From: Oscillospiraceae bacterium
GTDB lineage: Bacteria > Bacillota > Clostridia > Oscillospirales > Oscillospiraceae
Assembly: GCA_015067885.1 (NCBI GenBank)
Contig: SVLO01000005.1
Coordinates: 1 to 64,000 of the forward strand
DNA: 64,000 nucleotides
Direction: 5' to 3'
The notes below the pieces were generated by a model. It worked only from the letters and a program-made list of their open reading frames with translations, searched no databases and was not told the DNA's origin. Every line of letters begins with the position of its first letter. Positions within the stretch are counted from its first letter, which is position 1. Of this stretch, positions 1 to 64,000 are shown in pieces. Position numbers and translations under genes: made by a program.

Positions 1-17
1 GACATCATTCGTTTCAT
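1..17 (-). CDS. Start of a further exported protein gene (partial, runs off the window)
   Basis: Only the first five codons and part of the sixth are visible on the minus strand, reading MKRMM. They sit behind an AGGAGG ribosome site with good spacing and a promoter-like pair at 58-85. The opening resembles the MKRVTS start of the large SLH protein just upstream, so this may be a second signal-peptide protein of the same surface family. That is inference from five residues; function cannot be read here. Confidence 0.5.
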
Positions 18-57
18 AGGGAGTCCTCCTTAACTGTGTGGGGAATTTGGTATCTTA

Positions 58-85
58 ATTGTAACACGAAAAGAGAAAGGGCCAA
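58..85 (-). promoter_or_regulatory. Probable sigma-A promoter for the partial gene at 1-17
   Basis: On the minus strand a TTGGCC -35 and TACAAT -10 are separated by 16 bases, and the -10 is preceded by TG one base upstream (extended -10). It lies between the strong terminator at 149-192 and the AGGAGG site of the partial gene, so that gene probably forms its own transcription unit. Confidence 0.5.
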
Positions 86-148
86 TGTGGGAAATGCACG
101 TTTTTTTCTGGGAAAATGGCGCAATCCAACAGTGTTACATTGGCGAAG

Positions 149-192
149 AAAGGCAAGACCCCGCAGCCGAACGGCTGCGGGGTCTTGCCTTT
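149..192 (-). terminator. Perfect 21-bp hairpin terminator behind the SLH protein gene
   Basis: The arms AAAGGCAAGACCCCGCAGCCG and its exact complement are separated by only two bases. The hairpin starts 27 bases past the SLH gene stop; on the minus strand the stem ends in TTT followed by CTTC. The A/T-rich arm ends would allow it to act in both directions. Confidence 0.85.
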
Positions 193-219
193 GGAAAATA
201 GGAGAAAGAAGAAAGCGAA

Positions 220-3200
220 TTAAACGGTGCGCAGGTAGTTGGTCAAGATCTGCGCGGTCTGGGCGCGGGTGGCCTTTTCGGTGGCGTTGGAGAAGGGGAC
301 ACCCTCCAGGATGCCCTTGCCTTCAGCCCAGCGCAGGGCGTTGGCCGCCCAGTCGCTGTGGCTGCCTACCTTGGAAAGGTCACCGGCGCCGCCGGGAGTG
401 TGGCTGTAGTTCCACAGGATAACAGCTACCTGCTCGATGGTAACGGAGTCCTCCGGCTTGAACACACCGCCGCCGAAGCCGGACACCACGCCGCGGTTGG
501 AACCCCAGGTCACGGCGTTGTTGAACCACTGGCTGGCAGGCACGTCGGAGAAGCTGTGCTTGGTGCCGCCCAAGTCGGGCTGGCCCTCCTTGTTGTAAAG
601 GACCTGCACCACCATTGCCCGGTTCAGGGTGTCGTTGGGACCGAAGGTAGTGGCGTTGTAGCCGCTCATAATGCCGTTGTCCACGGCGAAGTTGACGGCG
701 TTGTAGTACCAGTCGCTCTCGCTCACGTCGGCAAAGCCGGCGCCGGAGGCGCGCTTGATGGGGGAGGTCAGCTCGGTGTTGTAGAAGTCGTCCACATACA
801 GGACGCTGGCCTTATTGCCGGTGGCCACAGGCTGGACGAACTGGACGCAGGTGACCTCGCGCAGCGCGCCCTCGTTGATGCCGTCGTACAGGGGGCCGTC
901 CAAATTCAGCTTGATGTCGCCCGCCGCCTCGCCGTTGACATACAGCTTGCCGGTCTTGGAGGCGATGTCGAAGCTGATGGCCAGATCCACCCAGCTGCCG
1001 GGCCGCACCTTGGCGGCGGCATTTTTGGTGCCGTCGGTGTAGGCGATGCTGACGGTGCCGTCACCGCTAATGGCAACAGCGGCTACAGAGTTCTGCAGAT
1101 GGTTGAAGTTATAACCGGCCTTCAGGGTCATGTAGAAGTCGGCGGCGTTGCCGGCAGGTGCCAACACCTTGGCGCCCACGGTGCCGGACTTCATGGAGGG
1201 AATCTGGCGGGTGGCGTAGAGGGGCTGGGAGCCGTCCAGCTTCATAGACCACAGACCGGAGGCGGACTGCTCACGGCTCAGGTCGAAGTTGTCGCCGGGG
1301 TGCTTGAGCCAGCCCTCGTACTTCAGGGACGCGGTCTCAAAGTCCTCGTAACCGCCCTTGTTGCCGTACAGCATCTGGTCAAACTCCTCCACCAGGAAGC
1401 CGATGGTGGCGCGGGTGCCCTGGTTGTGACGGCGCATAGTGCTGGCATCCCAGAAGGTGACCACGGCATCCTTCCCATCGGGGGTGAAGCAGATACCGGG
1501 CTGGGTGAAGTGGTAGTACTGCTCGTACAGACCGTCGAAGGAGGTGGCGAAGGTCAGGTCAATGACCTTTTCAAAGCTCTTATACTCGTCGGTGGTGTAA
1601 CCCACATGCATGGGGGCGCGGAGGTAGGACTTCTGGCCTTCACTGTTGTAGCTGGACCACAGCAGGATGCGGTCATTGTTGTACTCCATGGCAACGGGGG
1701 ACGTGTTGGAGGCCACCACCTTGGAGAAGTCGCTGACCCAGGTGTTGCCGTAGTCGTAGGAAATGCCCTCGTAGAAGTAGTAGTTGCCAACGTGCTGGGC
1801 ACGGCAGTAAACGTGCAGGCTGCCGTCGGACAGCTGGGTAAAGCTGTGCTCGGAGATACCGTCCTCAAATTCCTTGGTGGCATCCACCTGAGGCATGGAG
1901 ATCTCACCCTCGCCGGACAGCCAGGTCTTGCCGCCGTCCTTGGAGTAGACGGACACCATGGCGTTGACCTTGGTCTTTTGGTGGGTGTCATTGTAGACGA
2001 TGACATAGTCCACATTGGGGCCGTCGCCGTCCCGGTCCTTCAGGGCCAGACCCTCGCTGTACAGAATGGCGCGGTGGATGTCCTCGGGCATATTGGAAAC
2101 GAAAACATCGTTCTCTTTCACCGGCTCTTTTACGGGGTTGGACAGACAGAACCAATCGGACCAGGTATAGCCACAGTCGTCGGTGTAGGTCAGGAACAGA
2201 CGGTAGTCGTTGCTGTCTTTTGTGGAACCGATGTAGCCAATGACATACAGGCGGTCAAGCTGGTCGTCATACATGAAGCCGCCGAAGCCCAGCGCCCAAC
2301 CGGATTTATTGGCTGCTACCAGGGAGGGAATTGTATCGAAGGTGCGGCCACCGTCGGTGGAGCGAACCAGACCAAGGCTGCCGTCTTCCTTGCCGCCCAC
2401 ATAGCGGCGGCCCACCACAATGATGTCACCGTTGGACATGGTCCAGGGACGGCCGTGGGAGGAGAATTCGGTACCGGCGGTTAGGTCAAACAGAGCAACG
2501 TTGCCGTAGGATACCTCAAACACGTTCTCGGCGTTGGAGAAGTCGACGGCGGAGTTGCAGCCCCACTGGGCGGTAATGGTGACGGGGACAGAGGGGACAC
2601 GGACATAGAACCCGTCGCTGCCGTTGTACCAGTGGGCCAGGGAGGTGCTGCCCACGGTGAAGCGGAAGTCGGCGCAGCCGTTTTTGTACTGGCCGGCCTT
2701 GGCGCCCAAATCGGCAAGGCTGATGAACACGGGGGAGTCCTTCTCGCCGGTGGTCACCTTGACCTCGGCCTTGTGGGCAAAGGCGCCGTTAGCACCGGGC
2801 AGATAGGGATTGTTGCTGACGGAAATCATGTCCCGGATGCTGTTGTAGAAGCTGGGTTGCTCGCCCTCCCGCTCCAGGTCGTCGTGATAGGTGTGGACCT
2901 TCACGTACCGGGCCTTGGCGGAGAGGTTATAGATGGTATACTCGCTGCCGTCCTGGTGCAGCAGCCAGCCGGTGAGCTTGGTCCAGGCCTTGCCGTCGTC
3001 GCTGACAAAGACACCCAAATGCTGCTGGCTGATGCGGGACACGTCGTCCAGGTCGCGCAGGGTGATGGTGTTGAACTGCTTACTGCTGCCCTGGTCATAG
3101 ACCAGGCTGTTGCGGGTGGTGTCGAAGTAGGCAAACTCGTTGCGGGTCCAGTCGGTGGTCTGGCCCACACGGGGGTCTGCGTCGTTCAAAATCATGGACA

Positions 3201-6144
3201 CGCTGCCGGTGGACTTCTTGCCCTGAGTGGAGAAGATGAAGGACTTGCTGGCGCTGATGCCCTCGTAGCTTACGTCGGCGGTCAGGGTGAAGGAAACGGG
3301 CTTGTCGCCGGGGGTGACCACGCCGGTTTCCAAATTCACATAGTCGGCGATCTCGCCGGTGGCGCGGTCCACGGCAGTCCACTTCACCTGACAGGGCAGA
3401 CCCAGACCGGTCAGCTCACTGGGCAGTTTCAGGGCGGTAACATTCTCGGGATCGGGATCATTGCCGGTCAGCACGCTGTCCTGAGTCAAAGCCAGCATGG
3501 TGTTTTCCAGCATGCCGGGTACGTCGTTATAAATGTTTTCCACCATCTTGATATCATGCACGTAGGCGTTCACGGCGCCCAGGGTGCCGTCGGCGTTCAG
3601 GGCGCGGGTGTGGTTGACGTTCTGCATGATCAGGCGGGGCATGTGGTAGTTGTCCTTAATGTCGAACTGGGTGCGGTCCAAAGCAGGGAAGGTGCCCACG
3701 TACTCGCCATTGACATAGACGTCGGCAATCAGCTTGTCGCTGACCTTCACGGTGTACACGGCCCGCTCACCCAACTTGACGCCGGTGGGGATGGAGGCGG
3801 GGCCACGGTTGCCCAGATAGTCCATGACGATGTTGCCCTTGCCGTCGCTGCGCAGGCAGAAGCGGGTCTGGAACTCCGGCTCACGCAGCTCCCAGCACAG
3901 GCCGCGCCAACCGATGGTGGTCTCCACGTTGGGCAGGTCGATGGCGGTAACATCCACCTCGAACTCATAGTCGCCGCCGCCGGCGTAGTTCAGCAGGGTG
4001 GTGAAGTGCTGATGTGCCTCGTTGCCGGTGCCGAGGGCCTCGGTATCGGACCACACGTTATAATAGCCGTCGCCCTGTTCCCACTTGGTGAACTTAACGG
4101 AGCTGGCGGTGATGACGGTGTACTCGCGGGAATTAAAGTCACGGCAGGCGTCGCCAAAGACCATGCTCTTGGCGGCGAACAGGATTTTACCCTGAATGAA
4201 CGAGGTGCCGCCGGCGGCGGTAATGCTGAGCCTATAGTCCTTCTCGACATTGATGCCCTGCTCCACGCCCAGGTCGGCCAGAGGAACGCGCCACTCGAAG
4301 TACTGACCCTGTACGGCGATGTCGCCCAGGGTGGCGGTGACGGCAAACAAATCGGCGGTAAAAGTCTTGCCGCCCATGGTCAGTTCCACCTTGTCAGCCT
4401 GGCTGGCGCTGAATACCTGGCTGCCGATGTACAGGTACTTGCCGTCCCACAGGAAACCGAAATCGGCGGCGGGGGCGGTGGCGGGACCGGCGGCCTCATG
4501 GGTGATGTGCCACTGGTTTTCCTTCAGCAGGCCGTCCAGAGTGAGCTTGTCCGTGTTCAGATAAGCGGTGGCATTGCGCAGGCCGTCATCGTTGACGGGT
4601 TTATACTCGGCAAGGGAAAGGGTGGAGGTGCCCAGACCCAAGTCAAAAATCTTTGTATGGTTGCCGGAAGAAACGGTGAAGGGAAGGGTCTCGCCCAGAC
4701 TCTTGTCCAGCTTTAGCAGGGACAAGGGGATGGTGATTTCATAACCGCCCTTACCGTCGCCCTTGATGGTGGGACCCATGGTATATCCCACGGCGACCTT
4801 AGGGTTCTTACCCAGGGTGGCATTGATGGTGTACTCGCCCAGGTTGAACTTCACGCTGCTGGCCTGGGTATTCAGGGCCAGGTACAGATTCTCGGTGTCC
4901 ACCAAAGCGCCCAGCTTGACGCCGCTGACCGCCTCGGACAGAGCCCAGCAGGTCTCGGACACATTGCCGTCCTGGGTGATGACGCCCTCACGGGGCAGGC
5001 GGGCGGCTTCCAAAGGCATATTGGGGGCGGCCTGGGTCACCATGATGTCCCGCAGGACCACGTCGTTCTTGCGCAGGTCGTTTTCACGATAGCGGGTGGA
5101 GGTATTGAAGTAAAGTATATTGTCGCCGGTAACTTCGCGATGGGATGTGTTGAATTTGGCAACGCTTTTGCCGTTGATAAATACTTCAGACTCAAAATAG
5201 TCATTGGCTACAATGCGTACATCCACATCCTTGACAGGCAGATTCAAGCCGATGTCCACAGGCTGAGGCGCATAGGCCACTTGGTCATACTGGGTGACAT
5301 AGATGTTACCCTCGGCATCGGCGTGGAAACCAATGTGGTTGCGCTTGCTGGCACGCACATCCACATAGAAGCCGGTCAGGGCAAAGCGGTCAATGGGCCC
5401 CACCTCGGCCGGGATGGCCAGGTCATTGAAGTCCACATTAAAGGTCAACTCATATCCTTTATAAATGTCAAAGGAGGGAGCCACGCGGGAGATGGTGTAG
5501 GCGGGCACAGAGATGGACACACCGTCCTTGGTCAGCGTGCCGGTCTTATAATGGATGCCGGTCTCGGCAGCCTCAGCCCACTGCTCGGCAGCGCTGCTGC
5601 CCAGATGCCTGGAAATGTCGGACTTGCTGGCCGCGTTTAGGCAGTTTTCAGCAAAGACGAGGGAACGGGTAGCCAAAACAACAGTGCCGTCGTAGCTGTC
5701 CACGCCCACCTCAATGGAGAAGGAAACATTCTGTGCCACATCGTAGGTTATCCCAAGATTGATCAGGGGGATCGCAATCTCAATGGTGCCGTTGGTATTG
5801 CTGCGGGCAAGGCTGCCGGCAGACTCGCCGCCCACGGTCACGGTATTCGTGCCAAAGTTCGCCACCGCGCTGACACCGTTGACGGTCATGGTGACCTTGT
5901 CGGAACCGGTTTTCAGGCCGACATACAGGGTGTCAATGCTGCTCTGCATGGCGATGGGGGTGCTGCCCACCATTTGGTCCAGCAGCCAGCCGGATTCGTC
6001 CAGCTTGCCGTCCACTGTGATGTCAGTGTTAGTGTAGTAGGCATACAGTTCGCCGTCCTGTGCCGCGGCCGCAGGAATGGCGGTACCGGGCAGCATGCCG
6101 ACCAGCATCACCAGAGTGAGCAGGAATGAGGTTACTCGTTTCAT
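220..6144 (-). CDS. Giant SLH-anchored surface protein with sialidase-like Asp-box propeller
   Basis: Predicted cell-wall-attached glycan-binding or glycan-cleaving protein of 1974 residues. The start is taken at MKRVTS because AGGAGGG lies 7 bases upstream; the track's earlier start has no such site. A signal peptide covers about residues 1-27 (cut near PAAAAQ). Three CBM9/DOMON-like repeats start near 35, 390 and 535, each opening with a D-G-x-x-x-E-x-x-W-type motif. A discoidin (F5/8)-like region lies near 1010-1100. Four Asp-boxes (STDGGRTF, TDDCGYTW, SKDGGKTW, SYDYGNTW) near 1260, 1320, 1400 and 1465 mark a sialidase/BNR beta-propeller. A LamG-like region follows, and three SLH repeats occupy about 1800-1974 and should bind secondary wall polymer. 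The sialidase activity is not proven: Asp-boxes occur in non-enzymatic propellers too. Confidence 0.85.
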   Translation of the reverse strand: MKRVTSFLLTLVMLVGMLPGTAIPAAAAQDGELYAYYTNTDITVDGKLDESGWLLDQMVGSTPIAMQSSIDTLYVGLKTGSDKVTMTVNGVSAVANFGTNTVTVGGESAGSLARSNTNGTIEIAIPLINLGITYDVAQNVSFSIEVGVDSYDGTVVLATRSLVFAENCLNAASKSDISRHLGSSAAEQWAEAAETGIHYKTGTLTKDGVSISVPAYTISRVAPSFDIYKGYELTFNVDFNDLAIPAEVGPIDRFALTGFYVDVRASKRNHIGFHADAEGNIYVTQYDQVAYAPQPVDIGLNLPVKDVDVRIVANDYFESEVFINGKSVAKFNTSHREVTGDNILYFNTSTRYRENDLRKNDVVLRDIMVTQAAPNMPLEAARLPREGVITQDGNVSETCWALSEAVSGVKLGALVDTENLYLALNTQASSVKFNLGEYTINATLGKNPKVAVGYTMGPTIKGDGKGGYEITIPLSLLKLDKSLGETLPFTVSSGNHTKIFDLGLGTSTLSLAEYKPVNDDGLRNATAYLNTDKLTLDGLLKENQWHITHEAAGPATAPAADFGFLWDGKYLYIGSQVFSASQADKVELTMGGKTFTADLFAVTATLGDIAVQGQYFEWRVPLADLGVEQGINVEKDYRLSITAAGGTSFIQGKILFAAKSMVFGDACRDFNSREYTVITASSVKFTKWEQGDGYYNVWSDTEALGTGNEAHQHFTTLLNYAGGGDYEFEVDVTAIDLPNVETTIGWRGLCWELREPEFQTRFCLRSDGKGNIVMDYLGNRGPASIPTGVKLGERAVYTVKVSDKLIADVYVNGEYVGTFPALDRTQFDIKDNYHMPRLIMQNVNHTRALNADGTLGAVNAYVHDIKMVENIYNDVPGMLENTMLALTQDSVLTGNDPDPENVTALKLPSELTGLGLPCQVKWTAVDRATGEIADYVNLETGVVTPGDKPVSFTLTADVSYEGISASKSFIFSTQGKKSTGSVSMILNDADPRVGQTTDWTRNEFAYFDTTRNSLVYDQGSSKQFNTITLRDLDDVSRISQQHLGVFVSDDGKAWTKLTGWLLHQDGSEYTIYNLSAKARYVKVHTYHDDLEREGEQPSFYNSIRDMISVSNNPYLPGANGAFAHKAEVKVTTGEKDSPVFISLADLGAKAGQYKNGCADFRFTVGSTSLAHWYNGSDGFYVRVPSVPVTITAQWGCNSAVDFSNAENVFEVSYGNVALFDLTAGTEFSSHGRPWTMSNGDIIVVGRRYVGGKEDGSLGLVRSTDGGRTFDTIPSLVAANKSGWALGFGGFMYDDQLDRLYVIGYIGSTKDSNDYRLFLTYTDDCGYTWSDWFCLSNPVKEPVKENDVFVSNMPEDIHRAILYSEGLALKDRDGDGPNVDYVIVYNDTHQKTKVNAMVSVYSKDGGKTWLSGEGEISMPQVDATKEFEDGISEHSFTQLSDGSLHVYCRAQHVGNYYFYEGISYDYGNTWVSDFSKVVASNTSPVAMEYNNDRILLWSSYNSEGQKSYLRAPMHVGYTTDEYKSFEKVIDLTFATSFDGLYEQYYHFTQPGICFTPDGKDAVVTFWDASTMRRHNQGTRATIGFLVEEFDQMLYGNKGGYEDFETASLKYEGWLKHPGDNFDLSREQSASGLWSMKLDGSQPLYATRQIPSMKSGTVGAKVLAPAGNAADFYMTLKAGYNFNHLQNSVAAVAISGDGTVSIAYTDGTKNAAAKVRPGSWVDLAISFDIASKTGKLYVNGEAAGDIKLNLDGPLYDGINEGALREVTCVQFVQPVATGNKASVLYVDDFYNTELTSPIKRASGAGFADVSESDWYYNAVNFAVDNGIMSGYNATTFGPNDTLNRAMVVQVLYNKEGQPDLGGTKHSFSDVPASQWFNNAVTWGSNRGVVSGFGGGVFKPEDSVTIEQVAVILWNYSHTPGGAGDLSKVGSHSDWAANALRWAEGKGILEGVPFSNATEKATRAQTAQILTNYLRTV

Positions 6145-6277
6145 AGGTGGTCCCTCCTGTGTGTAGTAGGTGTCGTACGGTATAACACGGTGTAGAAATT
6201 GTAGCATATATCACCGGGGAATTATAGTAAAATATTGCTCCAAAATTTACCGTACTTGCTTTTTTTCGGGGAGAGGG

Positions 6278-6308
6278 GCGGTGACCGCGCCCTTTGCCAC
6301 GTGGGAGG
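6278..6308. repeat. Possible degenerate copy of the 17128-17172 palindromic element
   Basis: GCGGTGAC followed by a CCCTTTGCCACGTGGG segment resembles the second half of the palindromic element after the EamA gene (GCGGTGAC then CCCTTTGTCAAGGGGG). It lies in the divergent region between the SLH gene and nusB. The match is by eye and the second stem is damaged here. Confidence 0.3.
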
Positions 6309-6327
6309 AGGATGCAGGAATAATTAG

Positions 6328-6356
6328 TTGCAATATTCAGAAAAAGTGTATATAAT
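6328..6356 (+). promoter_or_regulatory. Sigma-A-type promoter for the nusB-recN operon
   Basis: TTGCAA and TATAAT are separated by exactly 17 bases and lie about 40 bases before the nusB start. No other comparable promoter was seen before the T-box promoter at 15944, so this one may drive the whole operon. Confidence 0.75.
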
Positions 6357-6398
6357 GCATAGTGAACTATTTTCGGATAAAACCGGAGGCGATTACTT

Positions 6399-6854
6399 AT
6401 GACAAGAACGGTTGCGCGAGAGATCGCGGTGCACATGGTGTTTGAGCTGAGCTTTTCCGCCCGCGGCGTGCAGCAGGTGCTGGACGAAACCCTGACGGAG
6501 GAGTGCTTTGCCCAGATCGGGGCGGAGGAGCCCCTGTACGCTAAATTCCCCGACGAGGTGCAGCAGGCCTACATCCGCAAGCTGGTCACCGGCGTGTACG
6601 ACCACGGCGCCGAGCTGGATGAATACATTTCCCGCTACGCGGTGGGCTGGAACTTCGCCCGTATTCCCCGGGTGGCGGCCGCCATCATGCGGGTGGCTAT
6701 GTACGAGCTGCTCTATATGCCCGAGATCCCCAACGCCGCCGCCATCAACGAGGCGGTGGAGATCGCCAAGGGCTACGAGCCGGAGGAGGTCGTTTCCTTC
6801 ATCAACGGTATCCTGGGCTCCTTTGCCCGGACCGAGCTCCCTGAGCAGAAATGA
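6399..6854 (+). CDS. nusB: Transcription antitermination factor NusB
   Basis: Small all-helical RNA-binding protein (151 aa) that, with S10/NusE, joins rRNA antitermination complexes. The family pattern is visible: an early AREIAVHMVFELSF helix, the central W-x-x-x-R-I-P-R-V-A-A-A-I-M-R segment, and the C-terminal INEAVEIAKGY and FINGILG motifs. Length fits the family. GGAGG (GGAGGCGATTACTTATG) precedes the ATG. It heads the operon and overlaps the next gene by four bases (ATGA). Confidence 0.93.
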   Translation: MTRTVAREIAVHMVFELSFSARGVQQVLDETLTEECFAQIGAEEPLYAKFPDEVQQAYIRKLVTGVYDHGAELDEYISRYAVGWNFARIPRVAAAIMRVAMYELLYMPEIPNAAAINEAVEIAKGYEPEEVVSFINGILGSFARTELPEQK

Positions 6855-7798
6855 GCGGGGGAGTGCTGGGTTTTGATACCAGCAATTACACCACCTCGGT
6901 GGCGTATTTCGACGGCGAGCAGGGCCGGAACGTGGGCAAGCTCCTGGACGTGCCGGAGGGGACCCTGGGCCTGCGGCAGAGCGACGCGCTGTTTCAGCAC
7001 GTCAAGCGGCTGCCCGACCTTGTGGGGCAGTTGCGGGCCGACTGCGACCTGACCGGGCTGCGGGCGGTGGGCGCCAGCACACAGCCCCGGGCGGTAGAGG
7101 GCTCTTATATGCCGTGTTTTTTGGCGGGTACTTCCCAGGCGCGGGCCTTGGCCGACGTGCTGGGAGTGCCCTTTTTGCCGTGTTCCCATCAGCAGGGGCA
7201 TCTGGCCGCGGCGGCCTGGTCCGCCGGGCGGCTGGACCTGCTGGACGCGCCCTTTTTGGCCTGGCACCTGTCCGGTGGCACCACCGAGCTGCTCCATGTG
7301 ACTCCGGAGGGATACAATGTGAAGGCTGAAGCAATCGGCGGCACCCAGGATATCTCCGCCGGTCAGCTCATCGACCGGGCGGGGGTACTGCTGGGCCTTG
7401 CGTTCCCGGCGGGCAAGGCGCTGGATGCCCTGTATGAAGATGGGGAAAAGCCCAAGCCTTTCCACGTGAAGTTGAATGAGCTGACCTTCTCCCTGTCCGG
7501 CATGGAGAATAAGGTGAAGGACATGGTGCAGCGGGGCGAAGAACCTGCCGCCGTGGCCCGGTTCGTGCTGGATACTGTGGCGGACGTGGTGGTCCGTGCC
7601 ACAAAACAGGCCCGGGAGCGTTATCCCGGTTTGCCGGTGCTGTGTTCCGGCGGCGTGGCCTCCAACCGCCGGCTGCGGGCTGCCATGGAGCAGGCCTGCG
7701 GCGCGGTGTTTGCCGAGCCGCGGTACTCCACCGACAACGCCATGGGTGTGGCCATCCTGACTCACCGGGCGCTGGAGAGGGGGGCGCGGCATGAATAA
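6851..7798 (+). CDS. TsaD/Kae1-like ASKHA-fold protein (paralogue of the tRNA t6A enzyme)
   Basis: 315-residue member of the Kae1/TsaD (old name Gcp, O-sialoglycoprotein endopeptidase) family. It opens with LGFDTSNYTTSVAYFD, the ATP-binding phosphate-1 loop, and keeps an H-x-x-x-H metal pair at H113/H117 (SHQQGH). A late GGVASNR motif completes the nucleotide site. TsaD itself makes N6-threonylcarbamoyl-adenosine in tRNA with TsaB and TsaE, but the divergent N-terminus (LGLRQSDALFQH), shorter length and location between nusB and xseA suggest a paralogue whose role is not known to me. It overlaps nusB by 4 and xseA by 8 bases, so it is translationally coupled to both. Confidence 0.8.
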   Translation: MSGGVLGFDTSNYTTSVAYFDGEQGRNVGKLLDVPEGTLGLRQSDALFQHVKRLPDLVGQLRADCDLTGLRAVGASTQPRAVEGSYMPCFLAGTSQARALADVLGVPFLPCSHQQGHLAAAAWSAGRLDLLDAPFLAWHLSGGTTELLHVTPEGYNVKAEAIGGTQDISAGQLIDRAGVLLGLAFPAGKALDALYEDGEKPKPFHVKLNELTFSLSGMENKVKDMVQRGEEPAAVARFVLDTVADVVVRATKQARERYPGLPVLCSGGVASNRRLRAAMEQACGAVFAEPRYSTDNAMGVAILTHRALERGARHE

Positions 7799-9002
7799 CG
7801 AACTGCGTATCCTCAGCGTATCCCAGCTCAGCCAGTACATCAAGGGATTGATGGACCGGGACGAGCTGCTGTCAGGCGTGCTGGTTCGGGGCGAAATATC
7901 CAATTACAAAATGTACCCCTCCGGCCACCACTACTTCACCCTGAAGGATGGGGACAGCGCCCTGCGCTGCGTGATGTTTCGTGGGGATGCCGCACGGCTG
8001 CGATTTCGGCCGGAGAACGGTATGCAGGTTATTGCCGCAGGCCGCATCAGCGTTTTTCCCCGAGACGGACAGTATCAGCTTTACTGTGTCAACCTGACTC
8101 CCGAGGGGGCGGGCCAGCTTCAAATTGCCTTCGAACAGTTGAAAAACCGGCTGCAGGGGGAGGGGCTGTTTGACCCGGCCGTAAAAAAACAATTACCCGC
8201 TTACCCCAAACGTATTGCGCTGGTGACTTCCCCGGCCGGCGCGGCGGTGCGGGATATGCTGCGTATTCTCAAGAGCCGCTGGCCCATGAGCCGTGTACTG
8301 GTGGTCCCTGTGCTGGTACAGGGGGAGCAGGCGGCGGAGGAGATCGCCGCGGCCATTGACTACGTGAACTACTACAAGCTGAGCGATCTGATCATAACAG
8401 GTCGCGGCGGTGGTTCGGCGGAGGACCTGTGGGCTTTTAACGAGGAGCCGGTGGCCCGGGCCATTTTCAACAGTGAAATTCCGGTCATTTCCGCCGTAGG
8501 ACACGAGCCGGACGTGACCATTTCCGACTTCGTGGCCGACCTGCGGGCGGCGACCCCGTCCAACGCGGCGGAGCTGGCCGTGCCGGACCGGGCGGAAGTG
8601 GACAAGCGGATGAACCATTTGAGTCAGCGGCTTTGGCGGGCAACCGCGCAGCCCATTGGGGCCGCACGCCAGCGTTTGGAGCGGCTTGGGCGCAGCCGGG
8701 TGTTGACCGACCCCGCCGCCGGTATCCGGGAAAAGCGGCTGCTGCTGGACTACCAAAGCGGCAAGCTGCTGCGCGGCATGGAGCGGACCCTGTCCGCACA
8801 GAAGCAGCGCATGGGCCGCCTGGCGGCGGCGCTGGACGCTATGAGCCCGCTGAAGGTGCTGGGCCGTGGCTACGCCATCGCCCGGGACGAGGGCGGCCGG
8901 GTGCTGACCGGGGCGGCGCAGGTTGAGCCCGGCGACAGGGTGGAGCTGCGCCTTGCCGACGGCAGCCTTGCCTGCCGCGTAGAAGAAAGGAAGTGCCTGT
9001 AA
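7791..9002 (+). CDS. xseA: Exodeoxyribonuclease VII large subunit
   Basis: Catalytic subunit (403 aa) of the single-strand-specific exonuclease VII used in mismatch and damage repair. An OB-fold nucleic-acid-binding domain covers about residues 5-105 (SVSQLSQYIKGL, then VRGEISNYKMYPSGHHYFTLKD). The catalytic core follows with YPKRIALVTSPAGAAVRDM, GRGGGSAEDLWAFN and SAVGHEPDVTISDFVAD, and a coiled-coil part ends in the LGRGYAIARDEGGRVL signature. It overlaps tsaD-like and xseB, which encodes its partner. Confidence 0.96.
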   Translation: MNNELRILSVSQLSQYIKGLMDRDELLSGVLVRGEISNYKMYPSGHHYFTLKDGDSALRCVMFRGDAARLRFRPENGMQVIAAGRISVFPRDGQYQLYCVNLTPEGAGQLQIAFEQLKNRLQGEGLFDPAVKKQLPAYPKRIALVTSPAGAAVRDMLRILKSRWPMSRVLVVPVLVQGEQAAEEIAAAIDYVNYYKLSDLIITGRGGGSAEDLWAFNEEPVARAIFNSEIPVISAVGHEPDVTISDFVADLRAATPSNAAELAVPDRAEVDKRMNHLSQRLWRATAQPIGAARQRLERLGRSRVLTDPAAGIREKRLLLDYQSGKLLRGMERTLSAQKQRMGRLAAALDAMSPLKVLGRGYAIARDEGGRVLTGAAQVEPGDRVELRLADGSLACRVEERKCL

Positions 9003-9235
9003 TGGCGACGAAAAAGCTTGATTTTGAACAGTCCATGGCCCGGTTGGAGGAGATCGTGGCCCTGCTGGAAAAGGGCGAGGCGCCCCTGGAGCAGTCCCTT
9101 GCCCTGTTTGAGGAGGGGACCAAGCTTATGGCCAATTGTTCCGCCCTGCTGGACATGGCCGAGCAGCAGGTGTCCCTGCTGAAGGTGGGGGCCGAGGGCC
9201 AGCCTGAGGAAGTACCCTTTGATACGGAGGAATGA
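9002..9235 (+). CDS. xseB: Exodeoxyribonuclease VII small subunit
   Basis: 77-residue helical partner of XseA. The motif LDFEQSMARLEEIVALLEKG followed by LEQSLALFEEGTKL is typical. I take the ATG at 9002, which shares bases with the xseA stop (TAATG) and has AAAGGAAG upstream, rather than the in-frame GTG at 8993 listed in the track. Several small subunits wrap the XseA coiled coils. It overlaps ispA by four bases, so exonuclease VII and prenyl synthesis are coupled as in many Bacillota. Confidence 0.93.
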   Translation: MATKKLDFEQSMARLEEIVALLEKGEAPLEQSLALFEEGTKLMANCSALLDMAEQQVSLLKVGAEGQPEEVPFDTEE

Positions 9236-10116
9236 GTATGGAATTCAATCATTTGCTGCAGGAAGACTGCGCCCTTGTAGAGGGTTTTTTGGCCGCGTGC
9301 TTTAATAACCGACCCCAGTACGGGCAGATTTATGAGGCTATGCAGTACAGCCTCATGGCCGGGGGCAAGCGCATCCGTCCCGTGCTGACGCTGGAAACCT
9401 GCCGTATGTGCGGCGGCGACGTCATGGCGGCGCTGCCTTTCGCCTGCGCGGTGGAGATGATCCACACCTATTCTCTCATCCACGACGACCTGCCCTGCAT
9501 GGACGACGACGACCTGCGCCGGGGCAAGCCCACCAACCACAAGGTGTTTGGCGAGGCAACGGCGGTGCTGGCGGGGGACGCCCTGCTGACGGCGGCCTTT
9601 GAGATCATCTGCGAGCACGCCGACGGCCTGGACCCCAAGCGGGTGCTGGCGGCCATGGACTGCCTGAGCCACGCCGCGGGCGCCGCGGGCATGATCGGCG
9701 GTCAGATGCTGGATATGGACGGGGAGAGCCGCACCTTGTCTTTGGACGAGCTGAAGCTGCTGCAATCCCTCAAGACCGGGGCGCTCATCCGTGCCGCGGC
9801 GGAGCTTGGCTGTATTGTGGCCGGGGGTGACGAGGCTACCAGGCAGGCGGTGCGAGAGTACGCCCAATGTGTGGGCCGTGCCTTCCAGGTGCGGGACGAT
9901 ATGCTGGACGTGACCAGCAGTGCTGAGGTGCTGGGCAAACCCATCGGCTCCGACGCCGAGAATGAAAAGGCCACCTTTGTCTCGGCCCTTGGGCTGGAGC
10001 GGTGCGGACAGCTGGTGGATGAGCTGACGGAACAGGCCATTGCGGCGCTGGATGGTATGAAGGATACGGAGTTCCATATTTGGCTTGCCAAACAGATGGC
10101 GGGCAGAGAAAGTTGA
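9232..10116 (+). CDS. ispA: Polyprenyl (farnesyl/geranyl) diphosphate synthase
   Basis: Class I trans-prenyltransferase (294 aa) that condenses isopentenyl diphosphate with allylic diphosphates, probably to farnesyl diphosphate. The first Asp-rich motif is DDLPCMDDDDLRRG at residues 85-98 and the second is RDDMLD at 221-226; GGKRIRP near residue 43 binds IPP. The two-residue insertion in the first motif is the bacterial FPP-synthase type. The start ATG lies in the xseB stop overlap; an ATG two codons later is equally possible. It feeds undecaprenyl and quinone lipids together with dxs just downstream. Confidence 0.94.
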   Translation: MSMEFNHLLQEDCALVEGFLAACFNNRPQYGQIYEAMQYSLMAGGKRIRPVLTLETCRMCGGDVMAALPFACAVEMIHTYSLIHDDLPCMDDDDLRRGKPTNHKVFGEATAVLAGDALLTAAFEIICEHADGLDPKRVLAAMDCLSHAAGAAGMIGGQMLDMDGESRTLSLDELKLLQSLKTGALIRAAAELGCIVAGGDEATRQAVREYAQCVGRAFQVRDDMLDVTSSAEVLGKPIGSDAENEKATFVSALGLERCGQLVDELTEQAIAALDGMKDTEFHIWLAKQMAGRES

Positions 10117-10158
10117 TTTTTTCACAGTAACAGTACACGTAGAAAGGGGGTGTCCTGC

Positions 10159-12009
10159 TTGAAACCGGATAACAACATGGAACAATTGGACCTGCATCAT
10201 ATTTCCGACGAGCAGGCCGTCCGACTGTGTGCCGACCTGCGCAGACAGTTAGTGGACAGCGTCAGCCGGACCGGCGGTCACCTGGCGTCTAATTTGGGCG
10301 CGGTGGAACTGACCGTGGCCCTGCACCGGGTGTTTGACCTGAAGCGGGATCGCCTGGTTTTTGACGTGGGACACCAGTGTTATATCCACAAGATGCTCAC
10401 CGACCGCAGCGAGCAAATGGGGACCATACGTCAATATGGCGGTCTGGCCGGATTTCCCAAGCCGGGGGAGAGTGACACCGATGCCTTTGTGGCGGGACAC
10501 GCATCCAACTCCGTGTCTGTGTCGGTGGGTATGGCACGGGCGAGAACGGTGCTGGGCGAGGATTATCACGTGATCGCCCTGATCGGTGACGGCGCCCTGA
10601 CCGGCGGCCTTGCCTACGAGGGTCTGTCCAACGCCGGTCAAAGCAAGGAAAACCTGCTGGTCATTCTCAACGACAACGGTATGTCCATCACCCAAAACGT
10701 GGGCGGCGTGGCGGAGTATCTGGCCCGCAAGCGTCTGCGCCCCCAATATTTGGCCATCAAAAAGCGCTACCGCAAGTTCATGAAGCTGACCCGGATTGGC
10801 CGCAAGTTCTACTCCGTTACCCACAAGCTGAAAAAGATGGTGCGCGAGAGCATCCTGCCCTGCAGTATGTTCGAGGATATGGGCTTTTCCTACATGGGTC
10901 CGGTCAACGGCCACGATGTAAGAGGGCTGACGGAAATTCTGCAGTACGCCAAGGAAAAAGAGGGGCCTGTCCTTTTGCACGTAAGAACTGTAAAGGGGAA
11001 AGGCTACACACATGCGGAGGAGCGACCCAACAAATTCCACGGGGTATCGCCCTTTGACGTGGAGAGTGGACAGCCGCGGAAAGCCGGGGGCGAGAACTTT
11101 TCTGCCATATTCGGGCGCACGCTGTGCGACCTGGCGGCCGAGGATGGGCGTGTATGCGCCATCACCGCCGCCATGCAGAGCGGCACGGGCCTGGACGACT
11201 TTGCCCAACAGTTCCCGGAGCGCTTTTTTGACGTCGGCATTGCCGAGGGACACGCGGTGGCCATGGCCGCCGGCATGGCAAAGCAGGGCGCGGTGCCCGT
11301 CTTTGCCGTATATTCCACCTTCCTGCAGCGGGGCTACGATATGCTCATGCACGACGTGGCCATCCAGGGCCTGCACACCGTGTTTGCGGTGGATCGGGCC
11401 GGTCTGGTGGGCGAGGATGGCGAGACCCATCACGGTGTGTTGGACGTGGCCTATCTGGACAGTATTCCGGGTATGACCGTGCTGGCGCCGTCCTCCTACG
11501 CGGAGCTGGAGGGGATGCTGCGCCGGGCGGTAAGGGAGCTTGGCGGCCCAGTGGCGGTCCGTTTCCCCAGAGGGGGTGAGGGCGCCTACACCGCCGACAG
11601 CGGCAGCGCCGCCGCTGTGGTGCTGCGCCCCGGCAGGGATATTACCCTGGTCAGCTACGGCGTGCTCATCAACCGTGTACTGGCGGCGGCCGACCTGCTG
11701 GAGCGGCAGGGGATCAGTGCGGAGGTTGTAAAGCTGAACACCATTACACCACTTGACGCCGAAACGGTTTTGGAAAGCGTCGTCCGTACCGGGGCTATGC
11801 TGGTGGCGGAGGATTGCGTGGCTGCCGGCAGCGTGGGGCAGCGGCTGAGCGCCGCCCTTGCCGCGGCAAAGATACAGGCGAAGATCATCCTTAAAAACAG
11901 CGGAAACGAATTTGTGACCCACGGCAGCACGCCGCTGCTGGAGCAGGCGCTGGGCCTTGACGGACAGAGCCTGTGCGATGCGGTCCGGGAGGTGCTGGCA
12001 AATGGCTAA
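10159..12009 (+). CDS. dxs: 1-deoxy-D-xylulose-5-phosphate synthase
   Basis: Thiamine-diphosphate enzyme (about 616 aa) that joins pyruvate and glyceraldehyde 3-phosphate in the first step of the MEP isoprenoid pathway. Visible motifs are GGHLASNLG near the N-terminus, the TPP/Mg loop GDGALTGGLAYEGLSNAG with NDNGMSI, and the pyrimidine-domain DRAGLVGEDGETHHG. I prefer the TTG at 10159 because AAAGGGGG lies at suitable spacing; a GTG at 10150 or the ATG at 10177 (MEQLDLHH) are alternatives. It overlaps tlyA by eight bases. Confidence 0.95.
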   Translation: MKPDNNMEQLDLHHISDEQAVRLCADLRRQLVDSVSRTGGHLASNLGAVELTVALHRVFDLKRDRLVFDVGHQCYIHKMLTDRSEQMGTIRQYGGLAGFPKPGESDTDAFVAGHASNSVSVSVGMARARTVLGEDYHVIALIGDGALTGGLAYEGLSNAGQSKENLLVILNDNGMSITQNVGGVAEYLARKRLRPQYLAIKKRYRKFMKLTRIGRKFYSVTHKLKKMVRESILPCSMFEDMGFSYMGPVNGHDVRGLTEILQYAKEKEGPVLLHVRTVKGKGYTHAEERPNKFHGVSPFDVESGQPRKAGGENFSAIFGRTLCDLAAEDGRVCAITAAMQSGTGLDDFAQQFPERFFDVGIAEGHAVAMAAGMAKQGAVPVFAVYSTFLQRGYDMLMHDVAIQGLHTVFAVDRAGLVGEDGETHHGVLDVAYLDSIPGMTVLAPSSYAELEGMLRRAVRELGGPVAVRFPRGGEGAYTADSGSAAAVVLRPGRDITLVSYGVLINRVLAAADLLERQGISAEVVKLNTITPLDAETVLESVVRTGAMLVAEDCVAAGSVGQRLSAALAAAKIQAKIILKNSGNEFVTHGSTPLLEQALGLDGQSLCDAVREVLANG

Positions 12010-12811
12010 AGAGCGATTGGATGTTGTGATGACCCGGGACGGCCTGGCCGAGAGCCGGCAGAAGGCCCAGGCCATTATCATGAGCGGTCAGGTCTACGTC
12101 AACGGACAGAAGCAGACCAAGGCCGGCGCACCCGTGGCGCCGGAGGATAAGATCGAGGTCCGGGGCAAGACCCTGGCCTACGTCAGTCGGGGCGGCCTGA
12201 AGCTGGAAAAGGCCATGAAGTGCTGGCCCATCGACTTGAACGGCGCGGTCTGCGCCGACATCGGCGCCTCCACCGGCGGCTTTACCGACTGTATGCTGCA
12301 AAACGGCGCGCAGAAGGTCTTTGCGGTGGACGTGGGGTACAATCAACTAGACTACCGTCTGCGCACCGACCCCCGGGTGGTGTGTATGGAGCGGACCAAC
12401 GCCCGCTACCTGTCCTCGGAGGTCATTGCCCAGCCGCTGGACTTTGCCAGCGTGGACGTGTCCTTCATTTCCCTGAATTTGATTTTGCCCGCTCTGCGTA
12501 CCCTGCTCAAGCCGGAGGGTCACGTGGTCTGCCTTGTAAAGCCGCAGTTTGAGGCGGGTAAAGACAAGGTGGGTAAAAAGGGCGTGGTGCGGGACAGCGG
12601 GGTGCACCTTGAGGTGCTGGAGCATTTCCTGGAGCACGCTCACAACGCCGATTTTACCGTGCTGGACGTGGATTTTTCGCCCATCCGGGGCCCGGAGGGC
12701 AACATTGAATACCTTGGCTATCTGAGGGCGGGGGCCGGCCGGCCGTGGCAGGGTGACCTTGCCGGTCTGGTGGCCAAGTCCCATGGTACCTTGCAGGAGG
12801 TGGAGCCGTGA
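12002..12811 (+). CDS. tlyA: TlyA-family rRNA 2'-O-methyltransferase
   Basis: 269 residues. An N-terminal S4 RNA-binding domain (RLDVVMTRDGLAESRQKAQ, about 1-60) is followed by an FtsJ-type SAM-dependent methyltransferase domain with CADIGASTGGFTDCML as the SAM loop. The family methylates ribose of rRNA in mycobacteria and was originally called haemolysin; the role in clostridia is not settled. The ATG at 12002 lies inside the end of dxs and fits the S4 start; the track's extra 15 residues are not needed. Confidence 0.92.
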   Translation: MAKERLDVVMTRDGLAESRQKAQAIIMSGQVYVNGQKQTKAGAPVAPEDKIEVRGKTLAYVSRGGLKLEKAMKCWPIDLNGAVCADIGASTGGFTDCMLQNGAQKVFAVDVGYNQLDYRLRTDPRVVCMERTNARYLSSEVIAQPLDFASVDVSFISLNLILPALRTLLKPEGHVVCLVKPQFEAGKDKVGKKGVVRDSGVHLEVLEHFLEHAHNADFTVLDVDFSPIRGPEGNIEYLGYLRAGAGRPWQGDLAGLVAKSHGTLQEVEP

Positions 12812-13683
12812 AAGTCATACTCAGTTCCAACCCCTTCCGTGACAGGGGGATGAAGGCGGCCCGACAGGTGGCCACCGTTTTGGGAAAGAGCGGTGTGGAG
12901 TGCTGCTTCTGCCTGCCCTTTGAGCTTGGTGCGGTGACTCCGCCGGACATGCCCCGGGATATTGAGTTCAAGCAGATGGAAAAGGAGCTGCCTGGCGCGG
13001 ATATGCTGGTCTGCTTCGGCGGCGACGGCACCATCCTGCACGCGGCCAAGGACGCCACCAGCCACGGCGTGCCCATTCTGGGCGTGAATCTGGGCAGCAT
13101 CGGCTTTATGGCCGAGCTGGAGGAGAGCGAGCTGACCCTCATCAGCCGCATCGCCACCGGCAGCTACACCGTGGAGGAGCGCATGATGCTGCAGGTGCGG
13201 GCCTACCGGGGCAAGCAGTTGATCTACGACCAGATCGCTCTGAACGACGCGGTCATCTCCAAGGGCAGCATCGCCCGGGTGGCGGAGCTGGAAGTGATGG
13301 CGGACGACACCGTGCTGTTCGGCCATCTGTCCGGCGACGGCGTCATCGTGTCCACCCCCACCGGCTCCACCGCCTATTCCATGTCCGCCGGCGGACCCAT
13401 TGTGGAACCCGATTCCGATATGCTTATCATCACGCCCATCTGCGCCCACCAGTTGTCCGCTCGGCCCCTGGTGCTGTCAGCCCGGCGCAACATTACCGTG
13501 CAGCTGCCCAAGCGCAGCCGCAAGAGCGTGTATCTGTCCGTGGACGGCGGCAAGGCCATTCGCCTGTCCGGCACCGACCGGGTGGAGATCTGCAGGGCGG
13601 AGTGCCGTACCCAACTGGTGAGGCTGATGGGAAAGAATTTCTACCAGCTGCTCAATCAAAAGCTTGGGGGTGGTCGGGGATGA
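12808..13683 (+). CDS. nadK: NAD kinase
   Basis: ATP(or polyphosphate)-NAD kinase, 291 aa, the only route to NADP. The diacylglycerol-kinase-like GGDGTILHAAKD motif lies near residues 71-82, then NLGSIGFMAEL, and the NAD-binding GDGVIVSTPTGSTAYSMSAGGP loop. The gene overlaps tlyA and argR by four bases each; the tlyA-nadK-argR-recN order is a common Bacillota cluster, which supports all four names. Confidence 0.95.
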   Translation: MKVILSSNPFRDRGMKAARQVATVLGKSGVECCFCLPFELGAVTPPDMPRDIEFKQMEKELPGADMLVCFGGDGTILHAAKDATSHGVPILGVNLGSIGFMAELEESELTLISRIATGSYTVEERMMLQVRAYRGKQLIYDQIALNDAVISKGSIARVAELEVMADDTVLFGHLSGDGVIVSTPTGSTAYSMSAGGPIVEPDSDMLIITPICAHQLSARPLVLSARRNITVQLPKRSRKSVYLSVDGGKAIRLSGTDRVEICRAECRTQLVRLMGKNFYQLLNQKLGGGRG

Positions 13684-14132
13684 AAAACAACCGCCAAAAC
13701 GAGATTTTGAATATCATCGAAACCACCCACGTGGAAACCCAGGAGGAACTGCGCCAGGCCCTGCGCGCCAGGGGGTTCGACGCTACCCAGGCTACCATCT
13801 CCCGGGATATCAAGCAGTTGCACCTGGTCAAGGAACGCTCCGGCGGCGGACACTATCACTACGCCCGCTCCAACCGAAAGCACAACTCCGATGTGGAGGC
13901 TCGCCTGCGCACCATTTTCAAGGAGAGTGTGACCTCCTTTGACGTGGCCCAGAACATTGTGGTGGTCAATACCATGCCGGGGCTTGCTTCCGCGGCCTGC
14001 TCGGCGCTGGACGCCATGGAGATCGACAAGCTGGTGGGGACCCTGGCCGGTGACGACACCGCCATTTTGATCATGCGTACCAATGACGCCGCGGCGGAAT
14101 TCTGCAGCGAAATTCACAATATGCTCAACTGA
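13680..14132 (+). CDS. argR: Arginine repressor ArgR/AhrC
   Basis: 150-residue hexameric regulator of arginine biosynthesis and catabolism. The N-terminal winged helix (residues about 1-70) includes TQEELRQALRARGFDATQATISRDIKQL; the C-terminal arginine-binding and trimerisation domain carries GTLAGDDTAILIMR. The ATG at 13680 overlaps the nadK stop; the 26 extra residues in the track are read from inside nadK. No arginine genes lie in the window, so its targets are elsewhere. Confidence 0.95.
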   Translation: MKNNRQNEILNIIETTHVETQEELRQALRARGFDATQATISRDIKQLHLVKERSGGGHYHYARSNRKHNSDVEARLRTIFKESVTSFDVAQNIVVVNTMPGLASAACSALDAMEIDKLVGTLAGDDTAILIMRTNDAAAEFCSEIHNMLN

Positions 14133-14152
14133 CCAACAACGGAGGGATCGGG

Positions 14153-15844
14153 ATGCTTTCTCTGCTCCACATCGAGAATATCGCGGTCATTCAGTCGGCG
14201 GACATTCGCTTTGAGCCGGGGTTCAACGTGCTGACCGGCGAGACCGGCGCGGGTAAGTCCATCGTCATCGACGCCATCGGCGCCGTGATGGGGGAGCGGA
14301 CCAGCCGGGACCTGATCCGCACCGGGGCCAACGGGGCCAGGGTCAGCGCCGTGTTCTGCGCCCTGCCCGCGCTTGCCTGGTTTGGGGAGAACGGTGTTTC
14401 TCCCGACGAGAACGGCGAGCTGCTGCTGGAGCGTGAGCTGCTTGGCGACGGACGCAACGTCTGCCGGGTCAATGGTCGTCCCCTGACCGTGGCCCAATTG
14501 AAGCTGCTGGGCCGTCAGCTTTTGAACATTCACGGCCAGCACGACGGGCAGCAGCTTTTGGACCCTGCCTGCCACTTGGACTATTTGGACAGCTTCGGAC
14601 AGACCGGGGCTCTGTTGGCGGAATACGCCGGGCAGTATCATGCTATGGCGGATATCCGCCGTCAGTTGGACGGCCTGCGCATGGACGAGGCGGAAAAGGC
14701 CCGCCGTGTGGATACCCTGACCTATCAAATTGGGGAGCTGGAGCGTGCCAACCTGACCGCCGAGGAGGACGAGAGCCTCACCGCCCGGCGGGATTTACTG
14801 CGCAACGCCGGCCGCATCATGGACGCGGTGGAGGCGGCGTACCAGGCCCTGTCCGGGGACAACGACCGGGGTGCGGTGGAGCTGCTGGCCGACGCCCAGC
14901 AGGCTCTGTCCTCCGGTAGCCGTGTCAGCGAGGAGCTGGCGAAAATGGGGGAGAAGGCGGCGGAGCTGCGCTATGCCGCCTATGATTTGGCCGAGGAAAT
15001 TCGTGACCTGCGGGACAGCTTTGAGTCCTCCGCAGGAGAGCTGGACCAAATCGAGGGCCGGCTGGACCTCATCTATCGGTTGAAAAAGAAGTACGGCTCC
15101 ACCGTGGACGAAATGCTGGAATTTTTGGACCGCAGCCGACAGGAACTGGAGCAGATCCAGTACGCCGACGACACCATCGCCCGGCTGGAGGGACAGCTCT
15201 CCAGGGCGCTGGAGCAAGCCAAGGGGGCGGCCCGAAAGCTGTCCGAGGCTCGCAAGGCGGCGGCGGTGACCCTGCAGGGGCGTATTGAGGACGAGCTGTC
15301 CCAGCTGGATATGCCCAAGGTGCGCTTTATGGCGGATTTCGCCGAGAAGGCGGGGGAGACCGGCCTGGACGAAACGGGCATGGATACGGTGCAGTTTCTC
15401 ATGTCCGCCAACGTGGGCGAGGAACTCAAACCCATCCACAAAATTGCCTCCGGCGGCGAGCTTGCCCGCATCATGCTGGCCCTGAAGAACGTGCTGGCGG
15501 AGAATGAGCAGGTGACTACCCTTATCTTTGACGAGGTGGACACCGGCGTGTCCGGCCGGGCGGCCCAAAAGGTGGCCCGGAAGATGTCCGATGTGGCCCG
15601 GAGCAAGCAGGTGCTGTGTGTGACCCATCTGCCCCAAATCGCCGCCATGGCGGACAGCCATTTCTGCGTGGAGAAGGGGGAGGCTGACGGCCGCACCTTC
15701 ACCGCCGTGCAGCAGTTGAATGACGAGCAGCGCTGCCGGGAGCTGGCCCGGCTGACCAGCGGCGACCTGCTGACCCCGGCGGCCTTGCAGGGGGCGGGGG
15801 AGATGCTGGCCCAGGCGCGGGAGTATAAGGGTACTCACCGGTGA
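14153..15844 (+). CDS. recN: DNA repair protein RecN
   Basis: SMC-like ATPase (563 aa) that acts early at double-strand breaks. Walker A is GETGAGKS at residues 29-36; long coiled-coil arms fill about 150-380 around a short central region with GQHDGQQLL before it; the ABC signature is ASGGELARIMLALK and Walker B is LIFDEVDTGVSG. It follows argR after a 20-base gap with GGAGGGATCGGG before the ATG, and is followed at once by a tiny membrane ORF. Confidence 0.96.
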   Translation: MLSLLHIENIAVIQSADIRFEPGFNVLTGETGAGKSIVIDAIGAVMGERTSRDLIRTGANGARVSAVFCALPALAWFGENGVSPDENGELLLERELLGDGRNVCRVNGRPLTVAQLKLLGRQLLNIHGQHDGQQLLDPACHLDYLDSFGQTGALLAEYAGQYHAMADIRRQLDGLRMDEAEKARRVDTLTYQIGELERANLTAEEDESLTARRDLLRNAGRIMDAVEAAYQALSGDNDRGAVELLADAQQALSSGSRVSEELAKMGEKAAELRYAAYDLAEEIRDLRDSFESSAGELDQIEGRLDLIYRLKKKYGSTVDEMLEFLDRSRQELEQIQYADDTIARLEGQLSRALEQAKGAARKLSEARKAAAVTLQGRIEDELSQLDMPKVRFMADFAEKAGETGLDETGMDTVQFLMSANVGEELKPIHKIASGGELARIMLALKNVLAENEQVTTLIFDEVDTGVSGRAAQKVARKMSDVARSKQVLCVTHLPQIAAMADSHFCVEKGEADGRTFTAVQQLNDEQRCRELARLTSGDLLTPAALQGAGEMLAQAREYKGTHR

Positions 15845-15858
15845 AAGGGGCGAACATC

Positions 15859-15936
15859 ATGTTTTTGCCATTGGGACTTATCGTTTTGCTCGTTGTTGGC
15901 GGCATTGTGGCCTATATCATCATCCAAAGCCGCTGA
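15859..15936 (+). CDS. 25-residue single-span membrane peptide behind recN
   Basis: Too short for the ORF track. ATG at 15859 reads MFLPLGLIVLLVVGGIVAY and ends in IIIQSR, a single hydrophobic helix with a short positive tail. AAAGGGG lies 8 bases before the ATG, and the recN stop is only 14 bases upstream, so it would be translated from the recN mRNA; a GTG at 15841 would add six residues. Function unknown; similar short membrane peptides can regulate larger membrane proteins, but nothing here proves expression. Confidence 0.5.
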   Translation: MFLPLGLIVLLVVGGIVAYIIIQSR

Positions 15937-15943
15937 AACACCC

Positions 15944-15971
15944 TTGACAAACCAAAAACAGATGCTATAAT
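15944..15971 (+). promoter_or_regulatory. Promoter of the T-box leader
   Basis: A perfect TTGACA -35 and a perfect TATAAT -10 are separated by 16 bases, immediately before the T-box stem I. This is the strongest-looking promoter in the window and sits just after the recN operon. Confidence 0.85.
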
Positions 15972-15984
15972 CTGCTTGATACAT

Positions 15985-16245
15985 CCTTGCGTTGATGAGG
16001 AGGAGTAGCGCCGCAGATCCTGCGTAGAGAGCCGTCCGGCCGGTGAAAGGACGGAGAGGAAACGGCGTGAATACACCTCGGAGCAGCCGCCTGAACCGCG
16101 TTTGCGCAGTAGGGCAGGCCGGGTGCGCCCGTTACCGCGTGGGAGTGCGCCGCACTCCGTAAGGCCGCCACCGTGAGGTGTCGGCGACCAGAGGTGGTAC
16201 CGCATTTCATGCCCTCTGTCCGCAAGGACGGAGGGTTTTTCTTAT
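15985..16245 (+). promoter_or_regulatory. T-box riboswitch, probable tyrosine (UAC) specifier
   Basis: A leader RNA that senses uncharged tRNA and lets transcription continue when charging is low. Stem I is recognisable: GAGG (15997) pairs with CCTC (16076) and CGCC (16009) with GGCG (16064), leaving an internal loop whose 3' strand reads TGAATACA; the codon before the conserved A is TAC, tyrosine. AGAGAGCC and GGTGAAAGGACGG follow family patterns. The T-box sequence GGTGGTACCGC is at 16193-16203 and the terminator CCCTCTGTCC/GGACGGAGGG with a T run is at 16212-16241. Tyrosyl-tRNA synthetase lies second downstream, which agrees with the specifier. Confidence 0.9.
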
Positions 16246-16263
16246 GAAGGGAGCGATTGTTTC

Positions 16264-17118
16264 ATGACCAAACAGCAAAAGGGCACCCTGCTGGTGTTCC
16301 TGGCGTCCATTTTCTACAGTCTTGGCGGCATCTGCATGAAGGGCATCCCCTGGAGCGGCATGGCGGTCAACGGCGGCCGCACCGCCATTGCGGTAGCAGT
16401 CATGGCAATTTATATGTTGCTGACCCATCAGAAGCTGCGCTTTAACCGCTGGATCTTCCTGGGGGCGGTGATGGTGTCCTGCACCAACATCCTGTTCGCC
16501 GTAGCCAACAAGATGACCACGGCGGCCAACGCCATCGTGCTGCAGTACACGGCCCCCATTTTCGTCATCGTGCTGACTGCCGTCTTTATGCGCAAGCGGC
16601 CCGGTGGTTTGGACCTGGCGGCCTGCGCCGTGGTGTTCAGCGGCGTGATCTGCTTCTTTGTGGAGAGCCTGTCCGGCGGCGGCCTGACCGGCGATATACT
16701 GGCGCTGATCTCCGGCGTGAGCTATGCGGTGGTCTTTATGCTCAACGACCTGCCCGGCGGCGACCCGCTGTCCTCGGCCTTCTTCGGCCACGTGATGAGT
16801 GCGGTGATTGGAATTCCGTTCATCTTCCGGGAAACGGACTTCGGCACCACCTGCATGGTAAGTATGCTGGTGCTGGGCGTGTTCCAGGTGGGCTTTGCCT
16901 TTATCTGTTTGGGCGAGGGCCTGAAAACCACCCCCGCCGTCACCGCCAGCCTGGTGTCCGGGCTGGAGCCGGTGCTGAACCCCATTTTGGTGGCGGTGTT
17001 CCGTCCCGGCGTGGATGAAATCGGTTTGGTTTCGCTGGTCGGCGCGGTGATCGTGGTCGGCGGCGTGATCGGATATAACGTTCTGCTGGCAAAGCGTGAA
17101 CAAAAAATTGCTGCGTGA
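16264..17118 (+). CDS. EamA/DMT-family transporter under T-box control
   Basis: 284-residue inner-membrane protein of the drug/metabolite transporter superfamily with ten predicted helices in two EamA repeats (for example LLVFLASIFYSLGGICMKG at the N-terminus and VVSLVGAVIVVGGVIGYNVLL-like helix at the end). GAAGGGAG precedes the ATG. It is the first gene behind the probable tyrosine T-box, so it may move tyrosine, a precursor or another aromatic compound; that substrate is inference from regulation only, as EamA proteins carry many substrates. tyrS follows after 93 bases. Confidence 0.85.
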   Translation: MTKQQKGTLLVFLASIFYSLGGICMKGIPWSGMAVNGGRTAIAVAVMAIYMLLTHQKLRFNRWIFLGAVMVSCTNILFAVANKMTTAANAIVLQYTAPIFVIVLTAVFMRKRPGGLDLAACAVVFSGVICFFVESLSGGGLTGDILALISGVSYAVVFMLNDLPGGDPLSSAFFGHVMSAVIGIPFIFRETDFGTTCMVSMLVLGVFQVGFAFICLGEGLKTTPAVTASLVSGLEPVLNPILVAVFRPGVDEIGLVSLVGAVIVVGGVIGYNVLLAKREQKIAA

Positions 17119-17127
17119 ATGATCCCC

Positions 17128-17172
17128 CAGTCACCGCGGGGCGGTGACAGCCCCCTTTGTCAAGGGGGCCTT
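17128..17172. repeat. Double-hairpin intergenic palindromic element
   Basis: Two adjacent hairpins, GTCACCGC/GCGGTGAC with a 3-base loop and GCCCCCTT/AAGGGGGC with a 4-base loop, fill the gap between the EamA gene and tyrS. This GTGACAGCCCCCTTTGTCAAGGGGGC-type layout matches dispersed palindromic elements I know from Oscillospirales genomes. It lacks a T run after the second stem, so it may be a weak terminator or an mRNA-stability element. A worn copy may lie at 6278. Confidence 0.6.
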
Positions 17173-17211
17173 AAGAGGTAAAAAATTTATTTGATATAAG
17201 GAGAATGAACA

Positions 17212-18438
17212 ATGACTTGCTACGAAGAACTCAAGGCCCGCGGCCTGATCGCCCAGGTCACCAACGAGGAAGAAATTTCCAACATGATCAACCAGGGTAA
17301 GGCCGTTTTCTACATCGGCTTTGACCCCACCGCCGACTCTCTGCACGTGGGTCACTTCATGGCCCTGTGCCTGATGAAGCGCCTGCAGATGGCCGGCAAC
17401 CGCCCCATCGCCCTTATCGGCGGCGGTACCGCCATGATCGGCGACCCCTCCGGCCGCACCGATATGCGCTCCATGATGACCCGGGAGACCATTCAGCACA
17501 ACTGCGACTGCTTCAAGGTGCAGATGGAGCGGTTCATCGAGTTTGGCGAGGGCAAGGCCATGATGGTCAACAACGCCGACTGGCTGCTGGACCTGAATTA
17601 CGTGGACGTGCTGCGCGAGGTGGGCGCCTGCTTCTCCGTGAACAACATGCTGCGCGCCGAGTGCTACAAGCAGCGCATGGAGAAGGGCCTTAGCTTCCTG
17701 GAGTTCAACTACATGATCATGCAGTCCTACGACTTCTATTACCTGTATCAGAAGTACGGCTGCAATATGCAGTTCGGCGGCAACGACCAGTGGTCCAATA
17801 TGCTGGGCGGCACCGAGCTGATCCGCCGTAAGCTGGAGAAGGATGCCCATGCCATGACCATCACCCTGCTGCTGAACTCCGAGGGTAAGAAGATGGGCAA
17901 GACTGCCAGCGGCGCCGTGTGGCTGGACCCCAACAAGACCAGCCCCTACGACTTCTATCAGTACTGGCGCAACGTGGGCGACGACGACGTGCTCAAGTGC
18001 CTGCGTATGCTGACCTTCCTGCCCCTGGAGCAGATCGACGAGATGGACAAGTGGGAGGGCAGCCAGCTCAACCGCGCCAAGGAGATCCTGGCCTTCGAGC
18101 TGACCAAGCTGGTCCACGGCGAGGAGGAGGCCGCCAAGGCCGAGCAGGCCGCCAAAGCCCTGTTTGTGGGCGGCGGCGATATGTCCAACGTCCCTGCCAC
18201 CGACCTGACCGCTGACGACCTGACCGACGGCGCCGTCGGCGTGCTGGACCTGCTGGTCAAGTGCGGCCTGGCCCCCTCCAAGAAGGAGGCCCGCCGCCTG
18301 GTGGAGCAGGGCGGTGTGGAGATCAACGGCGAGAAGGTGACCGCCCCCACCACGACCTACACCGCCGACGATCTGGCCGGTGACGGCCTGATGATCAAGA
18401 AGGGCAAAAAGGTGTTCCACAAGGCCAAGCTGGCTTAA
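17212..18438 (+). CDS. tyrS: Tyrosyl-tRNA synthetase
   Basis: Class I aminoacyl-tRNA synthetase (408 aa) that charges tRNA-Tyr. The HIGH motif appears as HVGH in [11 protein letters not shown] (about residues 44-54), and the KMSKS loop as KKMGKTASG near residue 226. [10 protein letters not shown] binds the substrate, and a C-terminal S4 domain ([21 protein letters not shown]) contacts the tRNA. ATATAAGGAG precedes the ATG. The T-box with a UAC specifier two genes upstream probably regulates it by read-through across the EamA gene. Confidence 0.97.
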
Positions 18439-18446
18439 CAGAACAG

Positions 18447-18482
18447 AAAAACCGCCGCAGGTATATACCTGCGGCGGTTTTG
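18447..18482. terminator. Bidirectional terminator between tyrS and the CarD-type gene
   Basis: A perfect palindrome with arms AAAACCGCCGCAGGTAT and ATACCTGCGGCGGTTTT sits 9 bases past the tyrS stop and 17 bases past the stop of the convergent minus-strand gene. T runs on both strands make it usable in both directions. Confidence 0.9.
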
Positions 18483-18498
18483 GTTTAAGAGGGACGGG

Positions 18499-19002
18499 TC
18501 ATTCGCCCGCTTCAATGACGGAAGTGATGTGGTCCAGCACGCTCTCCTTGGGGATGTTCAGCGCCACGGCCAACTCGCCGTAGAGCAGGTCTTCCGCCCG
18601 TTTCATGTAGCGCTCGTCCACAAGTCCCGGCTTTTTGCCCTGAGCTTTTAATTCCTGCTGCTTGATATAGACAGAGCGGATCAACTGCAGCATATCTTCG
18701 CAATCCCGGGTCTGCATCAGGGCCTGATAATGCTCGTTCAGCATACGCAGGTTGCGGTTTTCGTAAATCTCAGCCTGGATGGAGGGAATGCGGCGCAGCA
18801 GATCTTCGGCCTGCTGTCTTGTGATGACCGGACGGGAGAAAACAGGGGAGTCCACCGGAATAAAAATTTTGCCCTGTCGGTACAGGGGCTGCAGCGTGTA
18901 ATACAGCTTTTGCTTGTCCGCGGAAACGTCCACGGGGCCGACCGCCTCCACACGGCACACGCCCTCACCGCTGTAAAAAATCATTTCGCCCGGCTGATAC
19001 AT
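18499..19002 (-). CDS. CarD/CdnL/TRCF-family transcription regulator (first copy)
   Basis: 167 residues with the N-terminal Tudor-like RNA-polymerase-interacting domain (MYQPGEMIFYSGEGVCRVEAV, then YYTLQPLY and IFIPVD) followed by a helical C-terminal domain with R-A-E-D-L-L-Y-G-E-L-A-V-A-L-N motif near the end. CarD proteins bind the RNA polymerase beta lobe and stabilise open promoters. AGGAGCGG lies upstream of the ATG. A second, clearly different CarD-type gene lies at 48074. It converges on tyrS and shares its terminator. Confidence 0.88.
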   Translation of the reverse strand: MYQPGEMIFYSGEGVCRVEAVGPVDVSADKQKLYYTLQPLYRQGKIFIPVDSPVFSRPVITRQQAEDLLRRIPSIQAEIYENRNLRMLNEHYQALMQTRDCEDMLQLIRSVYIKQQELKAQGKKPGLVDERYMKRAEDLLYGELAVALNIPKESVLDHITSVIEAGE

Positions 19003-19116
19003 AATTTGCCGCTCCTTTCCGCTTCCTATATAGTATAGGATAATTTTAGCAGAAAAATTTTTGCGATGTAAGCAAAAATTTCGAAAAGAAATTAAGATTT
19101 ATCCTGCATGCAACGG

Positions 19117-19145
19117 TTGACAAGCGGGGGAAACTATGGTAAGAT
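19117..19145 (+). promoter_or_regulatory. Promoter of the serine tRNA pair
   Basis: TTGACA and TAAGAT are separated by exactly 17 bases, ending 21 bases before the first tRNA. Strong stable-RNA type promoter, divergent from the CarD-type gene. Confidence 0.8.
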
Positions 19146-19166
19146 AACTCCTGCTGTAAGCCGTAC

Positions 19167-19253
19167 GGAGAGATGTCCGAGCGGTTTAAGGAGCCGGTCT
19201 TGAAAACCGGTGACTCGCAAGAGCCGTGGGTTCGAATCCCACTCTCTCCGCCA
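19167..19253 (+). tRNA. tRNA-Ser (anticodon UGA)
   Basis: An 87-base type II tRNA with a long variable arm. The 7-bp acceptor stem GGAGAGA/TCTCTCC, the anticodon stem CCGGT/ACCGG around CTTGAAA (anticodon TGA), the T loop GGTTCGAATCC and an encoded CCA are all present. It reads UCA and, with wobble, other UCN codons. Confidence 0.97.
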
Positions 19254-19279
19254 TTTTAATACTTTCATTTATTTGACCT

Positions 19280-19370
19280 GCAGAAGTACCCAAGAGGCCA
19301 AAGGGGCTCCCCTGCTAAGGGAGTAGGCGGGTTAAACCGTGCGAGGGTTCGAATCCCTCCTTCTGCGCCA
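19280..19370 (+). tRNA. tRNA-Ser (anticodon GCU)
   Basis: A 91-base type II tRNA with acceptor stem GCAGAAG/CTTCTGC, anticodon stem CTCCC/GGGAG around CTGCTAA (anticodon GCT), a long variable arm, the T loop GGTTCGAATCC and an encoded CCA. It reads AGC/AGU. It lies 26 bases behind tRNA-Ser(UGA), almost certainly in one transcript. Confidence 0.97.
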
Positions 19371-19372
19371 CG

Positions 19373-19405
19373 AAAAGTCCTGATGCAATCGCATCGGGAC
19401 TTTTC
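19373..19405 (+). terminator. Terminator behind the serine tRNAs
   Basis: AAAAGTCC-TGATGC pairs with GCATC-G-GGACTTTT across a 4-base loop, followed by CTGCTTT. It starts three bases after the CCA of tRNA-Ser(GCU). Confidence 0.85.
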
Positions 19406-19447
19406 TGCTTTGTGTACATACCCCGAAAATATTGGGAGGGAACTGTG

Positions 19448-20350
19448 ATGAGAGAACGTATGAGTCTGTCCACCACCACCGAACACTGCTTTAAGTTGTT
19501 TGGGTTGGAAGAGGGCGTCAAAATGCTGGCGGAGGTTGGCTTTGACGCGCTGGATATGAACTTTTGCAATGTGATCGACACGGAGGCGTTTTCCGAGGAG
19601 AATTATGCGGCCACCTGTGAGAAGCTGCTGCGTATCGCCAAGGAGTGCGGCATCTACTTCAATCAGGCCCACGCGCCGTTCCCCGGCTATATGTTCTACC
19701 CGGAGCAGGAGCGCCGGGATGCCTACATTCAGAAAATGCACCCCAAGGTCATTCGCTCCATCCGTGCCGCCGGCCTGCTGGGTGCCGAGCAGATCATCGT
19801 ACATCCTCTTGCTTGCCCCGACTTGGATAAGCAGAAGGAGTACAACATTGCCTATTACAACAGCCTGCTGCCCTATGCCAAAGAGGCGGGTATCAAAATC
19901 GCCCTGGAGAATATGTGGGGTGTCAGCCAGGTGAACCGACAGCAGATCATGGCCAATGTGTGCAGCTTTGGCCGTGATTTGGCGGATTACTACGACGCGC
20001 TGGATCCCGAGTGGTTTACGGTCTGTTTGGACATCGGTCACTGCGGTCTGGTGGGTGAGTCTGCCGACAATGCCATCCGTGCTTTGGGCAGCCGTCTGCA
20101 TGCCCTGCACGTCCATGACACCGACCACGTGCGTGACCTGCACACCATTCCCTACATGGGTAAGGTGGACTGGGACGCGGTGACCGCCGCCCTGGCCCAG
20201 GTGGACTACGACGGCGACTTCACCTATGAGGTGGGTGGTACCTTCTTGGCCCCCTATCAGGATGATAAGGTGCTGATGCGCAAGGCCTTCGAGTTGATGG
20301 AGGTCACCGGCCGCAAGCTGATTTCTATGATTTACGCCGCCAAGCAGTAA
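19448..20350 (+). CDS. Sugar phosphate isomerase/epimerase-like TIM-barrel protein
   Basis: 300 residues of the xylose-isomerase-like (AP endonuclease 2) TIM-barrel family. Metal-binding-type motifs are visible along the barrel: FNQAHAPFPG, IIVHPLA, IALENMWG, VCLDIGHCGLVG and LHVHDTDH, consistent with a Glu/Asp/His divalent metal site. The ATG at 19448 has GGGAGGG at good spacing; the track's earlier start overlaps the tRNA terminator region. The exact substrate cannot be read; such proteins act on ketoses, inosose or myo-inositol derivatives. The phosphatase gene follows after 13 bases. Confidence 0.85.
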   Translation: MRERMSLSTTTEHCFKLFGLEEGVKMLAEVGFDALDMNFCNVIDTEAFSEENYAATCEKLLRIAKECGIYFNQAHAPFPGYMFYPEQERRDAYIQKMHPKVIRSIRAAGLLGAEQIIVHPLACPDLDKQKEYNIAYYNSLLPYAKEAGIKIALENMWGVSQVNRQQIMANVCSFGRDLADYYDALDPEWFTVCLDIGHCGLVGESADNAIRALGSRLHALHVHDTDHVRDLHTIPYMGKVDWDAVTAALAQVDYDGDFTYEVGGTFLAPYQDDKVLMRKAFELMEVTGRKLISMIYAAKQ

Positions 20351-20363
20351 GGAAGCGATACCA

Positions 20364-21089
20364 ATGAAACTGATCATCATTCGCCACGGCGATCCCAATT
20401 ACGAACTGGACACCCTGACCCCGGACGGCTGGAAAGAGGCAGAGCTGCTGGCCCAGCGTGTGGCCAAGCTGGACGTGAAAAACTTTTACGTTTCGCCCCT
20501 GGGCCGGGCGCAGGACACTGCCTCCGTCACCCTGAAGAAGATGGGCCGTACCGCCGAGACCATGGACTGGTTGCGGGAGTTTCCCATCAACGTGGTCAAG
20601 CCCGGCGAGGATTTTGAGGACGTGCTGTGGGACTGGAAGCCCGCCGACTGGACGGCTGTACCCGAGTTTTATGACCCGGACAAGTGGCAGGACGTGCCTA
20701 TCTTCGCTGCTGCCGGTGTACGTGAGGGTATCAAAAAGGTGACCGACGGCTTTGACGCCCTGCTGGCCAAACACGGCTACGTGCGCCACGGCCTGTACTA
20801 CAGGGCCGAGCGGGCCAACGAGGACACCATCGTGTTCTTCTGCCACTTCGGTCTGGAGTGTGTGCTGCTGGGCCACCTGCTGAACGTGTCGCCCATGATT
20901 TTGTGGCACGGTCTGTGTGCCGCGCCCACTTCGGTCAGCACCATCTACACCGAGGAGCGTCGGGAGGGGCAGGCATCCTTCCGCATGGCTTCCTTCGGTG
21001 ATATTTCCCACCTGTATGTGGCTGACCGTGAGCCGGCCTTTTCCGCCCGCTTCTGCGAAACCTTTGCCAATAAAGAGCAACTGCATTGA
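20364..21089 (+). CDS. Histidine phosphatase (phosphoglycerate-mutase-like) family protein
   Basis: 241 residues. The N-terminal LIIIRHGDPNYELD carries the catalytic RHG histidine, SPLGRAQDTA the supporting arginine, and FFCHFGLECVLLGHLL the second histidine. Family members remove phosphate from sugars, cofactors or proteins; the substrate here is unknown. It sits 13 bases after the sugar-isomerase-like gene, so the pair may act in one small carbohydrate step. GGAAGCG precedes the ATG. Confidence 0.88.
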   Translation: MKLIIIRHGDPNYELDTLTPDGWKEAELLAQRVAKLDVKNFYVSPLGRAQDTASVTLKKMGRTAETMDWLREFPINVVKPGEDFEDVLWDWKPADWTAVPEFYDPDKWQDVPIFAAAGVREGIKKVTDGFDALLAKHGYVRHGLYYRAERANEDTIVFFCHFGLECVLLGHLLNVSPMILWHGLCAAPTSVSTIYTEERREGQASFRMASFGDISHLYVADREPAFSARFCETFANKEQLH

Positions 21090-21133
21090 TTTCAAGCAGG
21101 GTATCAGTATTCTTGCGAAAAGGGACACAGACG

Positions 21134-21802
21134 ATGAAAAAACGAACTATCACACTTGTCCTTGCCGTGACAATTGTATGCTGTCTGATCATGGCGCTGG
21201 TGGATGGTGTGCTTCGCCCGGGCTACGCCGTAAAATCCGCCATTAAGGCAGCTATGTTTATGTTAATGCCGCTGCTGGCGTCAAAGATAGACAAAAATGT
21301 ATGTTACCTATCTTTGCTGCGACCGGGGAAAAGGGGACTGCTGCCGGCCATTGGACTGGGAATTGGTATCTATGCGGTGATTCTTGGAGGATATTTTCTT
21401 GTCGCCTCCTTCTTTGACTTTTCGCAGATTGCAGGTGCTTTGACGGAAAATGTAGGCGTCACAAAGGAAAACTTCCTTTATGTGAGCATTTACATATCCT
21501 TTGCAAATTCTTTCTTGGAAGAATTCTTTTTTCGCGGGTTTGTATTCACAAACTTGAAACGGCTTTCCGGCAGAAGGGTGGCTTACCTGTTCAGCGCCGG
21601 CATATTCGGTTTGTACCACGTGGCAATGATGATAGGCTGGTTTTCCGCGGGATTGTTCCTGCTTGTTATGGCGGGATTGGTCATCGGTGGCATGCTGTTC
21701 AACTGGCTGAACGAAAAGCTGGATACCATCTATTGCTCGTGGCTGACCCACATGTTTGCAAACTTTGCCATAAATACAATCGGATTTATACTGTTAAAGT
21801 AA
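21134..21802 (+). CDS. CPBP-family intramembrane metalloprotease
   Basis: 222-residue multi-span membrane protein of the CAAX-protease/bacteriocin-processing (Abi) family. The conserved motifs are present: EEFFFRG (glutamate pair and arginine), FGLYHVAMM (first histidine) and SWLTHMFANF (last histidine). Start at MKKRT with AAAAGGGA upstream. Members cleave prenylated or bacteriocin-related substrates or give self-immunity; no bacteriocin gene is visible nearby. Its coding sequence looks clearly more AT-rich than its neighbours, which may point to transfer. Confidence 0.88.
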   Translation: MKKRTITLVLAVTIVCCLIMALVDGVLRPGYAVKSAIKAAMFMLMPLLASKIDKNVCYLSLLRPGKRGLLPAIGLGIGIYAVILGGYFLVASFFDFSQIAGALTENVGVTKENFLYVSIYISFANSFLEEFFFRGFVFTNLKRLSGRRVAYLFSAGIFGLYHVAMMIGWFSAGLFLLVMAGLVIGGMLFNWLNEKLDTIYCSWLTHMFANFAINTIGFILLK

Positions 21803-21815
21803 TGCTGTCTGTAAC

Positions 21816-21855
21816 AAACAGGTGCGACTCCCCAAGGGAAACCGCACCTGTTTTT
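21816..21855. terminator. Terminator between the CPBP protease gene and sigG
   Basis: AAACAGGTGCG pairs with CGCACCTGTTT across a 15-base interval, followed by T on the plus strand. It serves two convergent genes, and ends one base before the sigG stop codon. Confidence 0.75.
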
Positions 21856-22626
21856 CTACATTCCTTTTCTCAGTTGGGACAGCGCGCCCTTTTCCAGCCG
21901 GGACACTTGGGCTTGGGAAATGCCGATTTCCTGGGATACCTCGATTTGTGTCTTCCCCTGATAAAAACGCAGATTTAAGATGTTGCGTTCCCGTTCGCTT
22001 AACCGGGAGATGGCGTCTTTCAGCGCGATATGCTCCAGCCAATGTTCATCGGTGTTTTTGGGGTCCCTGACCTGATCCATCACGCACAGGGAGTCGCCGC
22101 TGTCGGAATAGACCGGCTCGTACAGCGAGACCGGCTCGCTGATGGCATCCAAAGCGAAGACGATGTCTTCACGCTTGATGTCCAGTATAGCGGCAATTTG
22201 TTCGATGGTAGGTTCTTTTTGGTGCTGAGCGATATAGGCCTCCTTGGCCTGCAGGACGCGGTAGGCGGTGTCCCGCATGGCCCGGGAGACCCGAACAGCA
22301 CTGTTGTCCCGCAGATAGCGGCGGATCTCACCCACGATCATGGGAACGCCGTAGGTGGAAAAGCGCACGTCCAGGTCGGTGTTGAAGTTATCGATGGCTT
22401 TGATCAGACCGATACAACCCACTTGGAACAGATCATCCACGTTCTCACCGCGATTGACAAACCGCTGGATAATGGACAGCACCAACCGCAGGTTGCCGCG
22501 TATCAGCTGTTCCCGGGCAATGGAATCCCCCTGCTTGGCCTGCAGAAGCAGTTGGCGGGTTTCTTCACTTTTCAGCACGGGCAGTTTGGTGGTGTTTACA
22601 CCACAGATCTCAACTTTATTTACCAT
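21856..22626 (-). CDS. sigG: Sporulation sigma factor SigG (late forespore)
   Basis: 256-residue sigma-70-family factor that switches on late forespore genes. The N-terminal KVEICGVNTTKLPVL is the SigG hallmark; region 2 reads DDLFQVGCIGLIKAIDNFN with RFSTYGVPMIVGEIRRYLRD; region 4 ends in EIGISQAQVSRLEKGAL. The start MVNKVEICG has GGAGG upstream; 19 extra residues in the track are not typical. spoIIGA and sigE, its usual neighbours in Bacillus, are not here. It is divergent from the ylmC-like gene. Confidence 0.96.
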   Translation of the reverse strand: MVNKVEICGVNTTKLPVLKSEETRQLLLQAKQGDSIAREQLIRGNLRLVLSIIQRFVNRGENVDDLFQVGCIGLIKAIDNFNTDLDVRFSTYGVPMIVGEIRRYLRDNSAVRVSRAMRDTAYRVLQAKEAYIAQHQKEPTIEQIAAILDIKREDIVFALDAISEPVSLYEPVYSDSGDSLCVMDQVRDPKNTDEHWLEHIALKDAISRLSERERNILNLRFYQGKTQIEVSQEIGISQAQVSRLEKGALSQLRKGM

Positions 22627-22798
22627 GAGTAAAACCTCCAGCCGGGATGCTGAATTCAGTATTTCCCGGGGAGGTGCTTTCATACTGTGTGAAAAGCGGT
22701 TAAAAATTTATTCGTCAGACCTGTTTCGATGGAATGTGATGGCATTTGGGCAGGGAGGACGCCATAGGATGATACAAACAATGGAGAGGTGTGGTGTT

Positions 22799-23074
22799 GT
22801 GCGGTTAGGCGAGCTGCGGCTGAAAGAGGTTATTGGGGTAAACAACGGAATTCGTTTGGGTTATGTCGGTGATGCGGAGCTGGATCTGGTGCATGGGAAA
22901 ATACTGAGCCTGATGGTTCCGGGGCGTTTGCGGCTGTTTGGACTGCTGGGTCGCGAGAAACCGACCGTCATTCCGTGGTATGCCATTCAGCGCTTTGGGG
23001 AGGACACCGTACTGGTAGATATGGAGCAGATCGGCAACACAGGGACGGAAAATAGGGCAGAAGCGGCGGTATGA
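22799..23074 (+). CDS. YlmC/YmxH-family PRC-barrel protein
   Basis: 91-residue PRC-barrel-like protein: RLGELRLKEVIGVNNGIRLG, then VHGKILSLMVPG and FGREKP-like text (LLGREKPTVIPWYAIQRFGEDTVLVDM). The family is induced in sporulation and lies beside sigG in many Clostridia; its molecular role is unclear. I take GTG at 22799 because family members begin M-R-L-x-x-L-R-x-K-E-V and GGAGAGG lies 9 bases upstream; the track's long N-terminal extension is antisense to sigG. Confidence 0.87.
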   Translation: MRLGELRLKEVIGVNNGIRLGYVGDAELDLVHGKILSLMVPGRLRLFGLLGREKPTVIPWYAIQRFGEDTVLVDMEQIGNTGTENRAEAAV

Positions 23075-23236
23075 CAGAAAAAGTGAAATTTTTCTGAAAA
23101 AATGCTTGCAATTCGAAACGTAATGTGGTAACATTTCCAAGTCTGAATAAAGGGTGATCCTCTGCGGTGTGCCAACCAGTGAGTGTGGCACGGAACAAAC
23201 CGGTATGAACGCCTATAAAAAACGGAGGAAATTACC
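23075..23236 (+). promoter_or_regulatory. rplS promoter and structured leader
   Basis: TTGCAA (23106) and TAACAT (23129) are separated by 17 bases and lie about 100 bases before rplS. The transcribed leader contains a hairpin GTGCCA/TGGCAC near 23170-23190. A leader binding L19 to control its own synthesis is known in Bacillota; the match here is only by position and general form. Confidence 0.6.
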
Positions 23237-23578
23237 ATGGATCTGATGAAAGCATTCACCGAAAAGCACCTGAAGGCCGAGGCCCCCGCCGCCCAGATCG
23301 GCGACACCGTCCGTGTCCACATCCGCGTGAAGGAAGGCAACCGCGAGCGTACCCAGATTTTTGAGGGTACCGTGATCGCCAAGAAGCACGGCGGTCTGGA
23401 GGAGACCATCACCGTTCGCCGCGTGTCCTACGGCGTCGGTGTGGAGAAGGTGTTCCCCATCCACGCTCCCTCTTTGGAGAAGATCGAGCTGGTCCGTCAC
23501 GGCAAGGCCCGCCGCGCCAAGCTGTACTACCTGCGCAACCGCGTTGGTAAGGCTGCCAAGCTGCAGGAGAAGCTGTAA
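23237..23578 (+). CDS. rplS: Large-subunit ribosomal protein L19
   Basis: 113-residue protein at the interface of the 30S and 50S subunits. Characteristic text is [50 protein letters not shown] and [33 protein letters not shown] precedes the ATG. It has its own promoter and terminator here rather than the rimM-trmD context of other bacteria. Confidence 0.97.
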
Positions 23579-23586
23579 TTTATCCG

Positions 23587-23619
23587 AAAAAATCCGTCCC
23601 GACAGGGGCGGATTTTTTT
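23587..23619 (+). terminator. rplS terminator
   Basis: AAAAAATCCG pairs with CGGATTTTTTT across a short CG-rich loop, 8 bases past the rplS stop. Confidence 0.85.
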
Positions 23620-23631
23620 ATGCTGTTTTCG

Positions 23632-23660
23632 TTGGCATTTCTGCGCTTGTGTGTTATAAT
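23632..23660 (+). promoter_or_regulatory. Promoter of the GDSL-hydrolase/larA cassette
   Basis: TTGGCA and a perfect TATAAT are separated by 17 bases, directly after the rplS terminator and 40 bases before the hydrolase ATG. No further terminator is seen until after the rbgA group, so it may drive 23701 to about 28995. Confidence 0.8.
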
Positions 23661-23700
23661 GACTCCAAACGCGACCATGATAAAAAGGAGAGATTTCATT

Positions 23701-24345
23701 ATGAAACTGGAAGGCGCGAAAATCAACTTTTTGGGCGACAGCATTACCGAGGGCTTTGGTGTTTCCAACCCGGAGAAACTGGTCTGGCACCAGCTGATCA
23801 AGCGGGACTGCGGCCTGGCTCAGGCCAACAACTACGGCGCCAGCGGTACCCGCATTGCCCGCCGGACAGTTCCGTATCTGTCCACCCCCACATATGACAT
23901 CACCTTCGAGCTGCGTGCCGAGATCATGAGCCGGGACGTGGATGCGGTGGTGGTCTTCGGCGGCGTCAACGACTACGGCCACGGTGATGCCCATTTTGGC
24001 GACGTGGACAGCGACAGTGAGGACATCTATACTTTCTGCGGCGCGCTGAACAGCCTGATCTCCAAGCTGCAGCGGGACTTCCCCAAGGCGGAACTGGTGT
24101 TCCTGACCTCTCTGCATTACATTCGGGAGAATGAACCCGATCAGCCGGATGGCAAGCTTCTTGCGGACTACGTAGAGGCCATCCGTACCATCTGCGCAAA
24201 GCGCGAGGTGAAGGTCATCGACCTGTTTGCCATCAATCCTTTGGATTGCACCGATACCTCTATGGTACCCGACGGTCTGCACCCCAACGATGCCGGTCAC
24301 GCCGTTATGGCCAGGGTCATTGCCGAGGAGCTGATGAAACTGTAA
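23701..24345 (+). CDS. SGNH/GDSL-family hydrolase
   Basis: 214-residue cytoplasmic esterase or acyl-hydrolase (no signal peptide). Block I is FLGDSITEG with the nucleophile serine near residue 15, block III carries GGVNDYGHGD, and the catalytic Asp-His pair is in PDGLHPNDAGH near the end. AAAAGGAGAG precedes the ATG. It is first in a cassette with an alpha/beta hydrolase, a GNAT-like protein and LarA; substrate unknown. Confidence 0.9.
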   Translation: MKLEGAKINFLGDSITEGFGVSNPEKLVWHQLIKRDCGLAQANNYGASGTRIARRTVPYLSTPTYDITFELRAEIMSRDVDAVVVFGGVNDYGHGDAHFGDVDSDSEDIYTFCGALNSLISKLQRDFPKAELVFLTSLHYIRENEPDQPDGKLLADYVEAIRTICAKREVKVIDLFAINPLDCTDTSMVPDGLHPNDAGHAVMARVIAEELMKL

Positions 24346-24362
24346 GAAAGCGAGGGAATCAC

Positions 24363-24989
24363 ATGAAACGTACCGAGTACAGGGAGGGTTACGAGTTTTC
24401 CTTTGTCGCCTATACCGGCGCGGAAATGAATGAAAAGCGACCCCTTATTATTCAGCTGCACGGCGCAGGGGAACGGGGCAACGGCAAGGACGAACTGCAG
24501 TTGGTGGACAAGCATGGCTTTTCCAAGTACCTGAAGGAAGCGGAACATGATTGCGTTGTGGTTATGCCCCAGTGCCCGGCAGACAGCTTTTGGGCGGCAC
24601 GGGTGGAATCCATCGTGCGCTTTGTGGGGCAAATGATCGAGAAGTTCCATGCCGATCCCGACCGGGTGTGCCTGACCGGCCTGAGCATGGGCGGCTACGG
24701 CACCTGGTTTACGGCCATGGCGCGCCCTGACCTGTTTGCGGCCATTGCCCCGGTTTGCGGTGGCGGTATGGCGTGGAATGCCGGGGTGCTGACCATGCCT
24801 GTCTGGACCTGTCATGGAGCCAAGGATGAAACCGTCAGCATCAACCAGACCGAAGAGATGGTGGCGGCACTGCGCGCCCTGGGCAGAGATGTTACCTACG
24901 AGCGGCTGGAGGATTATGGCCACAATGCGTGGGACTATGCCTATACGGAGCAGCTGATGAACTGGCTGCTGAGCAAGAAGAGGGGATAA
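24363..24989 (+). CDS. Alpha/beta hydrolase (dienelactone-hydrolase/feruloyl-esterase-like)
   Basis: 208 residues. RPLIIQLHGAGERG forms the oxyanion region, GLSMGGYGTW carries the nucleophile serine, and CHGAKDETVS and EDYGHNAWDYAY supply Asp and His of the triad. This layout fits the prolyl-oligopeptidase/dienelactone-hydrolase type of carbohydrate or acyl esterases. The ATG at 24363 follows the GDSL gene by 17 bases; no signal peptide. With the preceding esterase it may remove acyl groups from an imported compound. Confidence 0.85.
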   Translation: MKRTEYREGYEFSFVAYTGAEMNEKRPLIIQLHGAGERGNGKDELQLVDKHGFSKYLKEAEHDCVVVMPQCPADSFWAARVESIVRFVGQMIEKFHADPDRVCLTGLSMGGYGTWFTAMARPDLFAAIAPVCGGGMAWNAGVLTMPVWTCHGAKDETVSINQTEEMVAALRALGRDVTYERLEDYGHNAWDYAYTEQLMNWLLSKKRG

Positions 24990-24991
24990 CA

Positions 24992-25792
24992 GTGGGGACC
25001 AAATCTGTTATTGAATTTTGGTACAAAAAACTGAATTTTCCTTCCAAGTACGACGAAGAATTCTACCGCGCGCTGGAGGAAATTGTAATCCCGGCGGATA
25101 GCAAGTTGGAGGATTACGACCCCCGGTGCGAGGACGGCAAGCGCAACCTGCTGGCCTATCTGTATTTTTGCGAGGAACTCAAGCGCCGTTACGAGGAAAA
25201 GGGGATTGGTGAGGACGTTCTGCTGGACACCCTCAGCGACCTTGTGGTGTGGACGGACGTGTGGAGCGACCTGAAAGGGGAACTGTGGCTTGGTGAGCTG
25301 TACTGGCTGAATTTCCACCTCGGCATGCGCCTTTTTAAGCTGGGGCGGCTGCAGTTCTGTCTGGGCAAGGCCAAGCACGATGCTCCCGCTCACGGCCTTG
25401 CGAAGGGCGATACGGTGGTGGAGATGCATATCCAGGCCGTCGGTCCCCTCAAGCGGGAGGACTGCCTGGCGTCGGTGGCCCGGGCCCGGGAATTCTTTGC
25501 CAAGTACTACCCGGAGCAGCCTTACAAGTGCTTTACCTGCCATTCCTGGCTGATGGACAAGAAACTGGACGAGGTACTGTCCCCGGACAGCAACATCATT
25601 CGCTTCCGCAATATGTATGACATCGTCCACGAGCAGCCTTCCGATGCCATTTTGAAGTACGTATTCAAGTGGGACACCACAGCGGAAAACCTTGCCCAAA
25701 CTCCTGCCACTTCGAACTTCGCCCAACGGGTGAAGGAGCGCAGATTGGCTGGGGAGCGGTTCAACGAGTCCTTGGGTATTTGGAGGGATTAA
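24992..25792 (+). CDS. GNAT-like acyltransferase-domain protein of unknown role
   Basis: 266 residues that I place in the acyltransferase group with an N-terminal NAT_N-like and a C-terminal GNAT-like part (older name DUF5596). Visible text includes WLGELYWLNFHLGMRLFKLGRLQF, then VEMHIQAVGPLKREDCLASVARAREFF and CHSWLMDKKLDEVL, the last two typical of the C-terminal half. Start is GTG at 24992 with AAGAGGGG upstream, two bases past the preceding stop. Substrate unknown; naming is from memory of the family and should be checked. Confidence 0.65.
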   Translation: MGTKSVIEFWYKKLNFPSKYDEEFYRALEEIVIPADSKLEDYDPRCEDGKRNLLAYLYFCEELKRRYEEKGIGEDVLLDTLSDLVVWTDVWSDLKGELWLGELYWLNFHLGMRLFKLGRLQFCLGKAKHDAPAHGLAKGDTVVEMHIQAVGPLKREDCLASVARAREFFAKYYPEQPYKCFTCHSWLMDKKLDEVLSPDSNIIRFRNMYDIVHEQPSDAILKYVFKWDTTAENLAQTPATSNFAQRVKERRLAGERFNESLGIWRD

Positions 25793-25819
25793 ACATCGGA
25801 GCGAGGGAGGGAGAGAGGT

Positions 25820-27097
25820 ATGAGTGAGATTACCTTTCCCTATGGAAAAGGGCGGCTGTACGGCCGCTTTACGGAAGATGAGCTTGCGGGCGTTTTGACC
25901 TCCGCCATCGAGGAATACGCCCCAGAGGGGGATGAGGTGGAACTGGTCCGCCGTGCGATGGCTGCCCCCATCGGTTCCAAGACTTTGCGGGAGCTGGCTG
26001 TGGGAAAGCAAAAGGTGGTCATTATTGCCAGCGACCATACCCGACCCGTACCCAGCCGTGTGATTATCCCGGCAATGCTGGCGGAAATCCGGCAGGGAAA
26101 TCCCGGTGCGGACATTACTATTTTGATCGCCACCGGCTGTCACCGAGGGACTACGAAGGCGGAACTGGTATCCAAATTCGGCCAGGAGATCGTTGCCAAG
26201 GAAAGGATTTACGTCCACGATTGTGACGAGCGGGAAAAGCTGGTCAGCGTTGGCACACTGCCCTCCGGCGGCGATTGCGAGATCAACACCATCGCCATGG
26301 AAGCGGACCTGCTGGTGGCGGAGGGATTCATCGAACCTCACTTCTTCGCCGGTTTTTCCGGCGGCAGAAAGAGCGTTCTGCCCGGTGTGGCCGGTCGGTG
26401 CACGGTGCTGGCCAACCATTGTGCGGAATTTATCGCCCATGACAACGCCCGTACCGGCGTGCTGCAAAATAATCCCATCCACGAGGATATGCTGTGGGCG
26501 GCGAAACGGGCAAGGCTTGCCTACATCGTCAACGTGGTTCTCAATGCGGAGAAAAAGGTGATTTATGCCGTGGCCGGCGATGTGGAACAGGCGCACCGGA
26601 TGGGGACGGATTTTCTCGCCTCTCTGTGCGGCGCGACGGCTGTCCCGGCAGACATTGTCATCTCCACCAACGGCGGTTATCCCTTGGACCAGAACGTTTA
26701 TCAGGCGGTCAAGGGGATGACGGCGGCGGAGGCCACGGTGAAGAAGGGCGGCGTCATTATCATGATTGCCGCGGCCAACGACGGCATCGGCGGCGACCAT
26801 TTTTATCACCAGCTGGCGGATGAGCGGGATATTGAAAAGACCATGCAGACCTTCCTGAGCCGCGGACGAAATGAAACGGTACCTGACCAGTGGCAGACTC
26901 AGATCATGCTGCGGGTGCTGATGCGCGCCCGGGTGATTTTTGTTTCCGAAATGGAAGATGAGCTGGTGGAGCAGATGCACATGATCCCGGCTCATTCTCT
27001 GGAAGAAGCCATGACAAAAGCAAAACGTTTGCTGGACAAGCAGAACCCGACCGTCACCGCCATTCCGGACGGTGTTTCGGTGGTCGTACAGAAATAA
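25820..27097 (+). CDS. larA: Nickel-dependent lactate racemase LarA family
   Basis: 425 residues. LarA inverts D- and L-lactate (relatives act on other 2-hydroxyacids) with a nickel-pincer nucleotide covalently held by a lysine. All key residues fall at the same numbers as in the Lactobacillus enzyme: H108 in ATGCHRGT, H174 in EPHFFAG, K184 in GGRKSVLPG and H200 in LANHC. SDHTRPVPSRV is the usual N-terminal signature. The cofactor genes larB, larC and larE are not in this window, so they must lie elsewhere. It ends the hydrolase cassette; rbgA follows 19 bases later. Confidence 0.93.
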   Translation: MSEITFPYGKGRLYGRFTEDELAGVLTSAIEEYAPEGDEVELVRRAMAAPIGSKTLRELAVGKQKVVIIASDHTRPVPSRVIIPAMLAEIRQGNPGADITILIATGCHRGTTKAELVSKFGQEIVAKERIYVHDCDEREKLVSVGTLPSGGDCEINTIAMEADLLVAEGFIEPHFFAGFSGGRKSVLPGVAGRCTVLANHCAEFIAHDNARTGVLQNNPIHEDMLWAAKRARLAYIVNVVLNAEKKVIYAVAGDVEQAHRMGTDFLASLCGATAVPADIVISTNGGYPLDQNVYQAVKGMTAAEATVKKGGVIIMIAAANDGIGGDHFYHQLADERDIEKTMQTFLSRGRNETVPDQWQTQIMLRVLMRARVIFVSEMEDELVEQMHMIPAHSLEEAMTKAKRLLDKQNPTVTAIPDGVSVVVQK

Positions 27098-27116
27098 CGA
27101 GTAGGAGGGATGGGCC

Positions 27117-28016
27117 ATGAACATTCAATGGTATCCCGGACACATGACCAAGACCCGGCGGCAGATCGAAGCGGATCTGAAGCTGGTGGATATCGTGGTG
27201 GAGATCATTGATGCCCGCATCCCCATCTCCAGCCGCAATCCTGATATTGACCGCATTGTGGGGGACAAGCCCCGGCTTGTGGTACTCAACCGCGCCGACC
27301 AGGCTGACCCCGACAGCAACCGCCTGTGGACGGAGCAGTTTAAGCGACAGGGTTGGACGGTGCTGGAGACCGATGCCAAGACGGGCGCGGGTGTCAGCCG
27401 CTTTTCTCAGGTGATACAGTTGGCCCTGAAAGATCAGATCGCCCGCTGGCGGGAGAAGGGGCAGGTGGGCCGCCCGGTCCGTGCCATGGTGGTAGGCGTA
27501 CCAAATGTGGGCAAGTCTACCTTTATCAACAAAGTTGCCAAGCGCAAATCTGCCAAGGCGGGGGACCGGCCCGGTGTGACCCGGGGCAAGCAGTGGGTCA
27601 ACGTGGATGCTACCCTCGACTTGCTGGACACGCCCGGTATTCTGTGGCCCAAGTTTGAGGACGAGCGCACCGGAATCCACCTTGCCTTTACCGGCGCGGT
27701 AAAGGATGACATTATGGACGTGGAGGGCCTGGCCTGCCACTTGATGTGCTTTTTGAGCCGCCGCTACCCCGAGGCGCTGAAGAACGGCTATAAGCTCACC
27801 GCGCTGCCCGAGCGGGAGGCGGAGGAGAACGACATCGCCTTTGGTTATCGTATTCTTGAAACAGCCGCCCAAAAGCGCGGTATGCGCATTTCCGGCGGTG
27901 AGCTGGACACTGAGCGCATGGCCCGGGTGCTGCTGGATGAGTACCGTGGTGGCAAGCTTGGACGCTTTACACTTGAACTGCCGGAAGACGCGGCAGGGGA
28001 GGATGGAACCAAATGA
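27117..28016 (+). CDS. rbgA: Ribosome biogenesis GTPase RbgA/YlqF
   Basis: 299-residue circularly permuted GTPase needed for late 50S assembly (with L16, L27 and L36). It opens with the NIQWYPGHMTKTRR signature; the permuted order is visible as G4 LNRADQAD (about residue 58), then G1 GVPNVGKSTFIN (about 123) and G3 LDTPGILWP (about 170). GTAGGAGGG lies before the ATG. It overlaps rnhB by four bases, the usual Bacillota order. Confidence 0.95.
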   Translation: MNIQWYPGHMTKTRRQIEADLKLVDIVVEIIDARIPISSRNPDIDRIVGDKPRLVVLNRADQADPDSNRLWTEQFKRQGWTVLETDAKTGAGVSRFSQVIQLALKDQIARWREKGQVGRPVRAMVVGVPNVGKSTFINKVAKRKSAKAGDRPGVTRGKQWVNVDATLDLLDTPGILWPKFEDERTGIHLAFTGAVKDDIMDVEGLACHLMCFLSRRYPEALKNGYKLTALPEREAEENDIAFGYRILETAAQKRGMRISGGELDTERMARVLLDEYRGGKLGRFTLELPEDAAGEDGTK

Positions 28017-28627
28017 CGGATACCGCCATGTGGGAATTTGAGGAAAGATATCGTGCGCTGGGGTACGGTGCGATCTGCGGCTGTGATGAGGCGGGGGCGG
28101 GACCTTTGGCCGGTCCGGTCTATGCCGCGGCGGTGATTTTGCCGCCCGAAGCGGACATTCCAGGTTTGAACGACTCCAAAAAGCTGACCGAGCGCAAGCG
28201 GGAGCAGTTGTTTCCCATTATTCAGCAAACCGCGATTGCCTGGGCGGTCGCCCGGGTAGAGGCGGAGGAAATTGACGCCACCGACATTCTCAGCGCCCGG
28301 ATGAAGGCTATGCAGCTGGCCATGGACGCGCTGTCGGTGAAGCCGGACTTTGCCCTGATCGATGGCAACCGCGACAAGGGACGCACGGCGGCCATCACTA
28401 CGCCCCACGAACTGATCGTGCAGGGGGACAGCCGCAGCGCCAGCATCGCGGCAGCATCCATCCTGGCCAAAGTCAGCCGTGACCGCTGGATGGTGGAAAC
28501 GGCAAAGGAGTATCCCCAGTATCGGTTTGACAAGCACAAGGGCTATGGAACCAAATTGCATTACGATCTGCTGCGACAGTATGGGCTCAGCCCCATTCAC
28601 CGGCGCAGCTTTTTGAAGAACCTGTGA
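28013..28627 (+). CDS. rnhB: Ribonuclease HII
   Basis: 204-residue endonuclease that cuts RNA in RNA-DNA hybrids and removes single ribonucleotides. The active-site region CGCDEAGAGPLAGPVYAAAV gives the Asp-Glu pair; LNDSKKLTERKREQL, LIDGNRDKG and HKGYGTKLHYDLLRQYGLSPIHRRSF complete the family pattern. The start ATG overlaps the rbgA stop, and the stop overlaps the yraN GTG. Confidence 0.95.
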   Translation: MTDTAMWEFEERYRALGYGAICGCDEAGAGPLAGPVYAAAVILPPEADIPGLNDSKKLTERKREQLFPIIQQTAIAWAVARVEAEEIDATDILSARMKAMQLAMDALSVKPDFALIDGNRDKGRTAAITTPHELIVQGDSRSASIAAASILAKVSRDRWMVETAKEYPQYRFDKHKGYGTKLHYDLLRQYGLSPIHRRSFLKNL

Positions 28628-28995
28628 GCGGGGGAGAGCGGAAACTGCTGGGGCGCTGGGGCGAGGCGCTGGCGGCAGAGGTCTACCGAAAAAAGGGCTG
28701 GCAATTGGTTGCGGCTGGGTGGCAGTGCCGCTTTGGCGAGATCGACCTGATCGTAACGAACGCGAAGTACATCGTTTTTGCCGAGGTGAAGCTGCGCCAG
28801 GGCGACCGCTTTGCGGCGGCCCGGGAGTTTGTAGACCGCCATAAGCAGGAGCGGGTTCGCACCTCGGCACAGATGTACCTTGCCGAGAATCCCACCGACC
28901 TGCAGCCCCGCTTTGATGTGGTGGAGGTCTATGCCCCGGATGGGATGCTGACAAAAAAGCCACGAATAAATGTGCTGGAAAACGCTTTTGAATAA
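28624..28995 (+). CDS. YraN/UPF0102 nuclease-fold protein
   Basis: 123 residues with the restriction-endonuclease-like core of the UPF0102 family: GRWGEALAAEVYRKKGW, CRFGEIDLIVTN and FAEVKLRQGDRFAAA, giving an E-x-n-D-x-n-E-V-K metal motif. Its cellular role is not defined, though it accompanies rnhB widely. GTG start overlaps the rnhB stop (GTGA), which fixes the start. Confidence 0.9.
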   Translation: MSGGERKLLGRWGEALAAEVYRKKGWQLVAAGWQCRFGEIDLIVTNAKYIVFAEVKLRQGDRFAAAREFVDRHKQERVRTSAQMYLAENPTDLQPRFDVVEVYAPDGMLTKKPRINVLENAFE

Positions 28996-29016
28996 GAACT
29001 TTTCCCCGGTTCGCTC

Positions 29017-29045
29017 TTGACCTTGAGGCGGTTTCCTGCCATAAT
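29017..29045 (+). promoter_or_regulatory. Promoter of thrC
   Basis: TTGACC and CATAAT are separated by 17 bases, 36 bases before the thrC ATG, in the short gap after yraN. Confidence 0.7.
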
Positions 29046-29081
29046 AGTTGATTAGTATATTACACGAAAGAATGTGATTCT

Positions 29082-30566
29082 ATGCAGTACATCAGCACTC
29101 GAAACAATCAGCAGGGCTGTACCGCGGCGCAGGCTATTTCCCAGGGGCTTGCCCGGGATGGCGGCCTGCGTACCCCCATGTACATTCCCAAGCTGCCCAA
29201 AGGCGCGCTGGAGCAGCTTTGCTCCATGTCCTATCAGCAGCGGGCGGTGTATGTCATGGGCCTGTTTTTGGAGGAATTTTCTGCCGCGGAGCTGACCGGG
29301 TTTGCGGCCAAGGCCTATAGTTTGGACAAGTTTGATACCCCGGCTGTGGCGCCTGTCCACACGCTGGAAGACAACCTGCATTGTTTGGAACTGTGGCACG
29401 GGCCCACCTGCGCCTTTAAGGACATGGCGCTGCAGATGCTGCCCCATCTGCTGACCGCTTCTTTGAAGAAGACACAGGAGGATAAGACCGTCTGTATCCT
29501 TGTGGCCACCTCCGGCGACACCGGCAAGGGCGCTTTGGAGGGTTTCCGTGACGTGGACAACACCCGCATCATGGTGTTCTACCCCAAGGACGGCGTATCC
29601 CAGGTACAGCAGCTGCAGATGACCACCCAGGAGGGCGACAACGTGGGTGTCTGCGCCGTTCACGGCAACTTCGACGATGCACAGACCGGCGTGAAACGAC
29701 TGTTCTCTGACGAGGCTCTGCGGGAAAAGCTGGCAGAGAGAGGGTACTTCCTGTCCTCTGCTAACTCTATCAACTGGGGCCGCGTGCTGCCTCAGATCGT
29801 CTACTATGTGTCCGCTTACTGCGACCTGGTGCGTGACGGCAAGCTGACCATGGGTGATAAGCTGAACATCTGCGTACCCACCGGCAACTTCGGCAATATT
29901 CTTGCCGCCTACTACGCCGGGGAGATGGGTGTGCCTGTGGGCAAGCTGATCTGCGCCTCCAACAGCAACAACGTGCTGACCGAGTTTTTGACCACCGGCG
30001 TGTATGACCGCAACCGCACCTTCTACACCACCACGTCCCCCTCCATGGACATTCTGATCTCCAGCAATCTGGAGCGGCTGCTCTACGCTGTGGAGCAGGA
30101 TTCCGAGGCCGTGCGCGGCTACATGGAGCAACTGAATGCCTGCGGCAAGTACGAGGTCAGCGACAAGGTCAAGGCCTGGATCGCCAAGCGCTTCTGTGCC
30201 GGCTTCTGTGACGACGCTCAGACCGCCAAGGTCATTGAGCGCATCTATCGCCAGTATGACTATCTCATTGACACCCACACCGCTGTGGCCTTTGACGTGA
30301 TGGAGCAGTACCGGCGTGAAACCGGCGATGAGACTGCCGCCCTGGTGGTATCTACCGCCAGCCCCTTCAAGTTCTGCGACAGTGTGCTGACCGCCCTGGG
30401 TCAGACCGAGATCGCCGACGGTCTTGCGGTGCTGGATCAGTTGACCGAGGTCACCGGCCGCACCGCGCCCGTGCCCCTGGCCGGCTTGAGGGACAAGCGC
30501 GTGCGTTTTACTGCCAGTGTGGATAAGGAACGCATGGAAGACGTGGTCCTTGGGATGCTGGATTGA
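29082..30566 (+). CDS. thrC: Threonine synthase
   Basis: PLP enzyme (494 aa) that converts O-phosphohomoserine to threonine. It belongs to the longer class: YISTRNNQQGCTAAQAISQGLARDGGL-like N-terminus, the PLP lysine in HGPTCAFKDMALQ (about residue 110), VATSGDTGKGALEG for substrate phosphate and CVPTGNFGNILAAYYA for the cofactor phosphate. No hom or thrB gene lies nearby. The metallophosphoesterase gene starts one base after the stop. Confidence 0.95.
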   Translation: MQYISTRNNQQGCTAAQAISQGLARDGGLRTPMYIPKLPKGALEQLCSMSYQQRAVYVMGLFLEEFSAAELTGFAAKAYSLDKFDTPAVAPVHTLEDNLHCLELWHGPTCAFKDMALQMLPHLLTASLKKTQEDKTVCILVATSGDTGKGALEGFRDVDNTRIMVFYPKDGVSQVQQLQMTTQEGDNVGVCAVHGNFDDAQTGVKRLFSDEALREKLAERGYFLSSANSINWGRVLPQIVYYVSAYCDLVRDGKLTMGDKLNICVPTGNFGNILAAYYAGEMGVPVGKLICASNSNNVLTEFLTTGVYDRNRTFYTTTSPSMDILISSNLERLLYAVEQDSEAVRGYMEQLNACGKYEVSDKVKAWIAKRFCAGFCDDAQTAKVIERIYRQYDYLIDTHTAVAFDVMEQYRRETGDETAALVVSTASPFKFCDSVLTALGQTEIADGLAVLDQLTEVTGRTAPVPLAGLRDKRVRFTASVDKERMEDVVLGMLD

Positions 30567-30567
30567 T

Positions 30568-31254
30568 ATGGCACTGTTTGCAATCGGAGACACCCATCTG
30601 TCCCTGAAAAGCAACAAGTCTATGGAGGTCTTTGGCGGTCGCTGGGACGGTTACATGGATAAGCTGGAACAGGGCTTTGCGCAGGTGGGGGAGGAGGACA
30701 CGGTCGTTATTTGCGGTGACGTGTCCTGGGGCATGAGTCTGGAGGAATCCCGGGAGGACTTTGCCTTTCTCAATGATCTGCCGGGGAAGAAGCTGCTGGT
30801 CAAGGGAAACCACGATTACTGGTGGACCACCGCGGCCAAGATGAACGCCTTTTTTGCGGCCAACGGCTTTGATAAGCTGTCCCTGCTGCACAACAACTGC
30901 GCCTTTTATGGGGACGTGGCTCTGTGCGGCACCCGGGGCTGGTTCTTTGAGGAAGAGCGGGGGGAACACAGCGCCAAGATCTTCAACCGGGAGCTGATTC
31001 GGCTGGAAGCGTCGCTGAAAGCGGCGGGGGAGCGGGAGAAATACTGCTTTCTCCATTACCCGCCCCTGTGTACCGGCTACCGCTGTGAAGAGATCCTGGA
31101 CCTGATGGCCCGATACGGCGTGAGCCGCTGCTATGCAGGGCATCTCCACGGTCCCAGCCATCGGTTTGCGTACTGCGGAACGGACAACGGAATTGCCTTC
31201 GGCATGGTTTCTGCGGATTTTATCGGCTTTTTGCCCGAAAAAATTTGCGAATAA
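30568..31254 (+). CDS. Metallophosphoesterase (calcineurin-like)
   Basis: 228-residue cytoplasmic phosphohydrolase with the complete dimetal motif set in order: IGDTHLS, CGDVSWG, KGNHDYWW, LHYPPLC and AGHLHGPS. I take the ATG at 30568; the track's 17 extra residues run back into thrC. It is a stand-alone member common in Clostridia; the substrate (phosphoprotein, nucleotide or other) cannot be told from sequence. It is co-transcribed with thrC, without an obvious pathway link. Confidence 0.88.
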   Translation: MALFAIGDTHLSLKSNKSMEVFGGRWDGYMDKLEQGFAQVGEEDTVVICGDVSWGMSLEESREDFAFLNDLPGKKLLVKGNHDYWWTTAAKMNAFFAANGFDKLSLLHNNCAFYGDVALCGTRGWFFEEERGEHSAKIFNRELIRLEASLKAAGEREKYCFLHYPPLCTGYRCEEILDLMARYGVSRCYAGHLHGPSHRFAYCGTDNGIAFGMVSADFIGFLPEKICE

Positions 31255-31373
31255 AGGATAAAAAAAGCAATTTACATCTAGAAATACGGAAACAAATCTG
31301 TTAGAATAACTAAGTTAAAGCAAATGGCATGTTCGGGCTGTTCAAAACCCGGTGCCGACAGGAGGAAAATAAC

Positions 31374-32855
31374 ATGACCGTCACCAATGTAGAGAAAAAA
31401 GAAAACAGCACCGTTGAGCTTACCATCCAGGTGGGCGCCGAGGCCTTTGAGGCTGCCGTTCAGAAGGCTTATCTGAAGAACCGCGCCAGCATCAGCATCC
31501 CCGGCTTCCGCAAGGGCAAGGCTCCCCGCGCCATTGTTGAAAAGCTGTACGGCGCCTCCATTTTCTACGAGGATGCCATCAATGAGCTGTATCCCTCTGC
31601 TTATGCCGAGGCGGTTGCCGAGCAGAAGCTGGACGAGGTTGGCTACCCCAAGATGGAGATCGTCACCGTCGGTAAGGAGGGCTTTACCTTCAAGGCTGTT
31701 GTCAGCGTTCGTCCCGAGGTAAAGCTGGGCACCTACAAGGGCCTGTCCGCCCCCAAGACCGTTGCCAAGGTCACCGAGAAGGACATCAACGAGGAGTTGA
31801 CCCCCTACGTTGCCCGCGCCACCCGTCTGGTGGCTGTCAAGCGCAAGGCCAAGAAGGGCGACACCGCTGTCATCGATTTTGAGGGCTTTATGGACGGCAA
31901 GCCTTTCGAGGGCGGCAAGGGCGAGAACTACAGCCTGGAGCTGGGTTCCGGTTCCTTCATCCCCGGTTTTGAGGAGCAGCTCATCGGCGCCAAGGCCGGC
32001 GAGGAGAAGGAGCTGAACCTGACCTTCCCCGAGGAGTATGTTGCCGACCTGGCCGGCAAGGACGTGGTGTTCAAGGTCAAGGTCAACGAGGTCAAGGAAG
32101 CTGTCAAGCCTGAGCTGGACGACGAGTTTGCCAAGGACGTGTCCGAGTTTGACACCCTGGAGGCTTTCAAGAAGGACCTGGCCGACAAGCTGACCGCCAA
32201 GCGCACCGAGGCTGCCCAGCGCGACTACGAGCAGGCCATCATTGACCAGCTTATCGAGAAGATGACCGTCACCGTGCCCGAGACCATGGTGGACGTGCAG
32301 GTCGATCGCATGATGGACGACTTTGCCAACCGCATTGCCGCTCAGGGTATGGATGTCAACCAGTACCTGCAGATGATGGGCATGAATGCCGATATGATGC
32401 GCATGAGCGCCCGTCCCAACGCCGAGAAGCAGGTGAAGGTGGAGCTGGCTCTGGATGCCGTTGCCGCCGCCGAGAAGCTGGAGGTTTCCGACGAGGAGGC
32501 CGAGGCCGAGCTGCAGCGCCTGGCCGACCAGTACAGCATGGAGCTGGACAAGGTCAAGAGCATTGTTCCCGCCGAGGAGTTGAAGAAGGACCTGCTGAAG
32601 AAGAAGGCCTCCGACTTCGTGTTTGCCAACGCCAAGGTCAAGGCCGCCGCCAAGAAGGCTGCCCCCAAGACCGAGGAGTCTGCTGAGGCTGCCGAGGAAA
32701 AGCCTGCCACCAAGAAGACCACCGCGGCCAAGCCTGCTGCCAAGAAGACTACCACCACCAAGAAGACTGCGGCCAAGGCGGACGAGGCCAAGCCCGCCGC
32801 CAAGAAGACCACCACCACTGCCAAGAAGCCTGCCGCCAAGAAGACCGAGGAATAA
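31374..32855 (+). CDS. tig: Trigger factor with a Lys/Ala/Thr-rich tail
   Basis: Ribosome-bound chaperone and prolyl isomerase, 493 aa. The ribosome-docking signature GFRKGKAPRAIVEKLYG lies near residues 44-60; the FKBP-type PPIase domain follows at about 155-240 (GDTAVIDFEGFMDGKPFEGG); the C-terminal arms reach about 415. After that, residues about 421-493 are a low-complexity tail of K, A, T, P and E, built from repeats of KPAAKKTTTT type, like a histone H1 tail. Usual length is about 430, so the tail is an addition. AGGAGG precedes the ATG. clpP-clpX-lon follow, the classical order. Confidence 0.95.
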   Translation: MTVTNVEKKENSTVELTIQVGAEAFEAAVQKAYLKNRASISIPGFRKGKAPRAIVEKLYGASIFYEDAINELYPSAYAEAVAEQKLDEVGYPKMEIVTVGKEGFTFKAVVSVRPEVKLGTYKGLSAPKTVAKVTEKDINEELTPYVARATRLVAVKRKAKKGDTAVIDFEGFMDGKPFEGGKGENYSLELGSGSFIPGFEEQLIGAKAGEEKELNLTFPEEYVADLAGKDVVFKVKVNEVKEAVKPELDDEFAKDVSEFDTLEAFKKDLADKLTAKRTEAAQRDYEQAIIDQLIEKMTVTVPETMVDVQVDRMMDDFANRIAAQGMDVNQYLQMMGMNADMMRMSARPNAEKQVKVELALDAVAAAEKLEVSDEEAEAELQRLADQYSMELDKVKSIVPAEELKKDLLKKKASDFVFANAKVKAAAKKAAPKTEESAEAAEEKPATKKTTAAKPAAKKTTTTKKTAAKADEAKPAAKKTTTTAKKPAAKKTEE

Positions 32856-32911
32856 TCTTCCGGCGCGCGGACATAATGTAGTGACAGATTTGTCCGGAAG
32901 GAGATTTATCC

Positions 32912-33493
32912 ATGAGCTTTATTCCCTATGTTGTGGAGCAGACCAACCGCGGCGAGCGGTCCTACGACATTTTCTCCCGTCTGCTCAACGACCGTATCAT
33001 TTTCCTGTCCGAAGAGGTCAACGACACCACTGCAAGCCTTGTGGTGGCACAGTTGCTGTACCTTGAGGCGCAGGACCCCGACAAGGACATCCAGTTCTAC
33101 ATCAACAGCCCGGGTGGCTCCGTGACCGCCGGCATGGCCATCTACGACACCATGCAGTATATCAAGTGCGATGTGTCCACCATCTGCATCGGTATGGCCG
33201 CCAGCATGGGTGCGTTCCTGCTGTCTGCCGGCACCAAGGGTAAGCGTTACGCTCTGCCCAACGCCGAGATCATGATCCATCAGCCCTCCGCCGGGACCCA
33301 GGGACAGGTGACCGATATGGCCATTCACCTCAAGCGTCTTGAGATCATCAAGCAGCGCATGAATCGAATTTTGGCGGAAAACACCGGCAAGAGTATCGAA
33401 ATTGTTACCGCAGATTGTGAGCGCGACAACTTTATGACCGCCGAGCAGGCTGTGGAATACGGTCTGATCGACAAGGTGATTGAGAAACGATAA
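32912..33493 (+). CDS. clpP: ATP-dependent Clp protease proteolytic subunit ClpP
   Basis: 193-residue serine protease that forms a two-ring barrel and degrades proteins fed by ClpX or ClpC. The triad falls at canonical numbers: Ser98 in GMAASMGAF, His123 in IMIHQPSAG and Asp172 in CERDNFM. GGAAGGAG precedes the ATG. Trigger factor lies upstream and clpX downstream. Confidence 0.98.
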
Positions 33494-33503
33494 GTTAGCC
33501 GGG

Positions 33504-33536
33504 GGAGTGGGGGCAGAAGGCTGCCTCCACTCCTTT
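33504..33536 (+). terminator. Hairpin between clpP and clpX (weak terminator or processing site)
   Basis: GGAGTGGGGGCAG pairs with CTGCCTCCACTCC (one G-U pair) across a 4-base loop, followed by only three T. It lies 10 bases past the clpP stop; partial read-through into clpX is likely. Confidence 0.5.
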
Positions 33537-33554
33537 GAGCGATAAGGAGTCATT

Positions 33555-34841
33555 ATGGGAAAAAACGACGAAAAGAAGGCTCTGCGCTGTTCCTTTTGCG
33601 GCAAGCATCAGGAACAAGTCCAGCGACTGATCGCCGGACCGGGTGCCTATATCTGTAACGAGTGCGTCAATCTGTGCCTGGGCATTTTGGACTCGGACTT
33701 GGAGCAGCAGAGCTATGCTCCTGCCGTACAGGTGCCGGACGAAATCCCCACGCCCAAGCAGATCAAGGAGTATTTGGATCAGTATATCATCGGTCAGGAA
33801 CAGGCCAAGGTCGCCCTGTCCGTTTCCGTCTATAACCACTACAAGCGCATCTATTTCGGTGGTGCCGACGATGTGGAGCTGCAAAAGAGCAACATTCTGC
33901 TTGTGGGCCCCACCGGTTGCGGAAAGACTCTGTTTGCCCAGTCTTTGGCTCGAATTCTGAACGTGCCCTTTGCCATTGCCGATGCTACCACCTTGACGGA
34001 AGCCGGTTATGTGGGCGACGACGTGGAAAACATCCTGCTGCGCCTGGTGCAGGCTGCGGATTACGATGTGGAGCTGGCTGAGCGTGGCATCATCTACATC
34101 GACGAGATGGACAAAATTGCCCGCAAAAGCGAGAATACCTCCATCACTCGTGATGTGTCCGGCGAGGGTGTTCAGCAGGCTCTGCTGAAGATCTTGGAGG
34201 GTACGGTGGCAAACGTACCGCCTCAGGGTGGCCGCAAGCACCCTCATCAGGAGTTCATTCAGATCGACACCCGCAACATCCTGTTCATTTGCGGCGGTGC
34301 CTTCGAGGGCATCGAGAAGATCATCGAAAGCCGCTTGGACCGCAAGAGCATGGGCTTCGGTGCCGAGATTCAGAGTAAGAAAAATCGCAATGTTGGCGAG
34401 ATTATCAAGGAGATCCAGCCTCAGGACCTGCTGAAGTTTGGCATTATTCCTGAGCTGGTTGGTCGTCTGCCTGTGCTGACCACATTGGAATCCCTGGACG
34501 TGGACCAAATGGTGCGTATCCTGACCGAGCCTAAAAACGCCCTGGTTAAGCAGTACAAGAAGCTGATGGACTATGACGAGGTGGAGCTGGAGTTCCAGCC
34601 CGAGGCGCTGCGCGCTGTAGCTGAGCGCGCTGTGGAGCGCAGCATCGGCGCCCGCGGCCTGCGCGCTATTTTGGAGGAGGTCATGACTCAGGTCATGTTC
34701 CAAACGCCTTCTGACCCCACTATTGTCAAGGTGGTCATCACGCCGGAGAGCGTGCGGGGAGAGAAGCAGCCCGAGCTGTTGCGGGACCCCGAACGCCTGG
34801 ATCGCCCCATGCTGGGTAAGGCCGCGCTGCGTGCGGAATAA
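33555..34841 (+). CDS. clpX: Clp protease ATP-binding subunit ClpX
   Basis: AAA+ unfoldase (428 aa) that feeds tagged substrates to ClpP. The N-terminal zinc-binding domain carries [18 protein letters not shown] followed by CNECVNLC; Walker A is GPTGCGKT, Walker [10 protein letters not shown], and the pore and sensor region includes [21 protein letters not shown]. Length and order match the family. ATAAGGAG precedes the ATG; a terminator follows. Confidence 0.98.
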
Positions 34842-34863
34842 AGCGGCGTAATCACAACACATT

Positions 34864-34902
34864 CGTCCCGCAGAACACGCAGTGTGGTCTGCGGGACGTT
34901 TT
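34864..34902 (+). terminator. Terminator between clpX and lon
   Basis: CGTCCCGCAGA pairs with TCTGCGGGACG across a 13-base loop, followed by TTTT. It lies 22 bases past the clpX stop and just before the lon ribosome site. Confidence 0.8.
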
Positions 34903-34929
34903 GACTATTCCCGGAAGGAAGGGATCAAC

Positions 34930-37329
34930 ATGGAGAAACAGAGTGCCAATCTAAATATGCCCACCGTGGCCCTGCGCGGCCTGACAGTATTTCCCGGTTC
35001 GCTGATACATTTTGATGTGGGTCGCAAACGGTCCATTCAGGCCTTTGAAAAGGCGTTGGAGGCCGCAAGCCCCATCTTCTTGGTACCCCAGCGGGATATG
35101 TCGGTGGAGGACCCGACCCAAGAGGATTTGTACCCCGTGGGCGTGCTTGCCAATGTAAAGCAGCTGCTGCGCATCCCCGGAAACAACGTGCGTGTTATGG
35201 TGGAGGGGTTTGCGCGCGGTCGCCTGGTCAACCTTGTCGGAACGGAGCCGTATCTGCTCTGTGAGGTGGAGTGCATTGCGGAGCGGTCTGCTCGCGTGAC
35301 CGCCAAGACCGAGGCTCTGATCCGCCGTACTTACGAGCTGTTTCAGCAGTACGTTGAGGTGGGGCCTCAGGCATCTGCCGACTTGCTGATCAAAATTTTG
35401 TCCAGTGATGATCCCGGTTTTATTGCGGACTTCGTTGCGCAAAATATCCCCATGCGAAACGATGATAAGCAGCTGATACTGGCCGAGGTGAGTCCGGTTC
35501 GCCGCCTTGAGAAGATGTACCGCCTGCTGGCCCGTGAGGTAGACATTATGGCGCTGGATCAGCAGATTCAGAACCGAGCCAAAGAGCAAATGTCCGATAA
35601 CCAGCGGGATTACTATCTTCGGGAGCAGATCAAGGCCATCCAGTCCGAGTTGGGCGAAGGCGATGCCGACAGCGAGATCGGTGAGTATCGCGCCAAGATC
35701 GAAGGCACAAAACTGCCCGAACAGGTTCGTGAGCGGTTGCTCAAGGAAGTCAATCGTTTAGCCAAGCAGCCTTTCGGTTCTGCCGAGGCAACGGTCATGC
35801 GCAATTATTTGGACGTGTGCCTGGAGCTGCCCTGGGACAAAAAATCCAAAGAGAAGGTCAGCGTGGAACACGCCCGCCGTGTACTGGACCGCGACCACTA
35901 TGGTCTGGACAAGGTCAAGGAGCGCATTTTGGAGTTCTTGGCTGTTAAACAGATGGCGCCCGACTTGAAAGGGCAAATTATTTGCCTGGTTGGCCCTCCC
36001 GGTGTGGGTAAGACCTCCGTGGCTATGTCTGTGGCCCGGGCCCTGAACCGCAAGCTGGCCCGCATTTCCTTGGGCGGCGTCAGCGATGAGGCGGAGATCC
36101 GCGGTCACCGCAAGACCTACATCGGAGCCATGCCCGGCCGTATCCTGAACGCCATCAATCAGGCCGGCGTTTCCAACCCCCTTTTGTTGCTGGACGAAAT
36201 TGATAAGCTGGGCCACGACCACCGCGGCGACCCGGCTTCGGCACTGCTGGAGGTCCTGGATGCGGAGCAGAACGGCACATTCCGTGATAACTTCGTGGAG
36301 CTGCCCTTCGACCTGTCGGAGGTTATGTTTATTACCACCGCAAACACAACTTCGACTATTCCCAAGCCGTTGCTGGACCGCATGGAGGTTATTGAGCTGT
36401 CCAGCTATACCGATGAGGAAAAACTCCGAATTGCCCGGGATCATCTTTGGCCCAGACAGATAAAACGCCACGGATTGACCAAAGGCAAACTGATTCTGAG
36501 CGATGCGGCCCTGCGCCGGATGATTTGCGAGTACACCCGCGAATCCGGCGTGCGTGTGCTGGAACGCCAAATAGCTTCTGTCTGCAGAAAAGCTGCTATG
36601 TCTTTTGCAACAAAGGATGTAAAGCGGATAACCATTACAGCGGAAAACTTGGAGCGGTATTTGGGCGTACCCAAATATCACCCGGAACGTCAGGCCACAG
36701 AGGAACGGGTGGGTGTTGTCAATGGCCTCGCCTGGACCAATGCAGGCGGCGAGCTGCTGGAAGTGGAAGTGAACGCCGTACCCGGCACGGGCAAAATTGA
36801 ACTGACCGGCAATTTGGGCGACGTAATGAAAGAGTCTGCCCACGCGGCCCACACCTACATACGCAGCCGGGCCGAGAAGTTGGGGATCGCTTTGGATTTC
36901 TACAAGACGACAGACATCCACGCTCACTTCCCGGAGGGGGCGGTGCCTAAGGATGGCCCCTCCGCCGGTATTGCCATCACCACGGCGATGGTATCCGCCC
37001 TGACGGGGCGGCCTGTTCGGGCCGGGATCGCCATGACGGGCGAGGTAACGCTGCGTGGCCGTGTGCTTGCCATCGGCGGGCTGAAGGAGAAGACCATGGC
37101 AGCGCTGCGCAACGGAATTCACACGGTCATCATACCCGGTGAAAATGTGAAGGATCTGGAGGAAATCGATCAGAATGTTCGCGCAGGTCTGCATTTTGTG
37201 GCGGTGGACAGTGTGGATCAGGTTTTGGATCACGCGCTGCTGCAGCGTGAGCCGGAGCAGGAGCTGCCCGCGACCTGTTTTGCCCTCGAGGGCAAGCAGG
37301 TGGAGAGTGCCGTAACCTGGAAACAGTAA
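34930..37329 (+). CDS. lon: ATP-dependent protease Lon
   Basis: 799-residue AAA+ serine protease of the LonA type. The N-terminal substrate domain ([19 protein letters not shown]) runs to about residue 305; Walker A is GPPGVGKTS and Walker [11 protein letters not shown]; the protease domain has KDGPSAG with Ser678 and GGLKEK with Lys721, the same 43-residue spacing as in E. coli Lon. The ATG at 34930 has GGAAGGAAGGG upstream. engB follows after 11 bases, as in many Bacillota. Confidence 0.97.
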
Positions 37330-37340
37330 GGGGGAGCGTA

Positions 37341-37937
37341 ATGGCTATCAACCTTCAAAATGCGGAATTTATCCGCTCGGCGGTCAAGCGCGGCGATTTC
37401 CCGCGAAACAACATGGTTCAGGTGGCGTTTGCCGGACGCTCCAACGTGGGTAAGTCTTCCGTCATTAACCGACTTCTCAACCGTAAGAACTTTGCCCGTG
37501 TGGGCGCCATGCCTGGAAAAACGGTCCATATCAATTATTTTTTGATTGACGAGGCGTTCTATTTGGTTGATCTGCCCGGTTACGGCTACGCCCAGGTTGC
37601 CAAAAGTGAACGCGACCGCTGGGGCAGGCTGATGGAGGAATACTTTGCCGACCCCGACCAGATGACCATGGGCGTTATGATCGTGGATGCGCGACACAAG
37701 CCTACGGCCGACGATTGCACCATGGCACAGTGGTACAAGGACGCGGGCCGACCTTTCCTCGTGGTGGCCAACAAGCTGGACAAGCTGAAGAAAAAGGAAA
37801 TCGAGCCGAACTTGAAACAAATCCGCCAAACCCTTGATTTGGATGATGGTGTAAAGCTGATCCCCTTTTCGGCGGAAAAGGGGATCGGACGCCAGGAATT
37901 GCTCAATGAAATTTTTGCCTGCGTGGAGCGTAATTAG
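37341..37937 (+). CDS. engB: Ribosome biogenesis GTPase EngB/YsxC
   Basis: 198-residue essential GTPase for 50S assembly. G1 is AGRSNVGKSSVIN (about residues 31-43), G3 is VDLPGYGYAQV, G4 is VANKLDKL and G5 PFSAEKG. A PGKTVHINYF switch segment replaces the more usual PGRTQ. GGGGGAGC precedes the ATG. It is cotranscribed with lon and closed by a strong terminator. Confidence 0.96.
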   Translation: MAINLQNAEFIRSAVKRGDFPRNNMVQVAFAGRSNVGKSSVINRLLNRKNFARVGAMPGKTVHINYFLIDEAFYLVDLPGYGYAQVAKSERDRWGRLMEEYFADPDQMTMGVMIVDARHKPTADDCTMAQWYKDAGRPFLVVANKLDKLKKKEIEPNLKQIRQTLDLDDGVKLIPFSAEKGIGRQELLNEIFACVERN

Positions 37938-37951
37938 GTTCCGACCCGCTG

Positions 37952-37982
37952 AAAGCCCGGACAGATCTGTCCGGGCTTTTTT
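37952..37982 (+). terminator. Terminator of the lon-engB unit
   Basis: AAAGCCCGGACAGA and its exact complement TCTGTCCGGGCTTT form a perfect palindrome followed by TTT, 15 bases past the engB stop. Confidence 0.9.
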
Positions 37983-38007
37983 ATGCTGTCGGACTGGCGA
38001 AAATTGC

Positions 38008-38036
38008 TTGTAAAGTTGCGGGAAGTTTGGTATACT
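38008..38036 (+). promoter_or_regulatory. Promoter of the scpA-rluB operon
   Basis: TTGTAA and TATACT are separated by 17 bases, about 40 bases before scpA and right after the engB terminator. Confidence 0.75.
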
Positions 38037-38078
38037 ACTATATATTGTGTGAAATGTTTGTCAGGGAGGAGGTGCAGA

Positions 38079-38876
38079 ATGGAAAGCCCGATTTATCACC
38101 TTGAAGGTGTGGTGAAAGCCAAGGAAACGGATATGGAGGACTTTGTGGGTCCTCTCGACCTGATTCTGCACCTTCTGAGCAAAAATAAAATGGAAATCAA
38201 GGACATTCAAATTTCCTTGATTTTGGAGCAGTATTTACAGTGGATGGACCAGCGGAAGGAGCTGGATCTGGAGGTCGCAAGTGAGTTTGTCACCATGGCG
38301 TCCCACTTGATTTATATCAAGACCCGTATGCTGCTGTCCATCCACGATGAGGAAGCCATGTCCGAGATGGAGCAGTTGATAGCCACCCTGGAGGCCCATC
38401 AGCGCAATGAGAACTACGGCCGATTGAAAGAAGTTGTGCCAAAGCTGGACCAGCGCTATTCCTACGGCCGCAATTACATCACCAAAGGGCCGGAACCCAT
38501 GCGAAAGGATCAGACCTACCGCTATGTCCATCAGGCGGAGGATCTGCGCCGTGCCATGGGCGAGGTGCTGAGCCGTTCCGGCAGCAAGCTGCCTCCGCCG
38601 GTCAGCGCCTTTCAGGGTATCGTAGGGCGTGAGCCGTATCCCGTTACCGACAAGGCGGGGGAGATCATCCGTCGTTTGATTCGATTCGGTGTGACCCGGT
38701 TCCGCGCTCTGTTCCGTGGGAACAAAAGCCGCTCGGAAATCGTTGCTACCTTCCTTGCGGTGCTGGAGCTTTGTAAGGCCAGCCGTCTGCGCCTTGCCGG
38801 CACGGAGGAGGATTGCACCGTGACCTCCACCAACGACGCGGCGGATGAGATGGAATTTACCGCTGACAGCTATTGA
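38079..38876 (+). CDS. scpA: Segregation and condensation protein A
   Basis: 265-residue kleisin that bridges the SMC heads in the bacterial condensin. Family text is FVGPLDLILHLLSKNKMEIKDIQISLILEQYL in the N-terminal SMC-neck-binding part, LEVASEFVTMASHLIYIKTRMLL in the middle, and a winged-helix C-terminus (VTRFRALFRGNKSRSEIVATFLAVLELCK). GGGAGGAGG precedes the ATG at 38079, which excludes the track's longer reading. scpB follows 14 bases later. Confidence 0.95.
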   Translation: MESPIYHLEGVVKAKETDMEDFVGPLDLILHLLSKNKMEIKDIQISLILEQYLQWMDQRKELDLEVASEFVTMASHLIYIKTRMLLSIHDEEAMSEMEQLIATLEAHQRNENYGRLKEVVPKLDQRYSYGRNYITKGPEPMRKDQTYRYVHQAEDLRRAMGEVLSRSGSKLPPPVSAFQGIVGREPYPVTDKAGEIIRRLIRFGVTRFRALFRGNKSRSEIVATFLAVLELCKASRLRLAGTEEDCTVTSTNDAADEMEFTADSY

Positions 38877-38890
38877 GGAGCGTGTATCCA

Positions 38891-39502
38891 ATGGAAGTAA
38901 AAGAACTGCAGGCTGTTTTGGAAGGGATCCTGTTCGCGTCCGGTGAGCCGGTTGCCGCGGAGCGGCTGTGCGCCACTTTGGATGTTGACCGGGGAACTTT
39001 GGACCAGGTGGCACAGCATTTAATGGACGAATACAGCTTCCAGCGCAGGGGTATCCGCCTTGTGAAGCTGGACAACAGCTATCAGCTTTGCTCTGCCCCC
39101 GAGTATGCCGAGCATATCCGCAAGACGCTGGAAAGCCGCAAGCCGGCCCGACTGTCCCAATCCGCCCTGGAGGCGTTGGCAGTAGTGGCCTACTATCAGC
39201 CGGTCACCCGCACCTACGTGGACCAGATCCGCGGCGTTGACAGCTCGTACACCATGGGTCTGCTGCTGGAGCGGGATCTGATCGAGGAGTGCGGCAGACT
39301 GTCTGTTCCAGGAAGACCGATCCTCTACCGCACCACAAAGAATTTCCTGCGCTCGTTCAGCATGAGCGGTTTGGACGAATTGCCCGAGCTGCCCAACGCT
39401 TCTGCCGAGGACGGACAGATCACGCTGGAGCTGGAGGCTGCCGTGGCAAGATTGCGCCAGGAAGAGGAGCTGTCCGCGCAGGAGCCGGAAGAAAGCGTAT
39501 GA
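38891..39502 (+). CDS. scpB: Segregation and condensation protein B
   Basis: 203-residue winged-helix dimer that binds ScpA in the SMC complex. Family text is LQAVLEGILFASGEPV, then SQSALEALAVVAYYQPVTRTYVDQIRGVDSSYTMGLLLERDLIEECGR and the GRPILYRTT motif. ATG at 38891 is preferred; a TTG at 38873 would add six residues. The stop overlaps the next ATG. Confidence 0.95.
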   Translation: MEVKELQAVLEGILFASGEPVAAERLCATLDVDRGTLDQVAQHLMDEYSFQRRGIRLVKLDNSYQLCSAPEYAEHIRKTLESRKPARLSQSALEALAVVAYYQPVTRTYVDQIRGVDSSYTMGLLLERDLIEECGRLSVPGRPILYRTTKNFLRSFSMSGLDELPELPNASAEDGQITLELEAAVARLRQEEELSAQEPEESV

Positions 39503-40137
39503 TTGGCAAAATAATTCTGTGGTCCCTTTTGGCGCTGCTTGCGGTTATAATTCTTGCAATTGTTCTTATCCTGTTGTTGCTGCGGGTTGGATTGCACGTG
39601 GAACAGCAGCAGGATGATCTGACCGTTCGGGTTCGGGTTGGCTCAAAAATTCTGCCCCCAAACCCCCAACGTATTGAGAAGGCCAAGCAGACGCTGGACG
39701 ATTGGAAGGAAACACAGCCTGACGGTGATTTGGCGCTGCTGCGGGATTTTCTGCCCACGATTTTGCGCACCATTGTAAAGCTGTGCGGGAAGGTAAAAGT
39801 CGAGAAACTGGACCTTACACTGATTGTCGGGGCGGAAAATCCGTACAATGCAGCCGTTGAATACGGCCGTGCCAATGCGTTGCTCGGCGCGCTGTGGGCC
39901 CCTGTTGTCAGCCTGTGTCGCGTAAAGGACGGCAACGCAAGGGTTTCGGTGGATTTTCAGCAAAAAAAGCCCACCTTTTACCTTCTTGCCGATGCAACGG
40001 TAAGCGCAGGGCAATTGTTGGTCATTGCAATTGTTTTTGTGGGTAAGCTAATTAAAATTCAGTATGAGAGAACAAAACGAAACAGTGAACCTGAGGAAAG
40101 GCGGATAGAACATGGAACAGAACCATCCAATCAATGA
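39499..40137 (+). CDS. DUF2953-family membrane-anchored protein
   Basis: 212 residues with one strong N-terminal membrane helix (IILWSLLALLAVIILAIVLILLLL) and a hydrophobic stretch near the end. The middle shows the DUF2953 pattern of RVRVGSKI, a helical segment and NPYNAAVEYGRANALLGALW. In spore formers this family stands directly before gerW/ytfJ and is thought to be sporulation linked; no activity is known. The ATG overlaps the scpB stop, and its end overlaps gerW by 26 bases. Confidence 0.82.
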   Translation: MIGKIILWSLLALLAVIILAIVLILLLLRVGLHVEQQQDDLTVRVRVGSKILPPNPQRIEKAKQTLDDWKETQPDGDLALLRDFLPTILRTIVKLCGKVKVEKLDLTLIVGAENPYNAAVEYGRANALLGALWAPVVSLCRVKDGNARVSVDFQQKKPTFYLLADATVSAGQLLVIAIVFVGKLIKIQYERTKRNSEPEERRIEHGTEPSNQ

Positions 40138-40525
40138 GCTGATGAGTACGACAATGGAGAAGATCCGTGTCATGGTTGACTCCAACACCATCATTGGCGC
40201 ACCCATTCAAGCGGAGGGCGTTACCCTGATCCCGGTGTCAAAGCTGTCCTTTGGTTTTGCCAGCGGTGGCAGCGATTTTACCACAAAAAGCCAGAAACCC
40301 AATACCGCCAATCCCTTTGGCGGCGGCGGTGGTGCCGGCGTAAATCTGGAACCCGTCGCATTTTTGATTGTCAAGGGCGAGAGCGTGCGGCTTCTGTCCG
40401 TGGCGCCGCCTCCTGCCACGACGGTGGACCGCGTCATCGAAATGGTTCCTGAGGTCATGGACAAAGTCACGGATTTTATCGAAAAACAGCAGGAAAAGAA
40501 GGCTGTTGAAAAGTCGGGACTGTAA
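40112..40525 (+). CDS. GerW/YtfJ-family spore protein
   Basis: 137 residues. The family core is clear: MSTTMEKIRVMVDSNTIIGAPI, TLIPVSKLSFGFASGGSDF, a glycine run (GGGGGAG) and VEPVAFL-type text (NLEPVAFLIVKGESVRLLSVAPP). In Bacillus the protein is needed for normal spore germination. AGGAAAGGCGG lies upstream. It starts inside the end of the DUF2953 gene, so the two are translationally coupled. Confidence 0.92.
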   Translation: MEQNHPINELMSTTMEKIRVMVDSNTIIGAPIQAEGVTLIPVSKLSFGFASGGSDFTTKSQKPNTANPFGGGGGAGVNLEPVAFLIVKGESVRLLSVAPPPATTVDRVIEMVPEVMDKVTDFIEKQQEKKAVEKSGL

Positions 40526-40595
40526 GACGGATTTCGTGGATAATCCCCCGGTGAAATTCTTATAATAATATCACCTTGATTTCGGGGTGATCGTA

Positions 40596-41693
40596 TTGAA
40601 GAATTGTGGGCGGGCACTTTTGTGCGCGGTGCTTTGTTTGGTGTTGTGCGTACCCTGTACGGCGCTGGATGTGTCCGCATCCAGCGCCGTTTTACTGGAT
40701 GCGGCCTCCGGACGTGTCCTATGGGAACACAACGCACATGAAAAGCGGTATATAGCCAGCATTACCAAGCTCATGACGGCGCTTGTGGCGGTTGAGTCCG
40801 GACACAACATGGAAGAAACGGTTGAGATAAAACGTGAATACACCGGGGCAGAGGGGTCCTCCATGTACCTGCGAGAAGGGGAGCGGCTGAGCCTGGAGAC
40901 CCTGATGTATGGCCTTTTGCTGGCCTCCGGAAATGACGCGGCTTTGGCGGTGGCCGGACACTGCGCCGGTTCCGTGGACGTCTTTGTAGAGGAAATGAAT
41001 CGCACCGCGGCCCGCTTGGGAATGACCGGTACAAAATTTCTCAATCCAAGCGGTTTGACTGAGGAAGGTCACATGTCCACAGCTCTCGACATGGCGAAAC
41101 TTGCCGCCGCCTGTATGCGGGAGGAGCGCATTGCCAAAATCGTGGCGACCCGGTCTGTCACGGTCGGCGGGCGTACCTTCACAAACCACAACAAGCTGCT
41201 TTGGCGCTATGATGGCTGCGTCGGAATGAAGACCGGTTATACGGAGCGGGCCGGACGAACTTTGATTTCCTGCGCCCGGCGGGATGGGCGATTGCTGGTG
41301 GCGGTAACTCTGAATGCGCCGGACGATTGGAATGACCACACCAAAATGCTGGATTACGGCTTTTCCGCCTATACCGAAGCCGTCCTGTCGCAGGAGGGGA
41401 CGGTGCAGGCAAGACAGCCGGTACTGGGCAGTTTGCTGTCCTTTGTCACCGTGGAGGAGCGGGATACCCTGCGCTATCCCTTGAAAGAAGGGGAAGAGGT
41501 GCGAAGGGAGGTTTCCCTTGTGCGATGGACACAAGCGCCGGTGATACGAGGGCAAACGGCCGGTACGATAACATTTTACCTGAATGACCGTGTTATCGGT
41601 AAGTGTCCGCTGGTTTACGGCGATACGGTTCAGGCTAACGTAGTAAGAGAACGAAATTTTCTGCAACGATTTATAAAACCGTTCAAATTCTAA
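40596..41693 (+). CDS. D-alanyl-D-alanine carboxypeptidase (DacF/PBP5-like)
   Basis: 365-residue exported penicillin-binding protein that trims the terminal D-Ala from peptidoglycan stem peptides. A signal peptide covers about residues 1-23 (ALLCAVLCLVLCVPCTA). Active-site motifs: SITKL (SxxK), ASGND (SxN) and GMKTGYT (KTG). A C-terminal beta-domain follows. I take TTG at 40596 because GGGGTGA lies at fair spacing; the GTG at 40587 is possible. Its place behind gerW suggests a role in spore cortex, as for DacF, but it could serve growth as well. Confidence 0.9.
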   Translation: MKNCGRALLCAVLCLVLCVPCTALDVSASSAVLLDAASGRVLWEHNAHEKRYIASITKLMTALVAVESGHNMEETVEIKREYTGAEGSSMYLREGERLSLETLMYGLLLASGNDAALAVAGHCAGSVDVFVEEMNRTAARLGMTGTKFLNPSGLTEEGHMSTALDMAKLAAACMREERIAKIVATRSVTVGGRTFTNHNKLLWRYDGCVGMKTGYTERAGRTLISCARRDGRLLVAVTLNAPDDWNDHTKMLDYGFSAYTEAVLSQEGTVQARQPVLGSLLSFVTVEERDTLRYPLKEGEEVRREVSLVRWTQAPVIRGQTAGTITFYLNDRVIGKCPLVYGDTVQANVVRERNFLQRFIKPFKF

Positions 41694-41712
41694 AGAAAGG
41701 TGGGGGTCGAAC

Positions 41713-42423
41713 ATGGAACAGCGGCTGCAGAAGTTGTTGTCGCAGTGCGGTGTTGGCTCCCGCCGTGCTATGGAGGAATGGATCACGGCCGGACGTATTA
41801 CGGTCAATGGTGAGGTTGCCCATTTGGGGGACCGCGCCGACTTGGATCGGGATGAGATTTGCGTGGATGGCACCGTGCTACGACCGGGAGGGGCGCGCAC
41901 CTATCTTATGCTGAATAAACCCCGCGGCTACGTGACCACGCTGTCGGATGAGCGGGGGCGCAAGACGGTGGCCCAGCTGGTAGCTGCCTGTGGTCAACGT
42001 GTGTGGCCGGTCGGGCGGCTTGACCAGGACTCGGAAGGGTTGCTGCTGATGACGGACGATGGTGATCTGACCCAGCGCCTGATCCATCCCAGCCACGAGA
42101 TCGAGAAGGAATATCTTGTTTGGGTCATGGGAGATGTGAACAGGGGACTGCCGATTTTGTCCGGTCCCATGGAGTTGGATGGGCAGCCCCTTTCGCCGGC
42201 TCAGGTGCGCAGAGGAAAGACGAGCGGTGGGGTGACCCAACTGTCTGTCGTGATCCACCAGGGTAAAAATCGGCAAGTGCGTCGAATGTGTGCCAAGGCC
42301 GGATTGCAGGTGCTGCGGCTGAAACGAATCCGGGAGGGAACGCTGAATTTGGACCGGACCTTGCAGCCGGGCCAATGGCGGGAACTCACCCGGGAAGAAG
42401 TGTTAAAACTGAAAACGGAGTAA
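41713..42423 (+). CDS. rluB: Ribosomal large-subunit pseudouridine synthase RluB/RsuA family
   Basis: 236 residues. An S4 domain (RLQKLLSQCGVGSRRAMEEWI, about 1-60) precedes the catalytic domain with YLMLNKPRGYVTT, the catalytic aspartate in VGRLDQDSEGLLLMTDDG, and GKNRQVRRMC. RluB-type enzymes modify 23S rRNA near position 2605. Its place downstream of scpAB and dacF-like is the standard Bacillota order and favours RluB over RsuA. GAAAGGTGGGGG lies upstream. Confidence 0.92.
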   Translation: MEQRLQKLLSQCGVGSRRAMEEWITAGRITVNGEVAHLGDRADLDRDEICVDGTVLRPGGARTYLMLNKPRGYVTTLSDERGRKTVAQLVAACGQRVWPVGRLDQDSEGLLLMTDDGDLTQRLIHPSHEIEKEYLVWVMGDVNRGLPILSGPMELDGQPLSPAQVRRGKTSGGVTQLSVVIHQGKNRQVRRMCAKAGLQVLRLKRIREGTLNLDRTLQPGQWRELTREEVLKLKTE

Positions 42424-42424
42424 C

Positions 42425-42464
42425 GCGGTTTTTGCAGAAATGACACAAATCCTGCAAAAACCGC
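42425..42464. repeat. Inverted repeat before the RpiR gene (terminator or operator)
   Basis: GCGGTTTTTGCAG and CTGCAAAAACCGC are exact complements separated by 14 bases, one base past the rluB stop. A third CTTTTTGCAGG half-site follows at 42468-42478 inside the promoter of the RpiR gene. It may terminate rluB, bind the regulator, or both. Confidence 0.65.
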
Positions 42465-42493
42465 TTGCTTTTTGCAGGTGTAAACGGTATGAT
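42465..42493 (+). promoter_or_regulatory. Promoter of the RpiR-regulator operon
   Basis: TTGCTT and TATGAT are separated by 17 bases. The -35 starts right at the end of the inverted repeat, and the spacer holds a third TTTTTGCAG half-site, as expected for an autoregulated promoter. Confidence 0.6.
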
Positions 42494-42538
42494 TAAATGA
42501 CAGTGTATTTTGCCTGCGGGCAGACTGAGGTGGAACAA

Positions 42539-43402
42539 ATGAGTGGAGATATTCTGACACTGATACAGGAGAATTTATCTACATTTTCCAAGGGACAAAA
42601 GCGCATCGCGGCATTTATTCTGTCCTCATACGACAAAGCGGCTTTTATGACCGCCAGTAAGCTGGGACAGACGACCAATGTCAGCGAATCCACCGTGGTG
42701 CGTTTTGCAGCGCAGTTGGGGTATAACGGTTACCCCGAAATGCAAAAGGCCCTGCAAAAAATGATCCGCAACCGGCTGACCAGTGTTCAGCGTATCGAGG
42801 TGGCCAACGACCAGATCGGGAGGGAAGGCGTGGTTTCTTCCGTCCTTCGCGCGGATATTGCCCGTATTCGCACCACTCTGGAGGAATTGGATCAGGCCAG
42901 TTTTCATCGGGCGGTCGATTCCATCTTGAACGCGAAAAAAATCTATATTTTGGGCGTCAGATCTTCCTCTGCCATTTCCCGCTTTCTCGCGTTCTACTTC
43001 AATCTTATTTTCGACAACGTGCGGGAGATTGATGCCAACACCATCAGCGAAGTGTTTGAACAGGTCCTGCGCATTGGCGATGGGGACGTACTGATTGGTG
43101 TCAGCTTTCCGCGCTATTCCAGTCGCACGGTGAAGGCTATGCAGTATGCCAAGGATCAAGGGGCTGCCGTGGTTGCCATTACCGACAGTGAAAACTCCCC
43201 CGTGGCCGACCATGCCGACGTCGTTCTGACGGCCAAGAGCGACATGGCTTCTTTTGTGGACTCGTTGGTGGCGCCGCTCAGTTTGGTAAATGCCCTGATC
43301 GTTGCTGTCAGCCAAAAGCGCAGCAAGGAAGTTGCGACCACCTTCAGTCAGCTGGAGCAGATTTGGGAAGAATACGACGTATACGAGAAGATTGAAACGT
43401 GA
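42539..43402 (+). CDS. MurR/RpiR-family transcription regulator
   Basis: 287 residues. An N-terminal RpiR helix-turn-helix domain (FSKGQKRIAAFILSSYDKAAFMTASKLGQTTNVSESTVVRF, about 10-70) is joined to a SIS sugar-phosphate-binding domain (IYILGVRSSSAISRFLAFYF, VLIGVSFPRYSSRTV and AITDSENSPVADHAD). Members sense phosphosugars such as MurNAc-6-P. The ATG at 42539 has GAGGTGG upstream; the track start is earlier. It overlaps the flavoprotein gene (TGATG). No sugar-use genes follow, so its targets may be distant. Confidence 0.9.
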   Translation: MSGDILTLIQENLSTFSKGQKRIAAFILSSYDKAAFMTASKLGQTTNVSESTVVRFAAQLGYNGYPEMQKALQKMIRNRLTSVQRIEVANDQIGREGVVSSVLRADIARIRTTLEELDQASFHRAVDSILNAKKIYILGVRSSSAISRFLAFYFNLIFDNVREIDANTISEVFEQVLRIGDGDVLIGVSFPRYSSRTVKAMQYAKDQGAAVVAITDSENSPVADHADVVLTAKSDMASFVDSLVAPLSLVNALIVAVSQKRSKEVATTFSQLEQIWEEYDVYEKIET

Positions 43403-44655
43403 TGGATAATACGGTAATTGTGATTGGTGGCGGCGCCGCCGGCATGATGGCGGCCAGAAGTGCCGCCCTGGCCGGGGCGCAGGTCACCTTGCTGGAGCGT
43501 AACGAAAAAGTCGGCCGAAAACTGTACATCACGGGAAAAGGGCGCTGCAATGTCACAAACGCCTGTGCGGTCAATGAGGCGCTGGCCAATATTCCCGGAA
43601 ACGGGCGTTTTGTTACCGGCGCCATGCATCGCCTTCCGCCGAGTGCTGTAATGGAGCTGTTCGAGCAGCTAGGTGTGCCGCTTAAGGTAGAGCGGGGCAA
43701 CCGTGTGTTTCCTGTTTCGGACCGGGCGGCGGACGTAATTGATGCCCTGCTGCGGGAACTGCGGCGTCTGCGCGTGAATATCGTCCGGGATCGTGCGGTC
43801 GCTATCAATACTGATAACGGCGTTGTGACCGGCGTGACCGGGGAACAGGGGTCCTATGCCGGGCCTGCGGTCGTGCTGGCAACAGGCGGGGCGTCCTATC
43901 CTGCCACCGGCTCCACCGGTGATGGGTACGACCTTGCCGCCCAACTGGGTCACACCATTGTACCCGTGCGCCCCTCCCTGGTACCTCTGGAGGCTGAGGA
44001 GTCTTTTTGCGGCGCCATGCAGGGGCTTTCTCTGAAAAATGTTTCGCTAAAAATCAAAAACAGCAAGAAAAAAACAGTATTTCAGGAGCAGGGCGAAATG
44101 CTGTTTACTCACTTTGGTATTTCAGGACCCCTGGTACTCAGTGCCAGTGCCTGTATGCGGGAGTGGGAGCAGGAACGCTACACGGCTGTCATCGATTTGA
44201 AGCCGGCCCTTGACGAGCAGAAGCTGGACGCCCGCCTTGTCCGGGAGTTGACGGAGCGATCCAATCAGGATTTTCAGAACATATTGGGCGCTCTTGTGCC
44301 GCGGTTGCTGGTTCCGGTCGTGATCGAGCTGACCGAAATTCCACCCCACACCAAGGGCCACGAAGTGTCAAAGGGGCAGCGCAGAAGCCTGCTTGAGGTC
44401 TTGAAGGGATTGACCATTCATGTTTCCACCCCGCGGCCCTTGGCCGAAGCAATTGTGACGGCCGGTGGCGTTAAAGTAAATGAAATCGACCCCAAGACCA
44501 TGTCGTCCCGCAAGGTGCGGGGGCTGTTCTTTGCCGGAGAGGTGATGGATGTTGATGCCTATACCGGCGGGTTTAACCTGCAGATCGCCTGGGCGACCGG
44601 AGCGGTGGCGGGGGCCGGGGCAGCCGACTATTGCAATGATTTCAAGGAGGAGTAA
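43402..44655 (+). CDS. HI0933/YhiN-family FAD-dependent oxidoreductase
   Basis: 417-residue flavoprotein. The FAD Rossmann motif VIVIGGGAAGMMAARSAALAG is N-terminal, followed by ERNEKVGRKLYITGKGRCNVTN and LATGGASYPATGSTGDGY, both hallmarks of PF03486; the end has GLFFAGEVMDVDAYTGGFNLQIAWATG. The family includes BaiN of bile-acid 7-dehydroxylation, but most members stand in the cmk-plsC-ispH cluster as here and are of unknown function, so bile-acid activity should not be assumed. Confidence 0.9.
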   Translation: MDNTVIVIGGGAAGMMAARSAALAGAQVTLLERNEKVGRKLYITGKGRCNVTNACAVNEALANIPGNGRFVTGAMHRLPPSAVMELFEQLGVPLKVERGNRVFPVSDRAADVIDALLRELRRLRVNIVRDRAVAINTDNGVVTGVTGEQGSYAGPAVVLATGGASYPATGSTGDGYDLAAQLGHTIVPVRPSLVPLEAEESFCGAMQGLSLKNVSLKIKNSKKKTVFQEQGEMLFTHFGISGPLVLSASACMREWEQERYTAVIDLKPALDEQKLDARLVRELTERSNQDFQNILGALVPRLLVPVVIELTEIPPHTKGHEVSKGQRRSLLEVLKGLTIHVSTPRPLAEAIVTAGGVKVNEIDPKTMSSRKVRGLFFAGEVMDVDAYTGGFNLQIAWATGAVAGAGAADYCNDFKEE

Positions 44656-44657
44656 AA

Positions 44658-45338
44658 ATGAAACACATCAGCGTGGCCATTGATGGCCCTTCCGGGGCGG
44701 GAAAAAGCACGCTTGCCCGCCGGGCTGCTGCTGAGATGGGGTATCTCTACGTTGATACAGGCGCGATTTATCGCACCGTTGCCCTGGGTGCCCTGCGTCG
44801 CGGGGTTGCACCGACCGATGCCGAGGCGGTAGAGTCCATTTTAAGCGACTTGGATATTCGGCTTGCGTACAATCCCGAGGACGGCCTGCAACACATGCAT
44901 CTGAATGGGGAAGATGTGACGGAGGAAATTCGCCTTCACGAAATTTCTCAGCACGCGTCCAAGATTTCCGCCATCCCCGGTGTGCGTGCGTTTTTGTTGG
45001 AGCTGCAGAGAGATCTGGCCCGCAATCACGATGTTGTGATGGACGGCCGTGACATTGGCACCGTGGTACTGCCGCAGGCGCAGGTAAAGATTTTCCTGAC
45101 CGCTTCTGCCCAGGCCCGCGCGCAGCGTCGCTTTTTGGAGCTGCAGCAGCGTGGTCAGCAGGCGGACTTTGATACCGTGCTGCGCGACATCGTTTTGCGT
45201 GACGAGCAGGACAGTAACCGTCCCATCGCACCCCTGCGCCGTGCGGAGGATGCGGTATTGGTGGATACCACCCATTTGGATTTGGAACAGAGTCTGCAAG
45301 CAATTCTGACTGCCATCCGTGGAGGGGACCGGGAATGA
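44658..45338 (+). CDS. cmk: Cytidylate kinase
   Basis: 226-residue kinase that phosphorylates CMP and dCMP. The P-loop GPSGAGKSTLARRAA is at about residues 10-24; YVDTGAIYRTVAL binds the acceptor; MDGRDIGTVVLP and the lid region RDEQDSNRPIAPLRRAEDAV are typical. AAGGAGGAG precedes the ATG. It overlaps plsC by four bases in the common clostridial cmk-plsC-ispH/rpsA cluster. Confidence 0.96.
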   Translation: MKHISVAIDGPSGAGKSTLARRAAAEMGYLYVDTGAIYRTVALGALRRGVAPTDAEAVESILSDLDIRLAYNPEDGLQHMHLNGEDVTEEIRLHEISQHASKISAIPGVRAFLLELQRDLARNHDVVMDGRDIGTVVLPQAQVKIFLTASAQARAQRRFLELQQRGQQADFDTVLRDIVLRDEQDSNRPIAPLRRAEDAVLVDTTHLDLEQSLQAILTAIRGGDRE

Positions 45339-45934
45339 AAGAAAATCGAGTCTACAAACTTCTGTACACCATCATTTATCCTTTCTTCCTTCTTCTGTAT
45401 CCCATCAAAGTCATCGGTCGGGAGAACATTCCTGACGGTCCGGCGGTGATTTGTCCCAACCATACCCGAGCCATTGACCCGTTCTTTGTGGTGTTTGCGT
45501 TCCGACGGAAGAACATTATGCGGATTATGGCAAAAATTGAGCTGATACGCATCCCGGTGCTGGGCTGGTTGCTGCGTCATGCGGGTATTTTTGGCGTGGA
45601 CCGAGGCGCCGCTGATATCGGCGCAGTTAAAACCGCGTTGCGGCACCTGAAGGAAGGGCGGAAACTGCTCCTGTTTCCGGAAGGAACCCGGGTAAGTGAA
45701 GGGGAGAGCGTGGAGGCCAAGACAGGCGCAGCCATGTTCGCTACCCGGACGGGGTCGCCGCTGCTTCCGGTCTATATTACCCCACATAAAAGGATGTTCC
45801 GCCGCAATCTTGTGGTGATCGGGCAGCCCTTTGAGCCGAAGTTCGAAGGTCGCAAGTGTACGGCAGAGGAATTGCGCGCCGTTGCTGATGAACTGATGGC
45901 GCGCATCTATGCCCTGGGGGAGGAGCAGCAATGA
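45335..45934 (+). CDS. plsC: 1-acyl-sn-glycerol-3-phosphate acyltransferase
   Basis: 199-residue membrane-associated acyltransferase that makes phosphatidic acid. Motif I NHTRAIDPFF carries the catalytic H-x4-D, motif III is LFPEGTRVSEG, and an N-terminal hydrophobic segment (LLYTIIYPFFLLLYPI) anchors it. It overlaps cmk and ispH-rpsA by four bases each. Confidence 0.94.
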   Translation: MKENRVYKLLYTIIYPFFLLLYPIKVIGRENIPDGPAVICPNHTRAIDPFFVVFAFRRKNIMRIMAKIELIRIPVLGWLLRHAGIFGVDRGAADIGAVKTALRHLKEGRKLLLFPEGTRVSEGESVEAKTGAAMFATRTGSPLLPVYITPHKRMFRRNLVVIGQPFEPKFEGRKCTAEELRAVADELMARIYALGEEQQ

Positions 45935-47898
45935 ACATTACTCTTGCCAAGTCTGCGGGATTTTGTTACGGCGTGCGCCGAGCCGTGGAACTTGCGGATG
46001 CAACCGCGCGAGAGGGACGGCCCTGCGTCATGCTTGGGTCCATCATACATAACAAGGAAGTTGTGCAACACCTTGCAGAGCAAGGCCTTGTGGCGGTGGA
46101 GGATGTGGAGTGTGTCCCCGAAGGCAGTGCGGTAATCATTCGCTCCCATGGCGAGGGGCGATGGGTATATGACCGGCTGGCTGAAAAACAAGCGGTCATT
46201 CTTGATGCCACCTGCCCCAACGTAAAGCACATCCACGATTTGGTCATCCGGGCGGAGGCGGACGGGCGCACCGCTGTTATTATCGGTACCCCCGACCATC
46301 CGGAGGTGCTGGCCATCGCCGGCTGGTGCCAGCGGCCCGTGGTTTTGGAAAATGGGCAAAAATTGCTGGAATGGCTGAATGAGGAACCGGGACGGCGTGA
46401 AATACCGCTGACGTTCGTATCTCAGACCACCTCCACAAAAAAGATTTGGTCTGAGTGCGTAGAAATTGCAAAAAAAGAGTGTACAAATACAAAAATATTT
46501 GATACAATATGCGGTGCAACATCGAAAAGGCAGGAAGAGGCTCAGCAGCTTGCGGCACAGAGCGACGCCATGGTAGTTATCGGAGACAACAAAAGCTCCA
46601 ACACCAAACGGCTGGCCGAGTTGTGCAGGCAGCTTTGTCCCGATGTGCGCCTGATAGAGCGGGCGGACGAGCTGGATGCCGAGTCCCTTCGCAACCTTTC
46701 CAATGTGGGCATCACTGCGGGTGCATCCACGCCCGAGTGGATAATAAAGGAGGTCTGTAACAAAATGAGCGAAGAAATCATGGAGATCGAAAAATCCTTT
46801 GCGGAGCTGCTGGAGGAGTCGATCAAAACTTTAAATACGGGGGATAAGGTTACCGGTACCGTCGTGGCTATCACGCCGACCGAAATCCAGGTTGAACTGG
46901 GCATCAAGTATCCCGGTTACATCCCCGTTGATGAGTTTTCCGACGATCCCTCCGTCAAGATCGAGGAGCAGGTGAAGGTCGGTGACGAGATCGAGACTTA
47001 CGTCATCCTGGTCAGCGATCGCGACTGCATGGTCAAGCTGTCCAAGAAGCGCCTTGACATTGTCAAGGGCTGGGAAGAGGTCGAGGCTGCCTGCGAGAAC
47101 GAGACCGTTGTCGATGGTATCGTGACCGAGGATAACAAGGGCGGCGTTGTCGTTTCCGTTAAGGGCGTGCGCGTGTTTGTGCCCGCCTCCCAGACCGGTC
47201 TGCCTCGCGAAGCTGAGATGACCGAGATCCTCAAGCAGAAGGTTCGCCTGATGATCACCGAGGTCAACCGTGCCCGCCGCCGCGTGGTGGGTTCCATCAG
47301 CAAGGTCACCCGCGCTGAGCGCGCTGCCGCCGCCGAGAAGGTTTGGGCCGACATCGAAGAGGGCAAGCGTTACGCCGGCGTCGTGAAGTCTTTGACTTCC
47401 TACGGTGCCTTTGTTGACATCGGTGGCGTGGACGGCATGGTCCACATCTCCGAGCTGTCCTGGAGCCGCATTAAGCATCCCTCCGAGGCTGTTTCCGTTG
47501 GTGACAGCGTTGAGGTGTATGTCATCTCCGCCGACAAGGAGAAGAAGAAGATCTCCCTGGGTCTGAAGGACCATTCCGAGGATCCCTGGGCTAAGTTCAC
47601 CTCCACCTACGAGATCGGCAGCGTTGCCGAGGTCAAGGTGGTCAAGCTGATGGACTTTGGTGCCTTTGCTGAGATCGTTCCCGGTGTTGATGGTCTGATC
47701 CACATTTCTCAGATTGCCGATCACCGCATCGAGAAGCCCGGCGATGTTTTGACTGAGGGCCAGACTGTCCAGGCCAAGATCACTGACATCGACATGGAGA
47801 AGAAGAAGGTTTCTCTGTCCATCCGTGCCTTGATCGAGGTCGTGGAAGAGGCTGCTGAGGAAGTTGCCGAGGACGCCGCCGAGGAAACTGAGGCTTAA
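45931..47898 (+). CDS. ispH-rpsA: IspH (HMBPP reductase) fused to ribosomal protein S1
   Basis: 655-residue fusion seen in many Clostridia. Residues about 1-280 are the last enzyme of the MEP pathway: its [4Fe-4S] cysteines lie in AGFCYGVRRAV, DATCPNVKHIH and TICGATSKRQ, with SHGEG, GTPDHPEV, SQTTST and GDNKSSNTKRL around the substrate. Residues about 290-640 hold four S1 RNA-binding repeats, for example SYGAFVDIGGVDGMVHISEL and DFGAFAEIVPGVDGLIHISQI, followed by a short acidic tail. A second start near MSEEIMEIEKSF (ATG at 46765, preceded by AAAGGAGG) could also give S1 alone. Confidence 0.95.
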   Translation: MNITLAKSAGFCYGVRRAVELADATAREGRPCVMLGSIIHNKEVVQHLAEQGLVAVEDVECVPEGSAVIIRSHGEGRWVYDRLAEKQAVILDATCPNVKHIHDLVIRAEADGRTAVIIGTPDHPEVLAIAGWCQRPVVLENGQKLLEWLNEEPGRREIPLTFVSQTTSTKKIWSECVEIAKKECTNTKIFDTICGATSKRQEEAQQLAAQSDAMVVIGDNKSSNTKRLAELCRQLCPDVRLIERADELDAESLRNLSNVGITAGASTPEWIIKEVCNKMSEEIMEIEKSFAELLEESIKTLNTGDKVTGTVVAITPTEIQVELGIKYPGYIPVDEFSDDPSVKIEEQVKVGDEIETYVILVSDRDCMVKLSKKRLDIVKGWEEVEAACENETVVDGIVTEDNKGGVVVSVKGVRVFVPASQTGLPREAEMTEILKQKVRLMITEVNRARRRVVGSISKVTRAERAAAAEKVWADIEEGKRYAGVVKSLTSYGAFVDIGGVDGMVHISELSWSRIKHPSEAVSVGDSVEVYVISADKEKKKISLGLKDHSEDPWAKFTSTYEIGSVAEVKVVKLMDFGAFAEIVPGVDGLIHISQIADHRIEKPGDVLTEGQTVQAKITDIDMEKKKVSLSIRALIEVVEEAAEEVAEDAAEETEA

Positions 47899-47907
47899 TT
47901 TCAACAG

Positions 47908-47947
47908 AAAAGACCGGACACCGATTTAATCGGCGTCCGGTCTTTTT
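47908..47947 (+). terminator. Terminator of the RpiR-ispH-rpsA operon
   Basis: AAAAGACCGGAC-ACCGAT pairs with ATCGG-C-GTCCGGTCTTTTT, followed by a T run, 10 bases past the stop. Confidence 0.9.
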
Positions 47948-47991
47948 GCTGATATTACAGGAAAAAAACGGGAAAAATAGAAAATGTAATC

Positions 47992-48020
47992 TTGTCCCGC
48001 GGGAGGAAATGTGATATAAT
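47992..48020 (+). promoter_or_regulatory. Promoter of the second CarD-type gene
   Basis: TTGTCC and a perfect TATAAT are separated by 17 bases, 53 bases before the ATG. It sits between the ispH-rpsA terminator and the gene. Confidence 0.8.
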
Positions 48021-48073
48021 CACTGTACTTAGAGTTTTTGTATCATAATTTTTCTGTGTGGAGGTGGGGTAAG

Positions 48074-48553
48074 ATGTTCTGTGTTGGCGACAAGATCGTT
48101 CATCCGATGCATGGTGCCGGTGTTGTGGAAAGCATAACAGAGAACAAGATTGATGGAGTTATCCGCCAATATTATGTCATGCGTCTTCCTGTGCGCGCGA
48201 TGGTTGTCATGATCCCCACCCACAATTGCGCCGAGATCGGTGTGCGTCCGATTACCGATCAAGCCGGAGCGGAGCGAATTTTGGAAAGCCTGCCGAATAT
48301 CCAGGTTGACCTGGAGCAGAATTGGAATAGACGCTATCGCGAGAATATGGAGCGCTTGAAAAGCGGCGATTTGCTTGAAGTTGCCAAAGTTATCAAGGCG
48401 CTGATGGTACGCGATTGCGAGCGCGGCCTTTCAAACGGCGAACGTAAAATGCTCCATTCGGCAAAGGAGATCCTGATTTCCGAGCTGGTGCTGGCACTGA
48501 ACGACACCTATGAAAATACTGAGGTACGCGTAATTACGGCGCTGTCCCAATAA
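48074..48553 (+). CDS. CarD/CdnL-family transcription regulator (second copy)
   Basis: 159 residues: an N-terminal polymerase-binding Tudor-like domain (MFCVGDKIVHPMHGAGVVESI, then YYVMRLP and VVMIPTHN) and a helical DNA-contacting domain with RYRENMERLKSGD and LSNGERKMLHSAKEILISELVLAL. This is the canonical CarD layout and is closer to textbook CarD than the copy at 18499. GGAGGTGGGG fixes the ATG at 48074. In many Clostridia CarD stands before ispD-ispF as here. A terminator follows, with partial read-through likely. Confidence 0.93.
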   Translation: MFCVGDKIVHPMHGAGVVESITENKIDGVIRQYYVMRLPVRAMVVMIPTHNCAEIGVRPITDQAGAERILESLPNIQVDLEQNWNRRYRENMERLKSGDLLEVAKVIKALMVRDCERGLSNGERKMLHSAKEILISELVLALNDTYENTEVRVITALSQ

Positions 48554-48557
48554 GTTG

Positions 48558-48584
48558 AAAAAGGAGCCGGTTGGCTCCTTTTTT
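48558..48584 (+). terminator. Terminator between the carD-type gene and ispD
   Basis: AAAAAGGAGCC pairs with GGCTCCTTTTT across GGTT, followed by more T. It ends a few bases before the ispD ribosome site, so ispD expression may depend on read-through. Confidence 0.8.
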
Positions 48585-48600
48585 GCAGGAGGAATTTGCT

Positions 48601-49320
48601 GTGTTTGGACTCTTTTCAAAACGAAATCATCCGACCATCTGTTCCGTGATCGTAGTTGCCGCCGGCAGCGCACGGCGTATGGAGGGCATTGATAAAGTGA
48701 TGGCGCCTTTGGAAGGAATTCCGGTTTTGGCGCGCACTCTGATGGTGTTCCAGCAGTGTCCCGAGGTCCACGAAATCGTGGTTGTTACCCGGGAGGATCT
48801 GCTGGAAAACATTGGCGCCATGTGTAAAGCGTATAACCTTGACAAAGTTTCCGGCGCAGTTATTGGTGGTGCGGAGCGTGTGCTGTCTGTGCGAGCAGGA
48901 CTACAGCAGGTACGCCAGGATGCCGAGCTGATCGCCATTCATGACGGCGCGCGGCCGTTTTTGTCACAGACGGTGCTTGCCGCCGTGCTGCAGCGCGCCA
49001 AACAATCCGGGGCAGCGGCCCCGGCCATCGCGGTAAACGACACGATCAAGCGGGTGGGGGATGCGGAGCTTATTGTGGATACCGTAGATCGCAGCGTCCT
49101 GCGCGCGGTGCAGACTCCGCAAGTGTTTCAGGCGGACCTGATTCGCACCGCGATAGAAAAGGCGGTGGCGGACGGTGTAGCTGTGACCGACGATTGCTCG
49201 GCTGTAGAGCGGCTCGGCATAGGGGTCGTCCTTACGCCCGGTGAGCGCGAAAATATCAAAATAACTACGCCGTTTGACATGAAGCTGGGACAGGCGATTT
49301 TACAATCGAGAGGGGAATAA
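48601..49320 (+). CDS. ispD: 2-C-methyl-D-erythritol 4-phosphate cytidylyltransferase
   Basis: 239-residue MEP-pathway enzyme that joins CTP and methylerythritol phosphate. CTP-binding loop VIVVAAGSARRMEGIDKVM, IHDGARPFLS and LRAVQTPQVFQADLI with DDCSAVE are diagnostic. The start is GTG at 48601 with AGGAGG upstream; the track's extra ten residues run back into the terminator. ispF follows after three bases. Confidence 0.95.
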   Translation: MFGLFSKRNHPTICSVIVVAAGSARRMEGIDKVMAPLEGIPVLARTLMVFQQCPEVHEIVVVTREDLLENIGAMCKAYNLDKVSGAVIGGAERVLSVRAGLQQVRQDAELIAIHDGARPFLSQTVLAAVLQRAKQSGAAAPAIAVNDTIKRVGDAELIVDTVDRSVLRAVQTPQVFQADLIRTAIEKAVADGVAVTDDCSAVERLGIGVVLTPGERENIKITTPFDMKLGQAILQSRGE

Positions 49321-49323
49321 GCG

Positions 49324-49800
49324 ATGGTTCGGATCGGACATGGTTATGATGTACACCGCCTTGTGACGGAGCGCAAACTGATCTTGGGTGGTGTGGAGGT
49401 TCCCTACGAATTCGGCCTGTTGGGACATTCGGATGCAGATGTATTGACCCACGCGGTCATGGATGCGCTGTTGGGTGCCGTGGCCCTTGGGGACATCGGA
49501 ACCCATTTCCCTGATACGGACCCTGTCTATAAGGGCGCAGACAGCTTGAAATTACTGGACCACGTAATGCAGTTGTTGGAACGGCGTGGTTGGCAGGTGG
49601 GGAACGTCGATGCTACCATTGTGGCTCAGCGCCCCAAATTGGCGACCTATTTGCCGCAGATGAAGGAGAATTTGGCGCAACGGATGCACGTTTCTCCCGA
49701 ACAGGTGAATGTCAAGGCCACGACGGAAGAGAAGCTGGGCTTTACCGGTTCGGGCGAAGGCATTGCGGTTCACGCGGTAGCGCTGTTGGAACGAGATTGA
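49324..49800 (+). CDS. ispF: 2-C-methyl-D-erythritol 2,4-cyclodiphosphate synthase
   Basis: 158-residue trimeric zinc enzyme, the next-but-one MEP step after Isp[12 protein letters not shown] gives the first Asp and His zinc ligands (D9, H11) and [19 protein letters not shown] the third; FPDTDP and [21 protein letters not shown] close the site. GGGGAATAAGCG lies before the ATG. ispE is not in the window. Confidence 0.97.
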
Positions 49801-49805
49801 TCATG

Positions 49806-49837
49806 GAAAAGGCGGAGCGGTTGCGCTCCGCCTTTTT
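49806..49837 (+). terminator. ispD-ispF terminator
   Basis: AAAAGGCGGAGCG pairs with CGCTCCGCCTTTTT across a short loop, 6 bases past the ispF stop. Confidence 0.9.
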
Positions 49838-49906
49838 GTGTCCTGTCGATGAAACACGCATAAGATGTGATGTGAGGGATCATTGCCAGGAAAGGACGGG
49901 ATCGGG

Positions 49907-50164
49907 ATGGTCAATTACCTCATTTTGTGCCGCTCGCTGACTCGCGCGCAGCGTTCGGCGGCTGTTTTGAAGCGGGCCGGGATATCAGCTGGCATTGTGC
50001 GCTGTCCTAAGGAAATTTCCGCAGAGGGGTGCAGCCATTGTGTAAAAATCGCGGGCCGTACCTTTGAGCGAGCGATTGCCCTACTGATGCTTGCAGAGTT
50101 GCGACCGAAACGGGTATTTTCCGTGGATGGTCTTGGCAGCTTTGAGGAGGTTGAGTTTACTTGA
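49907..50164 (+). CDS. DUF3343 putative sulfur/selenium carrier-like protein
   Basis: 85-residue small protein of the DUF3343 (Se/S carrier-like) family: YLILCRSLTRAQRSAAVLKRAGI, then VRCPKEISAEGCSHCVKIAG. The cysteines in the latter segment could carry persulfide. The ATG at 49907 is preferred; the track's TTG start is eight codons earlier. Its stop overlaps the TTG start of a cysteine desulfurase, so the two are coupled, which supports a sulfur-handling role. That role is inference. Confidence 0.8.
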   Translation: MVNYLILCRSLTRAQRSAAVLKRAGISAGIVRCPKEISAEGCSHCVKIAGRTFERAIALLMLAELRPKRVFSVDGLGSFEEVEFT

Positions 50165-51288
50165 TTTACCTTGACAGCGCCGCTACGACCCTGCAAAAAC
50201 CGAATCAGGTACTTTGGGCGGTACAGCGCGCAATGCGGACTATGGCAAGCCCGGGGCGGGGCAGTCACCGAGCGGCGGAACTGGCGGCGCAAACCGCTTT
50301 TGCCTGTCGTGAGGAGGCTGCGCAGTTGTTCGGTGTGGGCGATCCGGAACGTGTAATTTTTACCTGTAATGCCACTCATGGGTTAAACATCGCCATCAAA
50401 TCACTGGTTAAACCCGGTGATACTGTTGTTGTTTCGGGCTATGAACACAATGCGGTTACCCGGCCGCTTGCCGCTGTGGAAGGGGTGGAAATCCGCGTGG
50501 CGGACGGCCCACTGTTTCAACCGGAGGAGATGTTGGCCCGCTTTGAACAGCTTGTCACACCGGAGGTCGCCTGCGTGATTTGCAACCATATATCAAACGT
50601 ATTTGGTTATATCCTGCCGATGGATGAAATTGCGGAGCTTTGTATGCGCAGAAACGTACCTTTGATCGTAGATGCCTCGCAGTCGGCGGGGACGATCCCC
50701 ATCGATATGGAGCGCTGGAAGGCAGCGTTTGTTGCTATGCCGGGACACAAAGGCCTTTACGGTCCACAGGGAACCGGGCTGCTGCTCTGCAACGCGCCGA
50801 CCATCCCGCTGGTAGAAGGGGGGACCGGAAGCGCATCAGCCTTACAGCAGATGCCGGATGACTTACCGGACCGCCTGGAGGCGGGAACGCACAATATTCC
50901 GGGTATTGCGGGCTTGCTGGAGGGGCTGCGCTTTGTGCGCAGGCGCGGGGTGGCGCAAATCGGTCAAAATGAAACCGGACTCAGCCAACGTATGGCCCTT
51001 GGCCTTTCACGCATTCCGGGTATCCGCGTCTTTGAACAGGGGGAGGGACCACGTTGTCGAGGCGGCGTGCTGTCCTTTCGGGCAGAAGGACACGATTGCG
51101 AAGAATTGGGACGGAAACTCGGTGAGCTTGGCATCGCGGTACGCAGCGGATTGCACTGCGCACCCCTGGCGCACAAGACCGCCGGAACCTTTGAAACCGG
51201 GACGATCCGGGCGAGTATTTCCGCATTTAACACGATGGATGAAGTGGAACGCTTCGTTGGGACCGTGGCGCATATTCTGAAAAAATAA
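50161..51288 (+). CDS. Cysteine desulfurase / class V aminotransferase
   Basis: 375-residue PLP enzyme of the NifS/SufS type that takes sulfur from cysteine. IYLDSAATTLQKP opens it, ATHGLNIAI and VDASQSAGTIPID bind PLP, the Schiff-base lysine is in MPGHKGLYGPQGTG, and the persulfide cysteine lies in RSGLHCAPLAH. The start is TTG at 50161, overlapping the DUF3343 stop, with GAGGAGG upstream. No iscU or suf scaffold gene is adjacent, so it may supply sulfur or selenium elsewhere via the DUF3343 partner. Confidence 0.9.
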   Translation: MIYLDSAATTLQKPNQVLWAVQRAMRTMASPGRGSHRAAELAAQTAFACREEAAQLFGVGDPERVIFTCNATHGLNIAIKSLVKPGDTVVVSGYEHNAVTRPLAAVEGVEIRVADGPLFQPEEMLARFEQLVTPEVACVICNHISNVFGYILPMDEIAELCMRRNVPLIVDASQSAGTIPIDMERWKAAFVAMPGHKGLYGPQGTGLLLCNAPTIPLVEGGTGSASALQQMPDDLPDRLEAGTHNIPGIAGLLEGLRFVRRRGVAQIGQNETGLSQRMALGLSRIPGIRVFEQGEGPRCRGGVLSFRAEGHDCEELGRKLGELGIAVRSGLHCAPLAHKTAGTFETGTIRASISAFNTMDEVERFVGTVAHILKK

Positions 51289-51291
51289 CCT

Positions 51292-51337
51292 TCACCGCCA
51301 CAGCTTTTTTGCATAAAGCCGTGGCGGTGATTTTTTT
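51292..51337 (+). terminator. Terminator behind the cysteine desulfurase gene
   Basis: TCACCGCCACAGCTTT pairs with AAAGCCGTGGCGGTGA (one mismatch) and is followed by seven T. It lies 3 bases past the stop. Confidence 0.88.
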
Positions 51338-51382
51338 GTAGGCTCATGAAGAAAAAATACTGTGTTTTCAGGGCGTAGATGC

Positions 51383-51411
51383 TTGCCAATTCTGATTTCT
51401 TATTGTATAAT
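51383..51411 (+). promoter_or_regulatory. Promoter of the cdaA operon
   Basis: TTGCCA and a perfect TATAAT are separated by 17 bases, 58 bases before the cdaA ATG. Confidence 0.8.
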
Positions 51412-51469
51412 GTATCCGTATAGTTATTTTTTCACGTACACAGGTCTAGTGAGAAGGCGGGGGATTGCA

Positions 51470-52351
51470 ATGCAAGCGATTTTACGGTTTTTCGAAGCGT
51501 TCTTCGGCATGGTTCGCATCAGCGATGTACTGGACATCGCCATACTGTCTTTTTTCATTTACAAGCTGATTTGGGCAACCAGAAAGAACAGCTTTGGTCG
51601 TGTTCTGAAGGGGGTCGGTGTCCTTCTTGTTATGATGGCGCTTGCCTCTGTGTTGAAGCTGTACGCAGTGAGTTACCTATTCAACATTGTGATCGATTGG
51701 GGCGTATTTGCTCTGATCGTCATTTTCCAGCCGGAAATTCGGCGGCTGCTGGAGCGTGTTGGCGATAGTCGCTTGTTTGTGGCGCTGTTCTCGTCCCGGA
51801 ACCGGAATGTGAATGTAGTTGACCGGGCCATTCGGGAAACGGTCAATGCCTACGAGAAAATGTCTAAGGACAAGGTTGGCGCGCTGATGGTGTTTGAGCG
51901 GCAGAACCACCTGGACGACGTAATCAAAACCGGTACGACTCTCGATGCGGCGGTCAGCTCCGAATTGCTGAAAAACCTGTTTTGGGATAAGGCTCCGCTG
52001 CACGACGGTGCCGTTGTGGTTCGCAACGGCAGAATCATTGCCGCGGGCTGCGTCCTCCCTTTGTCCGGGAACGAAAATCTCAGCCGTGATTTGGGAATGC
52101 GTCATCGGGCGGGTATCGGTGTCAGTGAACACTCCGATGCGGTGGCGGTCATTGTGTCGGAGGAAACCGGCTCCATCTCTGTGGCGGTAGGCGGTATGCT
52201 GAAACGCCATCTGGCTCCTGAAACCCTGACACGTCTTTTGGAGAACGAGCTTTTGTCCAAGGATGAGGCAGAGAATGTGAACGTACTGAGTCTGATATCT
52301 TCACTACTCTCGCGCGGCAAGAAGGGGGACGAGCAGGATGAAGAAAATTAA
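51470..52351 (+). CDS. cdaA: Diadenylate cyclase CdaA
   Basis: 293-residue membrane enzyme that makes the second messenger c-di-AMP from two ATP. Three N-terminal helices lie within about residues 20-90 (VLDIAILSFFIYKLIW and GVGVLLVMMALASVL). The DAC domain has the catalytic DGA at residues 179-181 (PLHDGAVVV) and RHRAGIG at 211-217. The ATG at 51470 behind AAGGCGGGGG is taken; the track extends into the promoter. It overlaps cdaR by 14 bases. glmM, the usual third gene, is absent here. Confidence 0.95.
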   Translation: MQAILRFFEAFFGMVRISDVLDIAILSFFIYKLIWATRKNSFGRVLKGVGVLLVMMALASVLKLYAVSYLFNIVIDWGVFALIVIFQPEIRRLLERVGDSRLFVALFSSRNRNVNVVDRAIRETVNAYEKMSKDKVGALMVFERQNHLDDVIKTGTTLDAAVSSELLKNLFWDKAPLHDGAVVVRNGRIIAAGCVLPLSGNENLSRDLGMRHRAGIGVSEHSDAVAVIVSEETGSISVAVGGMLKRHLAPETLTRLLENELLSKDEAENVNVLSLISSLLSRGKKGDEQDEEN

Positions 52352-53564
52352 AGAAAGCAGATGGGTATACATCCTGTTGTCCGTTTTAATCGCAACCACG
52401 CTGTGGCTGTTTGTGCGCATGGATGAGGACCCCGAAATGGAAAAGCGCGAGAGCGGTATCCCGGTGGTCCTTTCCGGTGAGCGTGTGCTGGAGACGCAGG
52501 GACTCATGGTGGATCAGATTTCCCCCGCCGATGTTACCCTGGTTTGGAAGGGTGACTGGCACGATGTCAGTCAGCTCCATCGGGACAACGTAAGCGTCGG
52601 CATCGACGTTTCCAAAATCACCGAGCCGGGCGAATATACCCTTGAATTTACACCGAATTATCCCGTTACGGTGGCATCCTCTGCGGTATCGCTGCAAAGC
52701 AGCGATCCTCAGGCGATCGCGGTTACTGTTACGAAAATCTACTCCAAGCAGATGGACATCGAACCCATATTTAAGGGCAGCATCGGTGATGGCTATCAGG
52801 CCGGTGAATTTATCGTGGAGCCGGAGCAGGTGCAGATCAGCGGCGCTCAGGAGAAAGTTGAGCGCATCCAACGGGTCCAGGTCGTGCTGGAGCAGAGGAA
52901 GATGAAGGAGAGCTTTTCCGGGGCGCTTGAGCTGCAGTTCCTGGACGAAAACGGAAAGGCCGTGGACACTGCCGGGCTTCGTTTCAGCACCACGAGCGCC
53001 AATGTCTATATGCCCATTGTTGTGGTGAAGGAGCTTCCGCTTGCGGTTGATTTTGTTGCAGGTGGCGGAGCGACCGTGGACAATATCGAGTACTCCATCG
53101 AGCCGAAAACCATCACCGTTTCCGGACCTGAGGAGGTGCTGGCCCACCTTGACCACATTACGTTGGGAAGTGTGGATCTGGCCCACGTTATCGGAGACTA
53201 TACCAACGAATACCCCATATACCTTTCTGCGGAGCTGGAGAATATCAGTGGCACGGATACCGCTCAGGTCCGGGTTTTGGTCAGCGGATTGGTCACCAAG
53301 ACGGTGGAAGTGGAGAACATCCAACTGATTAACGTGCCGAAAGGCTATAAGGCCGCCCTGGTCACACAAAAGCGTTCCATTACCCTGCGCGGTACACAGC
53401 AGGCGCTGGACAAGGTGGTTTTGGCTCAAATTCGTATGGAAGCGGATCTGTCCGATTTGGCAGCTACCGGCTCGTATAACGTGCCGGTAACGGTCTATCT
53501 GTATGCCGGAAACGATGTGGGTGTCATCGGGCAAAATAATGTTGTGGTCAAGCTGACCAAGTAA
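52338..53564 (+). CDS. cdaR: CdaR/YbbR-domain regulator of CdaA
   Basis: 408 residues. One N-terminal membrane helix (VYILLSVLIATTLWLFV) is followed by an extracellular chain of about four YbbR repeats, each of 80-90 residues ending in a V-x-V-x-G-P/A-type turn (VQISGAQEKV, ITVSGPEEVL, ITLRGTQQAL). CdaR binds CdaA and adjusts c-di-AMP output. It overlaps cdaA and is followed after 24 bases by the RseC-like gene. Confidence 0.92.
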   Translation: MKKIKESRWVYILLSVLIATTLWLFVRMDEDPEMEKRESGIPVVLSGERVLETQGLMVDQISPADVTLVWKGDWHDVSQLHRDNVSVGIDVSKITEPGEYTLEFTPNYPVTVASSAVSLQSSDPQAIAVTVTKIYSKQMDIEPIFKGSIGDGYQAGEFIVEPEQVQISGAQEKVERIQRVQVVLEQRKMKESFSGALELQFLDENGKAVDTAGLRFSTTSANVYMPIVVVKELPLAVDFVAGGGATVDNIEYSIEPKTITVSGPEEVLAHLDHITLGSVDLAHVIGDYTNEYPIYLSAELENISGTDTAQVRVLVSGLVTKTVEVENIQLINVPKGYKAALVTQKRSITLRGTQQALDKVVLAQIRMEADLSDLAATGSYNVPVTVYLYAGNDVGVIGQNNVVVKLTK

Positions 53565-53588
53565 AATCAGAGAAGGGAAGCGGCTTTC

Positions 53589-54017
53589 ATGGCGCAGACG
53601 GCAATCGTAACGCGTATCCTGTCCGACGGCAAAGCCGAGATTTCCCTGCTGTGTCAGAAGACGTGTGGACTCAGTTGTAACAGCGGCTGCGATGGATGTA
53701 CCTCCAAAGTCGGGGATGAACGTTTGGCGACAGCAAACAATGCGCCGGGTGTATGGGTGGGTGCCGTTGTAACGGTCCAGCCAAACCACTGTGGGTCTGC
53801 GTGGGCTGCCGGGTTGGTTTTCCTGCTGCCTTGCGTGGGGATGGTGATCGGCTACCTGTGTGCCGATTGGCTATGCCTTTCCCGGGGGATATGTATTGTG
53901 TCCGCGTTTTTGGGGACGGGAGCCGGCTTTCTCCCGGCCATCCTGGTAAACCGGGTGATCGAAAAAAAGAAGACACCGGAGTTTACCATTACTTCTATTA
54001 CTTCCTTAAGGCGGTGA
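53589..54017 (+). CDS. RseC/MucC-like membrane protein with N-terminal cysteine cluster
   Basis: 142 residues of the RseC (SoxR-reducing system) family. The N-terminal part carries CQKTCGLSCNSGCDGC, a cluster that could hold an iron-sulfur centre, then two membrane helices (AAGLVFLLPCVGMVIGYLCADWL and a following one) and a charged tail. In E. coli RseC assists SoxR reduction and sigma-E signalling; in Clostridia it is often linked to Rnf-type electron transfer, but no rnf genes are here. GAAGGGAAGCGG precedes the ATG; DUF5685 follows after six bases. Confidence 0.82.
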   Translation: MAQTAIVTRILSDGKAEISLLCQKTCGLSCNSGCDGCTSKVGDERLATANNAPGVWVGAVVTVQPNHCGSAWAAGLVFLLPCVGMVIGYLCADWLCLSRGICIVSAFLGTGAGFLPAILVNRVIEKKKTPEFTITSITSLRR

Positions 54018-54023
54018 GGGTGT

Positions 54024-54896
54024 ATGTTTGGTTATGTGCGCCCCTTTCGCGGGGAGTTGAAGTGTAAGGATCTGGAACTATACCGTGCGACCTACTGCGG
54101 CCTGTGCCGTACCCTGCGCCGCCGTTGCGGCATTATGGCACCCATGATACTCAACTACGATTTTACGTTCCTTGCCTTGCTGACGGCACCCGAAAAGGGA
54201 GAGCAGGTGACGTGCAGGCATCGATGCCACGTGTTGCCTGTCAGGCGGTGTATGTGCCAACAGTCCCCGGCCCTGGAACAGGCGGCAGACGCAAGTGTGA
54301 TTTTGACCCACTGGCAGTTAAAGGACAAGATCCGGGATGACAAAGGCTTTGCCCGGGTCAAAGCCCGCTGTGTAAAGCTGTTGTTGTCCCGTGCCTACGT
54401 CAGGGCGACACGACGCCTGCCCGAGTTTGACCGTGTGGTAGCCGGCCAATTGGAACAGCTTCATCAACTGGAGCAGGAGCGGTGTCCCTCTTTGGATCGC
54501 CCGGCCGATACTTTTGCAAAGCTATTGATGGCTGCGGCGCCTGCGGTAGAAGATGCCGGTCACCGGCGTGCCACGGAACAACTGTTGTACCACCTTGGCC
54601 GTTGGATTTACCTTATAGATGCTAGAGATGACCTGGAGGAAGACCGCAAATCCGGCAACTACAACCCAATCGCTTTGCGCTGGGACGGAGAGATTTTGGA
54701 CGAGGAACTGCAGAACACACTGAATCATTCCATTGCTCTGATGCGCTCTGCCGCAGACCTTCTGAATTTCGGAAGGCAGACGGAACTGATCGAAAATGTG
54801 TTGCGATTCGGGCTTCCGGCTGTGCAGAGGGCAGTATTCGCCGGACAGTGGAAGCAAGTACAAAAACAAAAGATTTGGAGAACGAAGTATGAATGA
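54024..54896 (+). CDS. DUF5685-family protein with paired Asp-rich motifs
   Basis: 290 mainly helical residues, no signal peptide. Cysteine-rich text lies at the N-terminus: [13 protein letters not shown] near residues 24-36 and [15 protein letters not shown] near 64-78. KDKIRDD at 100-106 (D101-x3-D105) and [19 protein letters not shown] at 198-215 (D199, D202-D203, D207) look like the two metal-binding motifs of all-alpha isoprenoid synthases such as squalene/phytoene synthase. That resemblance is my inference; no activity is known for the family. It overlaps the J-domain gene by eight bases, which points to a partnership. Confidence 0.75.
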
Positions 54897-55470
54897 TCCC
54901 TACCGCGTGTTGGGGGTGGACCCCAGCGCCAGTGACGAGGAAATTAAACGCGCATATCGGGACCTGGCCCGCAAGTATCACCCTGATAATTATCAAAACA
55001 ACCCTTTGGCCGATTTGGCAGAGGAAAAGATGAAGGCGGTAAACGAGGCGTATGACGCGATTCAAAAACAGCGCCAAGGTGGCGGAACTTCCGGCCGCAG
55101 CTACAGCACATCCTATTCTTCTTCCGGAAACAGCGATCCGTCTTTTGCGCGGATCCGAAGCGCGATTTCCAGAGGTGATTTGCAGCAGGCGGACCAGTTG
55201 TTGCGTCAGATCAGCGATCATGGTGCCGAATGGCACTTTCTGAGCGGTGCCGTTGCCTATCGCCGCGGCTGGCTGGACGAGGCGAAGCAGCACTACCGCA
55301 TGGCCTGTCAAATGGATCCTGGCAACATGGAATATCGTCAGGCGCTGGCAGCGATGGAACAGTCCGGCGGATATTCCGGCTACGGAACGTCCAGCGGGCT
55401 GGCAGATTGCTGTGCCACCTATTTATGTCTGAGATGCCTTTGCCCTTGTGACGGAGGCTTTTTCTGCTAA
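54889..55470 (+). CDS. J-domain (DnaJ-like) protein with a cysteine-rich end
   Basis: 193 residues. The N-terminal J-domain (residues about 2-65) has [31 protein letters not shown], with the HPD tripeptide that activates DnaK. A serine/glycine linker is followed by a TPR-like pair of helices ([22 protein letters not shown]) and an unusual end, [20 protein letters not shown], rich in cysteine. It lacks the zinc and client domains of DnaJ, so it is a specialised co-chaperone. The start ATG lies inside the DUF5685 gene; the DUF5685 protein is the likely client. Confidence 0.88.
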
Positions 55471-55494
55471 GGATAAATTAAAGGAAGTGTGATT

Positions 55495-56373
55495 ATGGTC
55501 AAAAGTATGACCGGCTACGGTCGGGGAGAGGCCGTGTTAAACGGTCGTTCCATTACGGTGGAGGTGCGTTCGGTTAACAACCGCTATCTGGATTGTACCG
55601 TTAAGCTGCCCCGGCTGTATATCTTTGCCGAGGACGCCATCAAGACACGGGTGCAGGGGGCGCTTTCTCGTGGCAAGGTAGATGTGTTTGTCAGTTTGGA
55701 CAACGCTGAGGCAGAGCAGGTCGTTATCTCTGTAAATAAGCCTGTGGCGGACAGCTATTATGCTGCACTGGTCGCTCTGCGTGATCAGTATCAACTGAAG
55801 GACGACATCTCTGTATCCTTGCTGTCCAAATTTCAGGACGTGCTGTTGGTGGAAAAGAGCCAGGAGGATATGGAGGCTGTGGCCGCCGACATCTGCAGTG
55901 TACTTGATATGGCTTTGGCTGATTACACCGAAATGCGCGCGCGCGAAGGTGAGAAGTTGGCTGCCGATGTAAGTGAGCGTGCCAATACAATCAAGCAGCT
56001 GCTTGCCAAGGTGGAGGAGCGTTCGCCCAAGACGGTGACAGAGTACCGCGCCAAGCTGGAAGCGCGTATGCGTGAGGTTTTGGCCAACACACAGCTGGAC
56101 GAGGGACGGATCATTACCGAGGCCGCTATTTTTGCTGATAAGGTCGCCGTAGACGAGGAAACGGTTCGCCTGCACAGCCATTTGGGGCAGTTGGATGAGA
56201 TGTTGTCCAGCGGTGTGCCCGTGGGCAGAAAGCTGGACTTCCTGATCCAGGAGTTTAATCGTGAGGCCAATACTATCGGTTCCAAATGTACCGACCTTGA
56301 GATTTCACGCTATGTGGTGGATATGAAAGCTGAGATCGAAAAAATTCGGGAGCAGGTTCAGAATGTGGAGTAA
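55495..56373 (+). CDS. yicC: YicC-family endoribonuclease
   Basis: 292 residues. It opens with [32 protein letters not shown], the family hallmark, and closes with [49 protein letters not shown]. YicC proteins cut RNA (for example small RNA RyhB in E. coli). AAGGAAG lies 7 bases before the ATG at 55495; the track uses a GTG two codons earlier. yicC-remA-gmk-rpoZ-priA is a conserved Bacillota order. Confidence 0.94.
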
Positions 56374-56387
56374 GGGAGTCGTGCATT

Positions 56388-56654
56388 GTGAAACTGATTA
56401 ACATTGGCTTTGGAAATATGATTTCTGCCGGACGGCTGGTGGCTATCGTCAGCCCCGATTCCGCCCCCATCAAGCGCATGGTGCAGGAGGCGCGGGACCG
56501 CGGCATTTTGATTGATGCTACCTATGGACGCAAAACCAATTCGGTACTGATCATGGATAATGACCATTTGGTGCTGTCCGCCCTTGAACCGGAAGCTGTG
56601 GCAGGACATCTTGGAGATATCAGCCCCTCTGGGATGAAGGAGGTTGAGAGATGA
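56388..56654 (+). CDS. remA: RemA/DUF370-family DNA-binding regulator
   Basis: 88-residue protein: [29 protein letters not shown] followed by [24 protein letters not shown]. In Bacillus RemA is an arc-shaped octamer that wraps DNA and activates matrix and osmoprotection genes. The start is GTG at 56388, matching the family's short N-terminus; it overlaps gmk by four bases. The matrix role in an anaerobic gut organism is not tested. Confidence 0.93.
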
Positions 56655-57268
56655 CTTCAAAAAAGAAAAATCGGGGACAGTTGATCGTGCTGTCCGGCCC
56701 CTCCGGCACCGGGAAAAGTACCGTCATAGCCGAACTGATGGCACAGCGGAGCTTGTTCTTTTCCGTTTCTTACACCACCCGGTCTCCGCGGGTAGGGGAA
56801 CAAGATGGCGTAAACTACAACTTCGTCTCCCGACAGGAGTTTGAACGCATGATTGCCGCCAACGAGCTGCTGGAATATGCGGAATACGTTAACAACTACT
56901 ACGGTACATCCCTAAAGGTGATTCAGGAGAAGCTCGATGCCGGAATTGATGTGCTTTTGGACATCGAAGTCAAGGGTGCCGCAAAGGTTCGCAACTGCTG
57001 CCCCGATGCAATTTTTATCTTCATGATCCCCCCGTCTTTCGAAGAACTGTCCCGCCGTCTGCACGGTCGGAACACGGACAACGAAGCGGTGATCACCGGC
57101 CGGCTGGAAAAAGCCCGGGCGGAATATAAAGAGATCCCCAACTACGATTACCTTGTTGTTAACGACAAGGTGTCCAATGCGGTTGGGGAAATCGAAGCCA
57201 TCCTGACTGCGGCGGAATGCCGTGTAGCAAACCGAAACTATATGATCGAAGGAGATAATGCGTTATGA
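56651..57268 (+). CDS. gmk: Guanylate kinase
   Basis: 205-residue GMP kinase. The P-loop [14 protein letters not shown] lies near residues 16-29; [23 protein letters not shown] binds [15 protein letters not shown] and the NYDYLVVND end complete the pattern. GGAGGTTGAGAG precedes the ATG. It overlaps remA and rpoZ by four bases each. Confidence 0.97.
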
Positions 57269-57450
57269 TGCTCTACCCCCCTATGAAAGACCTACTGGCC
57301 AATGTACACAGCCGCTACGAGCTGGTCAATGTCGTTGCCTGCCGCGCTCGTGAAATCGCTTTTGAAGCCGAGGAAAACGGCACCCCGCTGGAGGATAAGC
57401 CTGTCAGCATTGCCATCCGTGAGGTGGCTGCCGGTAAGAGCGCTGAGTAA
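57265..57450 (+). CDS. rpoZ: RNA polymerase omega subunit
   Basis: 61 residues, short even for omega. [31 protein letters not shown] gives the conserved helix that clamps the beta-prime subunit, and KPVSIAIREVAAGK ends it. GGAGAT lies upstream; ATG at 57265 or 57268 both work. Overlap with gmk and the strong terminator behind it close the unit. Confidence 0.93.
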   Translation: MMLYPPMKDLLANVHSRYELVNVVACRAREIAFEAEENGTPLEDKPVSIAIREVAAGKSAE

Positions 57451-57460
57451 GTCCAACGGT

Positions 57461-57499
57461 AAAGGCAAGTGAGAGAACATTGCCTCTCACTTGCTTTTT
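57461..57499 (+). terminator. Terminator of the yicC-rpoZ unit
   Basis: GCAAGTGAGAG pairs with CTCTCACTTGC across 8 bases and is followed by TTTTT. It lies 10 bases past rpoZ and 20 before priA. Confidence 0.88.
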
Positions 57500-57519
57500 C
57501 GATGAAAAGGGGCGGTGAA

Positions 57520-59970
57520 ATGGCTGAACAAACGATTGCGAAGGTTGCGCTTTCCAGGGCGTTGTACGCCATTGACAAGCCCTATGACTATCTGGTTTCC
57601 GACTCCATGGCCCAAACACTGCGGCCCGGTATGCGGGTACTTGTACCCTTTGGAGCCGGCAATCAGCCCAGCGAAGGCATCGTCCTCTCCGTCGAAGCGG
57701 GAAACGGCACCCGGCTAAAGGGTGTCCTCAGTCTTTTGGATGACGAGCCTGTTTTAAATGATAAGCTGCTGAAATTGGCCCTTTGGATGCGCGAGCGGTG
57801 CTTTTGTACCGTGTACAGCGCGGTAAAAGCCATGCTCCCGGCCGGGTTGTATTTTTCGGTTCGGGATTGCTGCCGTATTCGACCGGATATCAGCAGGGAA
57901 GCAGCTTACGAGTCTGTTGCCCATTCCTCTGTGGCGACAAAGCTGCTGGATATACTGTACGCTTGCGGTGGCTGCGCAGATGTGGAGCAAATTCGGATCG
58001 CCTTCGGGGAAAAGTCCCCCTCTGCTGCCATAAAACTACTTGCAGAGCAGGGCATCATCACCGTCGAAACCGATACGCACCGTGCGGTCAACGATAAGAC
58101 TCAAAGTATTGCCGTGCTTGCAGTTCCCGCGGAAGAGGCCATGGCACTTGTGACTCCAAAGCGCAAAAGCGCTCCCTTGCATTACAGCGTTATGGAGCTG
58201 CTGTGTGCCATGGGCAGCGCCAATAGCAAGGAATTGTGCTATTTTACCGGTGCCTCTATGGCCACCCTGCGCACCCTTGCGAAAAAAGGGTTGATCACCC
58301 TTGAAAAACAGGAGGTTTTTCGCCGCAAGGCGGTAGATGTACCTCCGGCAGAGCCGGTGCAGCTTAACGAGGAGCAGCAGTCGGTATTTGAAAGGCTGGA
58401 CGCCCTTGCCATGGGCGAGAAGGCCGCCGCTGCGCTGCTGTACGGCGTAACAGGCAGCGGAAAAACCCAGGTGTACATCCGGTTGATCCAAAGCGTGTTG
58501 GCTCGTGGCCGCACTGCCATGGTCTTGGTGCCGGAAATCGCGCTGACCCCTCAGTTGCTTCGCATTTTTACCGCCCACTTCGGCGAAAAAATCGCTGTAC
58601 TTCACAGCAGCTTGCGGGCAGGGGAGCGGTACGATGAGTGGAAGCGGGTCAAAAGTGGCAGGGCACAGGTGGTCATTGGTACCCGTTCCGCTGTATTTGC
58701 CCCCCTGAATAACATCGGAATCATTATTTTAGACGAAGAGCAGGAAACCTCCTATAAATCGGAAAACAGCCCCCGCTACCACGCCGGAGATGTGGCGAAG
58801 TATCGTTGTGCGCAGGACAATGCTCTACTGGTGCTTGGCTCAGCCACACCAAGCGTTGAAACCATGTATCGTGCCGAAACAGGTCGTTACAGCATGATAC
58901 GACTTGAAAAGCGGTATAATCAAAAAGCCATGCCACAGGTTATGATCGCAGATATGAAAGATGAGCTGCGCTGTGGAAACGGCGGCGCCGTCAGCCGCCT
59001 TTTGTGCGATGAGATCCAAAGCAATCTGGAGCGTGGGGAGCAGACCATTCTCTTTCTCAATCGTCGTGGTGCCAGCCGCATGGTTTCCTGTGGTGAGTGT
59101 GGTCACGTGCCGGAATGTCCGCGCTGCTCGGTGCATTTAACGTACCATTCCGCCAATGGTCGGCTCATGTGTCACCACTGCGGTCATTCCCAGCGCCTGC
59201 CGGACGCCTGCCCCGATTGCGGCGGCGGTTTGAATTTCATCGGCGTGGGAACACAACGGGTGGAGGAGGAACTTGCTGAGCTGTTCCCCGGGGTCGAGAT
59301 ACTTCGGATGGACACCGATACCGTCACGGCTGCAAAGCCACACGAATACTACTTGGAGCGCTTTCGCAAAGAGAAAGTGCCGATCTTGATTGGCACGCAG
59401 ATGGTTGCCAAGGGGCTGGACTTTGAGAACGTAACCCTGGTTGGCGTTATTGCGGCGGATCTTGCGCTTTTTGCCGAGGATTTTCGTGCCGCGGAGCGTA
59501 CATTCTCCCTTTTAACTCAGGTGGTCGGTCGTGCCGGTCGGGGAGAGAAGACCGGACGTGCTGTAATACAAACCTATACCCCGGAGCATGAGGTAATTAC
59601 TTTTGCGGCTCAGCAGGACTACGATAGCTTCTACCGGCAGGAAATTGCTCTGCGCCAGCTGCGCGGGATGCCCCCGTTTTCCGATGTGACCGTCATTACT
59701 GTATCCGGCCCGGACGAGGCAAGCGTGCTGCGCACCTGTACGAAGCTGCGAGGCGGCCTGGAACATGGTGCGGTGGGCCAAATGCAAATTCTGGGTCCTG
59801 CGCCGGCAATTATCACCAAGGTCAATAATCGCTATCGCTATCACATTACCATAAACGGAACCAGTACACCGGAACAGCGGCGGCTGATCGCACACTTGCT
59901 GCGCGCTGTACATCAGGATAAGGAAAGTAAGGGTGTGTCTGCCTATGCGGACATTAACCCTATGGATTGA
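57520..59970 (+). CDS. priA: Primosomal replication-restart helicase PriA
   Basis: 816-residue 3'-to-5' helicase that reloads the replisome at stalled forks. An N-terminal 3'-DNA-end-binding domain (ALYAIDKPYDYLV) covers about the first 100 residues; Walker A is YGVTGSGKTQVY, Walker B IIILDEEQETSYKSEN (DEEQ in place of DEEH), and eight zinc cysteines run from CGECGHVPECPRC to CPDCGG. TQVVGRAGRGEKTG is the arginine-finger motif. ATG at 57520 behind GGGGCGG; the track runs 17 codons further. def follows after 14 bases. Confidence 0.96.
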   Translation: MAEQTIAKVALSRALYAIDKPYDYLVSDSMAQTLRPGMRVLVPFGAGNQPSEGIVLSVEAGNGTRLKGVLSLLDDEPVLNDKLLKLALWMRERCFCTVYSAVKAMLPAGLYFSVRDCCRIRPDISREAAYESVAHSSVATKLLDILYACGGCADVEQIRIAFGEKSPSAAIKLLAEQGIITVETDTHRAVNDKTQSIAVLAVPAEEAMALVTPKRKSAPLHYSVMELLCAMGSANSKELCYFTGASMATLRTLAKKGLITLEKQEVFRRKAVDVPPAEPVQLNEEQQSVFERLDALAMGEKAAAALLYGVTGSGKTQVYIRLIQSVLARGRTAMVLVPEIALTPQLLRIFTAHFGEKIAVLHSSLRAGERYDEWKRVKSGRAQVVIGTRSAVFAPLNNIGIIILDEEQETSYKSENSPRYHAGDVAKYRCAQDNALLVLGSATPSVETMYRAETGRYSMIRLEKRYNQKAMPQVMIADMKDELRCGNGGAVSRLLCDEIQSNLERGEQTILFLNRRGASRMVSCGECGHVPECPRCSVHLTYHSANGRLMCHHCGHSQRLPDACPDCGGGLNFIGVGTQRVEEELAELFPGVEILRMDTDTVTAAKPHEYYLERFRKEKVPILIGTQMVAKGLDFENVTLVGVIAADLALFAEDFRAAERTFSLLTQVVGRAGRGEKTGRAVIQTYTPEHEVITFAAQQDYDSFYRQEIALRQLRGMPPFSDVTVITVSGPDEASVLRTCTKLRGGLEHGAVGQMQILGPAPAIITKVNNRYRYHITINGTSTPEQRRLIAHLLRAVHQDKESKGVSAYADINPMD

Positions 59971-59984
59971 AGGAGTTGTTTTCT

Positions 59985-60473
59985 TTGGCAATCAGAAAAA
60001 TTGTGACCCAAGGCGACCCTGTATTGAATAAACCCTGCCACCCTGTAACCCAATTTGACCAAAAGCTGTGGGACCTGCTGGAGGATATGCATGACACGCT
60101 GGCTCAGTCCAACGGTGTTGGCCTTGCGGCGCCCCAAATCGGCATATTGCGCCGCGTAGTGCTGGTTATCAACGGTGAAGACGAAGTCATTGAGCTGATC
60201 AATCCCACCATCATCCACACTGCCGGCGAGCAGGAGGGGTTGGAGGGATGCCTGAGCGTGCCGGGCAAGTGGGGCATAGTCAAGCGTCCCATGCGTGTGC
60301 GTGTTCGTGCGCAGGACCGCAACGGAACCTGGTTTGAGGTTGAAGACGAGGATCTGACCGCCCGCTGTTTCTGCCACGAACTGGACCACCTGGACGGACA
60401 TCTGTTTTCTGAGCTGGCCGATCAGCTCTACACGGCCGAAGAACTGGACGCCATGATGGAGGAAGAGGAGTAA
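59985..60473 (+). CDS. def: Peptide deformylase
   Basis: 162-residue metal hydrolase that removes formyl from new protein N-termini. All three motifs are present: GVGLAAPQIG, EGCLSVPG (metal cysteine) and CHELDHLDGHLF (two metal histidines and the catalytic glutamate). The start is TTG at 59985 (reading as MAIRKIV) with AAGGAG upstream; deformylases commonly start so. fmt, which adds the formyl group, follows after three bases. Confidence 0.96.
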   Translation: MAIRKIVTQGDPVLNKPCHPVTQFDQKLWDLLEDMHDTLAQSNGVGLAAPQIGILRRVVLVINGEDEVIELINPTIIHTAGEQEGLEGCLSVPGKWGIVKRPMRVRVRAQDRNGTWFEVEDEDLTARCFCHELDHLDGHLFSELADQLYTAEELDAMMEEEE

Positions 60474-60476
60474 ACC

Positions 60477-61397
60477 ATGCGTATTCTGTTTATGGGAACA
60501 CCGGATTTTGCCGTTCCTTCCCTTGAGGCGCTTGTCAAGGCCGGACACGATATCTGCGGCGTATTTACTCAGCCGGACAAGCCAAAAAACCGCGGAATGA
60601 AGCTGCAGGCACCGCCTGTAAAGGAGTTTGCCCTTGCACATAACATTCCTGTGTTTCAACCGGAAACTGTGAAGGACGGCACTGCCCTTGCCATTATTGA
60701 GCGGCTGGAGCCGGAGCTGATTGCCGTGGCTGCTTATGGACGGATCTTGCCGGTTGAGATTTTGGATTATCCTGCCTTTGGCTGTATCAATGTCCATTCG
60801 TCCTTACTGCCCAAGTATCGCGGTTCTGCCCCCATCCACTGGGCCATTCTCAACGGCGATGAAGTAAGCGGCGTAACCATTATGCACATGGCCAAGGCAA
60901 TGGATGCCGGCGATATTATTGATCAAGCCATTACCCCTATCGACCCTGACGAAACCGTAGAAACGCTCCATGACAGATTGGCTTCTATGGGTGCCGAGCT
61001 GCTGGTAGATGTTGTGGCCAGGATAAAAGCCGGAACAGCCACCCGTACTGCACAGGACGAGAGCAAGGTAACCTTTGCGCCCATGCTGTCCCGGGAACTG
61101 TCCCCCCTTGATTGGACGCGGTCCGCTCGGCAGCTGCACGATCAGGTGCGTGGCCTGGTTCCCTGGCCGGCCACCACAACGGATATTATCGGAGCGCAGC
61201 CCATCAAAATCTTTCAAACAGAGCTGACAGGGCAGAAGACAAACGCCGCTCCCGGGACCATTTTGGATGCCGGAAAGAACGGTATCGATGTTGCCTGTGG
61301 TGATGGATTTGTGCTGCGCATCAAACAGCTTCAGGCGCAGGGCGGCAAGCGCATGGCGGCCGCGGATTATTTGCGCGGCCACCCGATCAACATCTGA
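60477..61397 (+). CDS. fmt: Methionyl-tRNA formyltransferase
   Basis: 306 residues. MRILFMGTPDFAVPSLEAL opens the formyl-transfer domain; VHSSLLPKYRGSAPIHWAILNGD has the catalytic His and the SLLPKYRG loop; the C-terminal OB-like domain binds tRNA (about 210-306). AGGAAGAGGAG lies upstream. The priA-def-fmt-rsmB-rlmN-prpC order is the usual Bacillota one, but the zinc-protease gene often found between fmt and rsmB is missing. Confidence 0.97.
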   Translation: MRILFMGTPDFAVPSLEALVKAGHDICGVFTQPDKPKNRGMKLQAPPVKEFALAHNIPVFQPETVKDGTALAIIERLEPELIAVAAYGRILPVEILDYPAFGCINVHSSLLPKYRGSAPIHWAILNGDEVSGVTIMHMAKAMDAGDIIDQAITPIDPDETVETLHDRLASMGAELLVDVVARIKAGTATRTAQDESKVTFAPMLSRELSPLDWTRSARQLHDQVRGLVPWPATTTDIIGAQPIKIFQTELTGQKTNAAPGTILDAGKNGIDVACGDGFVLRIKQLQAQGGKRMAAADYLRGHPINI

Positions 61398-61419
61398 TTG
61401 AACGACAGGAGGTGTTTCC

Positions 61420-62748
61420 ATGGATGCAAGACAGGTTGCATTGCTGACCCTTTGCGCCTGCGAGCGGCAGGGGGGCTGGTCTGACGGCGTGCTAAAAAAA
61501 CAGCTGGCCCAAGCCGGACTGGACAGCCGTGATGCGGCCCTTGCCACCCAGTTGTGCTTTGGCGTGGTACAAAATCGCATTCTGCTGGATTTTTACATCT
61601 CCAAGTTTTCCAATATTCCCATTAAGCGCATGGAGAGCAAAGTGATACAAGCATTGCGTCTTGCGCTGTATCAAATGCTGTTTCTTACCCGAATTCCTCA
61701 CAGCGCTGCCGTAAACAGCGCGGTGGAGTTGACTCGCGAAAGCTGCAAAAACCCCCGGGCAGCCGGTATGGTCAACGGGATTCTCCGCGCCTTGGAGCGC
61801 AATTTGGATCAGCTGCCACTGATCGACCAGGGCGACCCGGTTACGTACCTGTCCACCCTTTACAGCCACCCAGCCTGGCTGGTGGAGCTGTGGCTGAAGC
61901 AGTTGGGCCGGGAGGAAACCGCGGCGCTTCTAGCGGCCAACAACAGCGCTCCGCCCATTACGGCGCAGGTGAACACTTGCCGCATCAGCACGCCTGCTTT
62001 ATTGGCCCGCCTGTCGGAGCAGGGGGTGGATGCTCAGTTGCATCCATGGCTGCCCGACTGCTTGATTTTGCGGGATACCGGAAGCATTGAGGCGCTGGAC
62101 AGCTTTAAGCAGGGCCTGTTCCACATCCAGGATGCAGCCAGCCGTATTGCGGTTGCAGCCGCCGGCGTAAAGCCGGGTATGCGTGTGCTGGATGCTTGCG
62201 CCGCACCGGGTGGCAAGTCCTTTTCCTTGTCACTAGACATGGAAAACAGCGGCGAGATCATTTCCTGCGATCTCCACCCGCATAAGAAAAAGCTGATTCA
62301 GGCCGGTGCCGAACGGCTGGGATTTTCAGTTATTACACCTTTGACGGCTGACGCCGGTCAGTTCCGACCGGAGTGGCAGGATGGATTTGACCTTGTGGTT
62401 GCTGACGTACCCTGTTCCGGCTTGGGTGTAATTCGCAAGAAGCCGGATATCCGCTACAAGGCACCGGAGCCTCTTGCTGATTTACCGGAGGTGCAGCTTC
62501 GAATTCTTCAAAACGTCGCCAATTATGTTCGGCCCGGCGGCGCACTGCTCTATTCAACTTGCACCCTTCTCGAACGGGAAAACAAAGCGGTTGTTACGCA
62601 ATTTTTGGCGGATAACCCGCGGTTCTGCCTTGAGGCGTTTACTCTGCCCGAGCCAATCGGCACGGCGGAGGAGGGGATGGTCACGTTGTGGCCACACCGA
62701 CATAATACGGACGGATTTTTCTTTGCAAAATTGAGGAGGCAGGCATGA
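61420..62748 (+). CDS. rsmB: 16S rRNA cytosine-967 C5-methyltransferase
   Basis: 442 residues. A NusB-like RNA-binding domain (about 1-135) leads to the SAM-dependent methyltransferase domain: DACAAPGGKSFSL binds SAM, ADVPCSGLGVIRKKPDIR carries the releasing cysteine and YSTCTLLERENKAVV the nucleophile cysteine. ACAGGAGGTG precedes the ATG. It overlaps rlmN by four bases. Confidence 0.96.
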   Translation: MDARQVALLTLCACERQGGWSDGVLKKQLAQAGLDSRDAALATQLCFGVVQNRILLDFYISKFSNIPIKRMESKVIQALRLALYQMLFLTRIPHSAAVNSAVELTRESCKNPRAAGMVNGILRALERNLDQLPLIDQGDPVTYLSTLYSHPAWLVELWLKQLGREETAALLAANNSAPPITAQVNTCRISTPALLARLSEQGVDAQLHPWLPDCLILRDTGSIEALDSFKQGLFHIQDAASRIAVAAAGVKPGMRVLDACAAPGGKSFSLSLDMENSGEIISCDLHPHKKKLIQAGAERLGFSVITPLTADAGQFRPEWQDGFDLVVADVPCSGLGVIRKKPDIRYKAPEPLADLPEVQLRILQNVANYVRPGGALLYSTCTLLERENKAVVTQFLADNPRFCLEAFTLPEPIGTAEEGMVTLWPHRHNTDGFFFAKLRRQA

Positions 62749-63791
62749 TCGACATAAAGTCCTACAACCTGACCGATATGTCTGCGCTGTTCAAGCAGTG
62801 GGGTGAGCCGGCCTTTCGTGCCAAACAGGTGTTCCGGTGGCTCCATCGTGGTGTAACTGATTTTGATGCCATGAGCGACCTATCAAAAGCTCTGCGCGAA
62901 AAGCTGTCCTCCACTTGTACCATCAGCAGCCTGCAAGTAGAGCGCAAGCAGGTTTCGGCCATCGACGGCACCATCAAATATTTGTGGCGTCTGCCCGACG
63001 GCAATTGCATTGAAACGGTGCTGATGCGCTACAAACACGGTAATACCGTGTGCATTTCCTGCCAGGTCGGGTGTCGTATGGGTTGTGCTTTCTGCGCGTC
63101 CACTTTGGGCGGCAAGGTCCGCGATCTCACTCCGGCAGAAATGCTGGATCAGGTCATGTTCACCCAGCTTGACAGCGGGGAGCAGGTGTCCAACATCGTG
63201 CTGATGGGCATTGGTGAGCCGCTGGACAATTTTGATACGGTGATGCGTTTTTTGGAGCTTGTTAATTCGCCGGACGGTTTGAATATCGGTATGCGGCACA
63301 TTTCCTTGTCCACCTGTGGTCTGGCCGACAAAATCGATTTGCTTGCACAGAGGCATCTGCAACTGACTTTGTCGGTATCTCTGCACGCGCCGGACGACGA
63401 GACGCGCTCAACCATCATGCCCGTCAACCGGGCCATCAGTGTAGACCGGCTGATGGAAGCCTGCCACAACTACTTCAACGTAACCGGGCGACGAATTTCC
63501 TTCGAGTACGCCATGATTGATGGAGTCAACGATTCCGATGCCCAGGCAGATTTATTGGCAAAGAAGATCAAAGGCATTGCCGCCCACGTCAACTTGATTC
63601 CCCTGAACCACGTGGAGGAAAGTCCCCTGAAACCCAGCCGCAGAGTCAGGCAATTTCAGCAACGGTTGGAGGAGAAGGGTATCGCCGTCACAGTACGGCG
63701 CAGGCTGGGCAGCGATATTGATGCCTCCTGCGGACAATTGCGCCGCAAGGCAATGAACAAACAGCAATCAGGAAAAGAGGCTGACACATGA
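62745..63791 (+). CDS. rlmN: 23S rRNA (A2503-C2)/tRNA(A37-C2) methyltransferase RlmN
   Basis: 348-residue radical-SAM enzyme. The cluster motif C-x3-C-x2-C is CRMGCAFC; LMGIGEPLDN and SLSTCGLAD bind SAM, and the methyl-carrying cysteine is in GSDIDASCGQL near the C-terminus, which marks RlmN rather than other radical-SAM types. Overlaps rsmB and the phosphatase gene by four bases. Cfr-type resistance is not suggested: the context is the housekeeping operon. Confidence 0.96.
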   Translation: MIDIKSYNLTDMSALFKQWGEPAFRAKQVFRWLHRGVTDFDAMSDLSKALREKLSSTCTISSLQVERKQVSAIDGTIKYLWRLPDGNCIETVLMRYKHGNTVCISCQVGCRMGCAFCASTLGGKVRDLTPAEMLDQVMFTQLDSGEQVSNIVLMGIGEPLDNFDTVMRFLELVNSPDGLNIGMRHISLSTCGLADKIDLLAQRHLQLTLSVSLHAPDDETRSTIMPVNRAISVDRLMEACHNYFNVTGRRISFEYAMIDGVNDSDAQADLLAKKIKGIAAHVNLIPLNHVEESPLKPSRRVRQFQQRLEEKGIAVTVRRRLGSDIDASCGQLRRKAMNKQQSGKEADT

Positions 63792-64000
63792 ATATGTGGG
63801 GTATAACCGACCGGGGTGTTGTCCGGGAGGAAAATCAGGACGCTTACGCCTTGCAGGTGCTGTCTGACCGACAGCAGCTTGCAGTGGTATGCGACGGCAT
63901 GGGTGGTGCCCGTGCCGGCAACATTGCCAGCACAATGGCGGTTGAAACGTTTATGGATGCGTTTTCCTCCCTTTGGGACGCCGGTGAGCGTAAGGCGGAA
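63788..64000 (+). CDS. prpC: PP2C-type Ser/Thr protein phosphatase (PrpC/Stp), 5' part
   Basis: The first 71 codons are visible. They read WGITDRGVVREENQDAY, the N-terminal metal-binding motif of PP2C phosphatases, and VVCDGMGGARAGNIAS, the second aspartate motif. The partner kinase gene prkC normally follows and would lie beyond the window. The ATG overlaps the rlmN stop. The rest of the gene is cut by the window edge. Confidence 0.9.
   Translation, partial: MNMWGITDRGVVREENQDAYALQVLSDRQQLAVVCDGMGGARAGNIASTMAVETFMDAFSSLWDAGERKAE

Follow-up and report, generated by a model that had tools for sequence, protein, structure and literature searches.

A tyrosine-specific T-box riboswitch almost certainly regulates a two-gene operon that encodes an EamA-family transporter (hereafter EamA) and the tyrosyl-tRNA synthetase, and EamA itself is somewhat likely to serve tyrosine supply. 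The elements follow one another in the order recN, a 25-aa peptide, promoter, T-box, terminator, EamA and tyrS (Table 1). The first-pass annotation had proposed a T-box followed by EamA and tyrS; Pfam PF00892 and TIGR00234 bear out this order and its coordinates, and a covariance-model search with RF00230 recovers the leader at full length with a score of 94.8 bits (E 1.6e-19), above the gathering score of 93. The same leader was recovered a second time when the whole genome to which the operon belongs was searched. A sigma-70 promoter precedes it; shuffles of the whole region contain a mean of 0.8 promoter-like sites. The terminator hairpin folds at -21.3 kcal/mol (z = -5.98), and the presence of this competing terminator places the T-box in class I.

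Table 1. Features of the T-box-EamA-tyrS region.
Feature	Position	Strand	Description or evidence
recN	14153-15844		Upstream of the T-box promoter
Sigma-70 promoter	15944-15971	+	TTGACA-16-TATAAT, TG before the -10 (extended -10), hexamers 12/12
T-box leader	15983-16219	+	Rfam RF00230, full length 1-219
Specifier codon UAC (tyrosine)	16072-16074	+	Sequence, alignment, calibration on T-boxes of the same genome
T-box bulge UGGU	16195-16198	+	Complementary to the ACCA end of tRNA-Tyr
Intrinsic terminator	16211-16236 (hairpin), T run to 16241	+	5' arm overlaps the antiterminator
EamA-family (DMT) transporter, 284 aa	16264-17118	+	Pfam PF00892
EamA-tyrS gap	17119-17211	+	Two short inverted repeats and the tyrS ribosome-binding site
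tyrS, tyrosyl-tRNA synthetase, 408 aa	17212-18438	+	TIGR00234, 413.9 bits; Pfam

No terminator-like site was found on the + strand of the gap between the two genes. The gap is about 30-45 nt in the closest relatives and about 50-60 nt longer here. The inverted repeats at 17130-17148 and 17150-17169 are possibly a small inserted repeat; a second perfect copy of them was not found within the window, the whole stretch of 64,000 nucleotides that we analysed. On the other side of the leader, positions 15859-15936, between recN and the T-box promoter, encode the 25-aa peptide (MFLPLGLIVLLVVGGIVAYIIIQSR), which is predicted to form a single membrane helix. Similar peptides occupy the same place in two other loci (L015 and L016) and are absent from the other nine loci scanned.

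The specifier loop GAATACA lies at 16069-16075 and reads directly as GAA-UAC-ACC (16069-16077). We aligned 75 distinct leaders from relatives, which precede either EamA–tyrS or tyrS by itself, and the codon column is UAC in all of them. The -1 frame reads AUA, UUA, GUA or CUA and the +1 frame ACC, ACA or ACG; because both of these frames vary while UAC is invariant, neither can be the conserved codon and the leaders are therefore tyrosine T-boxes. The UAC specifier is thus no chance reading, and the assignment made in the first-pass annotation stands, the specifier not falling on a different codon. UAC accounts for a fraction of 0.99 of the tyrosine specifiers in TBDB (PMC7778990).

The reading was further calibrated on the T-boxes of the same genome, of which there are 13, using a spacing rule (the codon, five bases, then [CG]GA) and reading the loci by eye. 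The rule agrees with the downstream gene at eight other T-boxes with an easily named target, namely valS (GUC), ileS (AUC), thrS (ACC), alaS (GCC), cysE-cysS (UGC), two TrpX-like ABC loci (UGG) and a leuA-like gene (CUG); for the hisS and glyS T-boxes it yields no clear specifier. Two Trp T-box (UGG) loci of the genome, L003 and L005, are very similar and each precedes a gene for a TrpX-type ABC substrate-binding protein. Another T-box (L009, C14:11231-11440), read by the same rule as UUC (Phe), directly precedes the gene of a 431-aa MFS-like transporter with no synthetase in view, making this protein a possible phenylalanine transporter.

ARAGORN identifies tRNA-Tyr in six relatives with the anticodon GUA, the discriminator A and the end ...CTCCTCC-A-CCA, and the discriminator A fits the UGGU bulge of the leader. 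Two exact patterns did not find tRNA-Tyr in the genome itself, which is 87% complete. By analogy with the known T-box mechanism, uncharged tRNA-Tyr would pair through its GUA anticodon with UAC and through its ACCA end with UGGU. The antiterminator would then form and the RNA polymerase would read through 16211-16241 into EamA and tyrS, as expected of a class I (transcription-attenuating) tyrosine T-box controlling both genes.

To estimate how widely this arrangement is distributed, we compiled 64 genomes of the genus together with samples of 301 genomes of the family and 394 of the order, and read the loci for the T-box motif, EamA and tyrS. Within the genus, relatives of EamA are present in 57/64 genomes (a few with distant paralogues only) and tyrS likewise in 57/64. 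In a maximum-likelihood tree of 120 EamA proteins, all EamA sequences associated with a T-box fall into a single clade (support 100/99). This clade has 75 rows, 68 with an upstream T-box, five with tyrS and no upstream T-box and two with neither; an upstream T-box is present in 68/73 of its family loci, spread over 12 genera of the single family Oscillospiraceae. In two of the T-box rows tyrS is not visible, the sequence stopping at or soon after EamA at a contig end. Overall, the T-box–EamA–tyrS gene order was found in about 70 relatives.

In a collection of 80 named records, which overlaps the first set of loci, there are 62 complete T-box–EamA–tyrS loci reading UAC, three cases at contig ends, five records with tyrS and no upstream T-box motif and ten with neither. 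Among them are Flintibacter muris, Pseudoflavonifractor capillosus, P. phocaeensis and Lawsonibacter MAGs. As judged from the phylogeny, the arrangement has a single origin followed by later losses. Two loci from another family of the order (L141 and L142) carry EamA without T-box or tyrS, and their position nested inside the clade suggests that EamA moved alone by horizontal transfer. A search of the family loci with 30-41% identity, of the closer relatives outside the clade and of the order-level loci turned up no EamA relative downstream of a T-box with a different amino-acid specificity; orthologues behind T-boxes for unrelated amino acids, which would have spoken against the original proposal, were thus not found.

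EamA matches PF00892 in two stretches with 94.9 bits, above the cut-off. An AlphaFold model built from 32 relatives (pLDDT 84.5, pTM 0.83) has the ten-helix DMT fold, its best PDB matches being DMT structures. The closest of these is the aromatic amino-acid exporter YddG (5i20; TM about 0.76 over the whole length), and LicB, a choline importer, is among the others. The 5i20 chain is also reached by sequence with a diverse profile (E 1.6e-4), denoting weak homology. The two proteins share the DMT fold but are only about 20% identical, and the YddG model NF050091 of NCBIfam scores 24.5 bits (E 1.7e-5) against a curated cut-off of 300 bits, so EamA falls outside the equivalog; unlike YddG, it is also encoded in a tyrS operon led by a Tyr T-box.

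Members of the T-box clade are 50-60% identical, and about 60 residues do not vary across 32 sequences. Residue 18 in TM1 is Tyr in 73/73 family members of the clade and Phe in 20/21 relatives outside it. We considered Tyr18 as a substrate determinant and set it aside as a lead only, for it persists in members that have no T-box: all 78 relatives of the named collection with a readable motif carry it, the T-box-less ones included.

We also looked at the genes surrounding EamA relatives outside the clade, naming them by eye from their translations. In five loci of another family of the order (L143-L146 and L148) the EamA relative directly follows L-serine deaminase, precedes a flavin-reductase-like gene, or both, L146 being named from its downstream gene only. 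In L098 and L102 the relative lies behind a MetY-like enzyme. The YddG-like fold and these amino-acid gene neighbours make an amino-acid transport role plausible for the EamA lineage, with a substrate that may differ from clade to clade.

We propose that a ten-helix DMT carrier from an amino-acid-handling lineage entered the tyrS operon a single time, in a forebear of some of the Oscillospiraceae, and that its likeliest role is the uptake of tyrosine or of something closely related, for instance a different aromatic amino acid or a precursor that can be exchanged. Whether the EamA of this tyrosine-starvation operon does carry tyrosine or a closely related compound appears to us evenly balanced. 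Such transport would probably run inwards, uptake being favoured over tyrosine export because EamA would be induced by tyrosine shortage. The most specific form of the proposal, in which the DMT/EamA protein is induced by starvation and, expressed together with TyrRS, imports tyrosine (aromatic amino acids), is tentative and on balance doubtful.

One explanation for the same gene order is that the T-box serves tyrS, and that EamA was captured by the operon and benefits from or tolerates its expression while carrying an unrelated substrate. Since the operon contains tyrS and no clear Tyr T-box–EamA unit without tyrS was found among the loci examined (the few candidates being contig ends), tyrS alone would fully explain the T-box. 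The many variants of the operon point in the same direction. EamA has been lost several times with T-box–tyrS intact, as in four genomes (G015, G016, G043 and G052) in which the T-box stands directly before tyrS. In Flavonifractor sp. An92 (L050/L169) and a relative (L180) the T-box lies between EamA and tyrS, hence downstream of EamA and out of reach of it; a small zinc-ribbon gene separates it from tyrS in L050. A DUF4240 gene separates EamA from tyrS in L026, L031, L040 and L081 (Pfam checked on the L031 copy), and a cupin (L045), a zinc ribbon (L058) or a 144-aa membrane protein (L025) does so elsewhere. These losses, relocations and insertions, together with the four sensor losses described below, show T-box–tyrS to be the stable core, with EamA as a frequent but dispensable partner. 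The apparent transfer of EamA alone to another family and the serine deaminase and MetY-like neighbours of its outside relatives add to the case for a passenger.

Against such a passenger role, EamA keeps the T-box-proximal place in all 68 T-box-led loci of the family, across 12 genera, while the other genes that come and go between EamA and tyrS are patchy. The strong conservation of the protein also argues for more than a tolerated passenger, and both the EamA-family proteins of known role and the gene neighbours of the relatives point to amino acids. Weighing these, we regard capture with an unrelated substrate as a serious possibility that is nevertheless less than even.

Four further loci, L022 (G032), L027 (G024), L085 (G027) and L090 (G010), lack the T-box sensor and retain the promoter and the CCCTCTGTCC...GGAGGG-TTTT hairpin, which, with the sensor missing, comes to lie almost at the 5' end of the transcript. 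In the EamA tree they are spread out, each next to relatives that have the sensor. Genome G013 (L015, L076) has two tyrS genes, each behind its own Tyr T-box, and EamA accompanies only one of them.

We addressed whether gain and loss of EamA is linked to tyrosine auxotrophy and found the comparison uninformative, as tyrA is nearly universal in the genus. It is present in 55/64 genomes, among them the present one and the four named above that have no EamA, and those without it are mainly incomplete. Because EamA-less genomes also have tyrA, gain and loss of EamA do not track auxotrophy, and the wide presence of tyrA means that tyrosine import is not obviously needed. No compensating Tyr T-box transporter was found among the 28 T-box loci of the EamA-less G016 and G052 (three of them without the motif and left unread); the only clear UAC specifiers there precede tyrS.

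Alternatively, EamA may act in the manner of YddG and expel phenylalanine, a D-amino acid or a toxic tyrosine analogue, maybe in exchange for tyrosine, so that TyrRS is neither starved by competition nor mischarged. The adjoining tyrS makes control over the substrates of TyrRS plausible, the nearest solved fold is that of an exporter, and the characterised amino-acid carriers of the EamA family are mostly exporters (PMC11005379). Exporting aromatic amino acids during tyrosine starvation would however be costly, and DMT importers such as LicB do exist; we consider export or exchange improbable.

The leader resembles the known tyrosine T-boxes (RF00230) upstream of tyrS in its Stem I with specifier loop, its UAC, its UGGU bulge, its antiterminator/terminator switch and the presence of tyrS in the operon, and differs from them in the transporter gene that stands between T-box and tyrS. 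A literature search that covered part of the T-box reviews found no publication joining EamA and T-box. YcbK of B. subtilis is an EamA-family protein of the rtpA-ycbK operon (Trp T-box). If YcbK is indeed EamA, that operon too would have an EamA gene downstream of an aromatic amino-acid T-box, with another amino acid and another partner gene. A T-box controls rtpA, and there is a TRAP site on the ycbK transcript (PMC11255114). C. difficile also has a tyrS T-box (PMC11477304).

Wels et al. 2008 found specifier and function to agree in every case that had been verified, and on that basis annotated transporters of seven families, with NhaC and NSS members as predicted Tyr T-box transporters (PMC2494555). 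The present case is alike in having a transporter under a Tyr T-box whose annotation comes from the specifier; it differs in that DMT/EamA is not among the seven families and the transporter is not alone (PMC2494555). Annotation of this kind is strongest for a transporter alone behind a T-box, and no such EamA case was found here. The first-pass annotation had EamA moving tyrosine or a precursor and took the riboswitch as real functional evidence for this. What survives is a conserved coupling to tyrosyl-tRNA charging (68/73 loci, one origin, 12 genera); the transport claim does not follow from it, as tyrS by itself accounts for the T-box. The riboswitch evidence is real but only moderate in view of the passenger genes, the EamA losses and the outside relatives beside serine deaminase or MetY-like genes. 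As a general caution, the specifier of a T-box before a synthetase operon says little about a companion transporter unless that transporter also occurs on its own under a T-box of this kind.

EamA proteins are numerous, and for most of them no substrate is known. The conserved link to tyrosyl-tRNA charging gives a concrete and easily tested substrate hypothesis for a DMT protein, in a lineage of common gut bacteria that comprises Lawsonibacter, Flintibacter, Pseudoflavonifractor, Flavonifractor and relatives. An importer, if that reading is true, would belong to a superfamily in which the bacterial amino-acid carriers are known chiefly for export.
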